NCBI RefSeq assembly: GCF_008711155.1 | Contig: NZ_VUYQ01000001.1 | Location: 682,001 to 746,000 of the forward strand | Direction of reading: 5' to 3' | DNA length: 64,000 nt | DNA from: Dechloromonas sp. CZR5 | GTDB taxonomy: Bacteria; Pseudomonadota; Gammaproteobacteria; Burkholderiales; Rhodocyclaceae | Shown here: positions 1 to 64,000 of the stretch, piece by piece | How the letters are laid out: each line of letters begins with the position of its first letter | Position numbering within the stretch: position 1 is the stretch's first letter | Made by a program: the position numbers and the translations under genes | Notes under the pieces: model-generated | The model's database searches: none | What the model was told of the DNA's origin: nothing | What the model saw: the letters and a program-made list of their open reading frames with translations, nothing else

Positions 1-276
1 TTCAATTTCTTGCCCGGCTCTTGGAGCGATCCGGCCCCCGTTCGCCTTCTTGCCGGAATCTTCGTCGTTGTCACAACCATGTTTTATCTGCACCTCGTCG
101 ATGACGACCGTCGTCCCCTGGTCGGCGCATGGCATCGAATCCTTGTCGGCTCGGCGGCGGGCATCACTGTTGCGGCTATCGCAGGTGCTTCGGTCGCGTT
201 GTACGTGCTGCTCGCGCTGGTAGGGGCCATGCTTGGGTACATCGGTTTCCGGTGGCTGAAGCATCTCCCTCTCTAG
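1..276 (+). CDS. Hypothetical membrane protein, 3' end only
   Basis: The reading frame is open from the first base of the window and ends at TAG 274-276, so the gene is probably cut by the window edge. The only start-like codon near the edge is TTG at 10, with no ribosome binding site visible. The visible part has two hydrophobic stretches, roughly residues 13-28 and 46-78, separated by a short charged segment (DDDRRP), and ends in a basic tail. It looks like an inner-membrane protein. I do not recognise a family and no function is proposed. Confidence 0.45.
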   Translation, partial: FNFLPGSWSDPAPVRLLAGIFVVVTTMFYLHLVDDDRRPLVGAWHRILVGSAAGITVAAIAGASVALYVLLALVGAMLGYIGFRWLKHLPL

Positions 277-372
277 CCACGCGTAGCCGGATACCGAAGG
301 CATGGCAGCCAAGAAGGGTTACCATGCGGCGTTGCGGCTGATCGTCAGAATCGCAGGCAAGACGGGGAGTTC

Positions 373-894
373 ATGGATCGATGCCAGGTGCTCATGAGCG
401 GGACTGAAATTCTGGAAACAGACGGGGTTGAGACCCTCTACGTACACGGCGCAACCGTCGGCGACCTCGTCGGATTCCTGCACCCGCAGGTTCCCTGGGT
501 CTGGGTCATGGGCCACATGCCGAACACCCGCTTCGAGTGATGGGAAACCGCGCAGCCCATCCGTCAAGGTGGCCCTTCCATACCGGCCGAGTATCGTCTG
601 ATTGCGTATGATCTTTTGCTGCCAACCCTACGCTTTCTGGAGCTTTCATCCGAATTCGAGGGGCATGGCATTTCACTCATTCAAAGCCACCATCGCATGC
701 CGAATGCGCTTGATATGGACCGAATTCCGGAAAATCAACGTTTGAAGATACTGCGCAGCAACGGTGCCTTCCTTCGCATCGAGCTTCCGCATGCCGTTGA
801 AACGGCGCAGGTCCAGTGCTTTGAAAAGGCTTACCTGGCCAGTGTTGTCGCCTCACACAAGTCGTTCAGGCGGCCCCCCGAAGGCAGCGCTTGA
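373..894 (+). pseudogene. Hypothetical ORF interrupted by one in-frame TGA
   Basis: An ATG at 373 follows a plausible ribosome binding site (GGGGAG). It opens a frame that meets TGA at 538-540 after 55 codons, then stays open in the same frame to TGA 892-894. Without the internal stop it would encode about 173 residues. The downstream part alone could start only at TTG 616, with no good ribosome binding site. The simplest reading is one gene with a nonsense mutation. Alternatives are a real 55-residue protein followed by non-coding sequence, or a sequencing error. No family recognised. Confidence 0.35.
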
Positions 895-975
895 GTTCGT
901 CGTTGGCTGAGCAAGCTCGGGACGGGGAAATCCCTTTCATTTGCCGGATCGCATTAAACAATATTGGGGGCTGCC

Positions 976-1809
976 ATGGGCGCTTGGGGAACGGGTCTAT
1001 ATTCCGATGACACGACGTGCGATGTCCGGGATCGCTACGTCCGGAACTTGAAGGACGGGCGCTCTTCCGACGATTCATGCCAGGAAATCCTGGATCGCTA
1101 TGGCGATCTCCTTCGGGACACCGAAACCGCCTGCCTGGTTTACTTTGCGCTGGCTGACACGGCATGGCGATATGGCCGCCTCAACGAGGCCGTGAAGGAC
1201 AAGGTGCTGTCGCTGCTCAAGTCAGGCGGCGACATCGTCGTCTGGGAACGCGATGCCCCCAGCGATGCCGCAGCGCGGCGCAGGACCCTCAGGGAACTGG
1301 AAAAACGTCTCGGTACTCCGCAGCCGGCCGCGAAGACGGTCAATGTTTCGCAACCGAAACCCAGGAAGATCCGTACCACTGAACCCATCGGCTCGGTCTT
1401 CTCGCTGGCGCTGCCCGGCCAAGGCTTCGCACTTCTCGTCCTGGTGGGATTCATGGAGCTTGAAAAGAGCATCGATCCCGTCTTTTCGGTCATGGCTCGG
1501 CGAATCGCTTCGTTGGCGGAATTGCCTGCCCAAATCACGGGTGACGACAAAACCCTGGCGTTTTCGAAGTCGTTTCCCCGCGTGTTCGAGCATGTTGCGA
1601 TCCTTCCCAAGGATGAGCGAAGGAGCATCCTGTCCGAGCTCGAACGGGTGGAGGTATCCGCCGCGTCGCCTATGCCCTACGAACGGGAGAGTACGGTATG
1701 GCTGTCCGTCGGTCGTATGGCCAACGAGATCGATGCCCACCTGGCATCGGTACCGTCTCCCGAAGCGCCGATCGGCGCCCCCCAGGACGAGCCGAGGCCG
1801 GCAGCCTAA
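976..1809 (+). CDS. DUF4259 domain protein
   Basis: The N-terminus begins MGAWGTG and continues with a YSDDTTCDVRDRY-like stretch, which is characteristic of DUF4259 proteins; residues 1-110 carry this domain. The C-terminal part (about 120-260) is a second, unrecognised segment followed by a Pro/Ala-rich tail. I chose the ATG at 976, where the family normally starts, rather than TTG 964 in the same frame; a G-rich stretch lies just upstream. No signal peptide or membrane segment is visible, so it is probably cytosolic. The biochemical function of DUF4259 is unknown. It stands alone, convergent with the quinoprotein gene. Confidence 0.7.
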   Translation: MGAWGTGLYSDDTTCDVRDRYVRNLKDGRSSDDSCQEILDRYGDLLRDTETACLVYFALADTAWRYGRLNEAVKDKVLSLLKSGGDIVVWERDAPSDAAARRRTLRELEKRLGTPQPAAKTVNVSQPKPRKIRTTEPIGSVFSLALPGQGFALLVLVGFMELEKSIDPVFSVMARRIASLAELPAQITGDDKTLAFSKSFPRVFEHVAILPKDERRSILSELERVEVSAASPMPYERESTVWLSVGRMANEIDAHLASVPSPEAPIGAPQDEPRPAA

Positions 1810-1810
1810 T

Positions 1811-1847
1811 TAAAAAAACGGCCCGACTGCCGGAGCAGACGGGCCGT
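1811..1847 (-). terminator. Rho-independent terminator of the quinoprotein gene
   Basis: Inverted repeat ACGGCCCG (1818-1825) / CGGGCCGT (1840-1847). Read on the minus strand, the stem is followed by a run of seven T. It lies about 40 nt downstream of the quinoprotein stop codon. Confidence 0.85.
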
Positions 1848-1885
1848 GGGGGTGAGGCGCTTGCGCGCCCCGAGGGAGAGCCGGT

Positions 1886-3661
1886 TTAACCCTTGTGCAG
1901 CTTGAAGACCCAGACGGAACCGCCCTGTTCGAGGTAGTTCACGCGCTTGGCGACGTCGCCGCCCCATAGCGGCACGGCGCCGCCCCAGCCGGTGGTCACG
2001 GCGATCATCTGCTCGCCGTCCTGTTCCCAGGTGACCGGCGGTGCGACGATGCCGGTGCCGGTCTGGAAGGACCACAGTTCCTTGCCGGTCTTGGCATCGA
2101 CGCCCTTCAGGAAACCTTCCGGGGTGCCATAGAAAATCAGGCCGCCGGCGGTGGTCAGCACGCCACCCCAGAGCGGGGCGTAGTTCTTGTTTTCCCAGAC
2201 GATCTTGCCGGTGGCCGGATCGACCGCGCGCAACACGCCGATGTGGTCGTCGTGGATGGCCTTGATGGTAAAGCCGGCGCCGAGGTAGGCCGCGCCCTTC
2301 TTGTAGGCGACCGGTTCGTTCCAGATATCCATCGACCACTCGTTGGCCGGCACGTAGAACAGGCCGGTCTGCGGGCTGTAGGCCATCTGTTGCTGGTTCT
2401 TGCCGCCGAGGAAGGACGGGGCCGAGAAGACGACCTTGCCCTTCTTGCCATCGGCTTCATCCGCCGGGTTGCCCGGACGGCCGTCCGCCGTGTAGATCGG
2501 GCGGCCGGTGTTCATGTCGAAGCCGCTGGCCCAGGTGATCTTCTTGACGAAGGGGAAGGCGTTGAGCAATTTGCCGTTGGTGCGGTCATTCACGAAGAAG
2601 AAGCCGTTGCGGTCGGCCTTGCCGCCGGCCTTGACGATCTTGCCGGTCTTCGGGTCCTTGTAGTCGAAGGAGACGAATTCGTTCACGCCGTCGAAGTCCC
2701 AGCCGTCGTGCGGGGTGTTCTGGTAGTGCCAGGCGATCTTGCCGGTGTCGGCGTCGATGGCGACGGTGGAGGACGAGAACAGGTTGTCGCCCGGGCGCAG
2801 GTGGCTGTTCCACGGGGCCGGGTTGCCGGTGCCGGCGAAGATCAGGTTGGTTTCCGGGTCGTAGGTGGCGCCGTTCCAGGTAGCCGCGCCGCCGGTCTTC
2901 CACAGGTCGCCGGTCCAGGTGGCGTTGGTGGTGCCGGAGATGCCGTTCTCGACCTTCTCGCCATCCTTCCAGGCGTAGCCCATGTGGCCTTCGACGGTCG
3001 GACGGGTCCAGATCAGCTTGCCGGTCTTCGGGTCGCGCGCATCGATGCGGCCGACGACGCCGAATTCACCGCCGGAAACGCCGGTGATCAGCTTGCCCTT
3101 GGCGATGATCGGGGCTGCGGTGGCGGAGTAGCCGGCGGCGTAGTCTTCCAGTTTTTCCTTCCAGACGACCTTGCCGGTGTCCTGGTTCAGGGCGACCAGC
3201 TGGGCATCCAGCGTGGCGAAGATGACCAGGTTGTCGTACAGCGCGGCGCCGCGGTTGATCACGTCGCAGCAGGGCATGATGCCGTCCGGCAGGCGGTGCT
3301 CGTACTTCCACAGCTTCTTGCCGGTCTTGGCATCCATGGCGAACAGGCGGCTGTAGGAGGCGGTGACGAACATCTTGCCGTTGTGGATGACCGGTTGGGA
3401 TTCCTGGCCGCGCTGCTTCTCGCCGCCGAAGGACATCGACCAGGCGGGAACCAGGTTCTTGACGGTCTTGGTGTTGATCTGGTTGCTCGGGCTGAAACGC
3501 TGGCCCTGGGTGCCGAGGCCGAAGCTGACGACGTCGCCTTTGGTCGTCGCATCGTTCAGGATGTCCGCGTCGGTCACGACGGCGGATGCCTGACCGCCGG
3601 CCAGCATCGCTGCGGCGAGCAGGGCGATGGCGCTCCGCTTGAAGGGGGTATGTCTGTGCAT
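1886..3661 (-). CDS. PQQ-dependent alcohol dehydrogenase (quinoprotein), predicted lanthanide type
   Basis: A periplasmic pyrroloquinoline-quinone alcohol dehydrogenase of the ExaA/PedE/PedH family, 591 aa. It has an N-terminal signal peptide (cleavage near Ala27) and repeated W-docking propeller motifs (DxxTGKxxW). The vicinal cysteines C131-C132 form the disulfide typical of the active site. Expected metal and catalytic residues are E199, N280 and D322. D324, two residues after the catalytic Asp in WDFDG, is the extra Asp that distinguishes lanthanide-dependent enzymes (XoxF, PedH) from calcium enzymes, which have Ala or Ser there. This makes a rare-earth cofactor likely but is not proof. 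The ribosome binding site is GGAG. A sigma54 promoter lies about 115 nt upstream and a terminator follows. No cytochrome c or pqq gene is present in the window. Confidence 0.92.
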
Positions 3662-3776
3662 GGATTGTCTCCTTGGTTATCCAATTGGTTCCGGCCAGCC
3701 GTTTCCGGATGGTCGGAGTGTCCCGCCGGCGTGCCGCCTTCCTTTCCCTGAATCGGCGCACTGGCGGGAGGGGTAT

Positions 3777-3794
3777 CCGCAAAGCCTGTGCCAA
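3777..3794 (-). promoter_or_regulatory. Sigma54 promoter for the quinoprotein gene
   Basis: The minus strand reads TTGGCACAGGCTTTGCGG. The invariant GG and GC are separated by exactly 10 nt, and TTGGCA and TTGC both match the -24/-12 consensus. Predicted transcription would start about 12 nt downstream, giving a leader of roughly 100 nt. Confidence 0.75.
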
Positions 3795-4004
3795 GTGAGC
3801 GGATATGCCCGAATCGTCCGTTGGCTGGGGAAAGGCGGCCGTTTCGCCGATTTTTGGCGTTGAGCACTTGTGTCTTGGCGCGCTGCTTCAAATGTCACCA
3901 GTTGCTCCAAAGTTGCACACCTCGTTTGGGGGGCTGCGCGGCGATTTTTTGCCTGTAGCCCCGGAAGGGCCGTCATTCGGTGCTTTGAGCGTGGCGAGGC
4001 GGGA

Positions 4005-4021
4005 TTGGCATGCCGCTTGCA
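4005..4021 (+). promoter_or_regulatory. Sigma54 promoter for the SoxYZ-like/TonB operon
   Basis: TTGGCATGCCGCTTGCA has GG-N10-GC spacing and matches the -24 (TTGGCA) and -12 (TTGCA) elements. It lies about 50 nt upstream of the operon's first start codon, a natural leader length. Confidence 0.78.
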
Positions 4022-4071
4022 CAACAGTTCCGCAAACAGCCCCGTAGGGCGGATTGGAGCGAGACAGAGAC

Positions 4072-4842
4072 ATGAAATACCCCCTGACCATTGCGGCCAT
4101 TGCGCTGGCGGCCCTGATGTCGCCGGCCGAAGCCGCCGCCCTCAAGGACGGTGGCGACCCGCTCGCCTCGGCGCGCTGGACGGACATGGAAAAAACCTTC
4201 CTGGCCGGGGCCCCCGTGCTCTTCGATCCGCGCGTCAAGGTGGTCGCCCCGTCGACTGCGGAAAACCCGATGCAGGTGCCGGTGACCGTCGATGCCACGG
4301 CGCTGCCGGGGATCGTCGAGGTCGTGGTGTTCGCCGATTTCAACCCCATCGTTCAGGTGCTGCGCTTCTTTCCCGAGGAAGCGCCGGCCTATCTCGGGTT
4401 CCGCGTCAAGCTCCAGCAATCTTCCCCGGTGCGGGCCGCCGTGAAGACGAGCGATGGCGTCTGGCATGTCGGCGGCACCTGGGTGAACACCGTCGGCGGG
4501 GGCTGCACGGCCCCGTCGGCGGCAGCCGCGTCGCCGGAATGGCAGAAGCGCCTCAACGAGGTGAGCGGCCGCCAGTGGTCGCAGGGGCCGAATGCCGGCC
4601 GCGTCCGCCTGCGCATCGTGCATCCCATGGATACCGGCCTGGTGGCCGGTACGCCGGCCTTCCACATCGAGGAAATCAACTTCACCGATACCGCCGGCCG
4701 GCGCCTGATGCGCGTGCAGACCTACGAGCCGGTCAGCGAAAACCCGGTGTTCACGCTGCAGCGCGGCGTCGGCGGCGGCGCGCTCGAAGCCAGCGGCCGG
4801 GACAACAACGGGAACCTCTTCAAGGCAAGGATAGAGCAATGA
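4072..4842 (+). CDS. Quinoprotein dehydrogenase-associated SoxYZ-like carrier protein
   Basis: 256 aa with a clear signal peptide (residues 1-22, ending AEAAA), so it is exported to the periplasm. An N-terminal SoxY-like half (WTDMEKTFLAGAP onward) is followed by a Cys-containing GGGCTAPS linker and a C-terminal SoxZ-like half. This fused organisation occurs in proteins encoded beside PQQ dehydrogenases. It is probably part of the quinoprotein relay system, but its substrate is unknown. I chose ATG 4072 because the signal peptide starts there; an in-frame TTG at 4054 is less likely. It is the first gene of a coupled operon and its stop overlaps the next start (ATGA at 4839). Confidence 0.85.
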   Translation: MKYPLTIAAIALAALMSPAEAAALKDGGDPLASARWTDMEKTFLAGAPVLFDPRVKVVAPSTAENPMQVPVTVDATALPGIVEVVVFADFNPIVQVLRFFPEEAPAYLGFRVKLQQSSPVRAAVKTSDGVWHVGGTWVNTVGGGCTAPSAAAASPEWQKRLNEVSGRQWSQGPNAGRVRLRIVHPMDTGLVAGTPAFHIEEINFTDTAGRRLMRVQTYEPVSENPVFTLQRGVGGGALEASGRDNNGNLFKARIEQ

Positions 4843-5777
4843 AGCGCCTGCTCTGCCTCCTGCTCGTTCTGCTGGCCGGCAGCCTGGCCGCCGACGACTT
4901 CGACTATCGGCTCGTGGCGCAGCCGGTGGCCAGGGATGTCTATGTCTTCATCGGCAAGACCGAGGATTTCGACACCATCAACGGCGGCAACATCGTCAAC
5001 ACCGGGTTCATCGTCGGCACCGACGGCATCGTCGTCATCGACAGCGGCCCGTCGCTGCGCTACGGCCAGCAGATGCGCCGGGCCATCGCCCGGGTCAGCG
5101 ACAAACCGGTGCTGCTGGTCATTAATACCCACCACCATCCCGACCATTTTCTCGGCAACCAGGCCTTTGCCGATGTACCCATCGGCGCACTCGCCGATAC
5201 GCGGCAAGGCATCGCCCGGGACGGCGACGCTTTTGCCGAAAACCTGTTCCGGATGAGCGGCAACTGGATGAAGGGCACCGAGGTACAGGTGCCGAACCGC
5301 ACATTGAGTGCCGGCAAGCTGGCGGTGGCCGGTCGTTCGCTGCGCCTGATCGCGCTCGACGGACATACCGGGGCCGATCTTGCGGTCTTCGACGAGCAGA
5401 GCGGCACCTTGTTCGCCGGCGACCTCGCGTTCAACGGCCGGGCGCCGACCACGCCGCATGCGCAGGTGGCTCATTGGCTGGCCGCCCTCGATCAGCTGGA
5501 AAAACTCACCCGCGAATCCGATTTCTCGGTACTCGTGCCGGGGCACGGCGCCGTCACGCACGATGCCGCGCCGATCCGCCAGACCCGCGACTGGCTGAAC
5601 TGGCTGACTGCCAGCCTGCGCGAGGCGGCCCGCGCCGGGCTGGATATGAACGAAGTATTGGCCCGCCCCTTGCCGCCGGTCTATGACGGTTTGCCCGTGG
5701 GGGCGGCCGAATACCGCCGCTCGGTCGGCCATCTGTTCCCCGCCTTCGAGCAGGATGCTCTGGAGTCCGGCCGGTGA
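4839..5777 (+). CDS. Quinoprotein relay system zinc metallo-hydrolase (MBL fold)
   Basis: 312 aa with an N-terminal signal peptide (about 18 residues) and a metallo-beta-lactamase fold. The zinc motif HHHPDH is at about residues 104-109, with further ligands in the LDGHTGAD, GDLAF and VPGHGAV segments. It belongs to the class encoded next to PQQ dehydrogenases and SoxYZ-like carriers. Its true substrate is not established, and a role in maturing or recycling the quinoprotein is inferred from context only. The start codon overlaps the preceding stop and its own stop overlaps the GTG of tonB, so translation is probably coupled. Confidence 0.82.
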   Translation: MKRLLCLLLVLLAGSLAADDFDYRLVAQPVARDVYVFIGKTEDFDTINGGNIVNTGFIVGTDGIVVIDSGPSLRYGQQMRRAIARVSDKPVLLVINTHHHPDHFLGNQAFADVPIGALADTRQGIARDGDAFAENLFRMSGNWMKGTEVQVPNRTLSAGKLAVAGRSLRLIALDGHTGADLAVFDEQSGTLFAGDLAFNGRAPTTPHAQVAHWLAALDQLEKLTRESDFSVLVPGHGAVTHDAAPIRQTRDWLNWLTASLREAARAGLDMNEVLARPLPPVYDGLPVGAAEYRRSVGHLFPAFEQDALESGR

Positions 5778-6475
5778 ATGCCTGGGAACATCGCCGTTTC
5801 CGCGTCATGCTGGGCCTTTCGGCGCTGCTGCATGGCGCGCTGCTGGCGATGGTCGCCGGGCCGCGCCCGCCGAGCCAGCAGCCTGCGCTCATGGCGTCGA
5901 TCCGCCTGATCGATGCGTCGCCTGCTGCGCCAGCCGCCGCGCCGGCGGCGATTTCCCCGAAAGCCCGGCTGGATGAACCGCGCATCGAACGCACCGTGCC
6001 TCCCCATCCGGGCAGGATTGCCAGGCCGGCCACCGCATCCCTCCCGGCACCGGCTGCCGGCCCTGTCGATGCACCGGTCTCCGAGCCGCTTCCGGCGCCG
6101 GCCAGCGCGGCCCCGATGGCCGCAGCGGCAGGCGAAGCCACGCGCCCGGCGGCGCCTTCGGCACCCGCCCAGTCCGACATGCTGGCCAGCTACCGCCAGC
6201 GTCTGACCGAGCTGTTCGCGCGCGGCTATGAATATCCCCGCATCGCCGCCCTGCGCGGCTGGGAAGGGGAGGTCCGCCTGCGTCTGAAAGTCGCCCGCAA
6301 GGGCAACCTGCTCGGTGTGCATCTCGACCGCTCGAGCGGTTTCGCCGTTCTCGACCAGCACGCGCTGGCCCTGCTCGAAGGCCACGGCAACCTGCCGCCC
6401 TTCCCGGAGGCGCTCGAGGGCAGCGAAATCCAGGTCATCGTTCCAATCAACTACAAACTCAGAAAAACGACATGA
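5774..6475 (+). CDS. tonB: TonB-family energy transducer
   Basis: 233 aa with a single N-terminal membrane anchor (about residues 12-28), a long Pro/Ala-rich periplasmic spanner (about 50-150) and a C-terminal TonB domain from about 160 (YPRIAALRGWEGEVRLRLKV) to the end. It starts at GTG 5774, overlapping the previous stop, and overlaps the next gene by ATGA at 6472. No exbB or exbD lies nearby, so it must share them from elsewhere. Its position directly before a receptor gene suggests a TonB dedicated to that receptor. Confidence 0.88.
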   Translation: MNAWEHRRFRVMLGLSALLHGALLAMVAGPRPPSQQPALMASIRLIDASPAAPAAAPAAISPKARLDEPRIERTVPPHPGRIARPATASLPAPAAGPVDAPVSEPLPAPASAAPMAAAAGEATRPAAPSAPAQSDMLASYRQRLTELFARGYEYPRIAALRGWEGEVRLRLKVARKGNLLGVHLDRSSGFAVLDQHALALLEGHGNLPPFPEALEGSEIQVIVPINYKLRKTT

Positions 6476-8778
6476 AGAGACAAAACCATCAACCGAAGCT
6501 GCTGGCGGTCGCGCTTGCGGCAGCCTTCGCGCCCGCCTGGGCGCAGCAAGCCGTGACCACCGCCCCCGTCGAGATCGTGGGCACCACGCCACTGGCCGGC
6601 ATAGGGGTGCCGCGCCTGCACCTGCCGACCAATGTCCTGTCGCTGGATGACCGCCGGCTGGAGGAAATCGAGAGCCTGAACATCGCCGAGCAGTTGCAGC
6701 GCCAGGCGCCGGCCGTGACGATCAACGAAATCCAGGGCAATCCCTACCAGGCCGACCTCAACTACCGCGGCTTCACCGCCTCGCCGCTGCTTGGCACCGC
6801 ACAGGGACTGTCGATCTACGTCGACGGCGTGCGCGTCAACGAACCGTTCGGCGATACCGTGAACTGGGACCTGATTCCCCATTCGGCGATTGCCGGCATC
6901 GACCTGATCCCCGGTTCGAATCCGGCTTTCGGCCTCAACACCCTGGGCGGGGCGCTGGCCATCCGCACCAAGAGCGGCTTCTCGCATCCCGGCGGCAAGC
7001 TCGAACTGTCCGGCGGCAGCTTCGGACGCAGCAATACCGAGCTGGCGTGGGGTGGCAACAACGGCACTGTCGGCTGGTATGCCGCCGGCGACTGGTTCCG
7101 CGAGGACGGCTGGCGTGATTACTCGCCCTCCGACGTCAAGCAGTTCTTCGGCAAGCTGTCGTTTCGCAACAGAGCCGGCGAGGCCGACCTGACCCTGACC
7201 CAGGCACGCAGCCGGCTGATCGGCAACGGCCTGGTGCCGCAGTCCCTGTTCTCGGAGCGTCGCGCGGCCATCTTCACCCACCCCGACCAGACGCGCAACG
7301 ACCTCACCCAGCTCGGCCTCAACGGCAAGCTGTGGCTGGGCGACAACCAGAGCCTGAGCGGCAACGTCTATGTTCGCAAGACGCGGACCCGCACGCTGAA
7401 CGGCGACATGAACGACGACTACGAGAACGACTGGCCGATCGATCCGAATACGCCGAGCGGCGCCCATAACCGGACGCAGACGCGGCAGATCGGCACCGGT
7501 GGCGCGGTGCAGTGGAACCTGACGACCAATGCGCACCAGCTGGCGCTCGGTGGCTCGTGGGACCAGGCCCGCATGCGCTTTGCACAGACGCGGCAGCTGG
7601 GCTCGCTGAACGATTCGCGCGGCATCGACCAGCTGCTCGTCGAGAACGAGGAAAACCGGCTGTGGGGGACCACCCGCACGGCCAGCCTGTTCGCCACCGA
7701 TACCTGGTCGATCACCCCCGTACTGCACCTGACGGCCTCGGCGCGCTACAACATGAGCCGGGTCACCACGCACGACGAGCACAACCCGAACCCGCCCAAC
7801 CTCGACGGCGATCACAGCTACCGCAAGCTCAACCCGGCCCTCGGCCTGAGCTGGCAGGTGCTGCCGGCGCTCAACGCCTACGCCGGCTTCAGTCAGGGCA
7901 ACCGCATTCCAACCCCCATCGAACTCGGCTGCGCCGACCCGGCCAACCCGTGCACCCTGCCCAACTCGATGGCCGCCGATCCCTACCTGAAGCAGGTCGT
8001 CTCGCGCACGCTGGAAGCCGGCCTGCGCGGCAACCTGCCGGGCGCTACCCAGTGGAATGCCGGGGTCTATCGCACATTGAACACCGACGACATCCTGTTC
8101 GTCGGCACCTCGACCAGCGCCGGCTACTTCACCAATTTCGGCAAGACGCAGCGCCAGGGCTTCGAACTCGGCCTCAACGGCAGCCTGAGCGCTGTCGACT
8201 GGTTCGCCAGCTACAACTGGCTGCACGCCACTTTCCGCTCCAGTGCCTGCCTGCTGGCCGAGAACAACAGCACGCGCGGCACGGCGGCGGAATGCACGGG
8301 GGGCGGTCAGGACGACGAAATCTTCGTGAAGAAGGGCAATCGCCTGCCCGGCTTGCCCGAGCACAGCGCCAAGTTCGGCCTGAGCTGGCGGGCGACCGAC
8401 TGGCTGCGCGTCGGCGGCGACGTGCAGGCTTTCTCCAGCCAATACGTACGCGGTAACGAGAACAACCAGCACCAGGGCGGCACCGCCACCGATGCACTGG
8501 GCAATACCCGCACCTTCGACGGTCCGGGCAAGATCGGCGGCTACGCCATCCTGAACCTCAATGCCGAGGCCCGGCTCGGCGGCGGCTGGCAGCTCTTCGC
8601 CAAGGTGAACAACCTGTTCGACCGCCGCTATGCCACGGCCGGTGCGCTGGCCGAGAACCCCTTCGTCGCCGGCAGCTTCCAGACCAACCCGGACGACTGG
8701 CGTCGCCAGACCTTCGTCGCGCCGGGCGCACCGCGCGCCGCGTGGGTCGGCGTGCGCTACATTTTCGGCGGCAAATGA
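6472..8778 (+). CDS. TonB-dependent outer-membrane receptor of the quinoprotein locus
   Basis: 768 aa with a signal peptide (residues 1-24, AWAQQA). The plug domain spans about 40-160, with the usual VDGVRVNEPFGD and FGLNTLGGALAI segments, followed by a 22-strand barrel to the C-terminus. The protein ends YIFGGK rather than the common terminal Phe. It lies between its own TonB and a two-component system in a quinoprotein operon, so the ligand may be a lanthanide chelate, PQQ, or another compound linked to the dehydrogenase. The ligand cannot be read from the sequence. Starts and stops overlap those of both neighbours. Confidence 0.88.
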   Translation: MKRQNHQPKLLAVALAAAFAPAWAQQAVTTAPVEIVGTTPLAGIGVPRLHLPTNVLSLDDRRLEEIESLNIAEQLQRQAPAVTINEIQGNPYQADLNYRGFTASPLLGTAQGLSIYVDGVRVNEPFGDTVNWDLIPHSAIAGIDLIPGSNPAFGLNTLGGALAIRTKSGFSHPGGKLELSGGSFGRSNTELAWGGNNGTVGWYAAGDWFREDGWRDYSPSDVKQFFGKLSFRNRAGEADLTLTQARSRLIGNGLVPQSLFSERRAAIFTHPDQTRNDLTQLGLNGKLWLGDNQSLSGNVYVRKTRTRTLNGDMNDDYENDWPIDPNTPSGAHNRTQTRQIGTGGAVQWNLTTNAHQLALGGSWDQARMRFAQTRQLGSLNDSRGIDQLLVENEENRLWGTTRTASLFATDTWSITPVLHLTASARYNMSRVTTHDEHNPNPPNLDGDHSYRKLNPALGLSWQVLPALNAYAGFSQGNRIPTPIELGCADPANPCTLPNSMAADPYLKQVVSRTLEAGLRGNLPGATQWNAGVYRTLNTDDILFVGTSTSAGYFTNFGKTQRQGFELGLNGSLSAVDWFASYNWLHATFRSSACLLAENNSTRGTAAECTGGGQDDEIFVKKGNRLPGLPEHSAKFGLSWRATDWLRVGGDVQAFSSQYVRGNENNQHQGGTATDALGNTRTFDGPGKIGGYAILNLNAEARLGGGWQLFAKVNNLFDRRYATAGALAENPFVAGSFQTNPDDWRRQTFVAPGAPRAAWVGVRYIFGGK

Positions 8779-10169
8779 CCATGCCCGGGCCGTTTTCGCT
8801 TCCCTCTCCGGGCCAGGCCGGCCTGCACACGCGTGTCGGCCTGGTGCTGAGCGCGCTGGCGGCCAGCCTATTGCTGGTGCTGGGCGGCCTGTGGCTGCAC
8901 GCCACGCGCAATGCGGTGCATGAAGAAGTCGAGGCGGCGACGCGGGTGTCGGAGCAATGGCTGAGGGTGGTGATCGGCGAATTGCAGGCGTTGCCGCCGG
9001 ACGTGCGCGGCGAGCGCTTGCTTGCCGTGGCGACGGGCATCGGCCGGGTGCGCGCCAACGTGCTGACGGTGCACGATGCGGGCGGTCAGTTGCGCCATGT
9101 CTCGCCGCCATCGCCCTACAAGGCCGGCCGCGAGGCTCCGGGGTGGTTCGCCGACCTGCTCTCCAGCCCGTTGCCGCCGCGTCATTTGAGCATGGACGGT
9201 TACCGGCTGAGCCTGCTGCCGGATTCGTCGCGGGCAGTGCTCGACGCCTGGGACGAATTGCAGGGCATGGCCGGCTGGGCCTTGCTGGCGCTACTGGCGC
9301 TGTTTGCCGGCGTGCGCCAGGCGCTGGGCCGGGCGCTGCGACCGCTCGATCAGGTCATGCAAGCGCTGGACCGTACCGGGCGCGGCCGTTTCGATACGCG
9401 GCTGCCGCAGTTCGCTTCGCCCGAGCTCGGCCGCCTGGCGCGGGCTTTCAACGGCATGGCCGACCGGCTGAAGGCGGCGGTGGACGACAACGTCCGGCTC
9501 GAGACGGCGAGGGAAGTGGCCGAGCAAATGCAGGCCCGGGTCGAACTGGAGCGTCGCGCCGAGCGCGAGAGCATCGCCCGCGAACTGCACGACGAGTTGG
9601 CGCAAGGCATCACGGCGGTACGCGCGCTGGGCGGCGCCATCGCGCAGCGCACCGCGGAGCAGCCGGCGCTGCACGGTCACGCGCAGAGCATCGTCGCGGT
9701 GACCGGCGAGATGCAGAACGGGGTCCGGCGCATCCTGCATCGCCTGCGTTCCAAGCCGGACGATCTGTCCGTGCGCCTGGCACAGTACATCGAGGCCTGG
9801 CGCGGGCAGCACGGTATCGCGCTGGACAGCCGGATTTCCCTGCCCGATGGCGCGATTGACGACGAGCTGGCGCAAGGGGTGCTGAGGATCGTGCAAGAAG
9901 GGCTGACCAACGTTGTCCGCCATGCGCGAGCCAGCCGGGTCGAACTGACCGTGCTGGCGAACGACGCGGAATGGCGGGTCCGCCTTGCCGACAACGGTTG
10001 CGGCGCCGGCCAGGGGCCGTCGGAGCAGGGCGGTTGCGGGCTGGGCTTGCGGGGTATGCGCGAACGGGTCGCCTTGCTGGGCGGCCATCTGGAATTCACC
10101 AGCCCGGCAGGGGGCGGCTTCGTTTTCGAGGCGCGTCTGCCGGTCGATGCGAGGAGGGTGGTGTCATGA
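8775..10169 (+). CDS. Sensor histidine kinase (NarL/HisKA_3 type) of the quinoprotein locus
   Basis: 464 aa. Membrane segments at about 21-40 and 163-182 enclose a periplasmic sensor domain of about 120 residues. A HAMP domain follows (about 183-240), then the phosphoacceptor helix ERESIARELHDEL with H272, and a HATPase domain with N (EGLTNVVRHA) and G boxes (DNGCGAG, GLGLRGM). The domain order resembles kinases that control PQQ alcohol dehydrogenases (for example PedS2 in Pseudomonas putida), but orthology is only inferred from context. I chose ATG 8775, which overlaps the receptor stop (ATGA). Confidence 0.88.
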   Translation: MTMPGPFSLPSPGQAGLHTRVGLVLSALAASLLLVLGGLWLHATRNAVHEEVEAATRVSEQWLRVVIGELQALPPDVRGERLLAVATGIGRVRANVLTVHDAGGQLRHVSPPSPYKAGREAPGWFADLLSSPLPPRHLSMDGYRLSLLPDSSRAVLDAWDELQGMAGWALLALLALFAGVRQALGRALRPLDQVMQALDRTGRGRFDTRLPQFASPELGRLARAFNGMADRLKAAVDDNVRLETAREVAEQMQARVELERRAERESIARELHDELAQGITAVRALGGAIAQRTAEQPALHGHAQSIVAVTGEMQNGVRRILHRLRSKPDDLSVRLAQYIEAWRGQHGIALDSRISLPDGAIDDELAQGVLRIVQEGLTNVVRHARASRVELTVLANDAEWRVRLADNGCGAGQGPSEQGGCGLGLRGMRERVALLGGHLEFTSPAGGGFVFEARLPVDARRVVS

Positions 10170-10807
10170 ATCTGCAAGGTGCCCGTGTGCTGCTGGCCGA
10201 CGACCATGCCATGGTCCGGCTCGGTTTTCGTCTGCTGCTCGAAGGGGCAGGCGCCCAGGTCGTCGCCGAGGCCGACACCGGCGAAAGCGCGGTGCGCCTG
10301 TACGCCGAGTGCAATCCCGACGTGACGGTGATGGATGTGTCGATGCCGGGCATCGGTGGCCTGGCGGCGCTGGAGCGGCTGCTGCTGTGGGATGGCAAGG
10401 CCCGCGTGCTGATGCTCTCGGCGCATCACGACGACATCGTGCCGGTGCGTGCCCTCAAGCTCGGCGCCCGCGGCTACCTGTGCAAGCGGGCGTCGCCGGA
10501 GGAATTCCTGAGGGCGGTCGGCGAGGTGCGCCGGGATCGTCGCTATCTCGATCCCGAATTGGCCCAGGCCGTGGCCCTGGCGCAGCTGTCGGGCTCGGCC
10601 AACCCGGTCGGAGCGCTGACCGAGAAGGAACTGGCCGTCTTCCTGAAGCTGGCCGAGGGGCGTTCGGTCAACGACGTGGCGAGTGATTTCTGCCTCAGCC
10701 CGAGCACGGTCGGTACGCATCTCTATCACATCAAGCAGAAACTCAACGTGCAGAACGCCGCCGAATTGACGCTGGTTGCCGTGCGCAACGGCCTGATCGA
10801 ATCCTGA
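10166..10807 (+). CDS. LuxR/NarL-family response regulator
   Basis: 213 aa. The receiver domain (1-120) has the acidic pair D12-D13, phosphoacceptor D57 (VMDVSMPG) and the conserved Lys in LCKRAS. A C-terminal LuxR-type HTH covers about 145-205 (LTEKELAVFLKLAEG). It starts at ATG 10166, overlapping the kinase stop, and is the kinase's obvious partner. It is not an AAA+ activator, so it cannot itself drive the sigma54 promoters upstream and presumably controls other targets or acts indirectly. Confidence 0.9.
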   Translation: MNLQGARVLLADDHAMVRLGFRLLLEGAGAQVVAEADTGESAVRLYAECNPDVTVMDVSMPGIGGLAALERLLLWDGKARVLMLSAHHDDIVPVRALKLGARGYLCKRASPEEFLRAVGEVRRDRRYLDPELAQAVALAQLSGSANPVGALTEKELAVFLKLAEGRSVNDVASDFCLSPSTVGTHLYHIKQKLNVQNAAELTLVAVRNGLIES

Positions 10808-10818
10808 ACGGAGCAGCG

Positions 10819-11769
10819 GTGACCGCCGACTTCTTGTATCCCGAAGTGAAACCGCGCTGCGCGCGGCGCATGGCCGTCGGCGACGGCCATTATCTGTATG
10901 TCGAGGAAGTGGGGCCGACGGATGGCTTGCCGGTGCTCTTCCTGCATGGCGGCCCGGGCAGCGGCTGCACCGCGGCGCAACGCCGGCTGTTCGATCCGCA
11001 GCGCTTCCGCGCGGTGCTCATCGACCAGCGCGGGGCCGGGCGCAGCCAGCCGCTGGGTGCACTGAACGAGAACACGACCGCCGATCTGGTCGCCGATCTG
11101 GAAATCGTGCGCGAGGCGCTGGGCATCCCGATGTGGATCGTCTTCGGCGGCTCGTGGGGCAGCCTGCTGGCGCTGGCCTATGCCCAAATCTATCCGGAGC
11201 GCGTGCTCGGGCTGGTCCTGCGCGGCATCTTTCTCGGCTCGCAGGCGGAAATCGCGTCGTATGCCGGCGGCGGGAATCCGGGCGCCCGGCAGGCCTGGCT
11301 CGCCTTCTCGCGGGCGTTGGGGATGGCCGCTTCCGGCGACCTCCTGCTGGCTGCCTGCGCAGCACGCGTGCTGGGCGAGGATGCCGGCGAGGCCGAGCGG
11401 GCCAGCCGGGCCTGGCTGGATTACGAGCGCGCCTTGCTCGACGAGGCGCCGCTCGGCCGCTTGCCCGATGCCCGGGAGTTGGCCAAGGTACGCATCCAGA
11501 TGCATTACCTGTCGCGGAACTGCTTCCTGAGTCCGGGCCAGTTGCTGGCCGGTGTCGAACGCCTGCGTCATTTGCCGGCCGCCATCGTGCAGGGCTTGTC
11601 CGATCCGGTCTGCCCGCCATATACGGCGCAGGCTCTACATCAGGCCTGGCCGGAAGCGACCTGGTTCCCCGTCGCCCAAGCCGGCCACGGCGGCCTGTCG
11701 CCGCCCATCGCCCGGGCCTGCATCAAGGCGCTGGGCTGGGTGGCCGAGTGTGTCGAGGTCGTCGGCTGA
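10819..11769 (+). CDS. pip: Prolyl aminopeptidase (alpha/beta hydrolase)
   Basis: 316 aa and close to the usual family length. The oxyanion-hole motif HGGPGSGC is at about 43-50, the nucleophile Ser is in GGSWGS (about 113), the acid is in the GLSDPVCPP segment, and the catalytic His is in AGHGG near the end. It removes N-terminal proline from peptides in the cytosol. GTG start with GGAG upstream, 11 nt after the response regulator stop, so it is probably the last gene of the same transcript. No functional link to the quinoprotein is apparent. Confidence 0.85.
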   Translation: MTADFLYPEVKPRCARRMAVGDGHYLYVEEVGPTDGLPVLFLHGGPGSGCTAAQRRLFDPQRFRAVLIDQRGAGRSQPLGALNENTTADLVADLEIVREALGIPMWIVFGGSWGSLLALAYAQIYPERVLGLVLRGIFLGSQAEIASYAGGGNPGARQAWLAFSRALGMAASGDLLLAACAARVLGEDAGEAERASRAWLDYERALLDEAPLGRLPDARELAKVRIQMHYLSRNCFLSPGQLLAGVERLRHLPAAIVQGLSDPVCPPYTAQALHQAWPEATWFPVAQAGHGGLSPPIARACIKALGWVAECVEVVG

Positions 11770-11776
11770 GGCGTTT

Positions 11777-12349
11777 CTAGAAACAGCTCATCCGGCCGCG
11801 CCTTTGCGAGCGGCGCATGACGGCCCGCCAGCGGCTGCGCACGTGATAGACCAGCCCGCGCTGTACCTGCCGACTGCGCCGACGCAAGCTCGCCAGGGCC
11901 GCATGCAGGCGCTGGTAAGCCGGATGGGCGTGCAGGCGGTAGAAGACGGCCGACTTGAAGCGGGTGATGGCCGCGTAGCTGCGGGCAAACCAGCCGATCT
12001 CCAGCAACTGCCGCCTGGTCAGCGTGAAAATGCGGGCGAGCAGGGCCGTTCCGACGATTTTCGCCGCCATGAAGGTGAGTATGCCGAGCAGCGGTGCGCC
12101 ATGGGCGAGAAAGTACAGGCCGGCCAGCTTGAACGGCAGCAAGGCCACGCCGGGCACCATGAACAGGGCGAGTGCCACGTAGCGCGGCGCGCCGGCAACC
12201 CATGCGTCGATCTGGCGCAGCAGCGGCCACCGGGCCAGCCAGGCCATGGCGCCCTGCAACGGCTCCCACAGCCATTCCCAGAACCACAGAATGAAGGCGG
12301 CAAGCAGGATGAACGGCGTGGTCAGGGCGCGCTTCAGGCGGTGTTCCAT
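11777..12349 (-). CDS. Hypothetical integral membrane protein
   Basis: 190 aa with hydrophobic segments at about 10-35, 55-75 and 80-105, and a long basic C-terminal tail rich in Arg. Convergent with the aminopeptidase gene, the two ending 7 nt apart. The shape suggests an inner-membrane protein with a cytosolic positively charged tail. I do not recognise a characterised family and propose no function. Confidence 0.7.
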   Translation of the reverse strand: MEHRLKRALTTPFILLAAFILWFWEWLWEPLQGAMAWLARWPLLRQIDAWVAGAPRYVALALFMVPGVALLPFKLAGLYFLAHGAPLLGILTFMAAKIVGTALLARIFTLTRRQLLEIGWFARSYAAITRFKSAVFYRLHAHPAYQRLHAALASLRRRSRQVQRGLVYHVRSRWRAVMRRSQRRGRMSCF

Positions 12350-12609
12350 GACGGAAATCTCGAACGGGACGCCATAGTATATGGAGGGCTGCCTTGCCGT
12401 TTGTCGGCTTTGCGTGACGGCGCGTGATCGGAAGGGGCTGGTTCCAGTCTTCCATGACCGGAAGCGCTTGGCGAAAGAAAGGGGTTAGCATGGCAGTTTC
12501 ACGCCATGCCCGGAGTGGGCCGGGCAAATTTTCAGGCAACGTCGGGAACATTGGGGAGAGGTACGGAGTCCGAGATGGCACACGATCACGGCTTCCTGCA
12601 AAAATACAC

Positions 12610-13254
12610 ATGCTGACTATCGAAATCGTTTCAGACGTCGTTTGCCCCTGGTGCTTCATCGGCTTGCGGCGCGTCGACGCGGCCATCGAACTGGTACGTC
12701 GGGATTTTCCGGACGTTCACTGCCGCAAGCGCTGGCTGCCGTTTTTCCTGAACCCGGATACGCCGCCGGAAGGCGAGCCCTACCTGCCTTTCCTGATCGC
12801 CAAGTTCGGCAGTCGCGAAAGGGTCGAGGAAATCTTCACCCGGGTTCGCGATGCGGGGCAACCGTATGGCCTGACGTACGCTTTCGAGAAAATTTCTTTG
12901 CGCGCCAACACCTTGCAGGCACATCGCCTGATCCATTGGGCGCAGCAGCGGGGCGATGCCGAGTGCCTGGTCGAGCGCCTGTTCGCCGCCCAGTTCCAGC
13001 GCGGCGAACATGTCGGCGATGTCGGCCTGCTGGTGGCCATTGCGGGCGAATGCGGTTATCCGGCCGACGAGGTCGCCGCCTACCTTGCTTCCGATGAGGA
13101 CAGCGAATTGCTGCGTGCCATGGAAGCCGAGATACGGGCGGTGGGCATTCGCCAGGTGCCGACGTTCATCGTCGACCGCCAGCGCGTGGTGGTCGGCGCC
13201 GAAGATCCAGCAATACTGGCCGAAGCGATCCGCGAAACCCTGGCCCGGGACTGA
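12610..13254 (+). CDS. DsbA-family (FrnE-like) 2-hydroxychromene isomerase / oxidoreductase-type protein
   Basis: 214 aa. The thioredoxin-fold active site CPWC is at residues 12-15 (SDVVCPWCFIGLRR), followed by the helical insertion of the FrnE group and the conserved GIRQVPTFIVDRQ (cis-Pro) near the C-terminus. It has no signal peptide, so it is cytosolic, unlike DsbA itself. Family members act as disulfide oxidoreductases or isomerases, and the substrate here is unknown. ATG 12610 is chosen from the conserved N-terminus. The frame is open upstream to ATG 12490, but that extension has no family support. Confidence 0.82.
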   Translation: MLTIEIVSDVVCPWCFIGLRRVDAAIELVRRDFPDVHCRKRWLPFFLNPDTPPEGEPYLPFLIAKFGSRERVEEIFTRVRDAGQPYGLTYAFEKISLRANTLQAHRLIHWAQQRGDAECLVERLFAAQFQRGEHVGDVGLLVAIAGECGYPADEVAAYLASDEDSELLRAMEAEIRAVGIRQVPTFIVDRQRVVVGAEDPAILAEAIRETLARD

Positions 13255-13286
13255 ATGCCGCACGGGGCTCCCGGCGGCCAGCTCAA

Positions 13287-13315
13287 CGAAAAAGGGCCGA
13301 CTTGCGTCAGCCCTT
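13287..13315 (-). terminator. Terminator of the FecA-like receptor gene
   Basis: Stem AAGGGCCGAC (13292-13301) / GTCAGCCCTT (13306-13315), with one G-U wobble and a TTGC loop. On the minus strand a run of T follows. It lies just beyond the receptor stop codon. Confidence 0.8.
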
Positions 13316-13340
13316 CGCCGGTACGTTGCTTTCCGGGTGA

Positions 13341-15443
13341 TCAGAAGGCGTATTTCACCCCAATCTGGATCAGGCGGGGCATGCCGACCTGGATGCCGCG
13401 GGTGCGGTCGACGATATAGGTCTTGTCGAACAGGTTCTTGCCGGTGACAAAGGCCGACAGGGACTTGTCGAAACGATAGTCGAGGGCGGCGTTCCAGACG
13501 GTGTAGGCCGCAATCTCGCCCTTTTGCCCATCGGCCGTCGGCGCAACCGTGTTCGCAAAATCGGAATACTGGCTGCCCACGTACTGGGCTTCGATCTGCC
13601 CCTTGAACGGACCGATGCCATAGCCGAGTGCGGCGGTCAGCGTATGCTCCGGCGCGTAGGCCTGGCGCTTGCCCTGAACGCCGACGACGGCTCCGTTCGC
13701 CACGTTGCGGAAGGCTTCGGTCTGCTCCGCCGTGGGCAGCCAGGTGTAGGCCACGCGGCTGAACACGCCATTCGACAAATTGGCATCGGCGGCCAGTTCG
13801 AGGCCTTCGAACAGTGCCTTGCCTTGCGAGAGCGGTGTGCTGCCACCGGCAATCGATCCGACGGCGATCAGGTTGTCATACTTGTTGCGGAAGTAGGCGG
13901 CCTGGACGGAAACGCCCGGCAGCGGCTGCGTGCGCACCCCGAATTCGAAGTTCAGCGATTTTTCGTAGTCCACATCGGTGACCGTCCCCGTGCCGCCGAT
14001 CAGGTCTTCCACGCGCGGCGGGGAAAAACCTTTGTGCAGGCTGGTGAATACGGTCAATGTCCGCATCGGGTTCCAGGTTGCGCCTATCCCCGGCGTAAAG
14101 GCATGCACGCTGGATTCACCGGTCTGGCCGGTCAGGCGATTGGTGCGCTCGGCCTTGATCGATTCGTAACGGGCGATCGGCGTCACGCTGAACGAGCCGA
14201 TATCGAAGCGGTTGGCGATAAAGCCGGAATAGGCGCTGGTCTTGCGCAGATTGCTTTCGACCAGCGTGCCGGTCCGCGCCGTCGGGGCGGTGCCGTTGAT
14301 CTGCCGGCGATCCTGCTCCTCGAAGTGCGCCCGGACGCCGGCCTGGAACTCGCCCAGGCCGTGTGCCACGGTCAGGCGAGGCTCGATACCCCAGGTTTCG
14401 TAGGAGCGCAGGCGCCCCTGGGTGGAGTTGCAGGCATCGGGATTGACGGCGACACCGGCCAGCCGCGACGGATTCAATGCCGCACATTGACCGTCCTGGC
14501 TGTTGCTTGCCTGACGCCACCAGTCGCGATCGAACTTGGAGTAATACAGGCTGGTGGTCAGTGTGCTGGTGTCGCTGATCAGAAAGTCGTGCGTGGCCGA
14601 AAGACCCGTCCGCTCGGCCTCGAAACGATCGTTCTTGAACGGGTTGTAGCGGGCGCCCTGGCGGTCGTATTCGGCCTGTGTCAAACCGGAATAGGTCAGC
14701 ATCGAGTCTTCCTTGTAGAAGTTCGCGCGCAGCGTGATCGCATTCCGGTCGCCGAGCATGGCACCGTACTTGACATTGAAATCGTCCAGCTTGTGGTTCA
14801 TGTTGTCCCGGGCGCCGTCGCCTTCCTTGTGCCCGTAATCCAGGCTCAGGCCGCCGCCGCCGACATTCACCTTGCCGTTGACGAAGCCGCGATTGCCGAC
14901 GACGCCCTGGAGATACCCGCCAAAGTTCTGGCGCGGCGCCGGTGTGATGTAGTTCACCACGCCGCCCACCGTCTGCGGCCCGAACATCAGCGAACTGGCC
15001 CCTTTCAGGACTTCGATGCGCTCGTAGCGGTCCACCATCGGATGGTAGTAGCTGGCATTGTCGCCATACGGCGCATAGGCCAGCGGCAACCCATCCTCGA
15101 GCAGGGTGATCTTGGTCGAACGGGTCGGATTCAGGCCGCGCATCGCAATGTTGGGGCGCAGGCCGAAACCTTCCTCGTCGCGGGCGTGAACGCCGGGCAC
15201 CTTGCGCAGCGCCTCGTTCACGGTGAAGACGTGGGCATCCTCCAGCTCTTTCTTGCCGAGAATCTGGCCGGCACCGCCCAGCGTCGGGAGGTTTTCCTCG
15301 CCGCCGATGACCTTGACGGTCGCCAGCATTTTTTCAGGGGGGCTTTCCTTGGCATGGGCAGCCGGCAAGCAGGCATAGGCGGCGGCAATCGCCAGCACGA
15401 GCGGCGTGGGAGAAAAATTTTTTCTCGACAAGCAGGACTTCAT
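13341..15443 (-). CDS. TonB-dependent receptor, FecA-like (Fe(III)-citrate/siderophore type)
   Basis: 700 aa with a signal peptide ending in AAHAKE (about 31). The plug at about 45-160 has NEALRKVPGVHARDEEGFGLRPNIAMRGLNP and GGVVNYITPAP segments close to FecA-type receptors, followed by a barrel ending IGVKYAF with terminal Phe. No N-terminal signalling extension and no fecIR pair lie beside it. A Fur-box-like palindrome is present about 100 nt upstream, consistent with iron control. The ligand (ferric citrate or another carboxylate siderophore) is inferred from family resemblance only. Monocistronic, with terminator. Confidence 0.87.
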   Translation of the reverse strand: MKSCLSRKNFSPTPLVLAIAAAYACLPAAHAKESPPEKMLATVKVIGGEENLPTLGGAGQILGKKELEDAHVFTVNEALRKVPGVHARDEEGFGLRPNIAMRGLNPTRSTKITLLEDGLPLAYAPYGDNASYYHPMVDRYERIEVLKGASSLMFGPQTVGGVVNYITPAPRQNFGGYLQGVVGNRGFVNGKVNVGGGGLSLDYGHKEGDGARDNMNHKLDDFNVKYGAMLGDRNAITLRANFYKEDSMLTYSGLTQAEYDRQGARYNPFKNDRFEAERTGLSATHDFLISDTSTLTTSLYYSKFDRDWWRQASNSQDGQCAALNPSRLAGVAVNPDACNSTQGRLRSYETWGIEPRLTVAHGLGEFQAGVRAHFEEQDRRQINGTAPTARTGTLVESNLRKTSAYSGFIANRFDIGSFSVTPIARYESIKAERTNRLTGQTGESSVHAFTPGIGATWNPMRTLTVFTSLHKGFSPPRVEDLIGGTGTVTDVDYEKSLNFEFGVRTQPLPGVSVQAAYFRNKYDNLIAVGSIAGGSTPLSQGKALFEGLELAADANLSNGVFSRVAYTWLPTAEQTEAFRNVANGAVVGVQGKRQAYAPEHTLTAALGYGIGPFKGQIEAQYVGSQYSDFANTVAPTADGQKGEIAAYTVWNAALDYRFDKSLSAFVTGKNLFDKTYIVDRTRGIQVGMPRLIQIGVKYAF

Positions 15444-15827
15444 TTTGACTCTCCAGAGACAGTTTTTTTTGATGCTGGCTGGCTGCCTGGAGAACTCGGT
15501 GGGTGGCTGGCTTGCGATAGTGTTGGAACAGCAGTCTGAAATTGTAAATGAAAGTAAATCTCATTTCAATTTAGAGGTCTGCATCCGCCTGACTTTTCGG
15601 ATACCTGCGCGGAAGGGGCGGCTGGCGGCGGCCTCGTCCCTTCCATCGGGTCTTGCCGGATCGCGATGTTCCCCGCTGCCGGTCGCGGTATTCAAGCGCT
15701 CGCCCGGGCCGGATCAGGGAACGGGCACGGTTGAAAAAAATGGATACAAATCGTCGCACAAAGACAACGTGAAAAATCGTGCTTTGGCATGAAACTAAAG
15801 CCCATCGTGAGCCTCGAGGAGATTCCC
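15444..15827. other. Intergenic region between the receptor and the small exported protein
   Basis: This 384-nt gap carries the Fur-like palindrome at 15546-15566 in an AT-rich patch that should hold the receptor promoter. The right part (15600-15780) is GC-rich and then A-rich. I see no convincing ORF in it. Confidence 0.5.
15546..15566 (-). promoter_or_regulatory. Candidate Fur box upstream of the FecA-like receptor
   Basis: Palindrome AAATGAAAGT-A-AATCTCATTT: 8 of 10 positions pair between the arms, with the ATGA/TCAT spacing seen in Fur sites. It sits about 100 nt upstream of a probable iron-receptor gene. Confidence 0.5.
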
Positions 15828-16148
15828 ATGCACTCTGATGAAATCCGGAAAGCCCATGTCGTGGCAGCTTTCATGATGACCGCGAGGCGTTATTTCGGCC
15901 TGGTGCCGGCAGCGCAATCGACGGTGCGCCGGGGCGGTCCCCATGGCCGGCTACGTCCCGTCTTTCGTTCGCTTCTGGTCGTCGGTTCGCTCGGGACTGC
16001 ACTGGCGCAGCCGGTATTCGCGATGGAAACGATGCGTTCCGCCACGACGCACGGCGCCGCGAAAAAAAGTGCGCCCAAGCGCGAGACCGCATCGCCCGGA
16101 GTGCCTGGCGTCCCGGCTCGCACCGAAGACGAATCTTCCCGTGGTTGA
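15828..16148 (+). CDS. Small hypothetical protein upstream of the DegP-type protease
   Basis: 106 aa. ATG 15828 has a strong GAGGAG ribosome binding site, preferred to the in-frame start at 15789. One hydrophobic segment (about 50-70, LLVVGSLGTALAQPVFA) follows a basic N-terminal half, and the C-terminus is Pro/Lys/Ala-rich and looks disordered. It ends 24 nt before the protease gene and is probably co-transcribed. It could be a single-pass membrane or late-signal secreted protein. No family recognised. Confidence 0.5.
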   Translation: MHSDEIRKAHVVAAFMMTARRYFGLVPAAQSTVRRGGPHGRLRPVFRSLLVVGSLGTALAQPVFAMETMRSATTHGAAKKSAPKRETASPGVPGVPARTEDESSRG

Positions 16149-16172
16149 TTCATTTCAGGAGGAAAACAGAAC

Positions 16173-17624
16173 ATGAAAGCATTGAAGATGACGGTTGTCG
16201 CGGTCGCCGTTGCGGCCGCGCTGGGTGGTGCCTATTCCTTCGGACAACTGCAGACGGTCGCCAGCGCGCATGCCGTGCCGTCGGCTGCCGTATCGCCGCA
16301 GAATGAAGCACAACCGGGCGTTGCGCCGCTTGCACTGCCCGACATGCGCGGCATCGTTGCCGCCAACGCTCCGGCGGTCGTGAATATCAGCGTCAGCGGG
16401 ACACGCAAGACCGCAGCCGGCATACCCCAGCTTGATCCGGACGATCCGCTCTATCAGTTTTTCCGTCGTTTCGGCGGGCAGGTGCCGCAGGGCAAGACGC
16501 CGGTGCAGGGAATGGGGTCTGGATTCATCGTCAGTGCCGACGGCACGATCCTGACCAATGCCCATGTCGTCGAGGACGCCGACGAAGTGACTGTCAAACT
16601 GAACGACAAGCGCGAGTTCAAGGCCAAGGTTCTGGGTGCCGACAAGGCCAGCGACGTGGCCGTGTTGAAGATCGACGCCAAGGATCTTCCGTTCGTTCGC
16701 ATCGGTACGTCGGCGCCGACGAAGGTCGGCGAATGGGTGCTGGCCATCGGCTCGCCCTTCGGTTTCGAGAGCAGTGCCAGCGCGGGCATCGTGTCGGCCA
16801 AATCGCGCTCGCTGCCGGACGGAAGCTATGTGCCGTTCATCCAGACCGACGTCGCGGTCAATCCCGGCAACTCGGGCGGCCCGCTGTTCAACATGAACGG
16901 CGAGGTGATCGGCATCAACTCGCAGATTTATTCGCGCAGTGGCGGGTATCAGGGCTTGTCCTTCGCCATTCCGATCGAGGTGGCGATGAACGTTGAGCGG
17001 CAGATCGTGACCACCGGCAAGGTCCAGCGCGGCAAGCTGGGCATCAGCATCCAGGAGGTCAACCAGGCCTTGGCCGACACTTTCGGTCTTGCCAAGCCGG
17101 CCGGCGGCCTGGTTTCTTCCGTGGAAAAGGGCGGCCCGGCAGCCAGGGCCGGGATCGAACCCGGGGACGTGATCATCGGCATCGACGGCAAGGCGGTGAA
17201 TTCAGCCGGCGATCTGCCGGCGGCCGTGGCCCTGAAAAAACCGGGCGAATCGACCCGCCTGCAGATCTGGCGCAAGGGCAAGGCACAGGATATCGAGATC
17301 AAGGTCGGCAGCTTCGGCGAGGAGAAAGTCGCCGCGGCGGAAGCGCCGAGCATCGACAAGGGGCGCCTGGGTGTCGCCGTCCGGCCGCTGACGCCGGATG
17401 AAAAACGCCAGGCCGGCGTGACAGCGGGCCTGGTCGTCGAACAGTCCGGCGGCTCTGCCGCGAAGGCTGGCATTCAACCGGGCGACATCATCCTGTCGGT
17501 CAACGGCCAGTCGGTCGGTAGCGTCGACCAGCTGCGCACCGCCATTGCCAGCGTGGGCAAGAAGGCGGCCATTCTGGTCGAGCGGGGGGAGTCTCGCATT
17601 TTCGTGCCGGTCGATCTCGGCTGA
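16173..17624 (+). CDS. degP: Periplasmic serine endoprotease, DegP/HtrA family
   Basis: 483 aa. N-terminal hydrophobic signal/anchor (about 5-24). The trypsin-like domain has the triad H131 (LTNAHVV), D161 (DVAVLKI) and S234 (NPGNSGGPLF). Two PDZ domains follow at about 280-370 and 390-480. It degrades or refolds misfolded periplasmic proteins. DegP, DegQ and MucD cannot be told apart from sequence alone. The ribosome binding site is a strong AGGAGG. The gene follows the small exported protein and is convergent with dmpR. Confidence 0.93.
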   Translation: MKALKMTVVAVAVAAALGGAYSFGQLQTVASAHAVPSAAVSPQNEAQPGVAPLALPDMRGIVAANAPAVVNISVSGTRKTAAGIPQLDPDDPLYQFFRRFGGQVPQGKTPVQGMGSGFIVSADGTILTNAHVVEDADEVTVKLNDKREFKAKVLGADKASDVAVLKIDAKDLPFVRIGTSAPTKVGEWVLAIGSPFGFESSASAGIVSAKSRSLPDGSYVPFIQTDVAVNPGNSGGPLFNMNGEVIGINSQIYSRSGGYQGLSFAIPIEVAMNVERQIVTTGKVQRGKLGISIQEVNQALADTFGLAKPAGGLVSSVEKGGPAARAGIEPGDVIIGIDGKAVNSAGDLPAAVALKKPGESTRLQIWRKGKAQDIEIKVGSFGEEKVAAAEAPSIDKGRLGVAVRPLTPDEKRQAGVTAGLVVEQSGGSAAKAGIQPGDIILSVNGQSVGSVDQLRTAIASVGKKAAILVERGESRIFVPVDLG

Positions 17625-17655
17625 GGGCCGTTTTTTCGTACCGGCGCCCGCTCAG

Positions 17656-19221
17656 CTACCGTCCTTCTTTTTCAGCCGGTATTGCAACTGCGTCGAGGAT
17701 GGCGTCGATCAAGGCCGCGGAGGCGCAGGGTTCCTTTTTCCGTTCGAGGCTGCCGGCCTGGGAAATCTGCGCTTCGCTGAAGTCGCTGGCGGCGACGTTG
17801 GCGAACAGGTGCTCGAGTTCGATCCAGCCGCCGTTGGGGGCGAGGATGAGGCCGCGCTCGATCATGTTTTCCAGTTCGCGCACGTTGCCCGGCCATTGGT
17901 AGGCCTTGATGGCCTGCATGGCCTTGTCGCTGATGCCGAGCAGCTTCTTCTCGTAAAGCGTGCAAAAGCGGGCGAGCATGGCTTCGATGAGCAGGGGGAT
18001 GTCGGCGATGCGTTCGCGCAGTGGCGGAATCTGGATGGGATAGACGCTGAGCCGGTAATAGAGGTCGGAACGGAAGCGCCCGGCCTTGACTGCGGCCTGC
18101 AGGTCAACGTTGGTGGCGGCGACGAGGCGGATGTTGAGCTTGCGCACCCGGTCGTCGCCCAGACGCTCGATCTCGCCCTCCTGCAGCACGCGCAGCAGCT
18201 TGGCCTGGGCGGCGAGCGGCAGTTCGCCGATTTCGTCGAGGAACAGCGTGCCGCCGTCGGCCCGCTCGAACTTGCCCATGCGCGAAGTCTGGGCGCCGGT
18301 GAAGGCGCCCTTTTCTACGCCGAATAGCTCGGATTCGATCAGGTCGTTGGGCATCGCTGCGCAATTGACCGCCACGAACGGACCCTGCTTGCGGTTGCTC
18401 ATCTGGTGAAGGGTGCGCGCGAAACGCTCCTTGCCGACACCGGTTTCACCGAGCAGCAGCACGGTAACCTGGGTGCCGGAAGCACGGGTCACCAGATCGT
18501 GGGCGTGCTGGAAGCCCTTGGAATTGCCGACCAGCTGCGGTGTCTGCGTCTGTTGCGAGATGGTGGTGCGCAGATAGTCGACCTGGTGGCGCAGTTCCAG
18601 CAGGTGATTGAGCATCGAATCGGATTCGAAGTAGCTGGCATGCTGGTCGGCATCGTCCCACTCCTCGAGCGGCTTGCCGACGATGCGGCAGTGATTGTGG
18701 CCGCAGGCGACGCATTCGACTTCCTTGAACAGGATGAAACGGCCCATGAAAGCCGAGGTGTAACCCGAGGCGTAGCCGATCTGCGACCAGCACACCGCTT
18801 CCTCCGACTGGCCCAGTTCGCGCAGGTGGATGTCCTGTTCCCAGGAGTTCTCCCACAGGAATTCGCCGTAGAAATTGCCGCTGTCGAAATCGAGCTTCAT
18901 GTCGATTGGCGTGACGCGGACGATGCCTTCCAGCATGTGGAGTTGCGGACCGGTGAAGAAGGCGTCCTGCATCGACTGATGGCCGCGGATGCGCTTGGCC
19001 AGTTCGGCATCGCAGACGCCGGCGGCATAACCCATGCGGGTGAGCAGGCGGCGGGCGTGTTCCTTGCCGACCGAGCCGACCAGTTCGCGGCGCAAGGCGC
19101 CGAGTGCCGAGGTGTGCATGAGCACCATGCGGTTCTCGGCCAGCCAGATCGTGCCGTCCTTTTCGCAAAACTTGACCAGATTGCGCAGGTCGTTCGATTC
19201 CGGGTAACGGATGGTTGTCAT
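17656..19221 (-). CDS. dmpR: DmpR/MopR-type phenol-sensing sigma54 activator lacking its DNA-binding HTH
   Basis: 521 aa. The N-terminal V4R sensor domain retains the MopR zinc site (C144, E167, C170, C178) and phenol-contacting H95 and W123. The AAA+ domain has Walker A GETGVGKE (258-265), GAFTGA (305-310) and the LFLDEIGEL Walker B. Relatives then carry a Fis-type HTH to about residue 560. Here the reading frame ends LIDAILDAVAIPAEKEGR. A neighbouring frame on the same strand (17652-17690) encodes QLQYRLKKKDGS, the normal end of that HTH, so roughly 40 codons were deleted and the frame shifted near 17688-17695. As written the protein can sense phenol and bind sigma54 but should not bind DNA. 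Divergent from the phenol hydroxylase operon. Confidence 0.9.
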   Translation of the reverse strand: MTTIRYPESNDLRNLVKFCEKDGTIWLAENRMVLMHTSALGALRRELVGSVGKEHARRLLTRMGYAAGVCDAELAKRIRGHQSMQDAFFTGPQLHMLEGIVRVTPIDMKLDFDSGNFYGEFLWENSWEQDIHLRELGQSEEAVCWSQIGYASGYTSAFMGRFILFKEVECVACGHNHCRIVGKPLEEWDDADQHASYFESDSMLNHLLELRHQVDYLRTTISQQTQTPQLVGNSKGFQHAHDLVTRASGTQVTVLLLGETGVGKERFARTLHQMSNRKQGPFVAVNCAAMPNDLIESELFGVEKGAFTGAQTSRMGKFERADGGTLFLDEIGELPLAAQAKLLRVLQEGEIERLGDDRVRKLNIRLVAATNVDLQAAVKAGRFRSDLYYRLSVYPIQIPPLRERIADIPLLIEAMLARFCTLYEKKLLGISDKAMQAIKAYQWPGNVRELENMIERGLILAPNGGWIELEHLFANVAASDFSEAQISQAGSLERKKEPCASAALIDAILDAVAIPAEKEGR

Positions 19222-19326
19222 CTTGTCTCTCTGTTACGAATGGCCCTCGTTACCGGGGTGATCCGCTTTGTTTTCTGTACGGCTGCCTGCCGGTTGGCTC
19301 GAGCAATTTTGCTCCGGTAACCGATA

Positions 19327-19340
19327 ATTTTCTCGAGATT
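19327..19340 (+). promoter_or_regulatory. Recurrent operator-like motif, copy 1
   Basis: ATTTTCTCGAGATT matches exactly, in the opposite orientation, the 14 nt at 25445-25458 upstream of dmpB. It contains the octamer TCGAGATT that also occurs at 25468-25475 and 33294-33301. It may be an operator of the GntR regulator encoded inside the island. Confidence 0.4.
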
Positions 19341-19467
19341 ATTTCACGGTTTTGTTTGCCGTGGGGGGCGAAATCGCGCGCCATTCATATGGCATGGCCG
19401 CATGCAAAGCGGGGAAGCGGCTGCTTTGTCCGGCGTCTTTCAGGTAACAAAAACAGACAGCCGGCAG

Positions 19468-19510
19468 TTGATCATTTGATTGCCTTAATCGAAATTTATT
19501 CATCAAATCG
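19468..19510 (+). promoter_or_regulatory. Upstream activator sites of the DmpR/XylR type
   Basis: TTGATCATTTGATTG (19468-19482) closely resembles the DmpR site core TTGATCAATTGATCAA. A weaker copy with ATTCATCAAATCG follows at about 19498-19510. They lie about 75-115 nt upstream of the sigma54 -24 element, the expected distance. Confidence 0.6.
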
Positions 19511-19578
19511 TAATGATGCAGTGCGGAAAAATGGCTGCTGGTTTTTTGTGATTTCAATAAAAACAGATGCTTAACCCA

Positions 19579-19595
19579 TTGGCACGCTCCTTGAT
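19579..19595 (+). promoter_or_regulatory. Sigma54 promoter of the phenol hydroxylase operon
   Basis: TTGGCACGCTCCTTGAT has a perfect -24 element (TTGGCACG) and correct GG-N10 spacing, but the -12 element reads TTGA instead of the usual TTGC. It is probably functional but may be weaker than consensus. Confidence 0.6.
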
Positions 19596-19646
19596 AAAGA
19601 GATGGCCGGCAGCGATGGGCGCTGCGCCGCTTTCAGGAGATGGACG

Positions 19647-19916
19647 ATGGGGCAACAAGAAAGGCAGGGGGGGGCGTTCGATGCGGGGCGTCGCTACGTT
19701 CGCGTCTGTAATCGTCGTCCGGACGGTTTCATCGAATTCGAGTTCTCGATCGGTGATCCCGAACTGGCGGTCGAGCTGATGTTGCCCGAATCCGCATTTC
19801 ATGAGTTCTGCTTGGCCAACGAGGTCATCGTGCTCGATCCGGCGACGTCGGATCAGGGCGACTGGGTTTCCCGGTTGAACGATGCCTCGCGCCAGGGATT
19901 TGAAGACGCAGTCTGA
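19647..19916 (+). CDS. dmpK: Phenol hydroxylase assembly protein DmpK
   Basis: 89 aa, the usual size. The central RRYVRVCNRRPDGFIEFEFSIGDPELAVELMLPE region matches the DmpK/PoxA/PhyA family. DmpK helps assemble the active diiron oxygenase and is not needed for catalysis itself. ATG 19647 follows GGAGATGG. First gene of the hydroxylase operon, about 40 nt after the predicted transcription start. Confidence 0.87.
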   Translation: MGQQERQGGAFDAGRRYVRVCNRRPDGFIEFEFSIGDPELAVELMLPESAFHEFCLANEVIVLDPATSDQGDWVSRLNDASRQGFEDAV

Positions 19917-19957
19917 ACACACCATCCCGCTCGCGGGAATAACGAGAGGAGACCTAC

Positions 19958-20947
19958 ATGCAGATTGATCTGCGCACCGTGGCCATCAAGCCCTTGCGCC
20001 ACACCTTCGACCACCTGGTCGAGCGCTTCGGCGACAAGCCGGCCAGCCGTTACCAGGAAGGCAGCTACAACATCCAGCAGGAGCATATCTTCCACTACCG
20101 CCCGACCTGGGATGCGGATCGCGTGCTGTTCGACAAGAAGCGCACCAAGATTCAAATGAAAGACTGGTATGCGCTGAAGGACCCGCGCCAGTACTACTAC
20201 GGCGCCTACACCATCGCCCGGGCTCGCCAGCAGGATGCTGCCGAGTCGAGCTTCGAGATGATCGAGGATCGTGGCCTGGCCGAGCTGATTCCGGCCGATC
20301 TGAAGCAGATCGCCCTGGATGTGCTGGTGCCGATGCGCCACGTCGAATGGGGCGGCAACATGGGGAATTCCTACATCACCGCCTACGGCTACGGCACGGT
20401 CATTACCCAGCCCTGCCTGTATCACGCGATGGACCACCTGGGCGTCGCGCAGTACCTGACCCGTATCGGCCTGGTGCTGGATGGCCCGGATGCGCTCGAT
20501 GCCGCCAAGGATGCCTGGATGTCCGGCGCGCTGTGGCAGCCGATGCGTCGCCATGTCGAGAACATGCTGGTACTGGATGACTGGTTCGAGATTTTCGTCG
20601 CCCAGAACCTGGTGCTCGAAGGCCTGCTCAACCCGATGCTCTACGACTATCTGGACGCCGAATTCTCGGCCAAGGGCGGCACGGCCATCTCGATGATGAC
20701 CCGCTTCATGGCCGAATGGTCGACCGAAACGGCCAAGTGGATCGATGCGCAGATCAAGACGGCTGCCGCCGAATCGCCCGAGAACAAGGAGCAGCTCGGT
20801 GCCTGGGTCAAGCACTACCGCTCGGCTACCCGCGAGGCGCTGGCACCGATTGCCCGGCGTGCCTTCGGCGACCAGGCCGACGACGTGCTGGCCGATCTCG
20901 TATCCGAATTCAACGCCCGCTGCGCCAAGCTCGGCCTGGCGGTCTAG
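19958..20947 (+). CDS. dmpL: Phenol hydroxylase beta subunit (P1)
   Basis: 329 aa, matching the beta subunit of multicomponent phenol hydroxylases in length and in motifs such as QEGSYNIQQEHIFHYRP and YYYGAYTIARARQQ. It is a non-catalytic four-helix homologue of the alpha subunit that forms the (alpha-beta-gamma)2 oxygenase with DmpN and DmpO. GAGAGGAG ribosome binding site. Followed at 8 nt by dmpM. Confidence 0.94.
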   Translation: MQIDLRTVAIKPLRHTFDHLVERFGDKPASRYQEGSYNIQQEHIFHYRPTWDADRVLFDKKRTKIQMKDWYALKDPRQYYYGAYTIARARQQDAAESSFEMIEDRGLAELIPADLKQIALDVLVPMRHVEWGGNMGNSYITAYGYGTVITQPCLYHAMDHLGVAQYLTRIGLVLDGPDALDAAKDAWMSGALWQPMRRHVENMLVLDDWFEIFVAQNLVLEGLLNPMLYDYLDAEFSAKGGTAISMMTRFMAEWSTETAKWIDAQIKTAAAESPENKEQLGAWVKHYRSATREALAPIARRAFGDQADDVLADLVSEFNARCAKLGLAV

Positions 20948-20955
20948 GAGTTTCC

Positions 20956-21225
20956 ATGTCTACCGTATTCATCGCCTTTCAAACCAACGAGGACACACGT
21001 CCCATCGTCGAGTCCATCCTCGCCGACAACCCGCATGCGGTGCTCGACGAGCAACCGGCCATGGTCAAGATCAATGCCGAGGGCCAGCTGGTCATCAAGC
21101 GCGAATCCATCGAAGAGCGCATCGGCCGCAATTTCGACCTGCAGGAATTGCAGATCAACCTGATCACCCTGTCCGGGAATATCGACGAAGACGACGACCA
21201 GTTCACGCTGGCCTGGAAAAACTGA
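20956..21225 (+). CDS. dmpM: Phenol hydroxylase regulatory (effector) protein (P2)
   Basis: 89 aa of the MmoB/DmpM family, with the typical start VFIAFQTNEDTRPIVESI and the acidic C-terminal segment IDEDDDQFTLAWKN. It lacks cofactors and binds the oxygenase near the diiron site to couple electron transfer with hydroxylation. Ribosome binding site TAGGAG overlaps the dmpL stop. Normal family length, no anomalies. Confidence 0.94.
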   Translation: MSTVFIAFQTNEDTRPIVESILADNPHAVLDEQPAMVKINAEGQLVIKRESIEERIGRNFDLQELQINLITLSGNIDEDDDQFTLAWKN

Positions 21226-21239
21226 GGAAGGAGACTCTC

Positions 21240-22796
21240 ATGGACATGAAAGCCAACAAGAAAAAGCTGGGCCTGAAGGAAAAATACGCCCATATGACGC
21301 GCGGTCTGGATTGGCAGACCACCTACCAACCGATGGACAAGGTGTTCCCGCAGGCCACCTTCGAAGGCATCAAGATTCACGACTGGGAGAAGTGGGAAGA
21401 CCCCTTCCGTCTGACCATGGACGCCTACTGGAAATACCAGGCCGAGAAGGAGCGCAAGCTCTACGCCGTGCTCGATGCCTTCGCCCAGAACAACGGCCAC
21501 CTCGGCATTACCGATGCGCGCTACCTGAATGCGGTCAAACTGTTCCTGACCGGCATCTCGCCGCTGGAATACGTCGCCCACCGCGGCTTTGCCGCCGCCG
21601 GCCGCAACTTCCCGGGCGTCGGCCCGCGCGTTGCCTGCCTGATGCAGTCGATCGACGAGATTCGTCACGCCCAGACCCAGATTCACGCCCTGTCGAACTA
21701 CAACAAGTTCTACGAAGGCTTCCACGCCGGTGCGGCCCACCAGATCGAACGCATCTGGTACCTCTCCGTGCCCAAGTCCTTCTTCGACGACGCCTTTTCG
21801 GCCGGCCCCTTCGAATGGATGATCGCCATCGGCTTCTCCTTCGAGTACGTGCTGACCAACCTGCTGTTCGTGCCCTTCATGTCCGGTGCCGCCTACAACG
21901 GCGACATGGCGACCGTGACCTTCGGCTTCTCGGCGCAGTCCGACGAAGCCCGTCACATGACCCTGGGCCTTGAGTGCATCAAGTTCATGCTCGAGCAGGA
22001 CCCGGATAACCTGCCCATCGTCCAGAAGTGGATCGACAAGTGGGCCTGGCGCGGCATCCGCGTGCTGACCCTGGTCGGCATGATGATGGACTACATGCTG
22101 CCGAAGCGCGTCATGAGCTGGAAGGAAGCCTGGGAAATCTACTTCGAGCAGAACGGCGGCGCCCTGTTCAACGACCTGGCCAAGTACGGCATCAAGGTGC
22201 CGGACTGCATCACCCAATGCACGGTCGACAAGGAGCACATCTCCCACCAGGCCTGGTGCACTTTCTACCAGTATGCCCACGCCTCGGCCTTCCACACCTG
22301 GCTGCCGAACGCCGAGGAAATGGACTGGCTCTCCGCCAAGTACCCGAATACCTTCGACAAGTACTACCGGCCGCGTTACGAGCAGTGGCGCGAAATGGCC
22401 GACAAGGGCGAGCGTTTCTACAACAACACGCTGCCCATGCTGTGCCAGGTCTGCCAGATCCCGATGGTGTTCACCGAGCCGGACGACCCGAGCAAGATCT
22501 GCTATCGCGAGTCCGATTACCAGGGCGAGAAGTACCACACCTGTTCGGACGGCTGTAAGCACATCTTCGACGACGAGCCGGAGAAGTACATCCAGGCCTG
22601 GCTGCCGGTGCACCAGATCTACCAGGGCAACTGCTGGCCGGAGGGCACCGACCCGACCGCCGAGGGCTTCGACCCGATGGCCAAGGTCCTCGAGTGGTAT
22701 CACATCGAGAACGGCAAGGACAACCTCGACTACGAAGGCTCAGGCGACCAGGCCAACTTCGCCGCCTGGCGTGGCGCGGCCACCCAGAACACCTGA
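21240..22796 (+). CDS. dmpN: Phenol hydroxylase alpha subunit (P3), diiron catalytic
   Basis: 518 aa. Carboxylate-bridged diiron ligands are all present: E110, E140 and H143 (DEIRH), E202, E236 and H239 (DEARH). It hydroxylates phenol to catechol using O2 and electrons from DmpP. The C-terminal YHS-like region has CQVCQIPMVF and CSDGCKHIF cysteine pairs, as in relatives. The start is ATG 21240, 5 nt after GAAGGAGA. Codon use and composition match the neighbouring dmp genes. Confidence 0.96.
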   Translation: MDMKANKKKLGLKEKYAHMTRGLDWQTTYQPMDKVFPQATFEGIKIHDWEKWEDPFRLTMDAYWKYQAEKERKLYAVLDAFAQNNGHLGITDARYLNAVKLFLTGISPLEYVAHRGFAAAGRNFPGVGPRVACLMQSIDEIRHAQTQIHALSNYNKFYEGFHAGAAHQIERIWYLSVPKSFFDDAFSAGPFEWMIAIGFSFEYVLTNLLFVPFMSGAAYNGDMATVTFGFSAQSDEARHMTLGLECIKFMLEQDPDNLPIVQKWIDKWAWRGIRVLTLVGMMMDYMLPKRVMSWKEAWEIYFEQNGGALFNDLAKYGIKVPDCITQCTVDKEHISHQAWCTFYQYAHASAFHTWLPNAEEMDWLSAKYPNTFDKYYRPRYEQWREMADKGERFYNNTLPMLCQVCQIPMVFTEPDDPSKICYRESDYQGEKYHTCSDGCKHIFDDEPEKYIQAWLPVHQIYQGNCWPEGTDPTAEGFDPMAKVLEWYHIENGKDNLDYEGSGDQANFAAWRGAATQNT

Positions 22797-22811
22797 TCGA
22801 CCACAACCGGC

Positions 22812-22831
22812 GGAGGGCGATTGCGCCCTCC
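22812..22831 (+). other. Hairpin between dmpN and dmpO
   Basis: Perfect 8-bp stem GGAGGGCG (22812-22819) / CGCCCTCC (22824-22831) with loop ATTG and no T-run. It is not a terminator. It could protect the 3' end of upstream mRNA segments or set subunit stoichiometry. Confidence 0.45.
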
Positions 22832-22854
22832 CGACAAGAATTTAGGAGACGAAC

Positions 22855-23211
22855 ATGGCTGTCAAAGCCCTTAGCGAATACAACTTCCCGGCTGCCGATA
22901 CGCAGGACAAGTTCCACGGCAACCAGCTGCTCTACGTCGGCTGGGACGACCACCTGATGTTCTGTGCGCCGTTTGCCTACTGCATTCCGCCGAGCACCAA
23001 GTTCTCGGAGCTGGTCGAGAAGCATCTGCCGCATTCCTTCGGGCCGCACCCGGAATGGGCCAAGGTCGATGTCAGCAAGATCGTCTGGCTCAAGTCGGGG
23101 CAGCCCTTCCAGCCCGACATGAACAAGACGCTGGCCGAGCAGGGCCTCGAGCACAAGACCGCGCTGCGCATGCAGACGCCTGGCCTGAACGGCAACGGCA
23201 CCTACTTCTGA
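22855..23211 (+). CDS. dmpO: Phenol hydroxylase gamma subunit (P4)
   Basis: 118 aa of the DmpO/PhhO family, starting MAVKALSEYNFPAAD and containing GNQLLYVGWDDHLMFCAPFAY. It is the small structural subunit of the oxygenase. TAGGAGAC ribosome binding site. Separated from dmpN by 58 nt containing a hairpin, and 12 nt before dmpP. Confidence 0.93.
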   Translation: MAVKALSEYNFPAADTQDKFHGNQLLYVGWDDHLMFCAPFAYCIPPSTKFSELVEKHLPHSFGPHPEWAKVDVSKIVWLKSGQPFQPDMNKTLAEQGLEHKTALRMQTPGLNGNGTYF

Positions 23212-23223
23212 TCCGAGGGCGGC

Positions 23224-24285
23224 ATGAGCTACGAACTGACCATCGAACCGCTTGGCCAGACCATTGAAGTCGAGGATGGCCAGACCATCCTCGACGCCGC
23301 CCTGCGCGCCGGCATCTATCTGCCCCATGCTTGTTGCCACGGCCTGTGCGCAACCTGCAAGGTGCAGGTGACCGACGGCGAGATCGATCACGGCGAGGCA
23401 TCGACCTTTGCCCTGATGGACTTCGAGCGCGAGGAGGGCAAGTGCCTGGCCTGCTGCGCCCGACTCGAATCGGACGTGGTGATCGAGGCCGAGATCGAGG
23501 ACGATCCCGATTCGCTGAACCTGGCGGTCGAGGATTACGAAGGCGAGGTGGTCAGGATCGAATCGTTGACGCCGACGATCAAGGGCATCTGGCTCAAGCT
23601 GGACCGGCCGATGAAGTTCCAGGCCGGCCAGTACGTCAATCTGGAAATCGATGCGCTGGGCGGCCAGTCGCGCGCCTTCTCGCTGGCCAATGCGCCGCAG
23701 ACCGATGATGTCGTCGAGCTGAACGTGCGCATCGTGCCCGGCGGGCAGGTCACGACCTGGCTGCACGAGCAGCTGAAGGTCGGCGACCGGCTCAAGTTCA
23801 GCGGCCCGTATGGGCGGTTCTTCGTCAAGAAGTCGGCTAATGTGCCGCTGGTCTTCATGGCCGGCGGCTCAGGCCTGTCCAGCCCGAAGTCGATGATCGA
23901 GGACCTGCTCAGCGAAGGCTGCGAATTGCCGATGACCCTCGTCTATGGCCAGCGCAGCCGCGCCGAGCTGTATTACGACGCCGAGTTCCGGGCTTTGGCC
24001 GAGAAATACGCGAATTTCACCTACGTGCCCTCGCTTTCCGAGGAGCCGGCGGGTTCCGACTGGGACGGCGCGCGCGGTTTCGTGCATGAAGCGGCCAAGG
24101 CGCACTTCGACAACGACTTCCGTGGCCACAAGGCCTACCTGTGCGGTCCGCCGGCGATGATCGAGGCCTGCATCACGGCGCTGATCCAGGGGCGGCTGTT
24201 CGAGCGCGACATCTACATGGAGAAATTCTTCTCCGCGGCCGACGCCTCGCAGCAACTGAAAAGCCCGCTGTTCAAGAACATCTGA
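23224..24285 (+). CDS. dmpP: Phenol hydroxylase reductase (P5), 2Fe-2S/FAD
   Basis: 353 aa. The N-terminal plant-type ferredoxin domain has C37, C42, C45 and C77 as 2Fe-2S ligands. The FAD domain follows with RAFSLANAP (about 155-163), then the NAD domain with the GGSGLSSPKSMIEDL segment and C-terminal YLCGPPAMIEAC. It passes electrons from NADH to the diiron centre of DmpN. Normal length. GAGGGC lies upstream of ATG. Confidence 0.95.
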   Translation: MSYELTIEPLGQTIEVEDGQTILDAALRAGIYLPHACCHGLCATCKVQVTDGEIDHGEASTFALMDFEREEGKCLACCARLESDVVIEAEIEDDPDSLNLAVEDYEGEVVRIESLTPTIKGIWLKLDRPMKFQAGQYVNLEIDALGGQSRAFSLANAPQTDDVVELNVRIVPGGQVTTWLHEQLKVGDRLKFSGPYGRFFVKKSANVPLVFMAGGSGLSSPKSMIEDLLSEGCELPMTLVYGQRSRAELYYDAEFRALAEKYANFTYVPSLSEEPAGSDWDGARGFVHEAAKAHFDNDFRGHKAYLCGPPAMIEACITALIQGRLFERDIYMEKFFSAADASQQLKSPLFKNI

Positions 24286-24303
24286 GCGGGAGACAGAGCG
24301 GCC

Positions 24304-24636
24304 ATGATCTATTTCAACGTGTTGATCGAGGAAACCGGCGAAACCTATCGCTGTTCACCGCAGGAGTCGTTGCTGGCCGGCATGGAGCGGCTGGGCAAGA
24401 AGGGCATCCCGGTGGGGTGCCGGGGCGGCGGATGCGGCGTGTGCAAGGTGGAGATCACCGCCGGTACCTATTTCAAGCGGGTGATGAGCCGCGACTACGT
24501 CAGCGTCGAGGACGAGGCAGCGGGCCGGGTTCTGGCCTGCCGGGTACGGCCGACCAGCGACATCACGCTGAAGGTGCTGGGCAAGATGGCGAAGAACGTC
24601 TGCAGCACCCGGCCGGCCTTGCCGGCGGCGGTGTAG
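24304..24636 (+). CDS. dmpQ: Chloroplast-type 2Fe-2S ferredoxin, DmpQ/XylT-like
   Basis: 110 aa. C39-x4-C44-x2-C47 and C79 form a plant-type 2Fe-2S site (PVGCRGGGCGVCKVE). DmpQ/XylT ferredoxins reactivate catechol 2,3-dioxygenase by re-reducing its oxidised iron. In classical dmp operons the gene sits immediately before dmpB. Here it ends the hydroxylase operon, and a GntR gene on the other strand separates it from dmpB. Confidence 0.9.
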   Translation: MIYFNVLIEETGETYRCSPQESLLAGMERLGKKGIPVGCRGGGCGVCKVEITAGTYFKRVMSRDYVSVEDEAAGRVLACRVRPTSDITLKVLGKMAKNVCSTRPALPAAV

Positions 24637-24660
24637 GGCGGAGCGGGCGGGAATGGCGAC

Positions 24661-25371
24661 TCAGGCCTGTCGCCTCTCGTTCAGCTGGTCGGCCGGAATC
24701 GCCTGGACGGAACGGAAGGTCAGGCGGATGTGTTCGGACAGGATATCGGCGGCCTTGTCGGCGTCGCGGTTCATGGCGGCATGGAGCAGGGCTTCGTGCT
24801 CGTTGTGGATGTCGCGCGGAATGGGCTGCAGGTAAAGCGACATGCGCCGATAGCGTTCGGCCTGCTGATAGAGGATGGACAGGAAATGCTTCAACCAGCG
24901 CGACGGGCAGGCGGCAATCAGCACCTCGTGGAAGATGCGGTTGCGTTCCTCCCACTCTTCCCGGTCTTCGCTGCCGATGCGTTTTTCCTCGGCCTTGGCC
25001 AGACGGTGGAAGGCGGCGAGCAGATTGGCCTCCCAGGCATCGTCGCCCATGGCGATGGACTGGCGCAGGGCGTCGCATTCGAGCATGACGCGGGTCTGGG
25101 TGATGTCCTCGAAATCCTCGAGCGACACCGGGGCGACACGAAAGCCTCGCTGCCCCTGGCTGACGACGAGGGCATCGGAGATGAGCAGGGAGAGCGCCTC
25201 GCGCAGGGTGCCGGCGCCGACGCCGTAGTTGTCCTTGAGGTGCTCGACGCGGAGCTTCTCGCCTGGTGCCAGGCGGCCTTCGATGATGTCGCGCCGCAAG
25301 GCGCGGTAGGCCGATTCGACCAGGGTTTTCGGCTCGGTGGCGAGGATTTCGGCAGGTGGGCTGATGTTCAT
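24661..25371 (-). CDS. GntR-family (FCD/FadR-type) regulator of the phenol island
   Basis: 236 aa from ATG 25371; a TTG start at 25404 is possible. N-terminal winged HTH (YRALRRDIIEGRLAPGEKLRVEHL, GTLREAL) at about 20-85, then an FCD ligand-binding domain with the metal-site His/Asp pattern (NRIFHEVLIAAC, HEALLHAAMNRD). A GntR-type repressor (AphS) controls phenol genes in Comamonas. The location between hydroxylase and meta-cleavage operons, divergent from dmpB, suggests the same role. Its operator may be the TCGAGATT palindrome in the adjacent promoter. Confidence 0.85.
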   Translation of the reverse strand: MNISPPAEILATEPKTLVESAYRALRRDIIEGRLAPGEKLRVEHLKDNYGVGAGTLREALSLLISDALVVSQGQRGFRVAPVSLEDFEDITQTRVMLECDALRQSIAMGDDAWEANLLAAFHRLAKAEEKRIGSEDREEWEERNRIFHEVLIAACPSRWLKHFLSILYQQAERYRRMSLYLQPIPRDIHNEHEALLHAAMNRDADKAADILSEHIRLTFRSVQAIPADQLNERRQA

Positions 25372-25411
25372 GATGTTTGAATTGTCGGTAGGCCGCGGTT
25401 CCAAAATTCTA

Positions 25412-25435
25412 ACCCGATAAACGAAATTTTCGGGT
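25412..25435. repeat. Inverted repeat upstream of the GntR gene
   Basis: ACCCGA (25412-25417) and TCGGGT (25430-25435) are perfect inverted arms 12 nt apart, in the gap between gntR and dmpB. It could be a second regulator site. No T-run suggests termination. Confidence 0.3.
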
Positions 25436-25444
25436 GAATTTAAA

Positions 25445-25475
25445 AATCTCGAGAAAATGTATTGACATCGAGATT
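25445..25475. promoter_or_regulatory. Palindromic operator candidate for the GntR regulator
   Basis: Perfect arms AATCTCGA (25445-25452) and TCGAGATT (25468-25475), 15 nt apart. The right arm lies between the -35 and -10 of the predicted dmpB promoter, so occupancy would block RNA polymerase. Confidence 0.5.
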
Positions 25476-25490
25476 GCTTGTAAATATCGT
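25462..25490 (+). promoter_or_regulatory. Sigma70-type promoter of the meta-cleavage operon
   Basis: TTGACA (25462-25467), 17-nt spacer, TATCGT (25485-25490). A perfect -35 box with a fair -10 box, about 58 nt before the dmpB start. Confidence 0.55.
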
Positions 25491-25553
25491 TACGTTAAAT
25501 CGATTGCATGGATTTTTATGCGATCACCCCACTCAAAAAACAGGAGAAGACAA

Positions 25554-26480
25554 ATGGCAATGACTGGCGTACTGCGTCCCGGACACGCTCAAATGCGGGT
25601 TCTCGACATCGAAGAAAGCGTTGATTTCTATTCGAAGGTGCTGGGCCTGATCGAAACCGGTCGCGATGCACAGGGCCGCGTTTATTTCAAGACCTGGGAA
25701 GAGCGCGATCACAGCAGCGTGATCCTGCGCCAGGCCGATACCGCCGGTATCGATTTCTTCGCCTTCAAGGTGGACAGCGATGCCACGCTGGCCAAGCTGG
25801 AGAAGGATCTGAACGCCTACGGCGTCGCCACCAAGCGCATCCCGGCCGGCGAACTGCTGGAAACCGGCGAGCGCGTGCGCTTCACGCTGCCGACCGGCCA
25901 CGACATCGAGCTGTATGCCCACAAGACCGCCATCGGCAACGAGATGGGCGAACTCAATCCGGAAGCCTGGTGCGCCAGCGCCGAGAAGGGCATCGCCCCG
26001 ATCCGCCTCGACCACTGCCTGCTCTACGGTCCGGACATCGAGAAGGCCCAGGCCATCCTGCAGGACGTGCTCGGCTTCTACCTCGTCGAGCACATCGCCC
26101 TCGATGACAACCAGGACCTGGCCATCTGGCTGTCGTGCTCGACCAAGGCTCACGACATCGCCTTCGTTCGCCATCCGGAGCCGGGCAAGCTGCACCACGT
26201 TTCCTTCCTGCTCGAAACCTGGGAGCAGGTGCTGCGCGCCGCCGACATCATGTCGATGAACCGCGTGTCCATCGACATCGGTCCGACCCGTCACGGCGTC
26301 ACCCGCGGCACGACGATCTACGCTTTCGACCCGAACGGCAATCGCTTTGAAACCTTCTGCGGCGGCAACTATGCCTATCCCGACCAGAAGCCGACCAAGT
26401 GGACGATGGATGAAGTCGGCGCCGCCGTGTTCTATCACGACCGCAAGCTGAACGATCGCTTCCTGACGGTGGTGACCTGA
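25554..26480 (+). CDS. dmpB: Catechol 2,3-dioxygenase (extradiol, type I)
   Basis: 308 aa with two vicinal-oxygen-chelate domains. Fe(II) ligands H154 (RLDHCLLYG), H215 (LHHVSF) and E266 (NRFETFCGG) align one residue off XylE. It cleaves catechol to 2-hydroxymuconic semialdehyde. Ribosome binding site CAGGAGAAG. First gene of the meta-cleavage operon, with a sigma70-like promoter and a probable GntR operator upstream. Its stop overlaps the next start by one base. Confidence 0.96.
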   Translation: MAMTGVLRPGHAQMRVLDIEESVDFYSKVLGLIETGRDAQGRVYFKTWEERDHSSVILRQADTAGIDFFAFKVDSDATLAKLEKDLNAYGVATKRIPAGELLETGERVRFTLPTGHDIELYAHKTAIGNEMGELNPEAWCASAEKGIAPIRLDHCLLYGPDIEKAQAILQDVLGFYLVEHIALDDNQDLAIWLSCSTKAHDIAFVRHPEPGKLHHVSFLLETWEQVLRAADIMSMNRVSIDIGPTRHGVTRGTTIYAFDPNGNRFETFCGGNYAYPDQKPTKWTMDEVGAAVFYHDRKLNDRFLTVVT

Positions 26481-26908
26481 TGCAAATCGCCGTCAGCACG
26501 CCGGGAATCACGGCCGAGGCAGCTTCCACCGCCTGTGCGGCGGCAGTTGCCTTCGCGGCAGCGAAGGGCTGGAAGATCAATGTCGCGGTCGTCGACCGTG
26601 GCGGCAATCTGATGGCCTTCCTGCGCCAGCCGGGGGCCTTCATCCACTCCATCGACATCGCCATCAACAAGGCCTACACGTCGGCCAGCTTCGGCTTTCC
26701 GACCAAGGCCTGGATGAGCGCCATCGGGCACGACGACGGGATGAAGTTCGGCTTCTCCAACCAGCCGCGGCTGATCGTGTTTGGCGGCGGCCTGCCGGTT
26801 CCCGGTGAGGGCGGCGAATGGATCGGCGGCATCGGCGTCTCCGGTGCCTCCGAATCCGAAGACGAGGAATGTGCGCGTGCGGGGCTGGCCGCCATCGGGC
26901 TGGCCTGA
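26480..26908 (+). CDS. GlcG/HbpS-like haem-degrading family protein
   Basis: 142 aa of the GlcG/HbpS fold: N-terminal helix rich in Ala, then INVAVVDRGGNLMAFLRQPGAF and the Gly-rich C-terminal GGIGVSGASESEDEECARAG. Proteins of this family are often encoded within aromatic meta-cleavage operons, but their role there is unproven. Haem or small-ligand binding is known for HbpS. It starts at ATG 26480, sharing one base with the dmpB stop (TGATG), so it is translationally coupled. Confidence 0.8.
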   Translation: MQIAVSTPGITAEAASTACAAAVAFAAAKGWKINVAVVDRGGNLMAFLRQPGAFIHSIDIAINKAYTSASFGFPTKAWMSAIGHDDGMKFGFSNQPRLIVFGGGLPVPGEGGEWIGGIGVSGASESEDEECARAGLAAIGLA

Positions 26909-26948
26909 TTCCGGCAGAACAGCAAACCCAACAAGGATAACAAGGGCA

Positions 26949-28403
26949 ATGAAACAAATCCTGAATTTCATCAATGGCAAATTTGTCGCCACCGGCAAGC
27001 AGTTCGAGAAGCGCACGCCGCTCGACAACAGCGTGATCGGCATGGTGCACGAAGCCGGCAAGGCCGAGGTCGATGCCGCGGTCAAGGCCGCGCACGAGGC
27101 GCTGGAAGGCCCGTGGGGCAAGATGACCGTGGTCGAGCGCACCGACATCCTGAACAAGGTGGCCGACGAGATCAACCGTCGCTTCGACGAGTTCCTCGAA
27201 GCCGAATGCGCCGACACCGGCAAGCCGAAGAGCCTCGCCTCGCATATCGACATTCCGCGCGGTGCCGCCAACTTCAAGATTTTCGCCGACGTGATCAAGA
27301 ATGCGCCGACCGAATTCTTCGAAATGGCCACCCCGGATGGCAAGGGCGCCATCAACTACGCCATGCGCCGCCCGGTCGGCGTGGTCGGCGTGGTCTGCCC
27401 GTGGAACCTGCCGCTGCTGCTGATGACCTGGAAGGTCGGCCCGGCACTGGCCTGTGGCAATACGGTCGTCGTCAAGCCGTCGGAAGAAACCCCGTCTACC
27501 GCCACGCTGCTTGGCGAGGTCATGAACGCCTGTGGCGTGCCGAAGGGCGTCTATAACGTGGTGCATGGCTTCGGCCCGAATTCGGCCGGCGAATTCCTGA
27601 CCACCAACCAGGACGTCAACGCCATCACCTTCACCGGCGAAACCCGCACCGGCGCCGCCATCATGAAGGCCGCCGCCGAGGGTGCCCGTCCGGTCTCGCT
27701 GGAAATGGGGGGCAAGAACCCGGCCATCGTCTTCGCCGACGCCAACCTCGATGTCGCCATCGAAGCCACGCTGCGTTCCTGTTTCGCCAACTGCGGCCAG
27801 GTCTGCCTGGGTACCGAGCGCGTCTATGTCGAACGTCCCTTCTTCGAGACCTTCGTCGCTGCGCTGAAGGCCGGTGCCGAAAAGCTCAAGCTGGGTGTGC
27901 CGAGCGACCCGAGCACCAACATGGGGCCGCTGGTCAGCCAGGAGCACCGCGACAAGGTGCTGTCGTACTACAAGAAGGCGGTCGACGAGGGCGCCACGGT
28001 CGTTACCGGTGGCGGTATTCCCGAGATGCCGGGGGAACTGGCCAACGGCGCCTGGGTGCAGCCGACCATCTGGACCGGTCTGGACGACAACGCCGCCGTG
28101 GTGCGCGAGGAAATCTTCGGACCCTGCACGACGGTCATGCCCTTCGACAGCGAAGACGAAGTGATCAAGCGCGCCAACGACACCACCTACGGCCTGGCCG
28201 CGTCGATTTTCACGCAGGACGTCAATCGCGCCCATCGCGTGGCCGGGAAGATCGAAGTCGGCCTGGTCTGGGTGAACAGCTGGTTCCTGCGCGACCTGCG
28301 TACCCCGTTCGGCGGTGCCAAGCAGTCGGGTATCGGTCGCGAGGGCGGCGTGCATTCGCTGGAGTTCTACACCGAGCTCAAGAACGTCTGCATCAAGCTG
28401 TAA
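26949..28403 (+). CDS. dmpC: 2-hydroxymuconic semialdehyde dehydrogenase
   Basis: 484 aa ALDH superfamily. NAD-binding VGVVCPWNLPLLLMTWKVGPAL, general base Glu in LEMGGKNP, nucleophile Cys in NCGQVCLG, and the C-terminal PFGGAKQSGIGREGG. It oxidises 2-hydroxymuconic semialdehyde to 4-oxalocrotonate, committing carbon to the dehydrogenative branch (DmpC-DmpI-DmpH). This is the only branch represented here, since no dmpD hydrolase is present. Followed by dmpE after 53 nt. Confidence 0.95.
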   Translation: MKQILNFINGKFVATGKQFEKRTPLDNSVIGMVHEAGKAEVDAAVKAAHEALEGPWGKMTVVERTDILNKVADEINRRFDEFLEAECADTGKPKSLASHIDIPRGAANFKIFADVIKNAPTEFFEMATPDGKGAINYAMRRPVGVVGVVCPWNLPLLLMTWKVGPALACGNTVVVKPSEETPSTATLLGEVMNACGVPKGVYNVVHGFGPNSAGEFLTTNQDVNAITFTGETRTGAAIMKAAAEGARPVSLEMGGKNPAIVFADANLDVAIEATLRSCFANCGQVCLGTERVYVERPFFETFVAALKAGAEKLKLGVPSDPSTNMGPLVSQEHRDKVLSYYKKAVDEGATVVTGGGIPEMPGELANGAWVQPTIWTGLDDNAAVVREEIFGPCTTVMPFDSEDEVIKRANDTTYGLAASIFTQDVNRAHRVAGKIEVGLVWVNSWFLRDLRTPFGGAKQSGIGREGGVHSLEFYTELKNVCIKL

Positions 28404-28456
28404 GGCGATCCGGACATTGGCCGCCCGGCGGCCGATTCAACAGAGGAAAGATCACG

Positions 28457-29239
28457 ATGGACAAAGCACAAATTCTCCAACTGGGCGACGAACTGTACGA
28501 GGCGCTGGCTGGCGGCAAGACGGTGAGCCCGCTGACCTCGCGCGGTTTCGACATCACCATCGAGGATGCCTATCACATCCAGCAGCAGATGATTGCGCGT
28601 CGCCTGGAAAAAGGCGAAAAGATCATCGGCAAGAAGATCGGCGTCACCAGCAAGGCAGTCATGAACATGCTCGGCGTGCATCAGCCGGACTTCGGCTACC
28701 TGCTCGACGGCATGGTGTACAACGAGGGCGAGTCGATTGATATGTCGACGCTCATCCAGCCGAAAGCCGAGGGCGAAATCGCCTTCCTGCTCAAGAAGGA
28801 CCTGCAGGGTCCGGGCGTGACGGCCGCCGATGTGCTGGCCGCCACCGAAGGCGTCATGGCCTGTTTCGAGATCGTCGACTCGCGTATTACCGACTGGAAG
28901 ATCAAGATCCAGGACACCGTCGCCGACAACGCTTCCTGCGGTGTTTTCGTGCTCGGCGACCAACTGGTCGACATCAGCAAGGTCGACCTCGCCCTGTGCG
29001 GCATGGTGCTCGAGAAGAACGGCGAAATCGTCGTCACCGGCGCCGGTGCCGCGACGATGGGCCACCCGGTCAATGCCATGGTCTGGCTGGCCAATACGCT
29101 CGGCCAGCTGGGCATCGCCCTGAAGGCCGGCGATATCGTGCTGTCCGGTGCGATGGGGGCGATGGTTCCGGTGGGCAGGGGCGACAACCTGCGGGTCAGC
29201 ATCGGCGGTATCGGCGGCTGCTCGGTACGCTTCGTCTGA
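28457..29239 (+). CDS. dmpE: 2-oxopent-4-enoate (2-hydroxypenta-2,4-dienoate) hydratase
   Basis: 260 aa of the fumarylacetoacetase-like hydratase/decarboxylase family, with KIIGKKIGVTSKAVMNMLGVHQPDFGYL, the metal-site Glu residues in QPKAEGEIAF, and VEIVDSR-like EIVDSRITDWKI. It hydrates 2-oxopent-4-enoate to 4-hydroxy-2-oxovalerate. It is homologous to DmpH, with which it forms a complex in characterised systems. AGAGGAAAG ribosome binding site. Confidence 0.93.
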   Translation: MDKAQILQLGDELYEALAGGKTVSPLTSRGFDITIEDAYHIQQQMIARRLEKGEKIIGKKIGVTSKAVMNMLGVHQPDFGYLLDGMVYNEGESIDMSTLIQPKAEGEIAFLLKKDLQGPGVTAADVLAATEGVMACFEIVDSRITDWKIKIQDTVADNASCGVFVLGDQLVDISKVDLALCGMVLEKNGEIVVTGAGAATMGHPVNAMVWLANTLGQLGIALKAGDIVLSGAMGAMVPVGRGDNLRVSIGGIGGCSVRFV

Positions 29240-29253
29240 GCGGATCGCCCTAT

Positions 29254-30048
29254 ATGGATCTCCGGATTTCCGGCAAGACGGCAGTCGTCAGCGGTTCCAC
29301 CGCCGGCATCGGCTTCGCCATCGCCAGCGAACTGGCCCGCGAAGGTGCCAGCGTGGTGATCAACGGACGCAGCCAGGCCGGTGTCGATGCGGCGGTGGCC
29401 CGCTTGCGTTCGTTGCCCGGCGATGTCCGGGTCCGCGGCGTGGCCGCCGATCTGTCGAGTGCCGCCGGTTGCCAGGTGTTGTTCGACGCCTGTCCGCAGG
29501 CCGACATCCTGATCAACAACCTCGGCATCTTCGACCCGAAGCCGTTCGCAGCCATCGCCGACGACGAATGGCTGCGCTTCTTCGACATCAACGTGATGAG
29601 CGGCGTCCGTCTGGCGCGCCACTACCTGCCGACCATGCAGGCCGCCAACTGGGGGCGCGTCGTGTTCATTTCCAGCGAGTCCGGCATCAACACGCCGGGC
29701 GAGATGGTGCACTACGGCATGACCAAGTCGGCCCAGCTGGCCGTGTCGCGCGGCCTCGCCCAGAGTTGTGCCGGCACCGGCGTCACGGTCAATGCCGTGC
29801 TGCCCGGTCCAACCCGTTCGGAAGGCGTCGCCGAGTTCTTCGGCAAGCTGGCTGCCGACTCCGGCATCGGCCTCGATGAAATGGAGCATCGCTTCTTCGC
29901 CGAAGCCCGGCCGACCTCAATTATCAAACGCATGATCGATCCGGCCGAAGTCGCCGCGTTGGTCGCCTACGTCTGCAGCGCCCGCGCTGCCGCGACGACC
30001 GGCGCCGCGCTGCGCGTCGAGGGCGGCATCGTTTCCACCATTTGTTGA
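29254..30048 (+). CDS. Short-chain dehydrogenase/reductase in the meta-cleavage operon
   Basis: 264 aa classical SDR. Cofactor motif SGSTAGIG (13-20), NNLG structural motif (about 88-91), catalytic Ser in FISSESG (about 137) and Y-x3-K as YGMTKSAQ (about 150-154), C-terminal GAALRVEGG. It occupies the place where many pathways carry other accessory genes. A substrate cannot be assigned; candidates are oxidation or reduction of a hydroxylated or alcohol side chain of a phenolic substrate. It lies 14 nt after dmpE and 22 nt before dmpF, clearly in the operon. Confidence 0.85.
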
Positions 30049-30070
30049 ATATCCCCTCAAGGAAAATTCC

Positions 30071-30985
30071 ATGACCCAGAAAATCAAATGCGCACTGATC
30101 GGCCCCGGCAACATCGGCACCGACCTGCTCTACAAGCTCAAGCGCAGCCCCTTCCTCGAACCGGTGTGGATGGTCGGTATCGACCCCGAATCCGAAGGTC
30201 TCAAGCGCGCCGCCGACATGGGCCTCAAGGTCACCGCCGACGGTGTCGACGGCTTGCTGCCCCACGTACTCGCCGACAATGTCCAGATCGCCTTCGACGC
30301 CACCTCGGCCTACGTCCATGCCGAGAACACCCGCAAGCTCAACGCGCTGGGTGTCCTGATGATCGACCTGACGCCGGCCGCCATCGGCCCCTACTGCGTG
30401 CCGCCGGTCAACCTCAAGGAGCATGTCGGCAAGCGCGAAATGAACGTCAACATGGTCACCTGCGGCGGCCAGGCCACGATCCCCATGGTTGCCGCGGTTT
30501 CCCGCGTCCAGCCGGTTGCCTACGGTGAAATCGTCGCCACGGTGTCGTCCAAGTCGGCCGGTCCGGGCACCCGCAAGAATATCGACGAATTTACCCGTAC
30601 CACGGCCGGGGCCGTCGAGAAGGTCGGCGGCGCCAAGAAAGGCAAGGCCATCATCATCATCAACCCGGCCGAACCGCCGCTGATCATGCGCGACACCGTG
30701 CACTGCCTGACCGAGAGCACCCCGGACCAGGAAAAGATCACCGAATCCATCCACGCCATGATCAAGGAAGTCCAGAAGTACGTCCCGGGCTACCGCCTGG
30801 TCAATGGTCCCGTCTTCGATGGCAACCGCGTTTCCGTCTTCATGGAAGTCCAGGGACTGGGCGATTTCCTGCCGACCTACGCCGGCAACCTCGACATCAT
30901 GACCGCCGCCGGTGCCCGCACCGCCGAAATGTTCGCCGAAGAAATGATCAAGGGCACGCTCACCCTTGAGCCGGTGAAGGCCTAA
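30071..30985 (+). CDS. dmpF: Acetaldehyde dehydrogenase, acylating
   Basis: 304 aa. N-terminal [13 protein letters not shown] Rossmann motif and catalytic Cys in [13 protein letters not shown] (about 132). It converts acetaldehyde from the aldolase into acetyl-CoA with NAD and CoA, and forms a channelling complex with DmpG. Normal length. AAGGAAAATTCC ribosome binding site. Directly upstream of dmpG as in all dmp-type pathways. Confidence 0.95.
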
Positions 30986-31003
30986 GGAACAGGAGAAAAA
31001 CAA

Positions 31004-32035
31004 ATGACTCTCAAAGGCAAGAAAATCACCGTCCACGACATGACCCTGCGTGACGGCATGCACCCCAAGCGTCACCTGATGACGCTGGATCAGATGGTCA
31101 GCATCGCCACCGGCCTCGACGAAGCCGGTATTCCCCTGATCGAAGTCACTCACGGCGATGGCCTGGGTGGGTCATCGGTCAATTACGGTTTCCCTGCCCA
31201 CACCGATGAGGAATACTTGGGTGCAGTGATCCCGAAAATGAAGCAGGCCAAGGTCTCGGCCCTGTTGTTGCCCGGCATCGGCACCGTCGATCACCTGAAG
31301 ATGGCGCGCGAACTCGGGGTCAACACCATCCGTGTCGCCACCCACTGCACCGAGGCCGACGTCTCCGAGCAGCACATCACCATGGCCCGCAAACTGGACA
31401 TGGACACGGTCGGCTTCCTGATGATGGCCCACATGAACAGTCCGGAAGGGTTGGTCAAGCAGGCGAAGCTGATGGAATCCTACGGCGCCAACTGCATCTA
31501 CGTCACCGATTCCGCCGGTCACCTGCTGCCGGAGACCGTCAAGTCCCGCCTGAGCGCGGTGCGTGAAGCCCTGAAGCCGGAAACCGAACTCGGCTTCCAC
31601 GGCCACCACAACCTGGCCATGGGCGTCGCCAACTCCATCGCCGCCATCGAAGTCGGCGCCAACCGGATCGACGCGGCGGCTGCAGGCCTGGGCGCCGGGG
31701 CGGGCAATACGCCGATGGAAGTCTTCATTGCCGTGTGCAGCCTGATGGGCATCGAGACCGGTGTTGATGTGGCGAAGATCACCGATGTGGCCGAAGACCT
31801 CGTCGTGCCGATCATGGACTTCCCGATCCGCATCGACCGCGATGCGCTGACCCTCGGCTATGCCGGGGTCTATGGCTCCTTCCTGCTCTTCGCCAAGCGC
31901 GCCAGTGCCAAGTACGGCGTGCCGGCCCGCGACATCCTGGTCGAACTGGGGCGTCGCGGCATGGTCGGCGGCCAGGAGGACATGATCGAGGATACCGCCA
32001 TCACCATGGCGCGCGAACGGGGGCTGCTCGCATGA
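31004..32035 (+). CDS. dmpG: 4-hydroxy-2-oxovalerate aldolase
   Basis: 343 aa of the HMGL-like TIM barrel. The metal/active-site segment [12 protein letters not shown] is near the N-terminus, the metal-binding His residues are in [11 protein letters not shown] (about 198-208), and the C-terminal helical domain contacts DmpF. It splits 4-hydroxy-2-oxovalerate into pyruvate and acetaldehyde. CAGGAGAAAA ribosome binding site. The stop TGA overlaps an ATG (32032) that opens a short ORF leading to dmpH. Confidence 0.95.
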
Positions 32036-32169
32036 ACCGCACGAGGAAATCCACCATGAGTGTTTTGAAAGCTACTTCCAAATTGGCAACGCATGCGATG
32101 GCCTCCCACTCGCGGGCGTGCGCATCCCCGTTCCGGGGCCCCTGCTTACTGCTCGGAGAGGCGGCATGA
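32032..32169 (+). CDS. Possible 45-aa coupling ORF between dmpG and dmpH
   Basis: ATG 32032 overlaps the dmpG stop (ATGA), and the stop TGA 32167-32169 overlaps the dmpH start (ATGA 32166-32169). An internal ATG at 32056 also exists. The product is basic and Ser/Ala-rich with no recognisable domain. It may be a translation-coupling peptide that carries ribosomes from dmpG to dmpH, a remnant of an insertion, or chance. The sequence looks unlike the surrounding genes in codon choice. Confidence 0.3.
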
Positions 32170-32954
32170 AACTGAATCAGAAAACCATCGCCGAGCTGGC
32201 TGAACTGCTCGAAAACGCCGAGCTGTAGGCCCACGATGTCGTCAAGATCACCGATGCCCATCCCGACATGGACTGGGACGACGCCTACGCCATCCAGAAC
32301 GAAATCCTGCGTCGCAAGCTGGCGCGCGGCAACCGCGTCGTCGGGCTGAAGTGCGGCCTGACCTCGCGGGCCAAGATGAAGCAGATGGGTGTCGAGACGC
32401 CGTGCTTCGGCTTCCTGGTCGACTATTTCACCGTGCCGGATGGCGGCGAGGTGAAGATCGCGGAACTGATCCACCCCAAGGTCGAGCCGGAAATCGCCTT
32501 CGTGCTCAACCGGCCGCTCCGGGGACCGGGTTGCCATGTCGGTGCCGTGCTCGCCGCGACTGATTTCGTGATGCCCGGCATCGAGGTCATCGACTCGCGC
32601 TACCGCGATTTCAAGTTCGACCTGAAAAGCGTGATCGCCGACAACTGCTCGTCGTCGCGCTATGCGCTGGGCGGCATGGCGGTGCCGGTGGCCGGACTCG
32701 ACCTGCGCACGCTGGGCGTAGTCATGGAGAAGAACGGGCAGGCCGTCGCTATCGGCGCCGGTGCGGCCGTGCTCGGTCACCCGGCGGCGGCCATCGCCAT
32801 GCTGGCCAATCATCTCGGCGCCCGTGGCGAAGAGATTCCGGCCGGCACCATGATTCTCTCCGGCGGGGTGACCGAAGCCGTCGCCGTGGAGGCGGGAGAC
32901 CACGTCAATCTGCGCATCCAGTCCCTGGGAAGCGTCAGCATCAAATTCGCCTGA
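32166..32954 (+). pseudogene. dmpH: 4-oxalocrotonate decarboxylase, interrupted by an amber codon
   Basis: From ATG 32166 the frame reads [20 protein letters not shown], then TAG at 32226-32228, then continues AHDVVKITDAHPDMDWDDAY to a normal C-terminus (SLGSVSIKFA). Homology to DmpH runs through the stop on both sides (family: ...IENAEL-x-VHDI...). It is therefore a single nonsense codon, most simply GAG to TAG. Decarboxylase features (GLKCGLTSRAKMKQMGV, metal-site Glu residues in PKVEPEIAF, EVIDSRYRDFKFD) are intact. Reinitiation at ATG 32268 would give 228 aa lacking the first 34 residues. Unless suppressed or reinitiated, 4-oxalocrotonate decarboxylation is lost. Confidence 0.85.
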
Positions 32955-32964
32955 GGAGATCGCC

Positions 32965-33156
32965 ATGCCCTTTGCACAAATCTACCTGATCGAAGGCCGT
33001 AGCGACGAGCAGAAGAAACTGCTCATCGAGAAGGTCAGTGCCGCGATGTCCGAAGCATTGGGGGCGCCGCTGGAAAACACCCGGGTGTGGATACAGGACG
33101 TGCCCAAGGTCCAGTGGGGTATCGGCGGCAAGACCGCCAAGGAGCTCGGGCGCTAG
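32965..33156 (+). CDS. dmpI: 4-oxalocrotonate tautomerase
   Basis: 63 aa. After Met removal, the N-terminal Pro (MPFAQIYLIEGR) is the catalytic base, and Arg residues at about 12 and 40 (ENTRVWI) complete the site. It converts the enol to the keto form of 4-oxalocrotonate before decarboxylation by DmpH. GAGGAGAT ribosome binding site, 10 nt after dmpH. Last catabolic gene of the operon. Confidence 0.92.
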   Translation: MPFAQIYLIEGRSDEQKKLLIEKVSAAMSEALGAPLENTRVWIQDVPKVQWGIGGKTAKELGR

Positions 33157-33293
33157 GCTGACCGTAGCGGGCCGGGGACGAGCCTCGACCCGCCGGGCGA
33201 TACCGGGCCGATAGCGGACGGGTATCGGGAAAACGACTGAATGGCAGGGGCGGTATTGGCCGATGCAGGCCATTATTGAGCCAATAAAAAATA

Positions 33294-33301
33294 TCGAGAT
33301 T
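33294..33301 (+). promoter_or_regulatory. Recurrent operator-like motif, copy 3
   Basis: TCGAGATT in the AT-rich part of the 247-nt gap between dmpI and the BNR lipoprotein gene, about 100 nt before the latter's start. Same octamer as in the dmpK and dmpB promoter regions. No clear inverted partner. No other feature is obvious in this gap apart from a weak CGATACC/GGTATCG hairpin at 33198-33227. Confidence 0.3.
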
Positions 33302-33403
33302 TTCTGTAATTAACGGGATCGAATGCAAATCCCGGAATAAGCAGAAAACGGAGCAAATCAAGGGTGTGCCGAAAGCACGGCCGCCCGGTCAGGAGGAGGT
33401 TTT

Positions 33404-34369
33404 ATGAGGCGGATTTCTGCCGTACGACCATTGCCGCTGGGTCTGGCGATGATGGGTCTTTGGCTGTCGGCCTGCACGCAGGCGCCGGATATGTCGGGCA
33501 TTGCCTCGGAACGCGAGCGTTCGGTGAAGCGCTATGACATCAGCCAGGCGATTGCGGCCAACGACAAGGTGATCGTGGTCGGCACGCAAAGCGGTGTCGT
33601 GCTGGTTTCCGCCGACAAGGGGGCCACCTGGAGGCGGCAGGCACTGGGCCGGACATCGTTGATCGATATTGCCGTCTGCGCCGACAAGACCTTCGTCGCC
33701 ATCGACCATTACCACAAGCTGTGGTCGGCCGATGCCGAAGGCAAGGTCTGGCACTCGGTCAAGCTCGAGCAGCCGCGCACGCCGCTGGCCGTGGCTTGCA
33801 GCCCGCAGGGCGGCTGGTGGGTGGCCGGCACCAATGCGGTGATCGCCGGCAGTACCGATCAGGGCAAGAGCTGGCAGGTGACCGATCTGGGCGAGGATAC
33901 CCAGATCACCACCATCCAGTTCGTCAACGACAAGCAGGCGGTGGCGCTGGGCGAGTTCGGCCTGACCGTGCGGTCTGATGACGGCGGCGCGACCTGGAAG
34001 AAGGAGCCGAAGATTCCCGGCGACTTTTATCCCTACGCCGCACTGTTCCGCGACGCCCGCGAAGGCTGGGTGAGCGGTATCGCCGGCCAGATGCTGCATA
34101 CCCGCGATGGCGGCCAGACCTGGCAGAAACAGGTCAATGCCACGCAGGCTGCGCTGAACCGCCTGTTCATGCACGACGGCGTGCCCTACGGCGTCGGCAG
34201 CGGCGGCATCGTCGCGCGTCTCGAAGGCGACAGCTGGCGCAACGTGCCTTATCCCGATCCGCTGCCGATGTTCCTCGGCGGCGGCGCTTCCCTGCCCGGC
34301 CAGGCGGCCATCGTCATCGGCGGCCCCGGCGGCCTGCTGCGCACCGTCGGCACGGCGAACAACAAATAA
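33404..34369 (+). CDS. BNR/YCF48-type beta-propeller lipoprotein
   Basis: 321 aa. Lipobox LSAC at about 21-24 after a hydrophobic leader indicates an outer- or inner-membrane lipoprotein facing the periplasm. The body contains repeated propeller motifs (SADKGATWRRQ, STDQGKSWQV, SDDGGATWKKE, TRDGGQTWQKQ) of the BNR/YCF48 class. Family members are encoded with RND permeases and DUF1302/DUF1329 proteins in degraders of hydrophobic compounds. A very strong AGGAGGAGG ribosome binding site. First of four genes that appear to form one operon. Confidence 0.85.
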   Translation: MRRISAVRPLPLGLAMMGLWLSACTQAPDMSGIASERERSVKRYDISQAIAANDKVIVVGTQSGVVLVSADKGATWRRQALGRTSLIDIAVCADKTFVAIDHYHKLWSADAEGKVWHSVKLEQPRTPLAVACSPQGGWWVAGTNAVIAGSTDQGKSWQVTDLGEDTQITTIQFVNDKQAVALGEFGLTVRSDDGGATWKKEPKIPGDFYPYAALFRDAREGWVSGIAGQMLHTRDGGQTWQKQVNATQAALNRLFMHDGVPYGVGSGGIVARLEGDSWRNVPYPDPLPMFLGGGASLPGQAAIVIGGPGGLLRTVGTANNK

Positions 34370-34389
34370 ACCCGGGAGCAGACAAGAAC

Positions 34390-36780
34390 ATGGTTAGCAA
34401 ACTCCGTCATTCCATTACCCACCGCCTGCATCAGGGGGAGGAGTGGATTTTCCGCAATCCGAAGATCGTGCTGTCGCTGGTCCTCGCCGTGACGCTGCTG
34501 TTCGGCATGGCGCTGCCCAAGCTGCGGGTATTCACCGATTTTTCCGACCTGCTGCCGCAGAACCACGGCTATATCAAGGTCTACAACCGCCTGAAGGAGA
34601 ATTTCGGCGGCGCCAACATGCTGGTGATGTCCATCGAGGTCGAGCAGGGCACCATCTTCAACGATGAAACCCTCAAGCTGATCCACGAGGCGACGCAGGG
34701 CGTGGACAACCTGCCGGGCGTCAACCACAACCTGGTTTCCAGCCTGACCCACCGCACGGCGCGCAAGGTCTTCCTCGACGACCAGGGCGGCTTCGCTTCC
34801 GAGTCCTACTACGACCCGCTCAAGCCGACCCGCACCGTCGCCGAACTGGAGCAGTTGAAGAAGGATGTCATCGCCAACCCGACCATCTACGGCCTGCTCG
34901 TCTCGCCGGACATGAAGGCGGCGCTGATCAAGGCCCAGCTCAACGAGGGTGACATCGATTACCCGACCACCTTTGCGGCGCTGCAGGAAGTGCGCAAGGC
35001 GCTGGCCAAGCCGGGGCACCAGATCTACGTCACCGGTAATCCGGTCCTCACCGGCTGGGTCTATACCTACCTGAACCAGATCGTCGAGATCATGGCCTAT
35101 ACCCTGGCCCTGCTGGCGACGCTGCTCATCGTCTATTTCCGTCGTTTCTACGGCATTGCCCTGCCGCTGCTCGGTATCGCGCTGTCGTCGATCTGGGGTC
35201 TCGGCTTCATGGCGGCGATGGGCATCAACCTCGAGCCGCTGTCACTGCCGATCCCCTTCCTGATTGCCGCCCGTGCCACGTCGCACGGCGTGCAGCTGGT
35301 CGTCCGCTACTACGAGGAACTGGCCATCGTCCATGACGGCAAGAAGGCGGCCCGCAATGCCCTGGATGCCCTGTTCCGTCCGGGATCGCTGGCCATCATC
35401 GTCGATGCGGTGGGGATCGCCGTGCTGGTGCTCGGTGCCGCACCGTTCAACCACAAGCTGGGTATCGCGGCTGGTTTCTGGGGTTTCTCGGTCATCTTCA
35501 CGGTGCACTTCATGGTGCCGCTGGCCCTGACCGTGTTGCCAGCGCCCAAGAAGCACGAAAACGGCAACGAGTGGATGCGCAACTTCCTCGGCAAGACCAT
35601 GTCGCTGACCGGCGGCACCGAGGGCGGCGCCCGCTCCATCCTGATCCTGACCTTGATCGGCGCCATCGGCGGCAGCTACCTAGTCGGCAAGGTCCAGCTC
35701 GGCGAATCCGAGCCGGGTTCGCCGCTGCTGCACCGCGACCACGACTACAACATCTCGACCAAGGCGATCAACACGCGCTTCCCTGGCTCCGAGGAACTGC
35801 ACGTCGTCGCCCGCACCGACGAGAAGGGCGGTATCAAGCGTCCGGAAGTCATGGCTGCCATCGAACGTTTCCAGGCGCACATGCTGTCCGACCCGCAACT
35901 GGGCGGCACCAAAGCCATGCCCGGCGTCGTTCGCGTGGTCAACAAGCTGACCCACAACGACGATCCGCGCTGGATGCAATTGCCCGATACGGCCGATGAA
36001 ATCGGCGGCCTGATGTTCGCCTACATGGCCTCCAGCCCGATTCCCGGCGCCTTGAAGGAGTTCGTCACGCCCGACGAGGACGAGGCCGACATGGTGTTCT
36101 ATTACAAGGATCATCAGGCCGACACCATCAACCGCGTCGTCGCGCTGGCCGAGGAGGGCATCAGGCAAATCGAGAAGGACGTGCCGGGCCTGCACATCGA
36201 GCTGGGCGGCGGCATCATCGGCGTCACGGCGGCAGGCAACCAGGCGCTGCATACCGATCACATGATCATCATCCCGGCGGTCATGATCCTGGCCTTCGTC
36301 ATCGTCATGGTCTATTACAGCTCGGTGCACGCCGGCTGGCTGATGATCCTGCCGATGCTGTTCTCGACGCTGATGACCTATGCCTACATGGGGGCGCTCA
36401 ACATCGGCATCAACGTGAACACGGTGCCGGTCATCGCCGTCGGGGTCGGGGTCGGCATCGACTATGCGGTGTATTTCATGGACCGCATCCGCGAGGAATT
36501 CGCCAAGCTGCGCGACATCAAGCAGGCGGTCATCGAGGCGGTCGCCACCACCGGTTCGGCGGTCAGTTTCACGGCCGCCACCCTGATCGCCGGCGTCGTG
36601 ATGTGGATCTTCATGTCCGACCTGCGTTTCCAGTCGGATGCCGCCGTCCTCCTTTCTTTCATGCTCATCGTCAATGCGATCGCCGCCGTGCTGATCGTGC
36701 CGTCGTGGTGCGTGGTCTTCAAGCCGAAGTTCGTGACCGCGGTCCATTACGACGAAGACGGTGTGCTGGAAAACGATTAA
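34390..36780 (+). CDS. RND-superfamily (MMPL-type) permease
   Basis: 796 aa. A membrane helix at about 30-50, a large periplasmic loop, then a five-helix block (about 220-400); the pattern repeats in the second half (helices at about 430, then 625-790). It is the size of MMPL/HpnN-type lipid and hydrophobic-compound transporters rather than of AcrB pumps. No membrane-fusion protein or TolC lies nearby. Its neighbours suggest movement of hydrophobic substrate between membranes; direction and cargo unknown. Confidence 0.85.
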   Translation: MVSKLRHSITHRLHQGEEWIFRNPKIVLSLVLAVTLLFGMALPKLRVFTDFSDLLPQNHGYIKVYNRLKENFGGANMLVMSIEVEQGTIFNDETLKLIHEATQGVDNLPGVNHNLVSSLTHRTARKVFLDDQGGFASESYYDPLKPTRTVAELEQLKKDVIANPTIYGLLVSPDMKAALIKAQLNEGDIDYPTTFAALQEVRKALAKPGHQIYVTGNPVLTGWVYTYLNQIVEIMAYTLALLATLLIVYFRRFYGIALPLLGIALSSIWGLGFMAAMGINLEPLSLPIPFLIAARATSHGVQLVVRYYEELAIVHDGKKAARNALDALFRPGSLAIIVDAVGIAVLVLGAAPFNHKLGIAAGFWGFSVIFTVHFMVPLALTVLPAPKKHENGNEWMRNFLGKTMSLTGGTEGGARSILILTLIGAIGGSYLVGKVQLGESEPGSPLLHRDHDYNISTKAINTRFPGSEELHVVARTDEKGGIKRPEVMAAIERFQAHMLSDPQLGGTKAMPGVVRVVNKLTHNDDPRWMQLPDTADEIGGLMFAYMASSPIPGALKEFVTPDEDEADMVFYYKDHQADTINRVVALAEEGIRQIEKDVPGLHIELGGGIIGVTAAGNQALHTDHMIIIPAVMILAFVIVMVYYSSVHAGWLMILPMLFSTLMTYAYMGALNIGINVNTVPVIAVGVGVGIDYAVYFMDRIREEFAKLRDIKQAVIEAVATTGSAVSFTAATLIAGVVMWIFMSDLRFQSDAAVLLSFMLIVNAIAAVLIVPSWCVVFKPKFVTAVHYDEDGVLEND

Positions 36781-36846
36781 CAACACTCCGGCTCGACCGG
36801 GGGGAACAGCAAGCACTTTTCTGACAACCATTGGGGGTATAAATCC

Positions 36847-38808
36847 ATGGAGACATCCTTGAAAACGGGAAGGCGCCTGTCGTTGCTGGCGGCGGCGCTG
36901 ACTGCCTCTTTCGCAACGCAGGCGTGGGGCAGCGAACTTCCATCTCTGGGCGAAGATTCCTCGCCCTGGCAGGTCGACCTGACCTACGAAAACCACACGG
37001 TCAAACGCGAGCACACCGGTCTGGCCAAGTTCCGCAACACCATGCAGGCCGAGTTCGACAAGCGCGCCGGCAACGGCTGGGGCATCCACGGCATCCTGCG
37101 CGGCAGCTGGGACGGCGTGTATCGCATGAACAGCAAGGAGTACGGCAACGATGCCGGCGGGGCGATTACCTCCCAGTCGACCGTCAACGGCAGCCAGGTC
37201 ACCGTTCCTTGGGGTGTCGGAGCACCGCCGGCGCCACCATTCAACAATCCGCTGGGGGGCATCCTGCAATTCCCGGCCACCTATCCCAACAATCCGAACC
37301 AGGGTTTGCGCGTACTGGGTGATCGTTGGCACGGCACTGATGGCGGCGTCGGATTTGCCGTACCCGTTCGTCCCTGCGACGTTGACAGCCGTGGTTGTCG
37401 CGACTTCGGGGGCTACGGCAACAAGACCTTGTCCGAACTCGAAATGCCCGAGTTCAACGACCGTCTCGATTTCATCCGCGAACTGTATGCCAAGAAGTCA
37501 TTCAGTCTTGGTGACGGCAAGGAACTGTTCGTCAAGATCGGTAAGCAGCAGGTCGTCTGGGGGCGTACCGACCTGTTCCGTGTCCTTGACGTGATCAACC
37601 CGGTCGACTTCTCCCGCAACAACATCTACGACGAACTGTCGGATATCCGTATCCCGATGTGGATCGCCCAGGCCGAGTACCGAATGGGTGCCAGCGACTG
37701 GATGCAGGACCGCAACTTCCAGCTGGTCTGGAACTTCGACAAGTTCCGTCCGAACAACCTGGGCCAGTGCGGCACACCGAACGTGATTCTCGATGCCGGT
37801 TGCTTCTTCCGCGGCATGGCCAATCTGTGGGACAACGGCGGGACGGTTGCCAATTTCGCGAACATCGCACCGGGTACCTTGCTCGCCACCAACTTCGGTC
37901 CCGGCCAGATTGGCTTGAAGGATGTGCATCTGCCGGAGTGGAGCCTGTCCAATACCCAGTTGGGCGCCAAGTACGAAGGCGTGACCATGAATGGCCTGTC
38001 CTTCTCGCTGAATGCACTGACCTATCGTTCGCAACTGCCGTCTCTGCATGGCGGCAAGCGCGCAACGAACTCCTTCACCGGCCAATACCAGAACGCCTGG
38101 CCCTACCTGATCTCCTTCGACATGCACTTCCCGCGGGTCAATCTGGTCGGTGGCTCGATGGACTTCCAGCTTCCGGCTGTTGGTGCCGCTGTGCGCATGG
38201 AAGCGGCTTATACGCAGGGTGAGGAATTTGCCAACACCATGCGCGAGGAGCTGTATTCCAAGAACGATGTTTTCCGCGCCGTGGTCGGGGTGGACCGCCC
38301 AACTTTCATCCCGTTCATCAGCGAAACCTCGGCGACGCTTATCTCGGCCCAATTGTTCTACCAGCACATCTTCAATCACGAGTGGAAGCAGGAGAAATTC
38401 GGCCCGGTCGGTATGCCGGACTGGGAAAACAATTTTATCGGCACCTTGTTGATCAAGGGCTTCCTGAGAAATGGAACGGTCAGCCCGCAGATCATCTTCG
38501 CGCATGACTTCCGTGCCCAGGCCTCAGCCGTTGCGCCGCAGGTGGAATGGAACTACACCAACGACTTGAAGATCACCATCGGTGCCAACTACAAGATCGC
38601 CGACGGACGCGATCACTGGAAGTTCGACGACTGCCGCGCCTGTAATCCGTTTGCCCCCTTCACTGCGCCGAATGGCGATCCCAATCCGAATGCCAGCTAT
38701 TCGCGCGGCTTTGGCGGCATGGAACCTCTCGGTCGCTTCCGCGCCGGCCCGATCGGTGCCGCGTTCAAGGAAAACGACATTTTCCTGCGTGTTAACTACA
38801 AATTCTGA
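36847..38808 (+). CDS. DUF1302 outer-membrane protein
   Basis: 653 aa with a signal peptide (residues 1-27, ATQAWGSE) and a long beta-rich body ending in FLRVNYKF with terminal Phe, typical of an outer-membrane barrel. Segments such as YAKKSFSLGDGKELFVKIGKQ and the FDMHFPRVNLVGGS region fit the DUF1302 family. Members occur with DUF1329 proteins and MMPL permeases in hydrocarbon, steroid and aromatic degraders. It probably forms a channel or assembly platform, inferred from fold and context. 66 nt after the permease. Confidence 0.85.
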   Translation: METSLKTGRRLSLLAAALTASFATQAWGSELPSLGEDSSPWQVDLTYENHTVKREHTGLAKFRNTMQAEFDKRAGNGWGIHGILRGSWDGVYRMNSKEYGNDAGGAITSQSTVNGSQVTVPWGVGAPPAPPFNNPLGGILQFPATYPNNPNQGLRVLGDRWHGTDGGVGFAVPVRPCDVDSRGCRDFGGYGNKTLSELEMPEFNDRLDFIRELYAKKSFSLGDGKELFVKIGKQQVVWGRTDLFRVLDVINPVDFSRNNIYDELSDIRIPMWIAQAEYRMGASDWMQDRNFQLVWNFDKFRPNNLGQCGTPNVILDAGCFFRGMANLWDNGGTVANFANIAPGTLLATNFGPGQIGLKDVHLPEWSLSNTQLGAKYEGVTMNGLSFSLNALTYRSQLPSLHGGKRATNSFTGQYQNAWPYLISFDMHFPRVNLVGGSMDFQLPAVGAAVRMEAAYTQGEEFANTMREELYSKNDVFRAVVGVDRPTFIPFISETSATLISAQLFYQHIFNHEWKQEKFGPVGMPDWENNFIGTLLIKGFLRNGTVSPQIIFAHDFRAQASAVAPQVEWNYTNDLKITIGANYKIADGRDHWKFDDCRACNPFAPFTAPNGDPNPNASYSRGFGGMEPLGRFRAGPIGAAFKENDIFLRVNYKF

Positions 38809-38828
38809 TCCAACAGAGGAGACATAGT

Positions 38829-40145
38829 ATGAAAAAGCATTTGATCGCCATGGTGCCGCTGCTTGCGGCCGGCGCGATGGGTATTGCCCAGGCTTCCACC
38901 GAAGCCGATGTCGAAAATTCCTTTAACCCGTACAAGGCCGGCCTGCCCAGCTTCCCGGGCCTGACCGCGGGCACCGTGATCAACAAGGCCAATGCCGACC
39001 AGTTCAAGGACGTGCTCGGCGCCGGCGTCTACAAGCTGATCAAGGAAGGCCTGTTCGAAATGAAAGTGGGGGCAACCACCCAGTTCACCATCTCGAAGGC
39101 CTATATCGACGCCACCAAGGCCAACCTGGGCAAGACCAAGCTGGGCGCCAAGGCGGGTGACAACCTGACCGGCTACGTCGCCGGCCGTCCCTTCCCGGAG
39201 GAACCGGACGTCAAGGATCCGCGCGCCGGCGAAAAGCTGGCCTGGAACTACAAATACGGCGTGAACTGGGGTGATGGTGCGATCATTTCGCCGTTCTTCT
39301 GGAAGTACAAGAACATGCAGACCGGGCAGGTGGAAAAGACCATCAAGTACGACTTCCACTTCCTGAACTTCATGCACCGCACCAAGGATGCGCCGGTTCC
39401 GGAAATCACCCCGAACCCGTCGGGCATCTTCCGCGCCATCTACGTTAAGGCCCACGAGCCGCAGGATCTGAAGAACACCCAGTTGCTGATCCAGCGTTTC
39501 GAGGATGACGCCAAGCTCGACGATGCCTATCTCTATCTTGGCTTCCAGCGTCGCGTCCGCCGCCTGGCACAAGGGCAGGTGACCGATTCCTTCCTCGGCT
39601 CCGACCTGATGATCGAAGACTTCGAAGGCTATAACGGCCGTGTTTCCGACATGAAGTGGACCTACAAGGGCACCAGGAACGTGCTGTTGCCGATGTGGAA
39701 CCACAACGAACTGAAGCTGGCATCCGACATGCCGGCCGAGGCCGACGGCTACAAATACGTCGATTTCGCCGGCCAGGGCAAGTGCTTCCATGAAGGCACC
39801 TGGCAGCTGCGCAAGGTCTATGTGCTCGAAGCCGCTCCGGTCAACACCAATCACCCGGTCAGCAAGCGCGTCTTCTACATGGATGTCCAGCTGGGCAACC
39901 TGAACGGCGCCAACGAAATCTACGACCGCAAGGGCGAGCTGTGGAAGGTGTTCATGGTCGGCAAGTCGCACGCCGACTCCCACCTGCCGGTCAACAAGGG
40001 GGCCGGTATCGGTATTGACGATGCCTTCTCGATGGTCGACCTGCAGTCGAAGCACTGCACCACCGGCCAGTTCAAGGGCCAGGTCGATCCAAAGAAGAAT
40101 CCGCCGGGACTGTTCCAGGTGCAGAACCTGCGCGGCGGCGACTGA
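38829..40145 (+). CDS. DUF1329 periplasmic/outer-membrane-associated protein
   Basis: 438 aa with a signal peptide (cleavage near AQAST at about 23). The body matches DUF1329 (LolA/LppX-like fold expected), with YGVNWGDGAIISPFFWKY, RVRRLAQGQ and FCHEGTWQLRKVYVLEA-like segments. LolA-like folds carry lipids or hydrophobic molecules across the periplasm, so it may shuttle hydrophobic cargo to or from the DUF1302 barrel. Last gene of the four-gene module; a strong terminator follows at 40221. Confidence 0.85.
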   Translation: MKKHLIAMVPLLAAGAMGIAQASTEADVENSFNPYKAGLPSFPGLTAGTVINKANADQFKDVLGAGVYKLIKEGLFEMKVGATTQFTISKAYIDATKANLGKTKLGAKAGDNLTGYVAGRPFPEEPDVKDPRAGEKLAWNYKYGVNWGDGAIISPFFWKYKNMQTGQVEKTIKYDFHFLNFMHRTKDAPVPEITPNPSGIFRAIYVKAHEPQDLKNTQLLIQRFEDDAKLDDAYLYLGFQRRVRRLAQGQVTDSFLGSDLMIEDFEGYNGRVSDMKWTYKGTRNVLLPMWNHNELKLASDMPAEADGYKYVDFAGQGKCFHEGTWQLRKVYVLEAAPVNTNHPVSKRVFYMDVQLGNLNGANEIYDRKGELWKVFMVGKSHADSHLPVNKGAGIGIDDAFSMVDLQSKHCTTGQFKGQVDPKKNPPGLFQVQNLRGGD

Positions 40146-40220
40146 TCTTTTTTCCTGCACCCGAACGGGTGTCTCTGCGGGCGGGGAGCCCTACTGCGTT
40201 GGGTTCTCCACCATCCTTCA

Positions 40221-40244
40221 GGGGGCTTCGGCCCCCGTTTTTTT
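40221..40244 (+). terminator. Terminator of the BNR/RND/DUF1302/DUF1329 operon
   Basis: GGGGGC-TTCG-GCCCCC stem-loop with a stable UUCG tetraloop, followed by G and seven T. Confidence 0.92.
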
Positions 40245-40442
40245 GCGCCTTGCACCCGCCGACGGCGCTTCTCGCTCAGGCCTCTGTTTCCCGGTGATCC
40301 GCAGGCCCGACCCGCGAAGCAGTGAATATTTCACGCTTCATGCAAAACTTCGTCCAACTATTACTTTTGGACTATTTTTCGTGCCCTCGTGAGCGTATCC
40401 TTTGTGTGAGTGCTTTTTGTCATGACAGGGTTCCGCAAGATA

Positions 40443-41381
40443 ATGAAGATATTGCTGGTCGACGATTCGCGCGCCGTTGCCATGGTGACGCGCGCTCGCC
40501 TGGAATCCTTCGGTCACGAGGTATGCCACGCCTTCGACGGGCAGTCGGCGATCGAACTGTTTCAGGTCGAGGTGTTCGACCTGATCCTGATGGACATCGA
40601 GATGCCGGGCATGAACGGCTTCGAGGCAACCACCCGTATTCGTACCCTGGAAGGCCACGAGCCGTGGGCGTGGACGCCGATCATCTTCGTCACCGCCACC
40701 GATACCGACAGCAATCTGGTCACCGCCATCGAGGCCGGTGGCGATGATTTTATTTCGAAGACCGTGTCGGAAGCCGTGCTGCAGGCCAAGATGAAAGCGA
40801 TGTCGCGGATTGCCGGGCTGCGTACGAGGCTGTCGCTGGCCAATTCGAAGTTGCAGGACCAGGCCAACCGCGACGGCCTGACCGGCCTGCTCAATCGCCG
40901 CGCCATGGATTTGCAGGTCGACACGCTGTGGGAGCTGGCAACCCGTGGCGATCGGCCGTTCAGCCTGCTGATGGTCGATGTCGACCATTTCAAGAAATAC
41001 AACGATCACTACGGCCATCTGGCGGGCGACCATTGCCTGCGTGCCGTTGCCTCCTGTATCGACTGCTGCGTGCGGCAAGCCCATGAAGACCGGACGGCAT
41101 TCGGCGCCTTTGTCGCCCGTTACGGCGGCGAAGAGTTTGCCGTGGTCATCCCCGATGTTCCGGCCGGGGTCCATGCCGGCCTGGCGGCAAGCCTGGTCGA
41201 GGCGGTCCAGGCACTGCGCCTGCCGCACGAGACGAACGGCGATTTCGGCGTGGTAACCATCTCGGTCGGCGGTGCCTGCCTCGAACCGGCTGACGGCGAA
41301 ATCAGGACGCTGTTCCGCCAGGCCGACGAACTGCTCTACAAGGCCAAGGCGGCCGGCCGAAACCGGGCCGAGGTGCGCTGA
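40443..41381 (+). CDS. Response regulator with diguanylate cyclase (GGDEF) output
   Basis: 312 aa. Receiver domain (1-120) with D7-D8, phosphoacceptor D51 (LILMDIEMPGMNGF) and Lys in DFISKTV. GGDEF domain from about 140 (RDGLTGLLNRR) with active-site GGEEF at 228-232. The RxxD inhibitory site normally five residues before GGEEF is absent (AFVARY precedes it), so product inhibition through the I-site is unlikely. It makes cyclic di-GMP in response to phosphorylation. No partner kinase is adjacent. ATG 40443 fits the receiver start; upstream starts at 40410 or 40422 lack family support. Confidence 0.88.
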   Translation: MKILLVDDSRAVAMVTRARLESFGHEVCHAFDGQSAIELFQVEVFDLILMDIEMPGMNGFEATTRIRTLEGHEPWAWTPIIFVTATDTDSNLVTAIEAGGDDFISKTVSEAVLQAKMKAMSRIAGLRTRLSLANSKLQDQANRDGLTGLLNRRAMDLQVDTLWELATRGDRPFSLLMVDVDHFKKYNDHYGHLAGDHCLRAVASCIDCCVRQAHEDRTAFGAFVARYGGEEFAVVIPDVPAGVHAGLAASLVEAVQALRLPHETNGDFGVVTISVGGACLEPADGEIRTLFRQADELLYKAKAAGRNRAEVR

Positions 41382-41407
41382 TTCATCGTTTCGCAGGGTT
41401 GGCGGGG

Positions 41408-41441
41408 CGCCGATAAAGGGGCTGCACTCCTGCTATCGGCG
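41408..41441. repeat. Inverted repeat between two convergent genes
   Basis: CGCCGATA (41408-41415) and TATCGGCG (41434-41441), 18 nt apart, lying between the GGDEF gene and the end of the hemerythrin-like gene. It could act as a weak bidirectional transcript end. No T-run. Confidence 0.3.
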
Positions 41442-41846
41442 AGCATCACGGCGAGCGGCGTGGGCCGGTATCTCGTTCAGATCGGTACCCAGCACATGCT
41501 GGTGCCACCAGTCGAGCAGAAAATCCAGCAACTCCTGCGGCACATTGATACCGAGGGATGCTTGCAAGCAGTGGTTGGCGATGAATTCCTGAAAGCGCAC
41601 ATGTTCCTTGGTGTGATTTGCACTCAAGGCCATGCCCATGGATGCAAGCATCAACTCCTCGTGTACCAGGGTTTCGAACGCGTGAGCGGTTAGTTCGTCC
41701 AGGATGTCGGTCATCGCCTCCGTGTTGACGGGCTGGTTTCGATGACGGTACAGGCGGTCGATCAGAACGGCGAGTCGACGGCTATCCGTATGAAGGAAGG
41801 GGGGCGGCAGCAGGAAGGGGGTGTCGCGTATGGAACTTTCGCTCAT
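41433..41846 (-). CDS. Bacteriohemerythrin-like protein
   Basis: 137 aa, four-helix hemerythrin type. HTKEHVRF supplies two His of the diiron site and the C-terminal WWHQHVLGTD supplies the last His and Asp. EE in the HEELML segment matches the bridging Glu. The His expected four residues before that Glu seems replaced (Thr), so one iron ligand may be missing. Hemerythrins bind O2 or sense oxygen and iron. Ends convergently with the diguanylate cyclase gene, possibly by chance. Confidence 0.7.
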   Translation of the reverse strand: MSESSIRDTPFLLPPPFLHTDSRRLAVLIDRLYRHRNQPVNTEAMTDILDELTAHAFETLVHEELMLASMGMALSANHTKEHVRFQEFIANHCLQASLGINVPQELLDFLLDWWHQHVLGTDLNEIPAHAARRDARR

Positions 41847-41862
41847 GGCTGCCCGATATTCG

Positions 41863-42207
41863 TTAAATTTCTTTACTCAACTTGGGGTCTTTACGTACCA
41901 TTCGCTCGAGATAGTCTTTCCCGTTTTGTTTGCTGTGGTCGTAGAGCCCGCGACGGGGTGTGCCGTCGCTGTCGTAGCGACTCGGCCAGATAGTTTGCGG
42001 GGAAACGCCGATGACTTCGGCAAGAATGGCCTGCGCTTTGGGTAAAGGGCGGTGTAGCGCCTCGGCGAAGTAGGTTCGGCTGACTGCATGTCGACGTGCC
42101 AGTTCGCGCAGGGTGTAGCCAGCCTTCTCGACGGCTGCCTTGATGTCAGCTTTGTGCCAGTCCGGAAGGGCTGGTTTTTTTGGGTTTTTGAACGTTGTCA
42201 TGTACAC
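41863..42207 (-). CDS. Ner/Nlp-family winged-helix DNA-binding protein
   Basis: 114 aa from GTG 42207, or 112 aa from ATG 42201. The core WHKADIKAAVEKAGYTLRELARRHAVS to GVSPQTIWPSRYD matches the Nlp/Ner family of Mu-like phage regulators and their chromosomal homologues, with IWPSRY near the end of the domain. The extra C-terminal 30 residues are charged. Divergently transcribed from a CI-like gene across a 134-nt gap, the layout of a Mu-type lysogeny switch. No other phage genes are adjacent. Confidence 0.8.
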   Translation of the reverse strand: MYMTTFKNPKKPALPDWHKADIKAAVEKAGYTLRELARRHAVSRTYFAEALHRPLPKAQAILAEVIGVSPQTIWPSRYDSDGTPRRGLYDHSKQNGKDYLERMVRKDPKLSKEI

Positions 42208-42341
42208 GTTTTGTATTGAAAAATTACGACACTTGAGAATTTCTTGGGTGGCGTTCCGCTTGTTGTGCGGATTTCGTGATTTTTCATGGCTTCGCGTTGG
42301 GTTGACATATGAATTATTGCATACTTTTTAAATAACGCTGT

Positions 42342-42881
42342 ATGAAAATGAAATTCGGTGACCGCTTTCGCCTGGTTGTTGGCGAGCATCCATTTGCCTG
42401 GGTGCATGCCAGGCATTTTCCGAAGGCGACGATCCAGAGCTTTTTGACGTGCAAGATCCGGCCGCAGAAGGCCAATCTGGACAAGCTGGTCCAAGTGACC
42501 GGCATTCCTGAAAGCTGGTGGCTGAGCGGTGAGGGAGAACCTCCCTTGGAGAGGGGGGCGATCTTGCGAGCCGAGGCATTGCGGGCGGACTACGTTGTAG
42601 CCGAGACCGGCGGAGCGGTGGGGGAGGCGGCCGTCCTGCCCGAGGAGCTGGCACTCTCGGTGTCATACGCCACGCGCGTGCTACGGGTGGTGCAAGCGGC
42701 GTCGTGGTTTCCGGCAGGCTACGACGATGCCAGGATATCGGCCTTGATTACCCGGGCTCTCGGTTTGCTGGCCAGTTGTGCCGCTGGCGATCGGAAGCGC
42801 CTGGAGCGCTTGCTCGAGGGCGATACTGCGGTCGAGGCCGCTCTGCGCTTGGCCCTTGCGGCAGAGAGTCTGGAGGAATAG
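42342..42881 (+). CDS. CI-like phage-repressor-type regulator (HTH N-terminus)
   Basis: 179 aa. The N-terminal 60 residues (RFRLVVGEHPFAWVHARHFPKATIQSFL to TGIPESWWLSGEGEPP) match the HTH region of CI-type repressors. There is no LexA-like peptidase domain (no Ser-Lys dyad); the C-terminal part is an unrecognised Ala/Leu-rich helical segment. It may be a shortened repressor from a lost prophage or a domesticated regulator. Divergent from the Ner-like gene. A possible TTGACA -35 box is at 42302. Confidence 0.65.
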   Translation: MKMKFGDRFRLVVGEHPFAWVHARHFPKATIQSFLTCKIRPQKANLDKLVQVTGIPESWWLSGEGEPPLERGAILRAEALRADYVVAETGGAVGEAAVLPEELALSVSYATRVLRVVQAASWFPAGYDDARISALITRALGLLASCAAGDRKRLERLLEGDTAVEAALRLALAAESLEE

Positions 42882-43001
42882 TTTTAATACCGTGTGTGCC
42901 AGCTCGCCGCCGAGGAGGTGGGTTACGCTGTGTTGCGGCACTGCGAGCTGACCCTGAACCCGTCGTTTGCGAGCGGGTTGTGAGGGCGGGATGGAGCATC
43001 C

Positions 43002-43409
43002 TCAGTCAGTGCTCGTTGATCGGCGCCCCGCCTTGATCTCGGCGCGTCGCCCCTTCTCCGCCAGCCGCCGCTTGATCGAACCGTTTGTCGGCTTGGTCGG
43101 CCGACGTTTGCGCGGTAATACGGCCACGCTATTCACCAGCTGTTCCAGTCGGCGCAGCGCCTCGGTCCGGTTCTTTTCCAGGCTGCGGAATTCCTGCGCC
43201 TTGATGATCGCCACGCCGTCCTTGGTGATCCGCTGGTCGCCCGACTTCAATAGACGCGCCTTGATTTCCGGCGGCAGCGATGAGCCCGGAATGTCGAAAC
43301 GCAGGTGAACGGCATTCGACACCTTGTTGACGTTCTGCCCGCCGGCCCCCTGCGCGCGGATGGCGGTGAATTCGATTTCGGCGGGCGGGATGGCGAAGGT
43401 GGTCGGCAT
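43002..43409 (-). CDS. arfB: Peptidyl-tRNA hydrolase ArfB (alternative ribosome rescue)
   Basis: 135 aa, the usual size. The GGQ catalytic motif is at 23-25 (AQGAGGQNVNKVSNAVHLRF), and the basic C-terminal tail (KRRPTKPTNGSIKRRLAEKGRRAEIKAGR-like) enters the mRNA channel of stalled ribosomes. It releases nascent chains from non-stop ribosomes without needing a codon. Residues match the YaeJ family throughout. Monocistronic on the minus strand, followed upstream by rlmA. Confidence 0.92.
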   Translation of the reverse strand: MPTTFAIPPAEIEFTAIRAQGAGGQNVNKVSNAVHLRFDIPGSSLPPEIKARLLKSGDQRITKDGVAIIKAQEFRSLEKNRTEALRRLEQLVNSVAVLPRKRRPTKPTNGSIKRRLAEKGRRAEIKAGRRSTSTD

Positions 43410-43470
43410 GGTGGAGGCTGCGCATCGTACACGCTGGGTGGCGATGCCTCTGTATGGGCGGATGCCTGGT

Positions 43471-44322
43471 TTATCCGGAGGGAAGTGCCGTGTCGAAACC
43501 GGCTATCCGCACGTCGACCGTCATCGACAGTTTGCTCAGCGCCGCCGCCCGGGCGCGGCCTTCGGGGCTGGCACGGTAGAGGTGAGGGGTCATCGCCAGC
43601 AGGTCGGCAATCTGCTCCTGGCTGTCGAGCGCCAGCGTGAAGCGCACGGTTTCGACTTGCGGCGCGCGGAAGCCCGGCGGCGCGGCGGTGTCGGACGGGC
43701 GCTGCGGCTTTAGCGTCGGGTAGATGATCTCGCGCAGTTCGCGCAGGTGGTCCGGGCCGGCGTCGACCTGGATCAGCCGCCCGCCCGGCTTGAGGGTGCG
43801 GGCGAATTCGGTGTAGACCGGGAAGCCGAACAGGCACAGCACGCGGTCGAGGGTGCCGTCGAGTACTGGCAGGCGGGCATTGGTGCCGACCACCCAGTTC
43901 GGGTGCGGGTCTTGTTTGGCGGCGGCGAGGACGGCCCATTTGGAGATGTCGAGGCCGAGAATGGCCAGCGACTGTCCCGGTCCGCTCGCGGTGGCGGCCA
44001 GCTGGCGCAGGTAGTAGCCTTCGCCGCAGCCGGCGTCGAGACAGGCGGCGTTTGCCGGCAGGTCGGCCAGCGCGGCGCGGGCGACGGCTTCGGCAATCGG
44101 CTGGTAATGGCCGGCATTGAGGAAGCGGCGGCGGGCGGCGACCATCTCCTTGCTGTCGCCGGGGTCGAGCGAGCGCTTGTGTTGCACCGGCAGAAGATGC
44201 GTGTGTCCTTGGCTGGCGACGTCGAAGCTGTGGCCCGTAGCGCACTTCCACGTACCGCCTTCGCGGTGCAGCGGCGCACCGTCGAGGGGGCAGGCGAGGG
44301 CAGTGAAGGGCTGGATGCTCAT
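43471..44322 (-). CDS. rlmA: 23S rRNA (guanine-N1)-methyltransferase RlmA
   Basis: 283 aa from ATG 44322, where the E. coli RlmA N-terminus aligns; upstream in-frame sequence belongs to the overlapping region of the next gene. SAM-binding CLDAGCGEGYYLRQLA (about 92-107) and the conserved HLLPVQHKRSLDPGDS. The N-terminal zinc ribbon keeps C11, C27 and H31, but the second Cys of CPxC is Asp (CPLD, D14), so metal binding may be altered. It methylates 23S rRNA helix 35. Confidence 0.88.
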   Translation of the reverse strand: MSIQPFTALACPLDGAPLHREGGTWKCATGHSFDVASQGHTHLLPVQHKRSLDPGDSKEMVAARRRFLNAGHYQPIAEAVARAALADLPANAACLDAGCGEGYYLRQLAATASGPGQSLAILGLDISKWAVLAAAKQDPHPNWVVGTNARLPVLDGTLDRVLCLFGFPVYTEFARTLKPGGRLIQVDAGPDHLRELREIIYPTLKPQRPSDTAAPPGFRAPQVETVRFTLALDSQEQIADLLAMTPHLYRASPEGRARAAALSKLSMTVDVRIAGFDTALPSG

Positions 44323-44345
44323 GGGCTTCGCTGTGCGGGAGGCCG

Positions 44346-46010
44346 TCAGGCCGCCAGTTTGGCCTCTTCGCGGACGCGCTTGGCTTCGTCGAGCAGGTAG
44401 CGCTGGTAGTCCTCGAGGTCGCCGTCGAAGGGGCCGACGCCACCCTTGGAGACCAGCCAGAATTCGTCGCATACCGAGCGGAGCAGGGCGCGGTCGTGGC
44501 TGACCAGCATTACCGTGCCTTCGAATTCGTTGAGGGCGACGGCCAGCGCCTCGCGGGTGGCGAGGTCGAGGTGGTTGGTCGGCTCGTCCATCAGCAGCAG
44601 GTTGGGGCGTTGCCAGACCAGCATGCACAGCACCAGCCGCGCCTTTTCGCCGCCGCTCATGGTGCCGACGGCCTGCTTGACCATGTCGCCGCCGAAATTG
44701 AAGGTGCCGAGGAAATTGCGCAGCTCCTGCTCGCGACCGGGCAGGTTGCGGATGCCGGCGGCCAGCGCCTCCTTGGCCAGGCGCGTCATGTGTTCGAGCG
44801 GTGTGTCCTGCGGGCGCAGCACGTCAAGTTCCTGCTGCGCGAAGTAGCCGATGTTCAGGCCCTTGCCGACGGTGACTTCGCCGCTGATCGCCTTCAGGTC
44901 GTTGGCGATGGTCTTGACCAGCGTGGACTTGCCCTGGCCGTTGGCGCCGAGGATGCCGATGCGCTGGCCGGCCATGACCGAGCGGTTGATGCCGCGCACG
45001 ATGACGGTCGGCGGCGTGCCGGCGGGGGCGTCCTCGGGCGGCGGGTAGCCGATGGCGGTATCGACCATCGACAGCATCGGGTTGGGCAGGTTCTGCGGTT
45101 CCTGGAATTCGAAGCTGAACTCGGCCTCGGCCAGCACCGGCGCGATCTTTTCCATGCGGTCCAGCGCCTTGACCCGGCTCTGCGCCTGCTTGGCCTTGCT
45201 GGCCTTGGCCTTGAAGCGGTTGATGAAGGACTGCAGGTGGGCGATCTTCTCGGCCTGGCGGGCCGCGGTGGCCTGCTGCAGCACGATCTGCTCGGCGCGC
45301 ATGTCCTCGAACTTGCTGTAGTTGCCGCCGTAGCGCACCAGCTTGGCGTTGTCGATGTGCAGCGTGACGCCGGTGATGGCGTCGAGGAATTCGCGGTCGT
45401 GGCTGATCATGACCAGCGTGCCCGGGTAGCGCTTCAACCAGGCTTCGAGCCAGACCAGTGCGTCGAGGTCGAGGTGGTTGGTCGGTTCGTCGAGCAACAG
45501 GATGTCGGACGGGCACATCAGCGCCCGGGCCAGCTGCAGGCGCATGCGCCAGCCGCCGGAAAAGCTGTTCACCGGGTTGTGCAGCTCGCTGACCTTGAAG
45601 CCGAGGCCGAGGATCAGCGATTGGGCGCGCGCTTCGGCATCGTGTTCGCCGGCATCGTTGAGCGCCATGTAGGCTTCGGCCATGCGCATGCCGTCGTCGC
45701 TCGCCTCGGCTGCGGCGACTTCGTTGCGGGCGGCGAGCAGCGGGGTGTCACCGTCGATGACGAAGTCGGTGGCGCTCTGCTCGGTTTCCGGCATGTCCTG
45801 CGCCACCTGGCCCATGCGCCATTGCGCGGGAATCGAATAGTCGCCGCCGTCCTCGTGCAGGGTGCCGTTGAGCAGGGCGAACAGGGTTGATTTGCCGGCG
45901 CCGTTGCGGCCGACCAGGCCGACCTTTTCGCCGGGGTTGATGGTGACTGATGCCTTGTCGAGCAGTGTCTTGGTACCGCGGCGCAGCGTGACGTTGCGGA
46001 GGATGATCAT
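44346..46010 (-). CDS. ABC-F family ATPase (YheS-like)
   Basis: 554 aa with two ABC modules and no membrane segments. Walker A motifs GRNGAGKST (about 34-42) and GANGQGKST (about 345-353), signatures SFSGGWRMRLQLA and TMSGGEKARLVLC, and a charged linker with KAKASKAKQAQSRVKALDR between them. ABC-F proteins act on ribosomes to resolve stalled or slow translation. Closest in layout to E. coli YheS but without its C-terminal extension. Ends 23 nt before rlmA; the two could be co-transcribed. Confidence 0.9.
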   Translation of the reverse strand: MIILRNVTLRRGTKTLLDKASVTINPGEKVGLVGRNGAGKSTLFALLNGTLHEDGGDYSIPAQWRMGQVAQDMPETEQSATDFVIDGDTPLLAARNEVAAAEASDDGMRMAEAYMALNDAGEHDAEARAQSLILGLGFKVSELHNPVNSFSGGWRMRLQLARALMCPSDILLLDEPTNHLDLDALVWLEAWLKRYPGTLVMISHDREFLDAITGVTLHIDNAKLVRYGGNYSKFEDMRAEQIVLQQATAARQAEKIAHLQSFINRFKAKASKAKQAQSRVKALDRMEKIAPVLAEAEFSFEFQEPQNLPNPMLSMVDTAIGYPPPEDAPAGTPPTVIVRGINRSVMAGQRIGILGANGQGKSTLVKTIANDLKAISGEVTVGKGLNIGYFAQQELDVLRPQDTPLEHMTRLAKEALAAGIRNLPGREQELRNFLGTFNFGGDMVKQAVGTMSGGEKARLVLCMLVWQRPNLLLMDEPTNHLDLATREALAVALNEFEGTVMLVSHDRALLRSVCDEFWLVSKGGVGPFDGDLEDYQRYLLDEAKRVREEAKLAA

Positions 46011-46169
46011 GCGTGAAACTTTCGGGGAGGGTCGGGCCGCCTGGTTGCGTTTCCGACAAGGGGCGAGATTGTATCTGATTGATCTCGCGAATGTTTTTTC
46101 TGATGTCCGTTTTGCTTGAAATCGGTCATCGAAACTGCTTCCGGCGGCTTGCCCGCGGCCGGCTTTTCT

Positions 46170-46430
46170 TCAATCGGCCAGTCGCTCCATCTGGCGTGGC
46201 GCCAGACCGACCAGGATCAGTTGCGTTCCCGCATCGCCGTTCCACCACACCGCCACCCAGCCGGTACCGTCGGCGTCGATACGCTCGATGGCGCAGCGGG
46301 CGCCGATCAGGTCCATGAACATCTCCAGTCGGTCTTCTTCCAGTTCCGGGTCGGGCGATATGTCGAGGACAAGAACCATGTCACCGACGGCGACGCTGCG
46401 GCCATTGACGTCTTTGGTTGTGAATTGCAT
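46170..46430 (-). CDS. Small hypothetical protein
   Basis: 86 aa from ATG 46430, which has a strong AGGAGG six nt upstream. The frame is open further upstream but without a good start. The sequence is acidic in the middle (SPDPELEEDRLEMF) and beta-rich (GDMVLVLD, GWVAVWWNGD, TQLILVGLAP), suggesting a small SH3-like or beta-barrel protein. No family recognised. Stands alone between the ABC-F gene and the enolase gene; the flanking 46431-46656 shows nothing further. Confidence 0.6.
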   Translation of the reverse strand: MQFTTKDVNGRSVAVGDMVLVLDISPDPELEEDRLEMFMDLIGARCAIERIDADGTGWVAVWWNGDAGTQLILVGLAPRQMERLAD

Positions 46431-46656
46431 GGCGGCCTCCTGGCGGGGGCTGTCAGCCGTGTTGCAAAACCGACAGCGGACCGGCGTTTGACCGCAGGTT
46501 TGCGACAAACGTGCCACGCCATGTCATTCGGGCGTTGACCGGCGCCCTGCACGATAGCTTCCGTAGCGGCCGGATTTCGGGCCATGGCGCCTCCGGCGGT
46601 GCGCCCGGCGGAGCGGGCGCATGCGGAGGGCCATGGGGGGCTATCGACTCGCGCCT

Positions 46657-47955
<1,299 letters not shown>

Positions 47956-49374
47956 TCAGTTGATGTGCGCAATGCGCAGCAGGTTGGTCGTTCCCGGCGT
48001 GCCGAAGGGCAGGCCGGCGACGATGGCGATGGCCGCGCCGGGCCCGCCGAAACCTTCGGCATGCGCCGTATGGCAGGCGAGATCGCTCATTTCGCGGACA
48101 TCGAGCACGGTCGGGCAGAGCACCGGATAGACGCTCCACGCCAGCGCCAGCCGGCGTGCCGTGGCCAGTTCCGGCGTCATGCCGATGATCGGCGCCTGCG
48201 GGCGCTCGCGTGCCATGCGCAGGGCCGAGTACCCGGAGGTGGTGTAGGCCACCGAGGCGGCGACCGGGAGCGTGCTGACGGCGCAACGCATGGCCGCCCC
48301 GATCGCATCGGCCGCGTCCGGGCGGGATGGCGTGCGCGTCGCGTCCAGCCCTTCCCGGTAGTGCGGATCGGCTTCGGTGTGGGCGATGATGCCGCTCATC
48401 ATGCGTACCGCCTCGACCGGATAGCGCCCGGAGGCCGATTCGGCCGACAGCATGACCGCGTCGGCCCCATCGTAGATCGCGGTCGCCACGTCGGACGCTT
48501 CGGCGCGTGTCGGTACCGGCGCCGAAATCATCGATTCCAGCATCTGGGTCGCGACGATGACCGGCTTGCCGGCCTTGCGGCAAGCGCGGACGATGCGTTT
48601 CTGGATCGTCGGCACCTGTTCGGGGGGCATTTCGACGCCGAGATCGCCACGGGCGACCATGACCGCATCCGCTGCCTCGACGATGGGGTCGAGGCTGAGA
48701 ATGGCCATCGGCTTTTCCAGCTTGGCCACGATGCCGGCCTGATCCTGCACGATGGCCTTGATCTCGCTGATGTCCTCGGCGCGCTGGACGAAGGAGAGCG
48801 CCACCCAGTCCACGCCGAGCGCCAGGCCGAAGGCAAGATCGGCCTTGTCCTTGGCGGTCAGCGCGGACAGCGGCAGGACGACGCCGGGCACATTGACGCC
48901 CTTGCGGTCGGATACCGTGCCGCCGGCGATCACCCTGGTCTGCGCAAAGTCCGGGCCGCACGCCTCGACGCGCAGGCGGACCCTGCCGTCGTCGATGAGC
49001 AGATCGGTGCCGGCCTCCAGCGCGGCGAATATTTCGGGATGCGGCAGCGGTGCGCGAGCGGCGTCGCCCGCCGTCGCCGTATCGAGATCGAGCCGGAAAG
49101 CGGCGCCTTCTTCGAGCCGCACCGGCCCGGCGGCAAAGGTGCCGAGGCGCAGCTTGGGGCCCTGCAAGTCGACCAGGATGCCGACCGGGCGGCCCAGTTC
49201 ACGCTCGATGCGGCGGATGAATTCATGGTTGCGCCGGTGATCGTCGTGGCTGCCGTGGCTGAAGTTCAGCCGGAACACGTCGGCTCCGGCTTCGAACAGC
49301 GCGCGAATGGTGTCCGGATCCGCACTGGAAGGCCCCAGGGTGGCCACAATCTTGGCATTGCGTTTTCTGTACAT
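47956..49374 (-). CDS. pyk: Pyruvate kinase
   Basis: 472 aa. ATG 49374 starts MYRKRNAKIVATLGPSS, the conserved N-terminus. Substrate and metal residues in DVFRLNFSHGSHDDH and IMVARGDLGVEMP, and catalytic Lys in the LEKPMAI segment. It makes pyruvate and ATP from phosphoenolpyruvate. In the Agrobacterium vitis tartrate operon the equivalent gene is ttuE, next to ttuD, as here. 18 nt separate it from eno and 23 nt from the kinase gene. Confidence 0.94.
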   Translation of the reverse strand: MYRKRNAKIVATLGPSSADPDTIRALFEAGADVFRLNFSHGSHDDHRRNHEFIRRIERELGRPVGILVDLQGPKLRLGTFAAGPVRLEEGAAFRLDLDTATAGDAARAPLPHPEIFAALEAGTDLLIDDGRVRLRVEACGPDFAQTRVIAGGTVSDRKGVNVPGVVLPLSALTAKDKADLAFGLALGVDWVALSFVQRAEDISEIKAIVQDQAGIVAKLEKPMAILSLDPIVEAADAVMVARGDLGVEMPPEQVPTIQKRIVRACRKAGKPVIVATQMLESMISAPVPTRAEASDVATAIYDGADAVMLSAESASGRYPVEAVRMMSGIIAHTEADPHYREGLDATRTPSRPDAADAIGAAMRCAVSTLPVAASVAYTTSGYSALRMARERPQAPIIGMTPELATARRLALAWSVYPVLCPTVLDVREMSDLACHTAHAEGFGGPGAAIAIVAGLPFGTPGTTNLLRIAHIN

Positions 49375-49397
49375 GGTCTGTCGCTTGGGTGAATGGC

Positions 49398-50681
49398 TCA
49401 GGCTTCTGCCCGGCCGGTGATCAGAATGGCCCGGAAATCGTTCACATTGGTCAGCGTCGGGCCGGTGATGACGGAGTCGCCCAGGGTGCCGAAAAAGCCG
49501 TGGCCGTCGTTGGCGTCGAGGCTCTCTCTGGGGCGCAAGCCTAGCCGCCATGCCCGCTCCAGGCTGTCCGGAGCGAGGAAGGCGCCGGCGATCTCCTCCT
49601 GGCCGTCGACGCCATCGGTGTCGCCGGCCAGCGCATAAACCCCCGGCTCGCCATCGAGGGCGATGCCCAAGGAGAGCAGGAACTCGACGTTGCGTCCGCC
49701 GCGCCCGTCGCCGCGAACGGTAACCGTGGTTTCGCCGCCGGAGATCAGCACGCACGGGGTCTTGAACGGCAGGTCGTGGCGGGCGACCTGGCGGGCCAGC
49801 GCGGCGAGCACCTTGCCGACATCCCGCGCCTCACCCTCGATGCTGTCGCTCAGGACATACGCCGGAATGCCGGCCCGCGATGCCACCTCGGCTGCCCGGG
49901 CAAGCGCCATCTGCGGCGCGGCGACGATGCGGGTGATCGCCTGCGCCAGCCGCGGATCGTCCGGCTTGACCGACTCGCCTTCGCCGCTCTCGAGCACCCG
50001 GCGCACGCTATCCGGCAGGGCGATGTCGTAACGGCGGACGATGGCGAGCGCATCGGCGCAGGTGGTCGGGTCGCCGACGGTCGGTCCGGAGGCGATGTCG
50101 CACGGATTGTCGCCCGGTACGTCGGAAATCAGCAGGGTGACCACCTTGGCCGGATGGCAGGCCGCGGCCAGCCGCCCGCCCTTGACCTTCGACAGGTGGC
50201 GGCGTACGCAATTCATCTCGCTGATCGTTGCGCCCGAGGCCAGCAGGGCGCGATTGACCGCCTGCTTGTCGGCCAGCGAGATGCCGTCCAGCGGCAGGGC
50301 CAGCAGCGCCGAGCCGCCGCCGGAAATCAGGCAGAGGACGGTGTCGTCGGCAGTCAGGCCGGCGACGCGGTCGAGGATGCGCTGTGCCGCCGCCAGACCG
50401 GCTGCGTCGGGTACCGGATGCGCCGCTTCGACGATCTCGATGCGCTGGCAGGGCACGCCGTAACCGTAGCGGGTGACCACCAGGCCGCTCAGCTCGCCCG
50501 GCCAGTGTTGTTCGACGGTCCGTGCCATGGCGGCGGAGGCCTTGCCGGCACCGATGACGACCAGCCGTCCCCGGGGCGGTTCAGGCAGATGCTCCGGAAT
50601 GCAGCGATGGGGCTGGGCCGCTTCGATGGCGGCCTGGAACATCGAGGCCAATAGATCGCGCGGAGGAGTGGCGTGATTCAT
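49398..50681 (-). CDS. ttuD: Glycerate 2-kinase, MOFRL family (TtuD/GckA-like)
   Basis: 427 aa. N-terminal VVIGAGKASAAMARTVE and CLISGGGSALLALP motifs (DUF4147) and a C-terminal MOFRL domain with LISGGETTVTVRGDGRGGRNVEFLLS. Older literature calls this family hydroxypyruvate reductase; biochemically characterised members phosphorylate D-glycerate to 2-phosphoglycerate. Co-location with enolase and pyruvate kinase, which need 2-phosphoglycerate downstream, supports the kinase reading. Between the MFS permease and pyk in one operon. Confidence 0.9.
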   Translation of the reverse strand: MNHATPPRDLLASMFQAAIEAAQPHRCIPEHLPEPPRGRLVVIGAGKASAAMARTVEQHWPGELSGLVVTRYGYGVPCQRIEIVEAAHPVPDAAGLAAAQRILDRVAGLTADDTVLCLISGGGSALLALPLDGISLADKQAVNRALLASGATISEMNCVRRHLSKVKGGRLAAACHPAKVVTLLISDVPGDNPCDIASGPTVGDPTTCADALAIVRRYDIALPDSVRRVLESGEGESVKPDDPRLAQAITRIVAAPQMALARAAEVASRAGIPAYVLSDSIEGEARDVGKVLAALARQVARHDLPFKTPCVLISGGETTVTVRGDGRGGRNVEFLLSLGIALDGEPGVYALAGDTDGVDGQEEIAGAFLAPDSLERAWRLGLRPRESLDANDGHGFFGTLGDSVITGPTLTNVNDFRAILITGRAEA

Positions 50682-50741
50682 GACAAAAAACCCTTGAAAG
50701 TTTCGATGGCGGCGCAGTGCATGCTCCGCGCCGCCGCTCGT

Positions 50742-52073
50742 TCAGCGATTGACCACCTTGGCCGGTACGCGCAGCACCAGCATGGCGCCCAGGAAGAGTA
50801 CACCGGAGAGGACGTAGAGCGCGACTGTGGTGCCGCCGGTGGCGTCCTTGATCCAGCCGACCAGGAAGGGGCTGACGAAACCGGCTATCTGGCCGAGGGA
50901 GTTGATCAGCGCCAGGCCGCCGGCTGCGGCGGCGCTGCCCAGGAAGGCGGTCGGCAGCGGCCAGAACATCGGCAGGCCGGCCAGGGCGCCCATGGTGGCG
51001 AAAGAGAGGCCGACGAGGGCCAGTGTCGTGTTGCTGCCCGCCTGGGTGGCCAGCATCAGGCCGAACAATCCCATCAGCAGGGGAGCGCTGAGGTGCCAGC
51101 GGCGTTCCTTGCGGGCATCGCCGGAGCGGCCGATCCAGATCATGAAGATGCTCGCGCAGAGGTAGGGGATGGCGCTGATCCAGCCGACCATGGCGGGCGT
51201 TTGGAAACCGAGCGACTTGACGATGGTGGGCAGCCAGAAGTTGATGGCGTACACGCCCATCTGGATGCAGAAGTAAATCAGGCCGAGCAGCCAGACGTTC
51301 TTGTTCTTCAGCACGCTGGCGAAGGTGTCGGACGCCGTGCTGGTTTCCCGGCGCAGCTTCTCGTCCTTTTCCAGTTCGGCGCGGAGCATCGCCTTCTCAT
51401 CGTCGCTCAGCCATTTTGCCTGGTCGATTCCGTCGTTGAGCAGGAGATAGACGAGGAAGCCAAGCACCACCGTCGGCAGTCCCTGGAGCAGGAACATCCA
51501 CTGCCAGCCGGCCATGCCGCCCTGGCCGGCGAAGGATTGCATCATCCAGCCCGACAGCGGGCTGCCCAGCACGCCGGAAATCGGGATGGCCGACATGAAC
51601 AGGCCCATGATGCGACCGCGCCGGGAAGCCGGGAACCAGCTGGTGAAATAGAGGACGATGCCCGGAAAGAAGCCGGCCTCGAATACCCCGGTGATGAAGC
51701 GCAGGGTGTAGAACTGCTCCGGTGTCTGGACGAACATCAGCGAGGCCGAGGCGGTGCCCCAGGCGACCATCAGCGTCCCGATCACCTTGCGTGCGCCGAG
51801 CTTGTGCAGCAGCAGATTGCTCGGCACGCCGCTGAGGACGTAGCCGATGAAGAAGATGCCGGCGCCCAGCCCGTAGATCGTTTCGCTCCATTTCAGCGCG
51901 TCGAGCATCTGCAGCTTGGCGAAGCCGACGTTTACCCGGTCCAGATAATTGAACAGGTAACAGACGAAAATGAACGGAATCAGGTGGAAGGTGACCTTCC
52001 GGTAGGCATTTTCCAGGGTGCTCGGATCGCCCCCTCCGGCGACGGACAGCGCGCCGCTTCCAGCAGTAGTCAT
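50742..52073 (-). CDS. MFS permease, anion:cation symporter (ACS) type
   Basis: 443 aa from ATG 52073, which has AAGGAG upstream. Twelve membrane helices with a central cytosolic loop (about 205-240), and the family motif YLDRVNVGFAKLQM near helix 1. ACS members carry organic acids such as tartrate (TtuB), galactonate, glucarate and phthalate. Context with a glycerate kinase and a CdaR regulator suggests glycerate, tartrate or a sugar acid as substrate. First gene of the operon, divergent from cdaR. Confidence 0.88.
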   Translation of the reverse strand: MTTAGSGALSVAGGGDPSTLENAYRKVTFHLIPFIFVCYLFNYLDRVNVGFAKLQMLDALKWSETIYGLGAGIFFIGYVLSGVPSNLLLHKLGARKVIGTLMVAWGTASASLMFVQTPEQFYTLRFITGVFEAGFFPGIVLYFTSWFPASRRGRIMGLFMSAIPISGVLGSPLSGWMMQSFAGQGGMAGWQWMFLLQGLPTVVLGFLVYLLLNDGIDQAKWLSDDEKAMLRAELEKDEKLRRETSTASDTFASVLKNKNVWLLGLIYFCIQMGVYAINFWLPTIVKSLGFQTPAMVGWISAIPYLCASIFMIWIGRSGDARKERRWHLSAPLLMGLFGLMLATQAGSNTTLALVGLSFATMGALAGLPMFWPLPTAFLGSAAAAGGLALINSLGQIAGFVSPFLVGWIKDATGGTTVALYVLSGVLFLGAMLVLRVPAKVVNR

Positions 52074-52233
52074 GTTTGTCTCCTTTTCGATGATGGTGCC
52101 CTGAGGCAACGTCATCGTAGAAGGCAGCGTGTTTTTGGGCATTGGGCAAAAACACAAAAATTAAACATCGGTTAATTTATTTATTGTTCAAATGCACTAT
52201 TCTTGCGGGAAGAATTTCTTGCGAGAAACAAGC

Positions 52234-53388
52234 ATGATGATCGCTCCCGAACTGGCCCAGGAAATCGTCGAACGGGCAATGCAGGTACTGCCGCTCAATG
52301 TCAATGTGATGGATGCACGCGGCATCATCATCGCCAGCGGTACCCCTGAAAGAATTGGCGACCTGCATGCCGGCGCCCAGATGGTGCTGGCTCGCGGCGC
52401 TGCCGTCGAAATCGACCATGCGGCGACGAGCAGCCTGCCCGGTGCCAGGGCCGGTATCAACCTGCCGCTCTATGGGCGCGGCGAGATTTGCGGCGTGGTC
52501 GGCATTACCGGCACGCCGGACGAGGTTCGCCAGTTCGGGCAACTGTTGCGCATCACCGCCGAGATGATCATCGAACAGGCCTTGCTGACCGGCGAACTGC
52601 AGCGCGAGCGGCGCTACCGCGAGGAGTTTGTCTTCCAGCTGCTGAAACGCACCGGCGTTTCGCAGGAAAGCATGGCGGCCTGGGCGGCACGGCTAGGCAT
52701 CGATCTCAGCCAGCCGCACACGGTCACGGTGCTGCACGTTGGCGCCGACGACACCGAGCCCGACCGCCAGCTTCTCGACCTGCAGCGCGCCCAGGGCGAA
52801 CTGCTGAACCGCTGGGAAGACCTGCCCACCGCTGTGCTTTCCCCGTGCGAACTGGCGATTCTGGAACCTTTCGAGCGCTCGGAGCATCCCGCCGAATGCG
52901 CGCGCCAGGCACTGCTTCGCCTGAGCGAGCTGAACGCCCTTGTCGAGCAGCGACTCGAACTCGACTACATGCTGACGTCCGGTGTCGCCTTGCCGGGAAT
53001 CGCCGGCGCCTCGGCTTCCTACCAGTCCGCCGCGACCACCTTCGCCATTGCCCGGCAGCGCGGCGTCAAGCGCCCTTACGCTTCCTTTTACGAGCATACG
53101 CTGCCGGTGCTCCTGGTCGACCTGGACCTGGGCTGGAAAAAGGAACAATTCCTTGCCCCCTTTGCCCGCCTGACCGGCGATGATCCCAAATCGGTCGTGC
53201 TGATCCGGACGCTCCGTGCCTGGTTCGCCAACAACCGGCATCCGACACTGACCGCCAAGGCGCTGCATATCCACCGCAACACGCTCGACTACCGGCTGCA
53301 GAAAATCGGCGAGATGACCGGCATGAATCTCGATGCCATCGACGACACGCTGTTGCTCTACATCGGCATGCACTTGAGTGCGCCGTGA
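52234..53388 (+). CDS. cdaR: CdaR-family transcriptional regulator (sugar acid/glycerate responsive)
   Basis: 384 aa. The N-terminal diacid-recognition domain starts MMIAPELAQEIVERAMQVLPLN and continues VMDARGIIIASGTPERIGDLH, which aligns with E. coli CdaR. The C-terminal PucR-type HTH has KALHIHRNTLDYRLQKIGE. CdaR senses galactarate, glucarate or glycerate and activates uptake and catabolic genes. ATG 52234 chosen over 52192 because the domain begins there. It is divergent from the permease operon across a short AT-rich gap (52074-52233), which should hold both promoters. Confidence 0.9.
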   Translation: MMIAPELAQEIVERAMQVLPLNVNVMDARGIIIASGTPERIGDLHAGAQMVLARGAAVEIDHAATSSLPGARAGINLPLYGRGEICGVVGITGTPDEVRQFGQLLRITAEMIIEQALLTGELQRERRYREEFVFQLLKRTGVSQESMAAWAARLGIDLSQPHTVTVLHVGADDTEPDRQLLDLQRAQGELLNRWEDLPTAVLSPCELAILEPFERSEHPAECARQALLRLSELNALVEQRLELDYMLTSGVALPGIAGASASYQSAATTFAIARQRGVKRPYASFYEHTLPVLLVDLDLGWKKEQFLAPFARLTGDDPKSVVLIRTLRAWFANNRHPTLTAKALHIHRNTLDYRLQKIGEMTGMNLDAIDDTLLLYIGMHLSAP

Positions 53389-53462
53389 GGCATCGGCAAG
53401 CACGATGTCGGCAGGCCGCTTTGCCGACCCGGCCGGGCTTCCTCGCTGCCCGGTCGAGGCAA

Positions 53463-55050
<1,588 letters not shown>

Positions 55051-55062
55051 GATCAGGTCCGT

Positions 55063-55090
55063 TTGTTTATATACGCTACACTATAGCGCA
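55063..55090. promoter_or_regulatory. Candidate ModE operator 1 (modE promoter)
   Basis: Halves TTGTTTATATA and ACTATAGCGCA separated by 6 nt, compared with the published consensus ATCGCTATATA-N6-TATATAACGAT: 13 of 22 positions match. It starts 13 nt before the modE start codon, a typical autoregulatory position. Confidence 0.5.
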
Positions 55091-55175
55091 ATGCGAACGT
55101 CCCGGAAAAACAGGTGGCGCTATGGTTTAAATCGCTGAACGGTATTCGGTACATTATGTTCCAGAGCAAGCCGGA

Positions 55176-55203
55176 ATCGTTGTTCGTATTGGTATATAGC
55201 GAA
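55176..55203. promoter_or_regulatory. Candidate ModE operator 2 (molbindin promoter)
   Basis: Halves ATCGTTGTTCG and TATATAGCGAA separated by 6 nt: 15 of 22 consensus matches, the right half 9 of 11. About 40 nt before the molbindin start. Confidence 0.6.
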
Positions 55204-55241
55204 AACCGGGCCACAATGCCCGACAACTCAGGAGAAAAGGA

Positions 55242-55670
55242 ATGAACGTCAGCGCGCGCAACACATTCAGCGGCAAGATCACCGCCTTGACCGACGGTGC
55301 GGTCAATGCCGAGGTCGAAATCGGCTTGTCGGGAGGCGACAGGATTGTCGCAATCGTGACGGCAGGCAGCGTCAAATCGCTGGGCCTGGCCGTCGGCAAG
55401 GACGCCGTCGCCTACGTCAAGGCCCCTTGGGTCATGCTGCTGGCCGGTCCGCAGAACGTGAGGTTCTCGGCCCGCAACCAGCTGTCCGGCACGGTGAGCA
55501 GCGTGCAGAAGGGTGCCGTCAATACCGAAGTCGGCATCCAGTTGCCAGGGGGAGCGACTGTGTATGCCGTGGTGACCAACGAAGCGGTCATGGAGCTCGG
55601 CCTCAAGGCAGGGGTGGCGGCGACGGCGCTGATCAAGGCCAGCCACGTGATCCTCGGTGTCCCGGCCTGA
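55242..55670 (+). CDS. Molbindin with two Mop domains (ModG-like)
   Basis: 142 aa made of two tandem Mop/TOBE domains, each starting with an SARN motif (MNVSARNTFSGKI and VRFSARNQLSGTV). Such proteins bind molybdate in the cytosol for storage and homeostasis. AGGAGAAAAGG ribosome binding site. Divergent from modE, with a ModE-type site just upstream and a terminator just downstream, so it is a single-gene unit. Confidence 0.92.
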   Translation: MNVSARNTFSGKITALTDGAVNAEVEIGLSGGDRIVAIVTAGSVKSLGLAVGKDAVAYVKAPWVMLLAGPQNVRFSARNQLSGTVSSVQKGAVNTEVGIQLPGGATVYAVVTNEAVMELGLKAGVAATALIKASHVILGVPA

Positions 55671-55690
55671 CGCGACGGCAGCGTTACGCA

Positions 55691-55714
55691 GGGCGGCCAT
55701 GTGCCGCCCTTTTT
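55691..55714 (+). terminator. Terminator of the molbindin gene
   Basis: GGGCGGC-CATGT-GCCGCCC stem-loop followed by five T. Confidence 0.88.
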
Positions 55715-55729
55715 CTGTGTCCGGTGCCG

Positions 55730-57061
55730 TCATAGCGAATGCAGGAAGGCAATCAGCGCCCGGCGCAGGCTGGCTGGGGCGGCGGCATAGCGCTGGCGCG
55801 CTTTCTCCGCTTCGCCGCCGTGCCACAGAATGGCCTCCTCGAAATTTCGTGCCCGGCCGTCGTGCAGGAAACCGACGTCTTCGTTGATCGCGGCCAGTAA
55901 CCCCAATCCCCACAAAGGCGCGGTGCGCCATTGCCGGCCGCCGGCCAGGTGGTCGGGGCGGCTGTCGGCCAGTCGCGTGCCCATGTCGTGCACCAGCAGG
56001 TCGGTATAGGGCGCGAATTCGCGCTGGGCGAGTGCCGGGTATTGCGGGTTGTCGCCGGTGCGCATGTTTGGGCGATGGCAGGCTGCACAGCCGAATCCGG
56101 CAAAGGCCACGGCACCGCGGACGACGAGCGGCGAGGTTTCGTCGCGCCGGGGCGGTGGAGCCAGGTGGGCGACGTAGAAGGTGATGTCGTCGAGTTGCGC
56201 CGTCGACAGTTCCGGCTGGCCGCCGTTGGGCGCATGCCGGCAGGCCGCCTGCGCCGGGGTGCAGTTTTCGTCGGGGAACAGGTCGGAGGTGATGCTCATG
56301 TCGCCGGCAAAGGCGCCGGCAATCTGCTGGCGCAGGTTGGGGGTGTTGGACTTGAGCCCGAAGCGGCCGACGACCGTGGCACCGGTTTGCCGGTCCACGA
56401 CCCGGTTGACGCTGCCGCGAATGCCGTCGGGTCGGAGTTCCCCGGCCATCGCTTCCAGTGCGCTTGGGGGTACGGCGTCGAGCAGGCCGAGGCCGGCGAC
56501 GTGGGGCGACACGCGCAGCGAAGCGAGGACCGGCCCCAGCTTGCCGTAGGCGAGTTCGACGAATTTTGTCCGTGGCTCGCGCAATTCGACGCGCGTGCCG
56601 TCGGCCAGGCGCACCGTATGTGTGCGCCAGCGTATCTGCATGCGGCCTTCGCCAGGCACGCCGGGGATGCCCTCCTCGTTGAGTTGGTCGCCATAGACCG
56701 GGTGAGGTCGCGGGGCTTCCCGGGGCGTGCGGCCGGGGACGGACAGCCGGACGAGCATGGACTGCATGCGTTCGTCCGGGTGGCTCGGCGCGCCGCCGCG
56801 CCCGTTCTTGGCGTGGCAGGAGATGCAGGCCAGGCGGTTGTAGAGCGGGCCGAGGCCGTCGACTTCGCCGTCCCTGGCCGGGGCGATGACCCAGCTTTGT
56901 CGGAAGAGGCTGCGGCCGCGCAGGAATCGCTCGGTGTCACCTGCCGACAGCCCGGATAGCGGCCGGGTCAGGGTTTCGCGGTCAATGGCCGGCTCCGCCA
57001 TGGCGGCGGGGATTGTGCCGGCGAGGAGCAGGGCGGCGAGAAGCTGGCTTGCTGATTTCAT
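55730..57061 (-). CDS. Di-haem DUF1111 protein (cytochrome c peroxidase-like, putative)
   Basis: 443 aa with a signal peptide (residues 1-22, AMAEP), so periplasmic. Two CxxCH haem sites at C79-H83 (CISCH) and C325-H329 (CAACH), with the DUF1111 (di-haem oxidoreductase) layout. Family members are called putative thiol oxidoreductases or peroxidases; the physiological role is unproven. In other bacteria they accompany metal-uptake genes. Start overlaps the stop of the solute-binding protein (ATGA at 57058). Last gene of a five-gene operon. Confidence 0.87.
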   Translation of the reverse strand: MKSASQLLAALLLAGTIPAAMAEPAIDRETLTRPLSGLSAGDTERFLRGRSLFRQSWVIAPARDGEVDGLGPLYNRLACISCHAKNGRGGAPSHPDERMQSMLVRLSVPGRTPREAPRPHPVYGDQLNEEGIPGVPGEGRMQIRWRTHTVRLADGTRVELREPRTKFVELAYGKLGPVLASLRVSPHVAGLGLLDAVPPSALEAMAGELRPDGIRGSVNRVVDRQTGATVVGRFGLKSNTPNLRQQIAGAFAGDMSITSDLFPDENCTPAQAACRHAPNGGQPELSTAQLDDITFYVAHLAPPPRRDETSPLVVRGAVAFAGFGCAACHRPNMRTGDNPQYPALAQREFAPYTDLLVHDMGTRLADSRPDHLAGGRQWRTAPLWGLGLLAAINEDVGFLHDGRARNFEEAILWHGGEAEKARQRYAAAPASLRRALIAFLHSL

Positions 57062-58362
57062 GCGCCGATCTCATCGAGTTGCAGGCGGGCTTGCGTGCGT
57101 CGCTCGCGGCAGGTTTCCCGCCAAGCCAGTTCGAGCGGTGCCAGCGGGCGCTCACCGTTGCCTTCGAGCCGAACGCCGATCTGGCGCTGGATGTCGGGTA
57201 GATTGGCGGTTGCCTCATCGATGGGCGGCCGGCCAAGCAGCGCACGGATGGCGCGGGTATCCTTGCCACCAGTTTCGGCCTGGCGGGTACGTTGCCACAG
57301 GGCTTGCAGTTCGTCCTGGGGGTCGATCAGCATGTGCTGGAAGATCGCCGCCGTGGTCGTCAGGCGAGGGCGGGCGGCGTCGCTGTCGAATTGCAGGCCG
57401 CCCTGGCGGGCCGCGATAAAGGGATCGAAGCTGCCGGCCGGCACCTGGGCGTAGGCGTCCGGGCGAACCGCCAAGCGGCGGATGTCCGGGTGGGCTAGTA
57501 GCCGTTGGCCGGTCGGCGACAGTATGAAATCGACGAATGCCGTAGCGCCGCGCGGGTTGGGAGAGTGTCTGGTGACCGCGATATGGGCCGGGTTGAGGCC
57601 GGTATGGCGGGGATAGACGAAGCGGATGGGCGCACCGTTGGCGATTGCCGAGTTGACGAAGAAATCGATGGAGATGCCGACGGCGCAGCTGCCATTGGCG
57701 ATTTCGTCGGTCACGAAGCTCGATCCGCGTTCGATGAAGCGGGCATTGGCGGCAATTTCGCTCCACAGCGTCCAGCCACGCTCCCAGCCCAGGGCCTGGA
57801 GCACGATTTCGACGATGGGCGGAGCGAAGCCGACGCGTGCGGGGACCGGCATGGCGATTAGTCCGGCCAGGCGAGGGTCGGCCAGGTCGGCCCAGTCGGC
57901 GGGTGTTGGAATGCCTCGGGCGGCGAGCAATTCCGGTGCGATGGCGAAGCCGAAACCGGCGACTTCGGTCGCCGTGTAGAAACCTTCCGCATCGCCGAGG
58001 GCGGTGTTGCCGATACGTCGGGGGAGCTGGCTGTGGTTTGCCGGGAGCTTTTGCCAGGCGCCGCTGGCGGCCAGGCGCGCGAAGCTGCGCGGCGAGGCGG
58101 ACCAATAGATGTCGGCCTTCCCCTGGTCGGGTAGGCTCAGAGTGTCGTAGGCGTCGTTGGGCATGCGCCAGATCACTTGCATCCGGTATTGCGGCCGCTC
58201 CTTCTCGAAGGCGGCCTGGATGCGGGAGACGAATTCGTCCGGGTAGCTGGTGATGACGGTGACGGTGCTCGGGGCGGCCATGGCGCCGCGGCTACCGGCC
58301 AGGGCCAGGGAGGCCGCGCCGAGGAAAAACAGGCGGCGGGAAGGATCGGCGGGGCGGGTCAT
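57058..58362 (-). CDS. Orphan extracellular solute-binding protein (Tat signal)
   Basis: 434 aa. An SRRLFFLG twin-arginine motif at about 8-15 precedes a hydrophobic stretch ending SRGAMA, so it is exported through Tat. The body resembles iron/phosphonate-type ABC binding proteins (VTVITSYPDEFVSRIQAAFEKE, DIYWSASPRSFARL). There is no permease or ATPase in the operon. The C-terminus has an extra charged segment (about 390-434). The ligand is unknown. Overlaps both neighbours by ATGA, so it is tightly coupled to the DUF2478 and DUF1111 genes. Confidence 0.82.
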   Translation of the reverse strand: MTRPADPSRRLFFLGAASLALAGSRGAMAAPSTVTVITSYPDEFVSRIQAAFEKERPQYRMQVIWRMPNDAYDTLSLPDQGKADIYWSASPRSFARLAASGAWQKLPANHSQLPRRIGNTALGDAEGFYTATEVAGFGFAIAPELLAARGIPTPADWADLADPRLAGLIAMPVPARVGFAPPIVEIVLQALGWERGWTLWSEIAANARFIERGSSFVTDEIANGSCAVGISIDFFVNSAIANGAPIRFVYPRHTGLNPAHIAVTRHSPNPRGATAFVDFILSPTGQRLLAHPDIRRLAVRPDAYAQVPAGSFDPFIAARQGGLQFDSDAARPRLTTTAAIFQHMLIDPQDELQALWQRTRQAETGGKDTRAIRALLGRPPIDEATANLPDIQRQIGVRLEGNGERPLAPLELAWRETCRERRTQARLQLDEIGA

Positions 58363-58925
58363 GCGCAGGCTCCGGAAAGCGCCGGCGCATGCTTGCGGCG
58401 ACCGGCTGGGTAGTGCGATAGCCCGGCAAACCAGGCTTCCAGTTCAGGGCGTTCGGGAGGCAGTTCAAACGCTTGCCGGCCAGTGAAGCGCCGCCAGGCC
58501 GGCAGATGCCGGGGCGGAACGATGGTTAGTATCGGAATCTGCCGGCTCATCAGGTCGAGCATTTCGGCCGCAAACCCATGGCCATGCGCTTCCAGGGTCG
58601 AAAAGCGGTTGAAAATGGCGAGATCGGCGCCATGGATAGGGATGCGTCGCATGACGGCACTGGCCTCGGCGATGCCGCCCGTATCGATGCGGCACGATAT
58701 CGAGTGGGTGCCGAGAAACCGGCTGATCGGGTAGAGCCGGCCGTCGTCAAGCGCCACCAGGCGGATCTGTTTCGAGCCCTGGGTCTGGTAGATCTCCTGG
58801 ACCAGTCCACCGATGCGCCATCCCTGGTTGATCTGGGCGATAGCGAAATTGGCGACGACTTCGTCGCAATCCGTCGTCGCGTCGGGGACGACGGCAGCGA
58901 TGGCGAAACGGGTAGCTCCGGTCAT
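58359..58925 (-). CDS. DUF2478 family protein (molybdate-locus type)
   Basis: 188 aa from ATG 58925, placed 11 nt after the receptor stop; upstream in-frame sequence overlaps the receptor and is not used. The fold looks like a small NTPase-like alpha/beta protein (ATRFAIAAVVPDATTDCDEVVANFAIAQ, DLAIFNRFSTLEAHGHGF). DUF2478 proteins have been noted next to molybdenum transport genes, which fits the neighbouring mod genes and ModE sites. Function unknown. No signal peptide, so cytosolic. Confidence 0.8.
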   Translation of the reverse strand: MTGATRFAIAAVVPDATTDCDEVVANFAIAQINQGWRIGGLVQEIYQTQGSKQIRLVALDDGRLYPISRFLGTHSISCRIDTGGIAEASAVMRRIPIHGADLAIFNRFSTLEAHGHGFAAEMLDLMSRQIPILTIVPPRHLPAWRRFTGRQAFELPPERPELEAWFAGLSHYPAGRRKHAPALSGACA

Positions 58926-58935
58926 GGGTGTTCCG

Positions 58936-60957
58936 TCAGAAGCGATAGTTGGCGTTGGCGAACCACATGCGACCCGGATTTGGGAACCCGTAGTCCAATT
59001 CATAGTTCTTGTCGGTCAGGTTGGTGACGCCAGCCTCAAGACTCAACTGCGGCAATGGGCGATACACCGTCTTCAGGTTGATGATCGTGTAGCCGTCGAT
59101 GCGCACGGTATTCGAGGCCCAGCGCCCGGTGTTGTATTCGACGTAGGGAATCACGTCGACCTGCGCCAGCGGCTTGGCGATGGCATAGGCGATGAACTTC
59201 TTGTCGGGGATGCCGGTCAGTCGCGTCGACGGGTTGCTGACGTTGTCCATGTTGAGGTAAGTGAAGTTGCCGCCGACCTCCAGCCAGCTCGCCACCGGCG
59301 TGCGCAGGCTGAGTTCGATGCCGCTGGTGTGCACCTCGCCGACGTTGCGCATCTGGCACTTGGCGGTGGTCGAACACTGGGCGGCGACGGTGCCGACGAA
59401 GACCGACTGGATCTTGTCCGAGATTTCGCTGTAGAACAGCGCCGCTTCGGCCTTGGCGCCGACCCACGGGCTGCCCTGGTAGCCGATTTCGTAGTTGATC
59501 GATGCTTCCGGCTGCAGGTTGGGGTTGGTGTCGTAGGTGCCGAGCTTGCCGGAGTAGCGGTCCTTCAGCGTCGGCAGCCGGGTTTTCTGGGCCACCGTTG
59601 CGTAGAAACGTGTGTTTGGCGCGAAGTCGTAGAACAGGCCGATCTGGCCGTTGTCCGCCTTCTGCTTGTCGGGCAGGGCGTAGCTGCCGCCGTTGGCTGT
59701 GCTCTTGAACACCATTTCCGGCCGCAGTTCGTGATGGGCGTAGCCGACGGAAAGCAGCCATTTTTCGGCCAGCTGGATGTTGTCCTCGGCGGCGATAGAG
59801 AACAGAGTGTCCTTGAATTCGGCGCCGAGCACGGCCAGAGCATCGGTTTCCTGGTGGCGGTCGCTACGGTAGTGGGTGACCAGGCGGAGGGTGTTGTTGG
59901 CGATGCGCGTCGACTCCAGTTCGACCGAGCCACCGGTGGTCCTGTCGTCGTAGAGGCTGCGGCCAGTGCCGACCGAGCCGCTGCCGGAGGTCTTGAGCAC
60001 GTTGTAGTTGCCGTTGGTATAGGTGGCCAGCCCGTTCTTGAAGGTGTCCACGTAGAGCCGGGTCTTCAGCGTTTCGTGCTGGCCGAGGGCGGTTTTCGAC
60101 AGGAAGTAGAGGCTTTCCTTGTCCCAGGATGGCCATTGCCAGTAGCGGGCGCTGGCCGGGATGGTATTCGGTGGCTGGCCTTTCTCGCCATCCTGCTTGA
60201 CATAGCTCAGTGCGTATTCGTCGGTGGCGTTCGGGGTCAGACCCAGCTTGAGCGACACGCGGCTGTCCTTGCGATAGGAATTGTCGCGATGGCCGCCGTT
60301 TTCGCTGGCCGTTGACTGGAAGTCGGAGGACAGCGGGAAGTAGTCGGAGTCGATATAGGAAGCCCCGGCCTGCAGGTACCACAGACCCTGATTGGTACCG
60401 ACATTCACCGCCGCCTTGCGCTCGTTGCCCGAAGCGAAGCCGATCGTCGCATCGCCTTCCAGCTTTTCGCGCGGCTTGCGCGAGATCAGGTTGATGGCGC
60501 CGCCGATGGCGTTCGGGCCGTAGGCAACCGAACTGAAGCCTTTGACCACCTGGATGGCGGCCAGGTCGAAGGTCGAGAACCGATTGAAGTCGACGTAACC
60601 GTCGTATGGCACGTAAACCGGAATGCCGTCGATGTAGAGCGGCACCTGGCGCACGTCGTAGCCGCGCACGTTGATCATCTTCTCGTTGCGGGTGCCGTTG
60701 GTGACGCTGATGCCGGGCAGCAGGTTGACTGCGTCGGCGACGTTTTCCCGATTGAAAGTCTGCATGTCCTGGCGGGTGACGACTGAGGCGACCTGTTCCT
60801 CGCCGACTTCGCCCACTTGCACTTTCCGGGCGCTGACCTGGATGGTACCGAGCTCGAAAGCCGGTCCGGCGGCCAAGCCGCTGCCTGCGCCCAACAGGTT
60901 GGTCATGACGGCGGCCAGGGTGGTTCGTCGGGTCGACCGGGATTTGTGGTTCAGCAT
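58936..60957 (-). CDS. TonB-dependent receptor of the ModE-linked operon
   Basis: 673 aa with a signal peptide (about 1-29). Plug domain at about 45-160 (NLLPGISVTNGTRNEKMINVRGYDVRQVP, VAYGPNAIGGAINLISRKP), followed by a barrel ending FANANYRF with terminal Phe. It is neither FecA- nor BtuB-like by eye; the ligand is unknown. Its position after an XRE regulator, before the DUF2478 and binding-protein genes, and downstream of ModE-type sites suggests a molybdenum or tungsten compound. Its start overlaps the XRE gene end by 7 nt. Confidence 0.88.
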   Translation of the reverse strand: MLNHKSRSTRRTTLAAVMTNLLGAGSGLAAGPAFELGTIQVSARKVQVGEVGEEQVASVVTRQDMQTFNRENVADAVNLLPGISVTNGTRNEKMINVRGYDVRQVPLYIDGIPVYVPYDGYVDFNRFSTFDLAAIQVVKGFSSVAYGPNAIGGAINLISRKPREKLEGDATIGFASGNERKAAVNVGTNQGLWYLQAGASYIDSDYFPLSSDFQSTASENGGHRDNSYRKDSRVSLKLGLTPNATDEYALSYVKQDGEKGQPPNTIPASARYWQWPSWDKESLYFLSKTALGQHETLKTRLYVDTFKNGLATYTNGNYNVLKTSGSGSVGTGRSLYDDRTTGGSVELESTRIANNTLRLVTHYRSDRHQETDALAVLGAEFKDTLFSIAAEDNIQLAEKWLLSVGYAHHELRPEMVFKSTANGGSYALPDKQKADNGQIGLFYDFAPNTRFYATVAQKTRLPTLKDRYSGKLGTYDTNPNLQPEASINYEIGYQGSPWVGAKAEAALFYSEISDKIQSVFVGTVAAQCSTTAKCQMRNVGEVHTSGIELSLRTPVASWLEVGGNFTYLNMDNVSNPSTRLTGIPDKKFIAYAIAKPLAQVDVIPYVEYNTGRWASNTVRIDGYTIINLKTVYRPLPQLSLEAGVTNLTDKNYELDYGFPNPGRMWFANANYRF

Positions 60958-61328
60958 GGAGTCCTTCCTGACTGTGGCAAATTGGCTGATGACAGTGAAT
61001 GTGTTGGCTCGCCTTCCGGCAGGATGATTTCGATGTGCTGGTCGGGAAAACGGACGAGCAGTTCAAGTTCGCCACCGAGAGCGGTGACGTGGCGGCGCAG
61101 CGTCACCAGATGCATGTCGGCCTGGTTTTCGAGTTGCGCTACCTGCGGCTGGGAAACCCCGAGTCGGACGGCCAGTGCGGCCTGTGACAGGCCGAGCAGG
61201 CGGCGCAATCCGCCCAGGCTGACCGACGGAGTCTGATCGGTGCGGCAGGTTGGAGCTGACAGGATGGAGGTCTCGCAGGGTATCGCTCGGCGATGCCGTA
61301 ATGGTGTGGAAGGTGGGGTGGCGTTCAT
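60951..61328 (-). CDS. XRE-family HTH regulator
   Basis: 125 aa. HTH at about 38-70 (LRRLLGLSQAALAVRLGVSQPQVAQLENQ), then the VTLRRHVTALGGELELLVRFPD segment typical of HigA-like small XRE proteins. It has an N-terminal extension of about 35 residues. No toxin gene is adjacent, so it is probably a regulator rather than an antitoxin. First gene of the receptor operon, overlapping it by 7 nt. No obvious ribosome binding site at ATG 61328. Confidence 0.78.
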   Translation of the reverse strand: MNATPPSTPLRHRRAIPCETSILSAPTCRTDQTPSVSLGGLRRLLGLSQAALAVRLGVSQPQVAQLENQADMHLVTLRRHVTALGGELELLVRFPDQHIEIILPEGEPTHSLSSANLPQSGRTPC

Positions 61329-61424
61329 CGTGGAGTGACCAGAAGAGGTTTCAAGGCTGGGTTTTTTGCTTCTTCCGTGTACCGTCCAGAGACGGAGGGT
61401 TGAGCCTTTTGAAGTCTTCCATGG

Positions 61425-61452
61425 GTCGTTATGTTTATTTGTATATATCGAT
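61425..61452. promoter_or_regulatory. Candidate ModE operator 3 (XRE operon promoter)
   Basis: Halves GTCGTTATGTT and TATATATCGAT with a 6-nt spacer: 17 of 22 matches to the ModE consensus, the right half 10 of 11. About 100 nt before the XRE start. Confidence 0.68.
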
Positions 61453-61508
61453 TTTTGCTGTAATTTCTAATGATCGGTTATTAATTAATGTGTTGCGTTA
61501 GGTTATGT

Positions 61509-61536
61509 ATCGATATGTATGTAACTATACAACGAT
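61509..61536. promoter_or_regulatory. Candidate ModE operator 4 (second receptor side)
   Basis: Halves ATCGATATGTA and TATACAACGAT with a 6-nt spacer: 19 of 22 matches to the ModE consensus, the best site in the window. It lies between the two divergent units. Confidence 0.72.
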
Positions 61537-61779
61537 ATCGATGGGTTCGCATGGGCGGCATCGTATTTCGGCATTGAGCTTGCATATTCAGGTTGCTTTC
61601 CGTACATGAAAGGTCGGGCGCTGGGCAGTCAGGCGTACGCTCGGCGAGGCAATGTCGCCGCCGTCTCATGATTTTCTGTAGGCAACTCAGGCGATCGTTT
61701 GGAGGTGAATGACGGGCGAAGCCGGAACAATCGCTCCTGGGGCAGCCGCGCGCCTGCCGAAAAAAATACAGGAGACAAC

Positions 61780-63939
61780 ATGAATACCCATCTTTCCGCA
61801 CGGATTGCCCGGCCCAGCCGGATGGTCGCCCTGCTGGCCGTCACCTTTCCCGGGCTGGCCATGGCCGATGCCGTGGTGAACCTCGACACGGTCGTCGTCA
61901 CCGGCAGCCGCGTCGAGCACAACAGCTTCGATCTGCCGGCGGCCATCGACGTGGTCGATGCAGCGCGCATCGGCGCCGACCAGGCCCGTGTCAATGTTTC
62001 GGAAGCGCTGGCTTCCGTGCCCGGCATCACGGTCCAGAATCGCCAGAACTACGCGCAGGACCTGCAGATTTCCTCGCGCGGTTTCGGCGCCCGCTCGGCG
62101 TTCGGCGTGCGCGGCATCCGCCTGGTGTCCGATGGTATCCCGGCCTCGATGCCGGACGGCCAGGGGCAGGCTGCCACCTTCAACCTGGATCGTGCCGAGC
62201 GCATCGAGGTCATGCGCGGACCGATGTCGGCCATCTACGGCAACCACGCCGGCGGGGTGATTCAGATGTTCACGCCGGATGGCAAGGGGGCGCCGAGTGT
62301 CGAGGGCAGTTTCGCGGCGGGCAGCTATGGCACCTGGAAGACCAATCTGAGCGCCCAGGGCGAGGTCGGCGGCCTCGGCTACGTGATCGACGCGTCGCGC
62401 TTTGCCACCGACGGCTATCGCGACCGCAGCGCCGCCGAACGCGACCAGACCCTGGTCAAGCTGACCTACCGGCCGAGCCAGGACGGCAAGCTGACCTTCA
62501 TCGTCAATACCTTCAGACAGGATGCCCAGGATCCGCAGGGTCTGCAGTGGTCGGAATTCAAGGCCAATCCACGCGGCCTGGCATGGGATGCGGCGCGCAA
62601 CAACTATCCGGTGCTGGCCTACGATACCCGCAAGAGCATCGACCATACGCAAGGCGGCCTGACCTACGAGCATCGCTTCGGCGACCACAGCGTCCAGCTA
62701 TCCACTTATGCCGGTCAGCGTTCGACGACGCAGTACCAGTCCATTCCGGTGGGAACCCAGACCTCGTCGGCCCGACAGTCCGGCGGGGTGATCGATTTCG
62801 ACCGCCAGTTCGCCGGTTTGGCTGGCCGGTGGACCGGGCGTTTCGGCTTGGCCGGCGGCCGCCTGACGACAACGCTCGGGTTCGACTACGAGCAGGCGAC
62901 CGACGACCGGCAGGGTTACGAGAATTTTGTCGGCAGCGGAACGCCCGCCAACTGCATCGCCAACATCTGCGGCGTCACCGGCCGCCTGCGCCGCAACGAG
63001 GAAGATCGCGTCGCGACCTTCGATCAGTATGCCCAGGCCGAGTGGCAGGGCGAGCGCTGGGTGTTCAGCGGCGGCCTGCGTCACAGCAGCATCGCCTTCC
63101 GGGTCGATGACCGCTATCGCAGCGGCGTCAATGGCGATGACGGCGGTCGTGTGAGCTACGACAAGACGACGCCGACCGTTGCGGCGATGTATCGGGTCAC
63201 CGATACGCTCAACATCTACGCCAGCGCGGCGCGCGGATTCGAGGCGCCGACCTTCAACGAAATGTTCTATTCCAGTGGTGGCGGCTCCTTCAATTTCTCG
63301 CTCAAGCCGGCGACCAGCACGCACCTCGAAGTCGGTGCCAAGGCCATGCTCGGTACCAACAGCCGCCTTGACGTGGCGCTGTTCGATATCAAGACGCAGG
63401 ATGAACTGGTCGTGCTGTCCAGCACCGGCGGCCGGACGGCCTACCAGAACGCCGGCAAGACGGAACGGCAGGGCGTGGAAGTGGCACTCGATAGCCGCTG
63501 GGGCGAGCAGGTGAGCAGCCGTCTGGCCTACACCTTCCTCGATGCGCACTATGCCGAGAACTTCTCGACGTCCACCGGCATCGTCTCGGCCGGCAGCCGG
63601 CTGCCCGGTATCGCCGCCCACAACCTGTTCGGCGAACTGGTGTGGCGGCACAAGCCGAGCGGCTTCCACGCCGCCATCGAAGGTATCGTCCGCGACAAGG
63701 TGTACGTCGAAGACAGCAACCTGCGCCAGGCGGCGCCCGGCTACGCCATCGCCAACCTGCGCATCGGCATCGACCGCAAGGTCGGTCCGCTGAGCCTGCG
63801 CAGCTTCGTCCGCCTCGACAACGCTTTCGATCGCCAGTACGTCGGTTCGGTCATCGTCGGCGACAGCAACAACCGCTTCTACGAGTCGGCACCGGGTCGC
63901 AACTGGCTGGCCGGCGTGAGCGCCCGTTACGCATTCTGA
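61780..63939 (+). CDS. Second TonB-dependent receptor of the ModE-linked region
   Basis: 719 aa from ATG 61780, preceded by CAGGAGA; the long upstream frame to 61699 has no good start. Signal peptide to about residue 29 (LAMADAV). Plug at about 38-170 (VVVTGSRVEHN, LASVPGITVQNRQNYAQDLQISSRGFGARSAFGVRGIR, IYGNHAGGVIQMFTPDG), then a barrel ending VSARYAF with terminal Phe. Divergent from the XRE operon and sharing two ModE-type sites with it. Ligand unknown. Confidence 0.88.
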   Translation: MNTHLSARIARPSRMVALLAVTFPGLAMADAVVNLDTVVVTGSRVEHNSFDLPAAIDVVDAARIGADQARVNVSEALASVPGITVQNRQNYAQDLQISSRGFGARSAFGVRGIRLVSDGIPASMPDGQGQAATFNLDRAERIEVMRGPMSAIYGNHAGGVIQMFTPDGKGAPSVEGSFAAGSYGTWKTNLSAQGEVGGLGYVIDASRFATDGYRDRSAAERDQTLVKLTYRPSQDGKLTFIVNTFRQDAQDPQGLQWSEFKANPRGLAWDAARNNYPVLAYDTRKSIDHTQGGLTYEHRFGDHSVQLSTYAGQRSTTQYQSIPVGTQTSSARQSGGVIDFDRQFAGLAGRWTGRFGLAGGRLTTTLGFDYEQATDDRQGYENFVGSGTPANCIANICGVTGRLRRNEEDRVATFDQYAQAEWQGERWVFSGGLRHSSIAFRVDDRYRSGVNGDDGGRVSYDKTTPTVAAMYRVTDTLNIYASAARGFEAPTFNEMFYSSGGGSFNFSLKPATSTHLEVGAKAMLGTNSRLDVALFDIKTQDELVVLSSTGGRTAYQNAGKTERQGVEVALDSRWGEQVSSRLAYTFLDAHYAENFSTSTGIVSAGSRLPGIAAHNLFGELVWRHKPSGFHAAIEGIVRDKVYVEDSNLRQAAPGYAIANLRIGIDRKVGPLSLRSFVRLDNAFDRQYVGSVIVGDSNNRFYESAPGRNWLAGVSARYAF

Positions 63940-63958
63940 TTGTTTCCTTTCCCGGTTC

Positions 63959-63985
63959 GCCCGGCTGCGTGCCGGGCTTTTTTTT
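63959..63985 (+). terminator. Terminator of the second receptor gene
   Basis: GCCCGGC-TGCGT-GCCGGGC stem-loop followed by eight T, 20 nt after the stop codon. Nothing else is visible before the window end. Confidence 0.92.
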
Positions 63986-64000
63986 GCCTTTTTTCGTTGT

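Follow-up and report, generated by a model that had tools for sequence, protein, structure and literature searches.

The operon at positions 55730–61328 encodes a small XRE regulator, a TonB-dependent receptor, a DUF2478 protein, a Tat-type solute-binding protein (SBP) and a di-haem DHOR/DUF1111 protein, and lies beside mop, modE and modA. We read it, with a probability of about 0.7, as an uptake module that is repressed by ModE and brings a molybdenum compound across the outer membrane; the cargo may be molybdate on a chelator, another Mo complex or possibly tungsten. The window is the whole 64 kb stretch analysed. Passive porins are usually assumed to account for the passage of scarce Mo across the Gram-negative outer membrane. 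TonB gates are known for iron and other nutrients and apparently not yet described for Mo; our literature searches found no description of ModE-controlled TonB import of Mo.

Gene layout of the locus

A profile search with ten window proteins (52192–63939) showed that the genes are real and that the stated domains are all present. It bore out the sequence-only reading for the five-gene operon and, by the TIGR00637, TIGR01256 and PF03459/TIGR00638 matches, for the adjoining modE, modA and molbindin genes. In the operon receptor, a Plug domain (PF07715, 80.1 bits) is followed by a beta-barrel (PF00593, 123.7 bits). Overlaps of 4–7 bases were confirmed for XRE/receptor, DUF2478/SBP and SBP/DHOR. 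For the DUF2478 gene the likely start is 58925, by comparison with a 78%-identical relative in L093, a locus whose operon receptor is 94% identical; the long overlap with the receptor gene would then be a start-site artefact. The domain search found no ModA, ModB or ModC in the operon itself; the ModA gene lies beyond modE, and modBCA is on contig C29. As had been proposed, the SBP is an orphan, with no permease or ATPase gene beside it.

Table 1. Genes and putative ModE sites of the locus, with positions in the window
Feature	Position	Strand	Support
modA, molybdate-binding protein	53463–54209 (likely start; the listed ORF begins at 54323)	−	TIGR01256, 234.6 bits, over cut-off
modE, molybdate-responsive regulator, two TOBE domains	54232–55050	−	TIGR00637, 108.7 bits (cut-off 98.5)
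ModE-type site upstream of modE	55065–55088		12/16
ModE-type site upstream of mop	55178–55201		12/16
mop, molbindin, two TOBE domains	55242–55670	+	PF03459, TIGR00638
Di-haem oxidoreductase DHOR/DUF1111, presumably periplasmic	55730–57061	−	PF06537, E 1.1e-81
SBP, periplasmic, Tat-like signal, AfuA/FbpA fold class	57058–58362	−	PF13343
DUF2478 protein, predicted THEP1-like NTPase fold without Walker A motif	58359–58925	−	PF10649
TonB-dependent outer-membrane receptor, 673 aa, core of the system	58936–60957	−	Plug and barrel domains
Small XRE/HTH_3 regulator, first gene of the operon	60951–61328 (true start probably near 61247)	−	Domain match
Remnant (C-terminal part) of a 126–156-aa gene, unknown family	61243–61341	−	tblastn and blastn against L093
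ModE-type operator 1 (putative), 24 bp	61427–61450		14/16 to published consensus
ModE-type operator 2 (putative), 24 bp, 84 bp from operator 1	61511–61534		14/16 to published consensus
Divergent PqqU-type receptor	61780–63939	+	534 bits to E. coli YncD/PqqU structure 6v81

Candidate ModE operators in the window and the genome

The window and the related loci were scored out of 16 against the E. coli ModE consensus, CGNTATATA-N6-TATATANCG, as quoted from PMC545781. Within the 64 kb, operators 1 and 2 rank first, followed by the pair between modE and mop; the rest reach at most 10. The two strong sites that the earlier reading had placed between the divergent receptors are the top two of the window.

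The genome was scanned with the pattern CGNTATRT-N8-AYATANCG, whose degenerate letters were picked after the sites had been seen. Across the 4.29 Mb, operators 1 and 2 alone match it with 0 and 1 mismatch. If as many as 3 mismatches are allowed, the pattern is not enriched genome-wide (139 places vs 184 for the reversed pattern as control), and the sites at modE and mop, with 3 mismatches each, are unremarkable. Because operators 1 and 2 are the only 0- and 1-mismatch places and have the top consensus scores in the window, these putative operators are more than chance matches. The modE/mop pair is inconspicuous in the genome-wide scan; what speaks for it is its position and how it ranks in the window. 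When the intergenic region was compared with L093 by blastn, only operators 1 and 2 aligned and the surrounding DNA did not. Upstream of seven further receptors in this genome, no score exceeds 10/16. The modBCA genes on contig C29 have no convincing ModE site; the best, 12/16, lies 3.5 kb beyond modA.

Conservation of the sites upstream of related receptors

We sampled the 80 best relatives of the receptor (46–94% identity, mostly from Beta- and Gammaproteobacteria); 19 of the 80 loci are shorter than 21 kb owing to contig ends. A ModE-type site of at least 13/16 was present within 900 bp upstream of 68 receptors, and one of at least 12/16 upstream of 73. Controls reached 13/16 in 4 of 1600 dinucleotide shuffles and 7 of 1186 random windows. 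Such sites in related genomes were the evidence that the sequence-only reading had called for. Two or more sites of at least 12/16 occur in 48 loci, with 39 of 52 spacings at 60–135 bp. Where no mod gene is present, 31 of 37 loci still have a ModE-type site. Among more distant receptors, 2 of 5 have one.

Seven loci lack a site of at least 12/16 within 900 bp (L101, L107, L111, L114, L120, L171 and L172). Three of them (L101, L107 and L111) fall among site-bearing relatives on the receptor tree, and L101 has two sites 1.3–1.5 kb upstream of its receptor. The genomes of L101, L107, L120 and L172 nonetheless encode a ModE-domain match. We checked 26 genomes for ModE, namely that of L101 and those of 25 among the 37 loci that lack mod genes nearby. 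A match was found in 25 (20 over the cut-off); the sole exception is L171, which is also without a site. Dozens of relatives appear to turn on an outer-membrane gate at Mo shortage in the same way.

Consistent Fur control in loci without mod genes, the result that would have spoken against the earlier reading, was not seen. The Fur consensus is not enriched upstream of the 80 receptors; its maximum, 13/18, occurs in 2 loci and is no higher than in shuffles. Within 61241–61800 the best Fur box is 10/18.

The divergent PqqU-like receptor

The second receptor resembles the E. coli YncD/PqqU structures 6v81 and 9c4o over nearly its whole length. With 663.8 bits it remains below the NCBIfam PqqU equivalog cut-off of 1200. 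We consider it a PqqU (PQQ) homologue, with the ATG at 61780 as its likely start. Both receptors flank the two operators in the window, as the earlier reading stressed, and might form one molybdenum regulon unit that includes PqqU. However, none of 29 PqqU orthologues examined has a site of at least 12/16 (best 11/16), and none of the 80 receptor loci has a PqqU match of at least 200 bits, which argues that the two receptors are not a unit. In L093, other genes lie upstream of the receptor. A single unit is therefore improbable; the sites between the receptors stand, whereas the pairing is probably incidental and not a conserved part of the Mo system.

Neighbouring genes and the cargo

Genes of the mod group were found in 43 of the 80 loci (ModE itself in 38), and this linkage further supports the central reading of a ModE-controlled TonB receptor operon for Mo. 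In a comparison set of the same family (L050–L079), 0 of 30 loci had a ModA, ModB, ModE or Mop match, at other thresholds and in loci of 9–18.5 kb. In 12 loci the 3 kb upstream of the receptor hold a ModA, ModB or ModC match on the same strand, and in 6 the 3.5 kb downstream do. The order in L041 and L049 is modA-modB-modC-receptor, with ModA and ModB over their equivalog cut-offs and ModC under its own. The gene set expected by the sequence-only reading was conserved in part: the mod genes recur, but XRE occurs in only 4 loci and DUF2478 in only 11, and these two are therefore not essential parts of the receptor system.

Further neighbours are Mo-related as well: 11 loci have a NifQ-type cluster (one member profile-tested), and a PF00174-type protein adjoins the receptor on its strand in 52. 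FecCD and Peripla_BP_2 clusters occur in 7 and 15 loci, respectively (one or two members of each profile-tested). In other lineages the receptor and putative operator are kept, and the periplasmic part is, judging by the neighbouring genes, swapped for a PF00174 molybdopterin-oxidoreductase-fold protein, sometimes with a cytochrome c, or for a FecB/FecCD-type ABC transporter. The best reading is that the periplasmic modules are interchangeable.

ModE control could be real and the cargo still iron or another metal chelate, if Mo-starved cells or Mo enzymes need more iron. The FecBCD-type neighbours fit this, as does Azotobacter vinelandii, which is described as producing TonB siderophore receptors solely in the absence of Mo and V (PMC9542535, in part); their regulator is VnfA1, not ModE, and the likeness is one of description. 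Against it, in L041 and L049 the receptor has a molybdate-type ABC transporter as its neighbour, as many as 18 of the 80 receptors have a ModA, ModB or ModC match beside them on the same strand, and NifQ-type clusters are present. We regard a chelate of iron or another metal as quite unlikely as cargo.

An organic Mo compound, for instance a derivative of molybdopterin or the released molybdenum cofactor, would agree with the frequent PF00174 neighbour and with an SBP near binders of phosphorylated organics (AfuA 4r72, P5PA 6wce). However, the presumed Mo-ligand column holds Cys in only 28 of 56 PF00174-type proteins, and the cofactor is unstable outside proteins; this cargo is very unlikely for the operon. 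A broader proposal is tentative: the ModE-controlled TonB class of Beta- and Gammaproteobacteria might import organic Mo, as a molybdophore complex or scavenged cofactor, with DHOR, cytochrome c and PF00174 proteins stripping the Mo before ModABC uptake.

Least probable is an ordinary, Fur-controlled iron-siderophore or haem receptor beside mod genes by chance: CirA, PhuR and BtuB are among the nearest solved structures in sequence, the SBP fold class includes ferric-binding proteins and DHOR is tied to iron uptake in print (PMC3143127, in part), but those structures match at 83.7 bits at best, the Fur consensus is not enriched, and ModE-type sites recur even without mod neighbours.

Comparison with known systems

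ModE–ModABC uptake (E. coli, Azotobacter modEABC) shares the regulator family and operator consensus with the locus, which likewise has ModA and Mop beside it; the receptors of L041 and L049 directly follow the modA-modB-modC genes of this known system. Unlike the proposed module, it begins at periplasmic ModA, without an energised outer-membrane step in the excerpted accounts (PMC545781, PMC9542535, PMC11734730). TonB uptake of metal chelates, by siderophore receptors or by LutH of the lut cluster for lanthanides (PMC11317620, in part), resembles it in the Plug and barrel receptor, the periplasmic binding protein and control by the metal presumably served. The regulator here is ModE, not Fur, and the metal would be Mo or W. 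The DHOR or PF00174 periplasmic module is presumably also unlike those of siderophore and LutH systems.

Pseudomonas aeruginosa has an outer-membrane route for molybdate through T6SS-secreted ModA and IcmP, with no TonB receptor in the portion of the description used (PMC11734730). IcmP is an imelysin, following an excerpt of PMC3143127, which also places a DUF1111/DHOR di-haem protein in EfeUOB/imelysin metal-uptake operons. Neither an imelysin domain nor EfeU was found among the ten window proteins scanned.

Proposed function

ModE is described as a Mo-dependent repressor of Mo transport (PMC9542535, in part). The following scheme is inferred as regards repression through ModE binding, the ligand and its transport, and what SBP, DHOR and DUF2478 do. 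At sufficient Mo, ModE loaded with the metal would occupy both tandem operators and keep the operon off. At low Mo the operon would be made, and the receptor would draw the Mo compound into the periplasm with TonB energy. The Tat-exported binding protein and the di-haem protein may take over the compound and help to release Mo. Freed molybdate would be taken into the cytoplasm by ModA together with a ModBC permease whose genes lie elsewhere in the genome, and molbindin would store it. Free molybdate is small enough for porins; a TonB receptor therefore implies a bulkier or very scarce ligand.

If this is true, Mo joins the substrates of TonB receptors, with a named receptor family, and a single rule, a receptor under tandem ModE operators, could be tried on many genomes. 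Nitrate respiration and nitrogen fixation would be affected where Mo is low. Families so far unexplained (the nearer DUF2478 group, DUF1111/DHOR, small PF00174 proteins and NifQ in genomes without nifH) would gain a Mo context.

Accessory proteins and start sites

The SBP model (pLDDT 87.1) gave a VIA Z of 30.6 to AfuA 4r72 and of 25–31 to AfuA, HitA, FbpA and MctA structures, and matched the overall FbpA-type fold. This class comprises ferric-ion, sugar-phosphate and metal-citrate binders, not ModA-type proteins. In the SBP alignment, an invariant D233-F234-F235 stands at what may be the place of the iron-binding tyrosine pair. The signal of the SBP reads as Tat-like.

The DUF2478 model (pLDDT 88.9) gave VIA Z values of 14.5 and 14.1 to 2i3b and 1ye8 (rmsd 3.2, 160 and 154 residues), which predicts a THEP1-type NTPase fold. 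The Walker A motif GxxxxGK[ST] is absent from all 20 aligned DUF2478 sequences.

The XRE gene probably starts downstream of 61328, because 61243–61341 appears to be what is left of a small gene found intact in relatives. The remnant shows in a tblastn match (39% over 33 aa, E 0.001) and in blastn against L093. The full gene opens the operon in relatives and is intact in L093, L094, L095, L103, L106 and L113.

The operon and its genome context

The five operon genes lie on one strand (Table), and the few-base overlaps between adjacent genes fit the expectation for a single transcript. The DUF2478 start is more likely 58925 than 59003, judged by the relative at locus L093. The SBP carries a Tat-like signal and DHOR is a di-haem protein. 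Gene order and the few-base overlaps were found as the sequence-only reading had claimed, and so were the neighbouring modE, modA and molbindin (mop) genes, which follow after DHOR.

Coordinates of features in and near the window, with ModE scores from the published consensus
Feature	Coordinates	Strand	Score
Operon: XRE regulator, TonB receptor, DUF2478, SBP, DHOR (DUF1111), in gene order	61328 to 55730	-	
ModE-linked TonB receptor	58936-60957	-	
Solute-binding protein (SBP)	57058-58362	-	
Di-haem DUF1111 protein (DHOR)	55730-57061	-	
XRE/receptor gene overlap	60951-60957		
DUF2478/SBP gene overlap	58359-58362		
SBP/DHOR gene overlap	57058-57061		
mop, downstream of DHOR		+	
modE, after mop		-	
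modA, after modE		-	
Operon ModE-type site	61427		14/16
Operon ModE-type site	61511		14/16
ModE-type site between modE and mop	55065		12/16
ModE-type site between modE and mop	55178		12/16
Remnant of small leading gene	61243-61341		
Second, PqqU-like receptor	61780-63939		
TonB receptor, then DUF1513 protein, same strand, 11 kb past window end	74928-79317 (L010:11929-16318)		

The source genome (4.29 Mb) has 21 Plug-domain matches and no nifH above the cut-off. A modBCA set lies on a separate contig, C29, at 166-169 kb. The surrounding region (C29:160000-197999; L091, L092) holds two modBC(A)-type sets. The second is incomplete, and behind it comes another TonB receptor (C29:187104). A convincing ModE site was found at neither set.

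ModE-type sites in the window

The E. coli-type ModE consensus, as given in PMC545781, is ATCGNTATATA-N6-TATATANCGAT. We ran its 24-base core, with 16 fixed letters, along the window. The two operon sites scored highest, followed by the two sites between modE and mop, and all other places scored 10 or less. An earlier pattern, not taken from a paper, gave 14 and 13 at the operon sites, 12 and 12 at the modE-mop sites, and 11 at one place within the DHOR gene.

Across the source genome, a degenerate pattern matched with 0 or 1 mismatch only at the two operon sites and with 2 mismatches at seven more. At up to 3 mismatches it matched 139 places, against 184 for a reversed control. Because its degenerate letters were picked after the sites had been seen and the reversed control was commoner at 3 mismatches, the window scan with the published consensus is the cleaner test. 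Scans of 61300-61800 for promoter-like and terminator-like sequences found nothing.

When the window was compared with L093 by blastn, the alignment began at about the start of the XRE gene. Within the intergenic region of the window, matches were confined to two stretches, of 27 and 33 bases, which hold the two sites.

Conservation of the receptor and its upstream sites

A receptor profile built from the window, L041 and L049 was searched against GTDB species genomes. Receptor relatives were encoded in 458 stretches, of which the best 80 (L093-L172, 46-94% identity) were kept. These come from genera including Dechloromonas, Azonexus, Thiobacillus, Sideroxydans, Janthinobacterium, Duganella, Methylophilus, Acinetobacter, Pseudomonas and Thiorhodococcus, and from one Bdellovibrionaceae MAG. 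The receptor has only a distant likeness to CirA, PhuR and BtuB. With at most three candidates scored per genome, matches at E <= 1e-100 occurred in at least 6 of 369 genomes, its own included.

The sequence-only reading had proposed looking for upstream ModE sites in related genomes, and the scan found them. In the stretch of up to 900 bp before the receptor match, a site scored at least 12/16 in 73 of the 80 loci, at least 13 in 68 and at least 14 in 51. In comparison, a score of 13 was reached by 4 of 1600 dinucleotide shuffles of the same stretches and by 7 of 1186 stretches of 900 bp drawn at random from these loci; some of the latter may hold true mod-operon sites. These controls were used since the reversed motif is a poor one, the ModE motif being AT-alternating: on the same 300-bp stretches the reversed pattern reached 13 in 23/80, versus 66/80 for the motif itself. 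Two or more sites of at least 12 were present in 48 loci, and 39 of the 52 spacings measured 60-135 bp. The ModE-linked TonB receptor family is real and conserved.

Seven loci had no site of at least 12 within 900 bp (L101, L107, L111, L114, L120, L171 and L172); L101 has sites 1.3-1.5 kb upstream, and the L172 locus is truncated where its contig ends. Among five more distant receptors, two had a site (L225, 16/16; L226, 13/16) and three had none.

In six operon-type relatives (L093, L094, L095, L103, L106 and L113) an extra small gene (126-156 aa) opens the operon, and two sites 99-110 bp apart lie before or around its start. The L093 copy had no Pfam or NCBIfam match. The window keeps a remnant of this gene and both operators; the 5' part of the gene seems to have been lost.

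Molybdate genes beside the receptor

At least one molybdate (mod) gene was found in 43 of the 80 loci. ModE neighbours the receptor in 38, Mop in 32, ModA in 31, ModB in 30 and ModC in 20. The other genes of the operon were rarer: SBP in 14, DHOR in 13, DUF2478 in 11 and XRE in 4. XRE and DUF2478 are therefore not essential parts. Azonexus hydrophilus DSM 23864 (L103) has the complete operon together with mod genes. Neighbour matches below 150 bits (ModC), 200 (PqqU) or 100 (receptor) and weaker overlapping matches were dropped, and gene calls were heuristic; some neighbour ORFs are probably on the wrong strand or overlong.

A site of at least 13 was present in 31 of the 37 loci without mod genes, which makes the regulatory link independent of position. 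We searched 26 genomes, those of 25 mod-less loci and L101, for a ModE domain. A match was found in 25, in 20 over the cut-off; the exception was L171, whose locus also lacks a site. Against this, a ModE-domain match also occurs in the genomes of L101, L107, L120 and L172, where the locus shows no site within 900 bp.

In L041 and L049 the gene order is modA-modB-modC-receptor. Their ModA and ModB score above the molybdate equivalog cut-offs and below those of tungstate WtpA/WtpB; ModC is below its own cut-off. In three Acinetobacter loci (L162, L164, L166) and in Rheinheimera L169, modABC lies downstream of the receptor on the same strand. Consistent Fur control of homologous operons that lack mod neighbours was the pattern named beforehand as speaking against ModE. 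A Fur consensus showed no enrichment upstream of the receptor in the 80 loci, and Fur control of the receptor was rejected.

Periplasmic partners

By gene neighbourhood, three apparently interchangeable kinds of periplasmic partner accompany the receptor: SBP with DHOR, a protein of the molybdopterin-oxidoreductase fold (PF00174), or FecB/FecCD-type ABC genes. The first occurs in 13 loci, and in L172 an SBP gene lies at a contig edge. By blastp similarity with heuristic ORF starts, 52 of the 80 loci encode a small PF00174-type protein next to the receptor and in the same orientation; none of these 52 is among the 14 with SBP. The FecCD cluster occurs in 7 loci and the Peripla_BP_2 cluster in 15, partly overlapping the other kinds. 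For clusters named in this way (NifQ, PF00174, FecB, FecCD), one to five members each were profile-tested.

The PF00174 profile matched all five proteins tested (L097, L100, L145 and L162 among the 80 loci, plus L043), two of which also have a cytochrome c domain. The presumed Mo-ligand cysteine is present in only 28 of 56 aligned PF00174-type proteins. These small proteins (L100:11909-12451 and 51 further loci) are possibly non-catalytic binders of pterin or molybdate. In L049 (9792-16918), L043 and L048 a FecB-like protein, an ABC ATPase, a methyltransferase and a second TonB receptor lie beside the ModE-linked receptor, a possible chelate transporter.

Partner labels are clustered on a quick receptor tree, with fewer changes than in shuffles: 4 against a mean of 14.1 for SBP/DHOR (15 rows) and 15 against 30.1 for PF00174 (39 rows, narrower neighbour rule). 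In this tree the L125 row is only 46% filled, and the branches of the three outgroup rows are very long.

NifQ is a molybdenum donor of nitrogenase. A NifQ-type cluster neighbours the receptor in 11 loci (L098, L100, L104, L108, L116, L133, L149, L160, L165, L167, L168; L100 profile-tested). Only the L098 genome has nifH over the cut-off; of the ten without, L116 and L160 are MAGs, where absence is less certain. NifQ may therefore have a molybdenum-chaperone role that is separate from nitrogen fixation.

The SBP model (pLDDT 87.1) falls in the AfuA/FbpA class, with Z 30.6 and an rmsd of 2.6 over 306 residues for 4r72; this class takes in ferric-ion, sugar-phosphate and metal-citrate binders. 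DHOR had no PDB sequence match at E 0.01.

Predicted function

ModE represses molybdate transport when molybdenum is abundant, according to PMC9542535. Tandem operators before a receptor whose gene neighbours include modABC, modE, mop and nifQ point to an uptake system for molybdenum starvation, which the operon would encode under ModE control. The main use of an energised receptor is to take up ligands that porins serve poorly because of their bulk or scarcity. This favours a molybdenum complex, and the FecBCD-type partners agree with it. The haem and PF00174 proteins suggest periplasmic redox or pterin chemistry. We consider import of a molybdenum compound the best reading of the receptor family, with a probability of about 0.72.

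The sequence-only reading knew of no characterised system with this gene set; likewise, we found no description of a ModE-controlled TonB receptor in the open-access literature searched. Regulon databases may list such receptors as predictions.

The second receptor and DUF2478

The second receptor is similar over nearly its full length to E. coli YncD/PqqU (6v81, 534 bits), but its PqqU equivalog score of 663.8 falls short of the cut-off of 1200. It has matches at E <= 1e-60 in 65 of 150 family genomes, its own included. The two divergent receptors had been proposed to share the ModE sites. The sites do lie between both, about 250-350 bp from the second receptor's ATG, and an effect of ModE on this receptor is therefore conceivable in the source genome. 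Comparative evidence gives no support: none of the 80 receptor loci has a PqqU match of at least 200 bits, and no site above 11/16 was found upstream of 29 orthologues (L203 with only 173 bp upstream). PqqU was rejected as part of the unit.

The DUF2478 model (pLDDT 88.9) matches THEP1-type NTPases (2i3b, Z 14.5; 1ye8, Z 14.1), and its PDB sequence matches were at chance level only. NTP hydrolysis is doubtful because a Walker A motif is missing from all 20 sequences aligned. DUF2478 was rejected as a general molybdenum marker: 40 family genomes have a match, most of them to a distant group, at 29-41% blastp identity, that sits mostly inside another conserved gene set. At L057, the one such locus profile-tested, this set comprises an RNB-domain protein, a TonB_C protein, shikimate dehydrogenase, a transglycosylase and ThiC. 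The distant DUF2478 genes (L057:8893-9417 and similar loci among L050-L079) have no mod genes beside them. Members of the nearer group have mod genes, TonB receptors or molybdoenzymes as neighbours.
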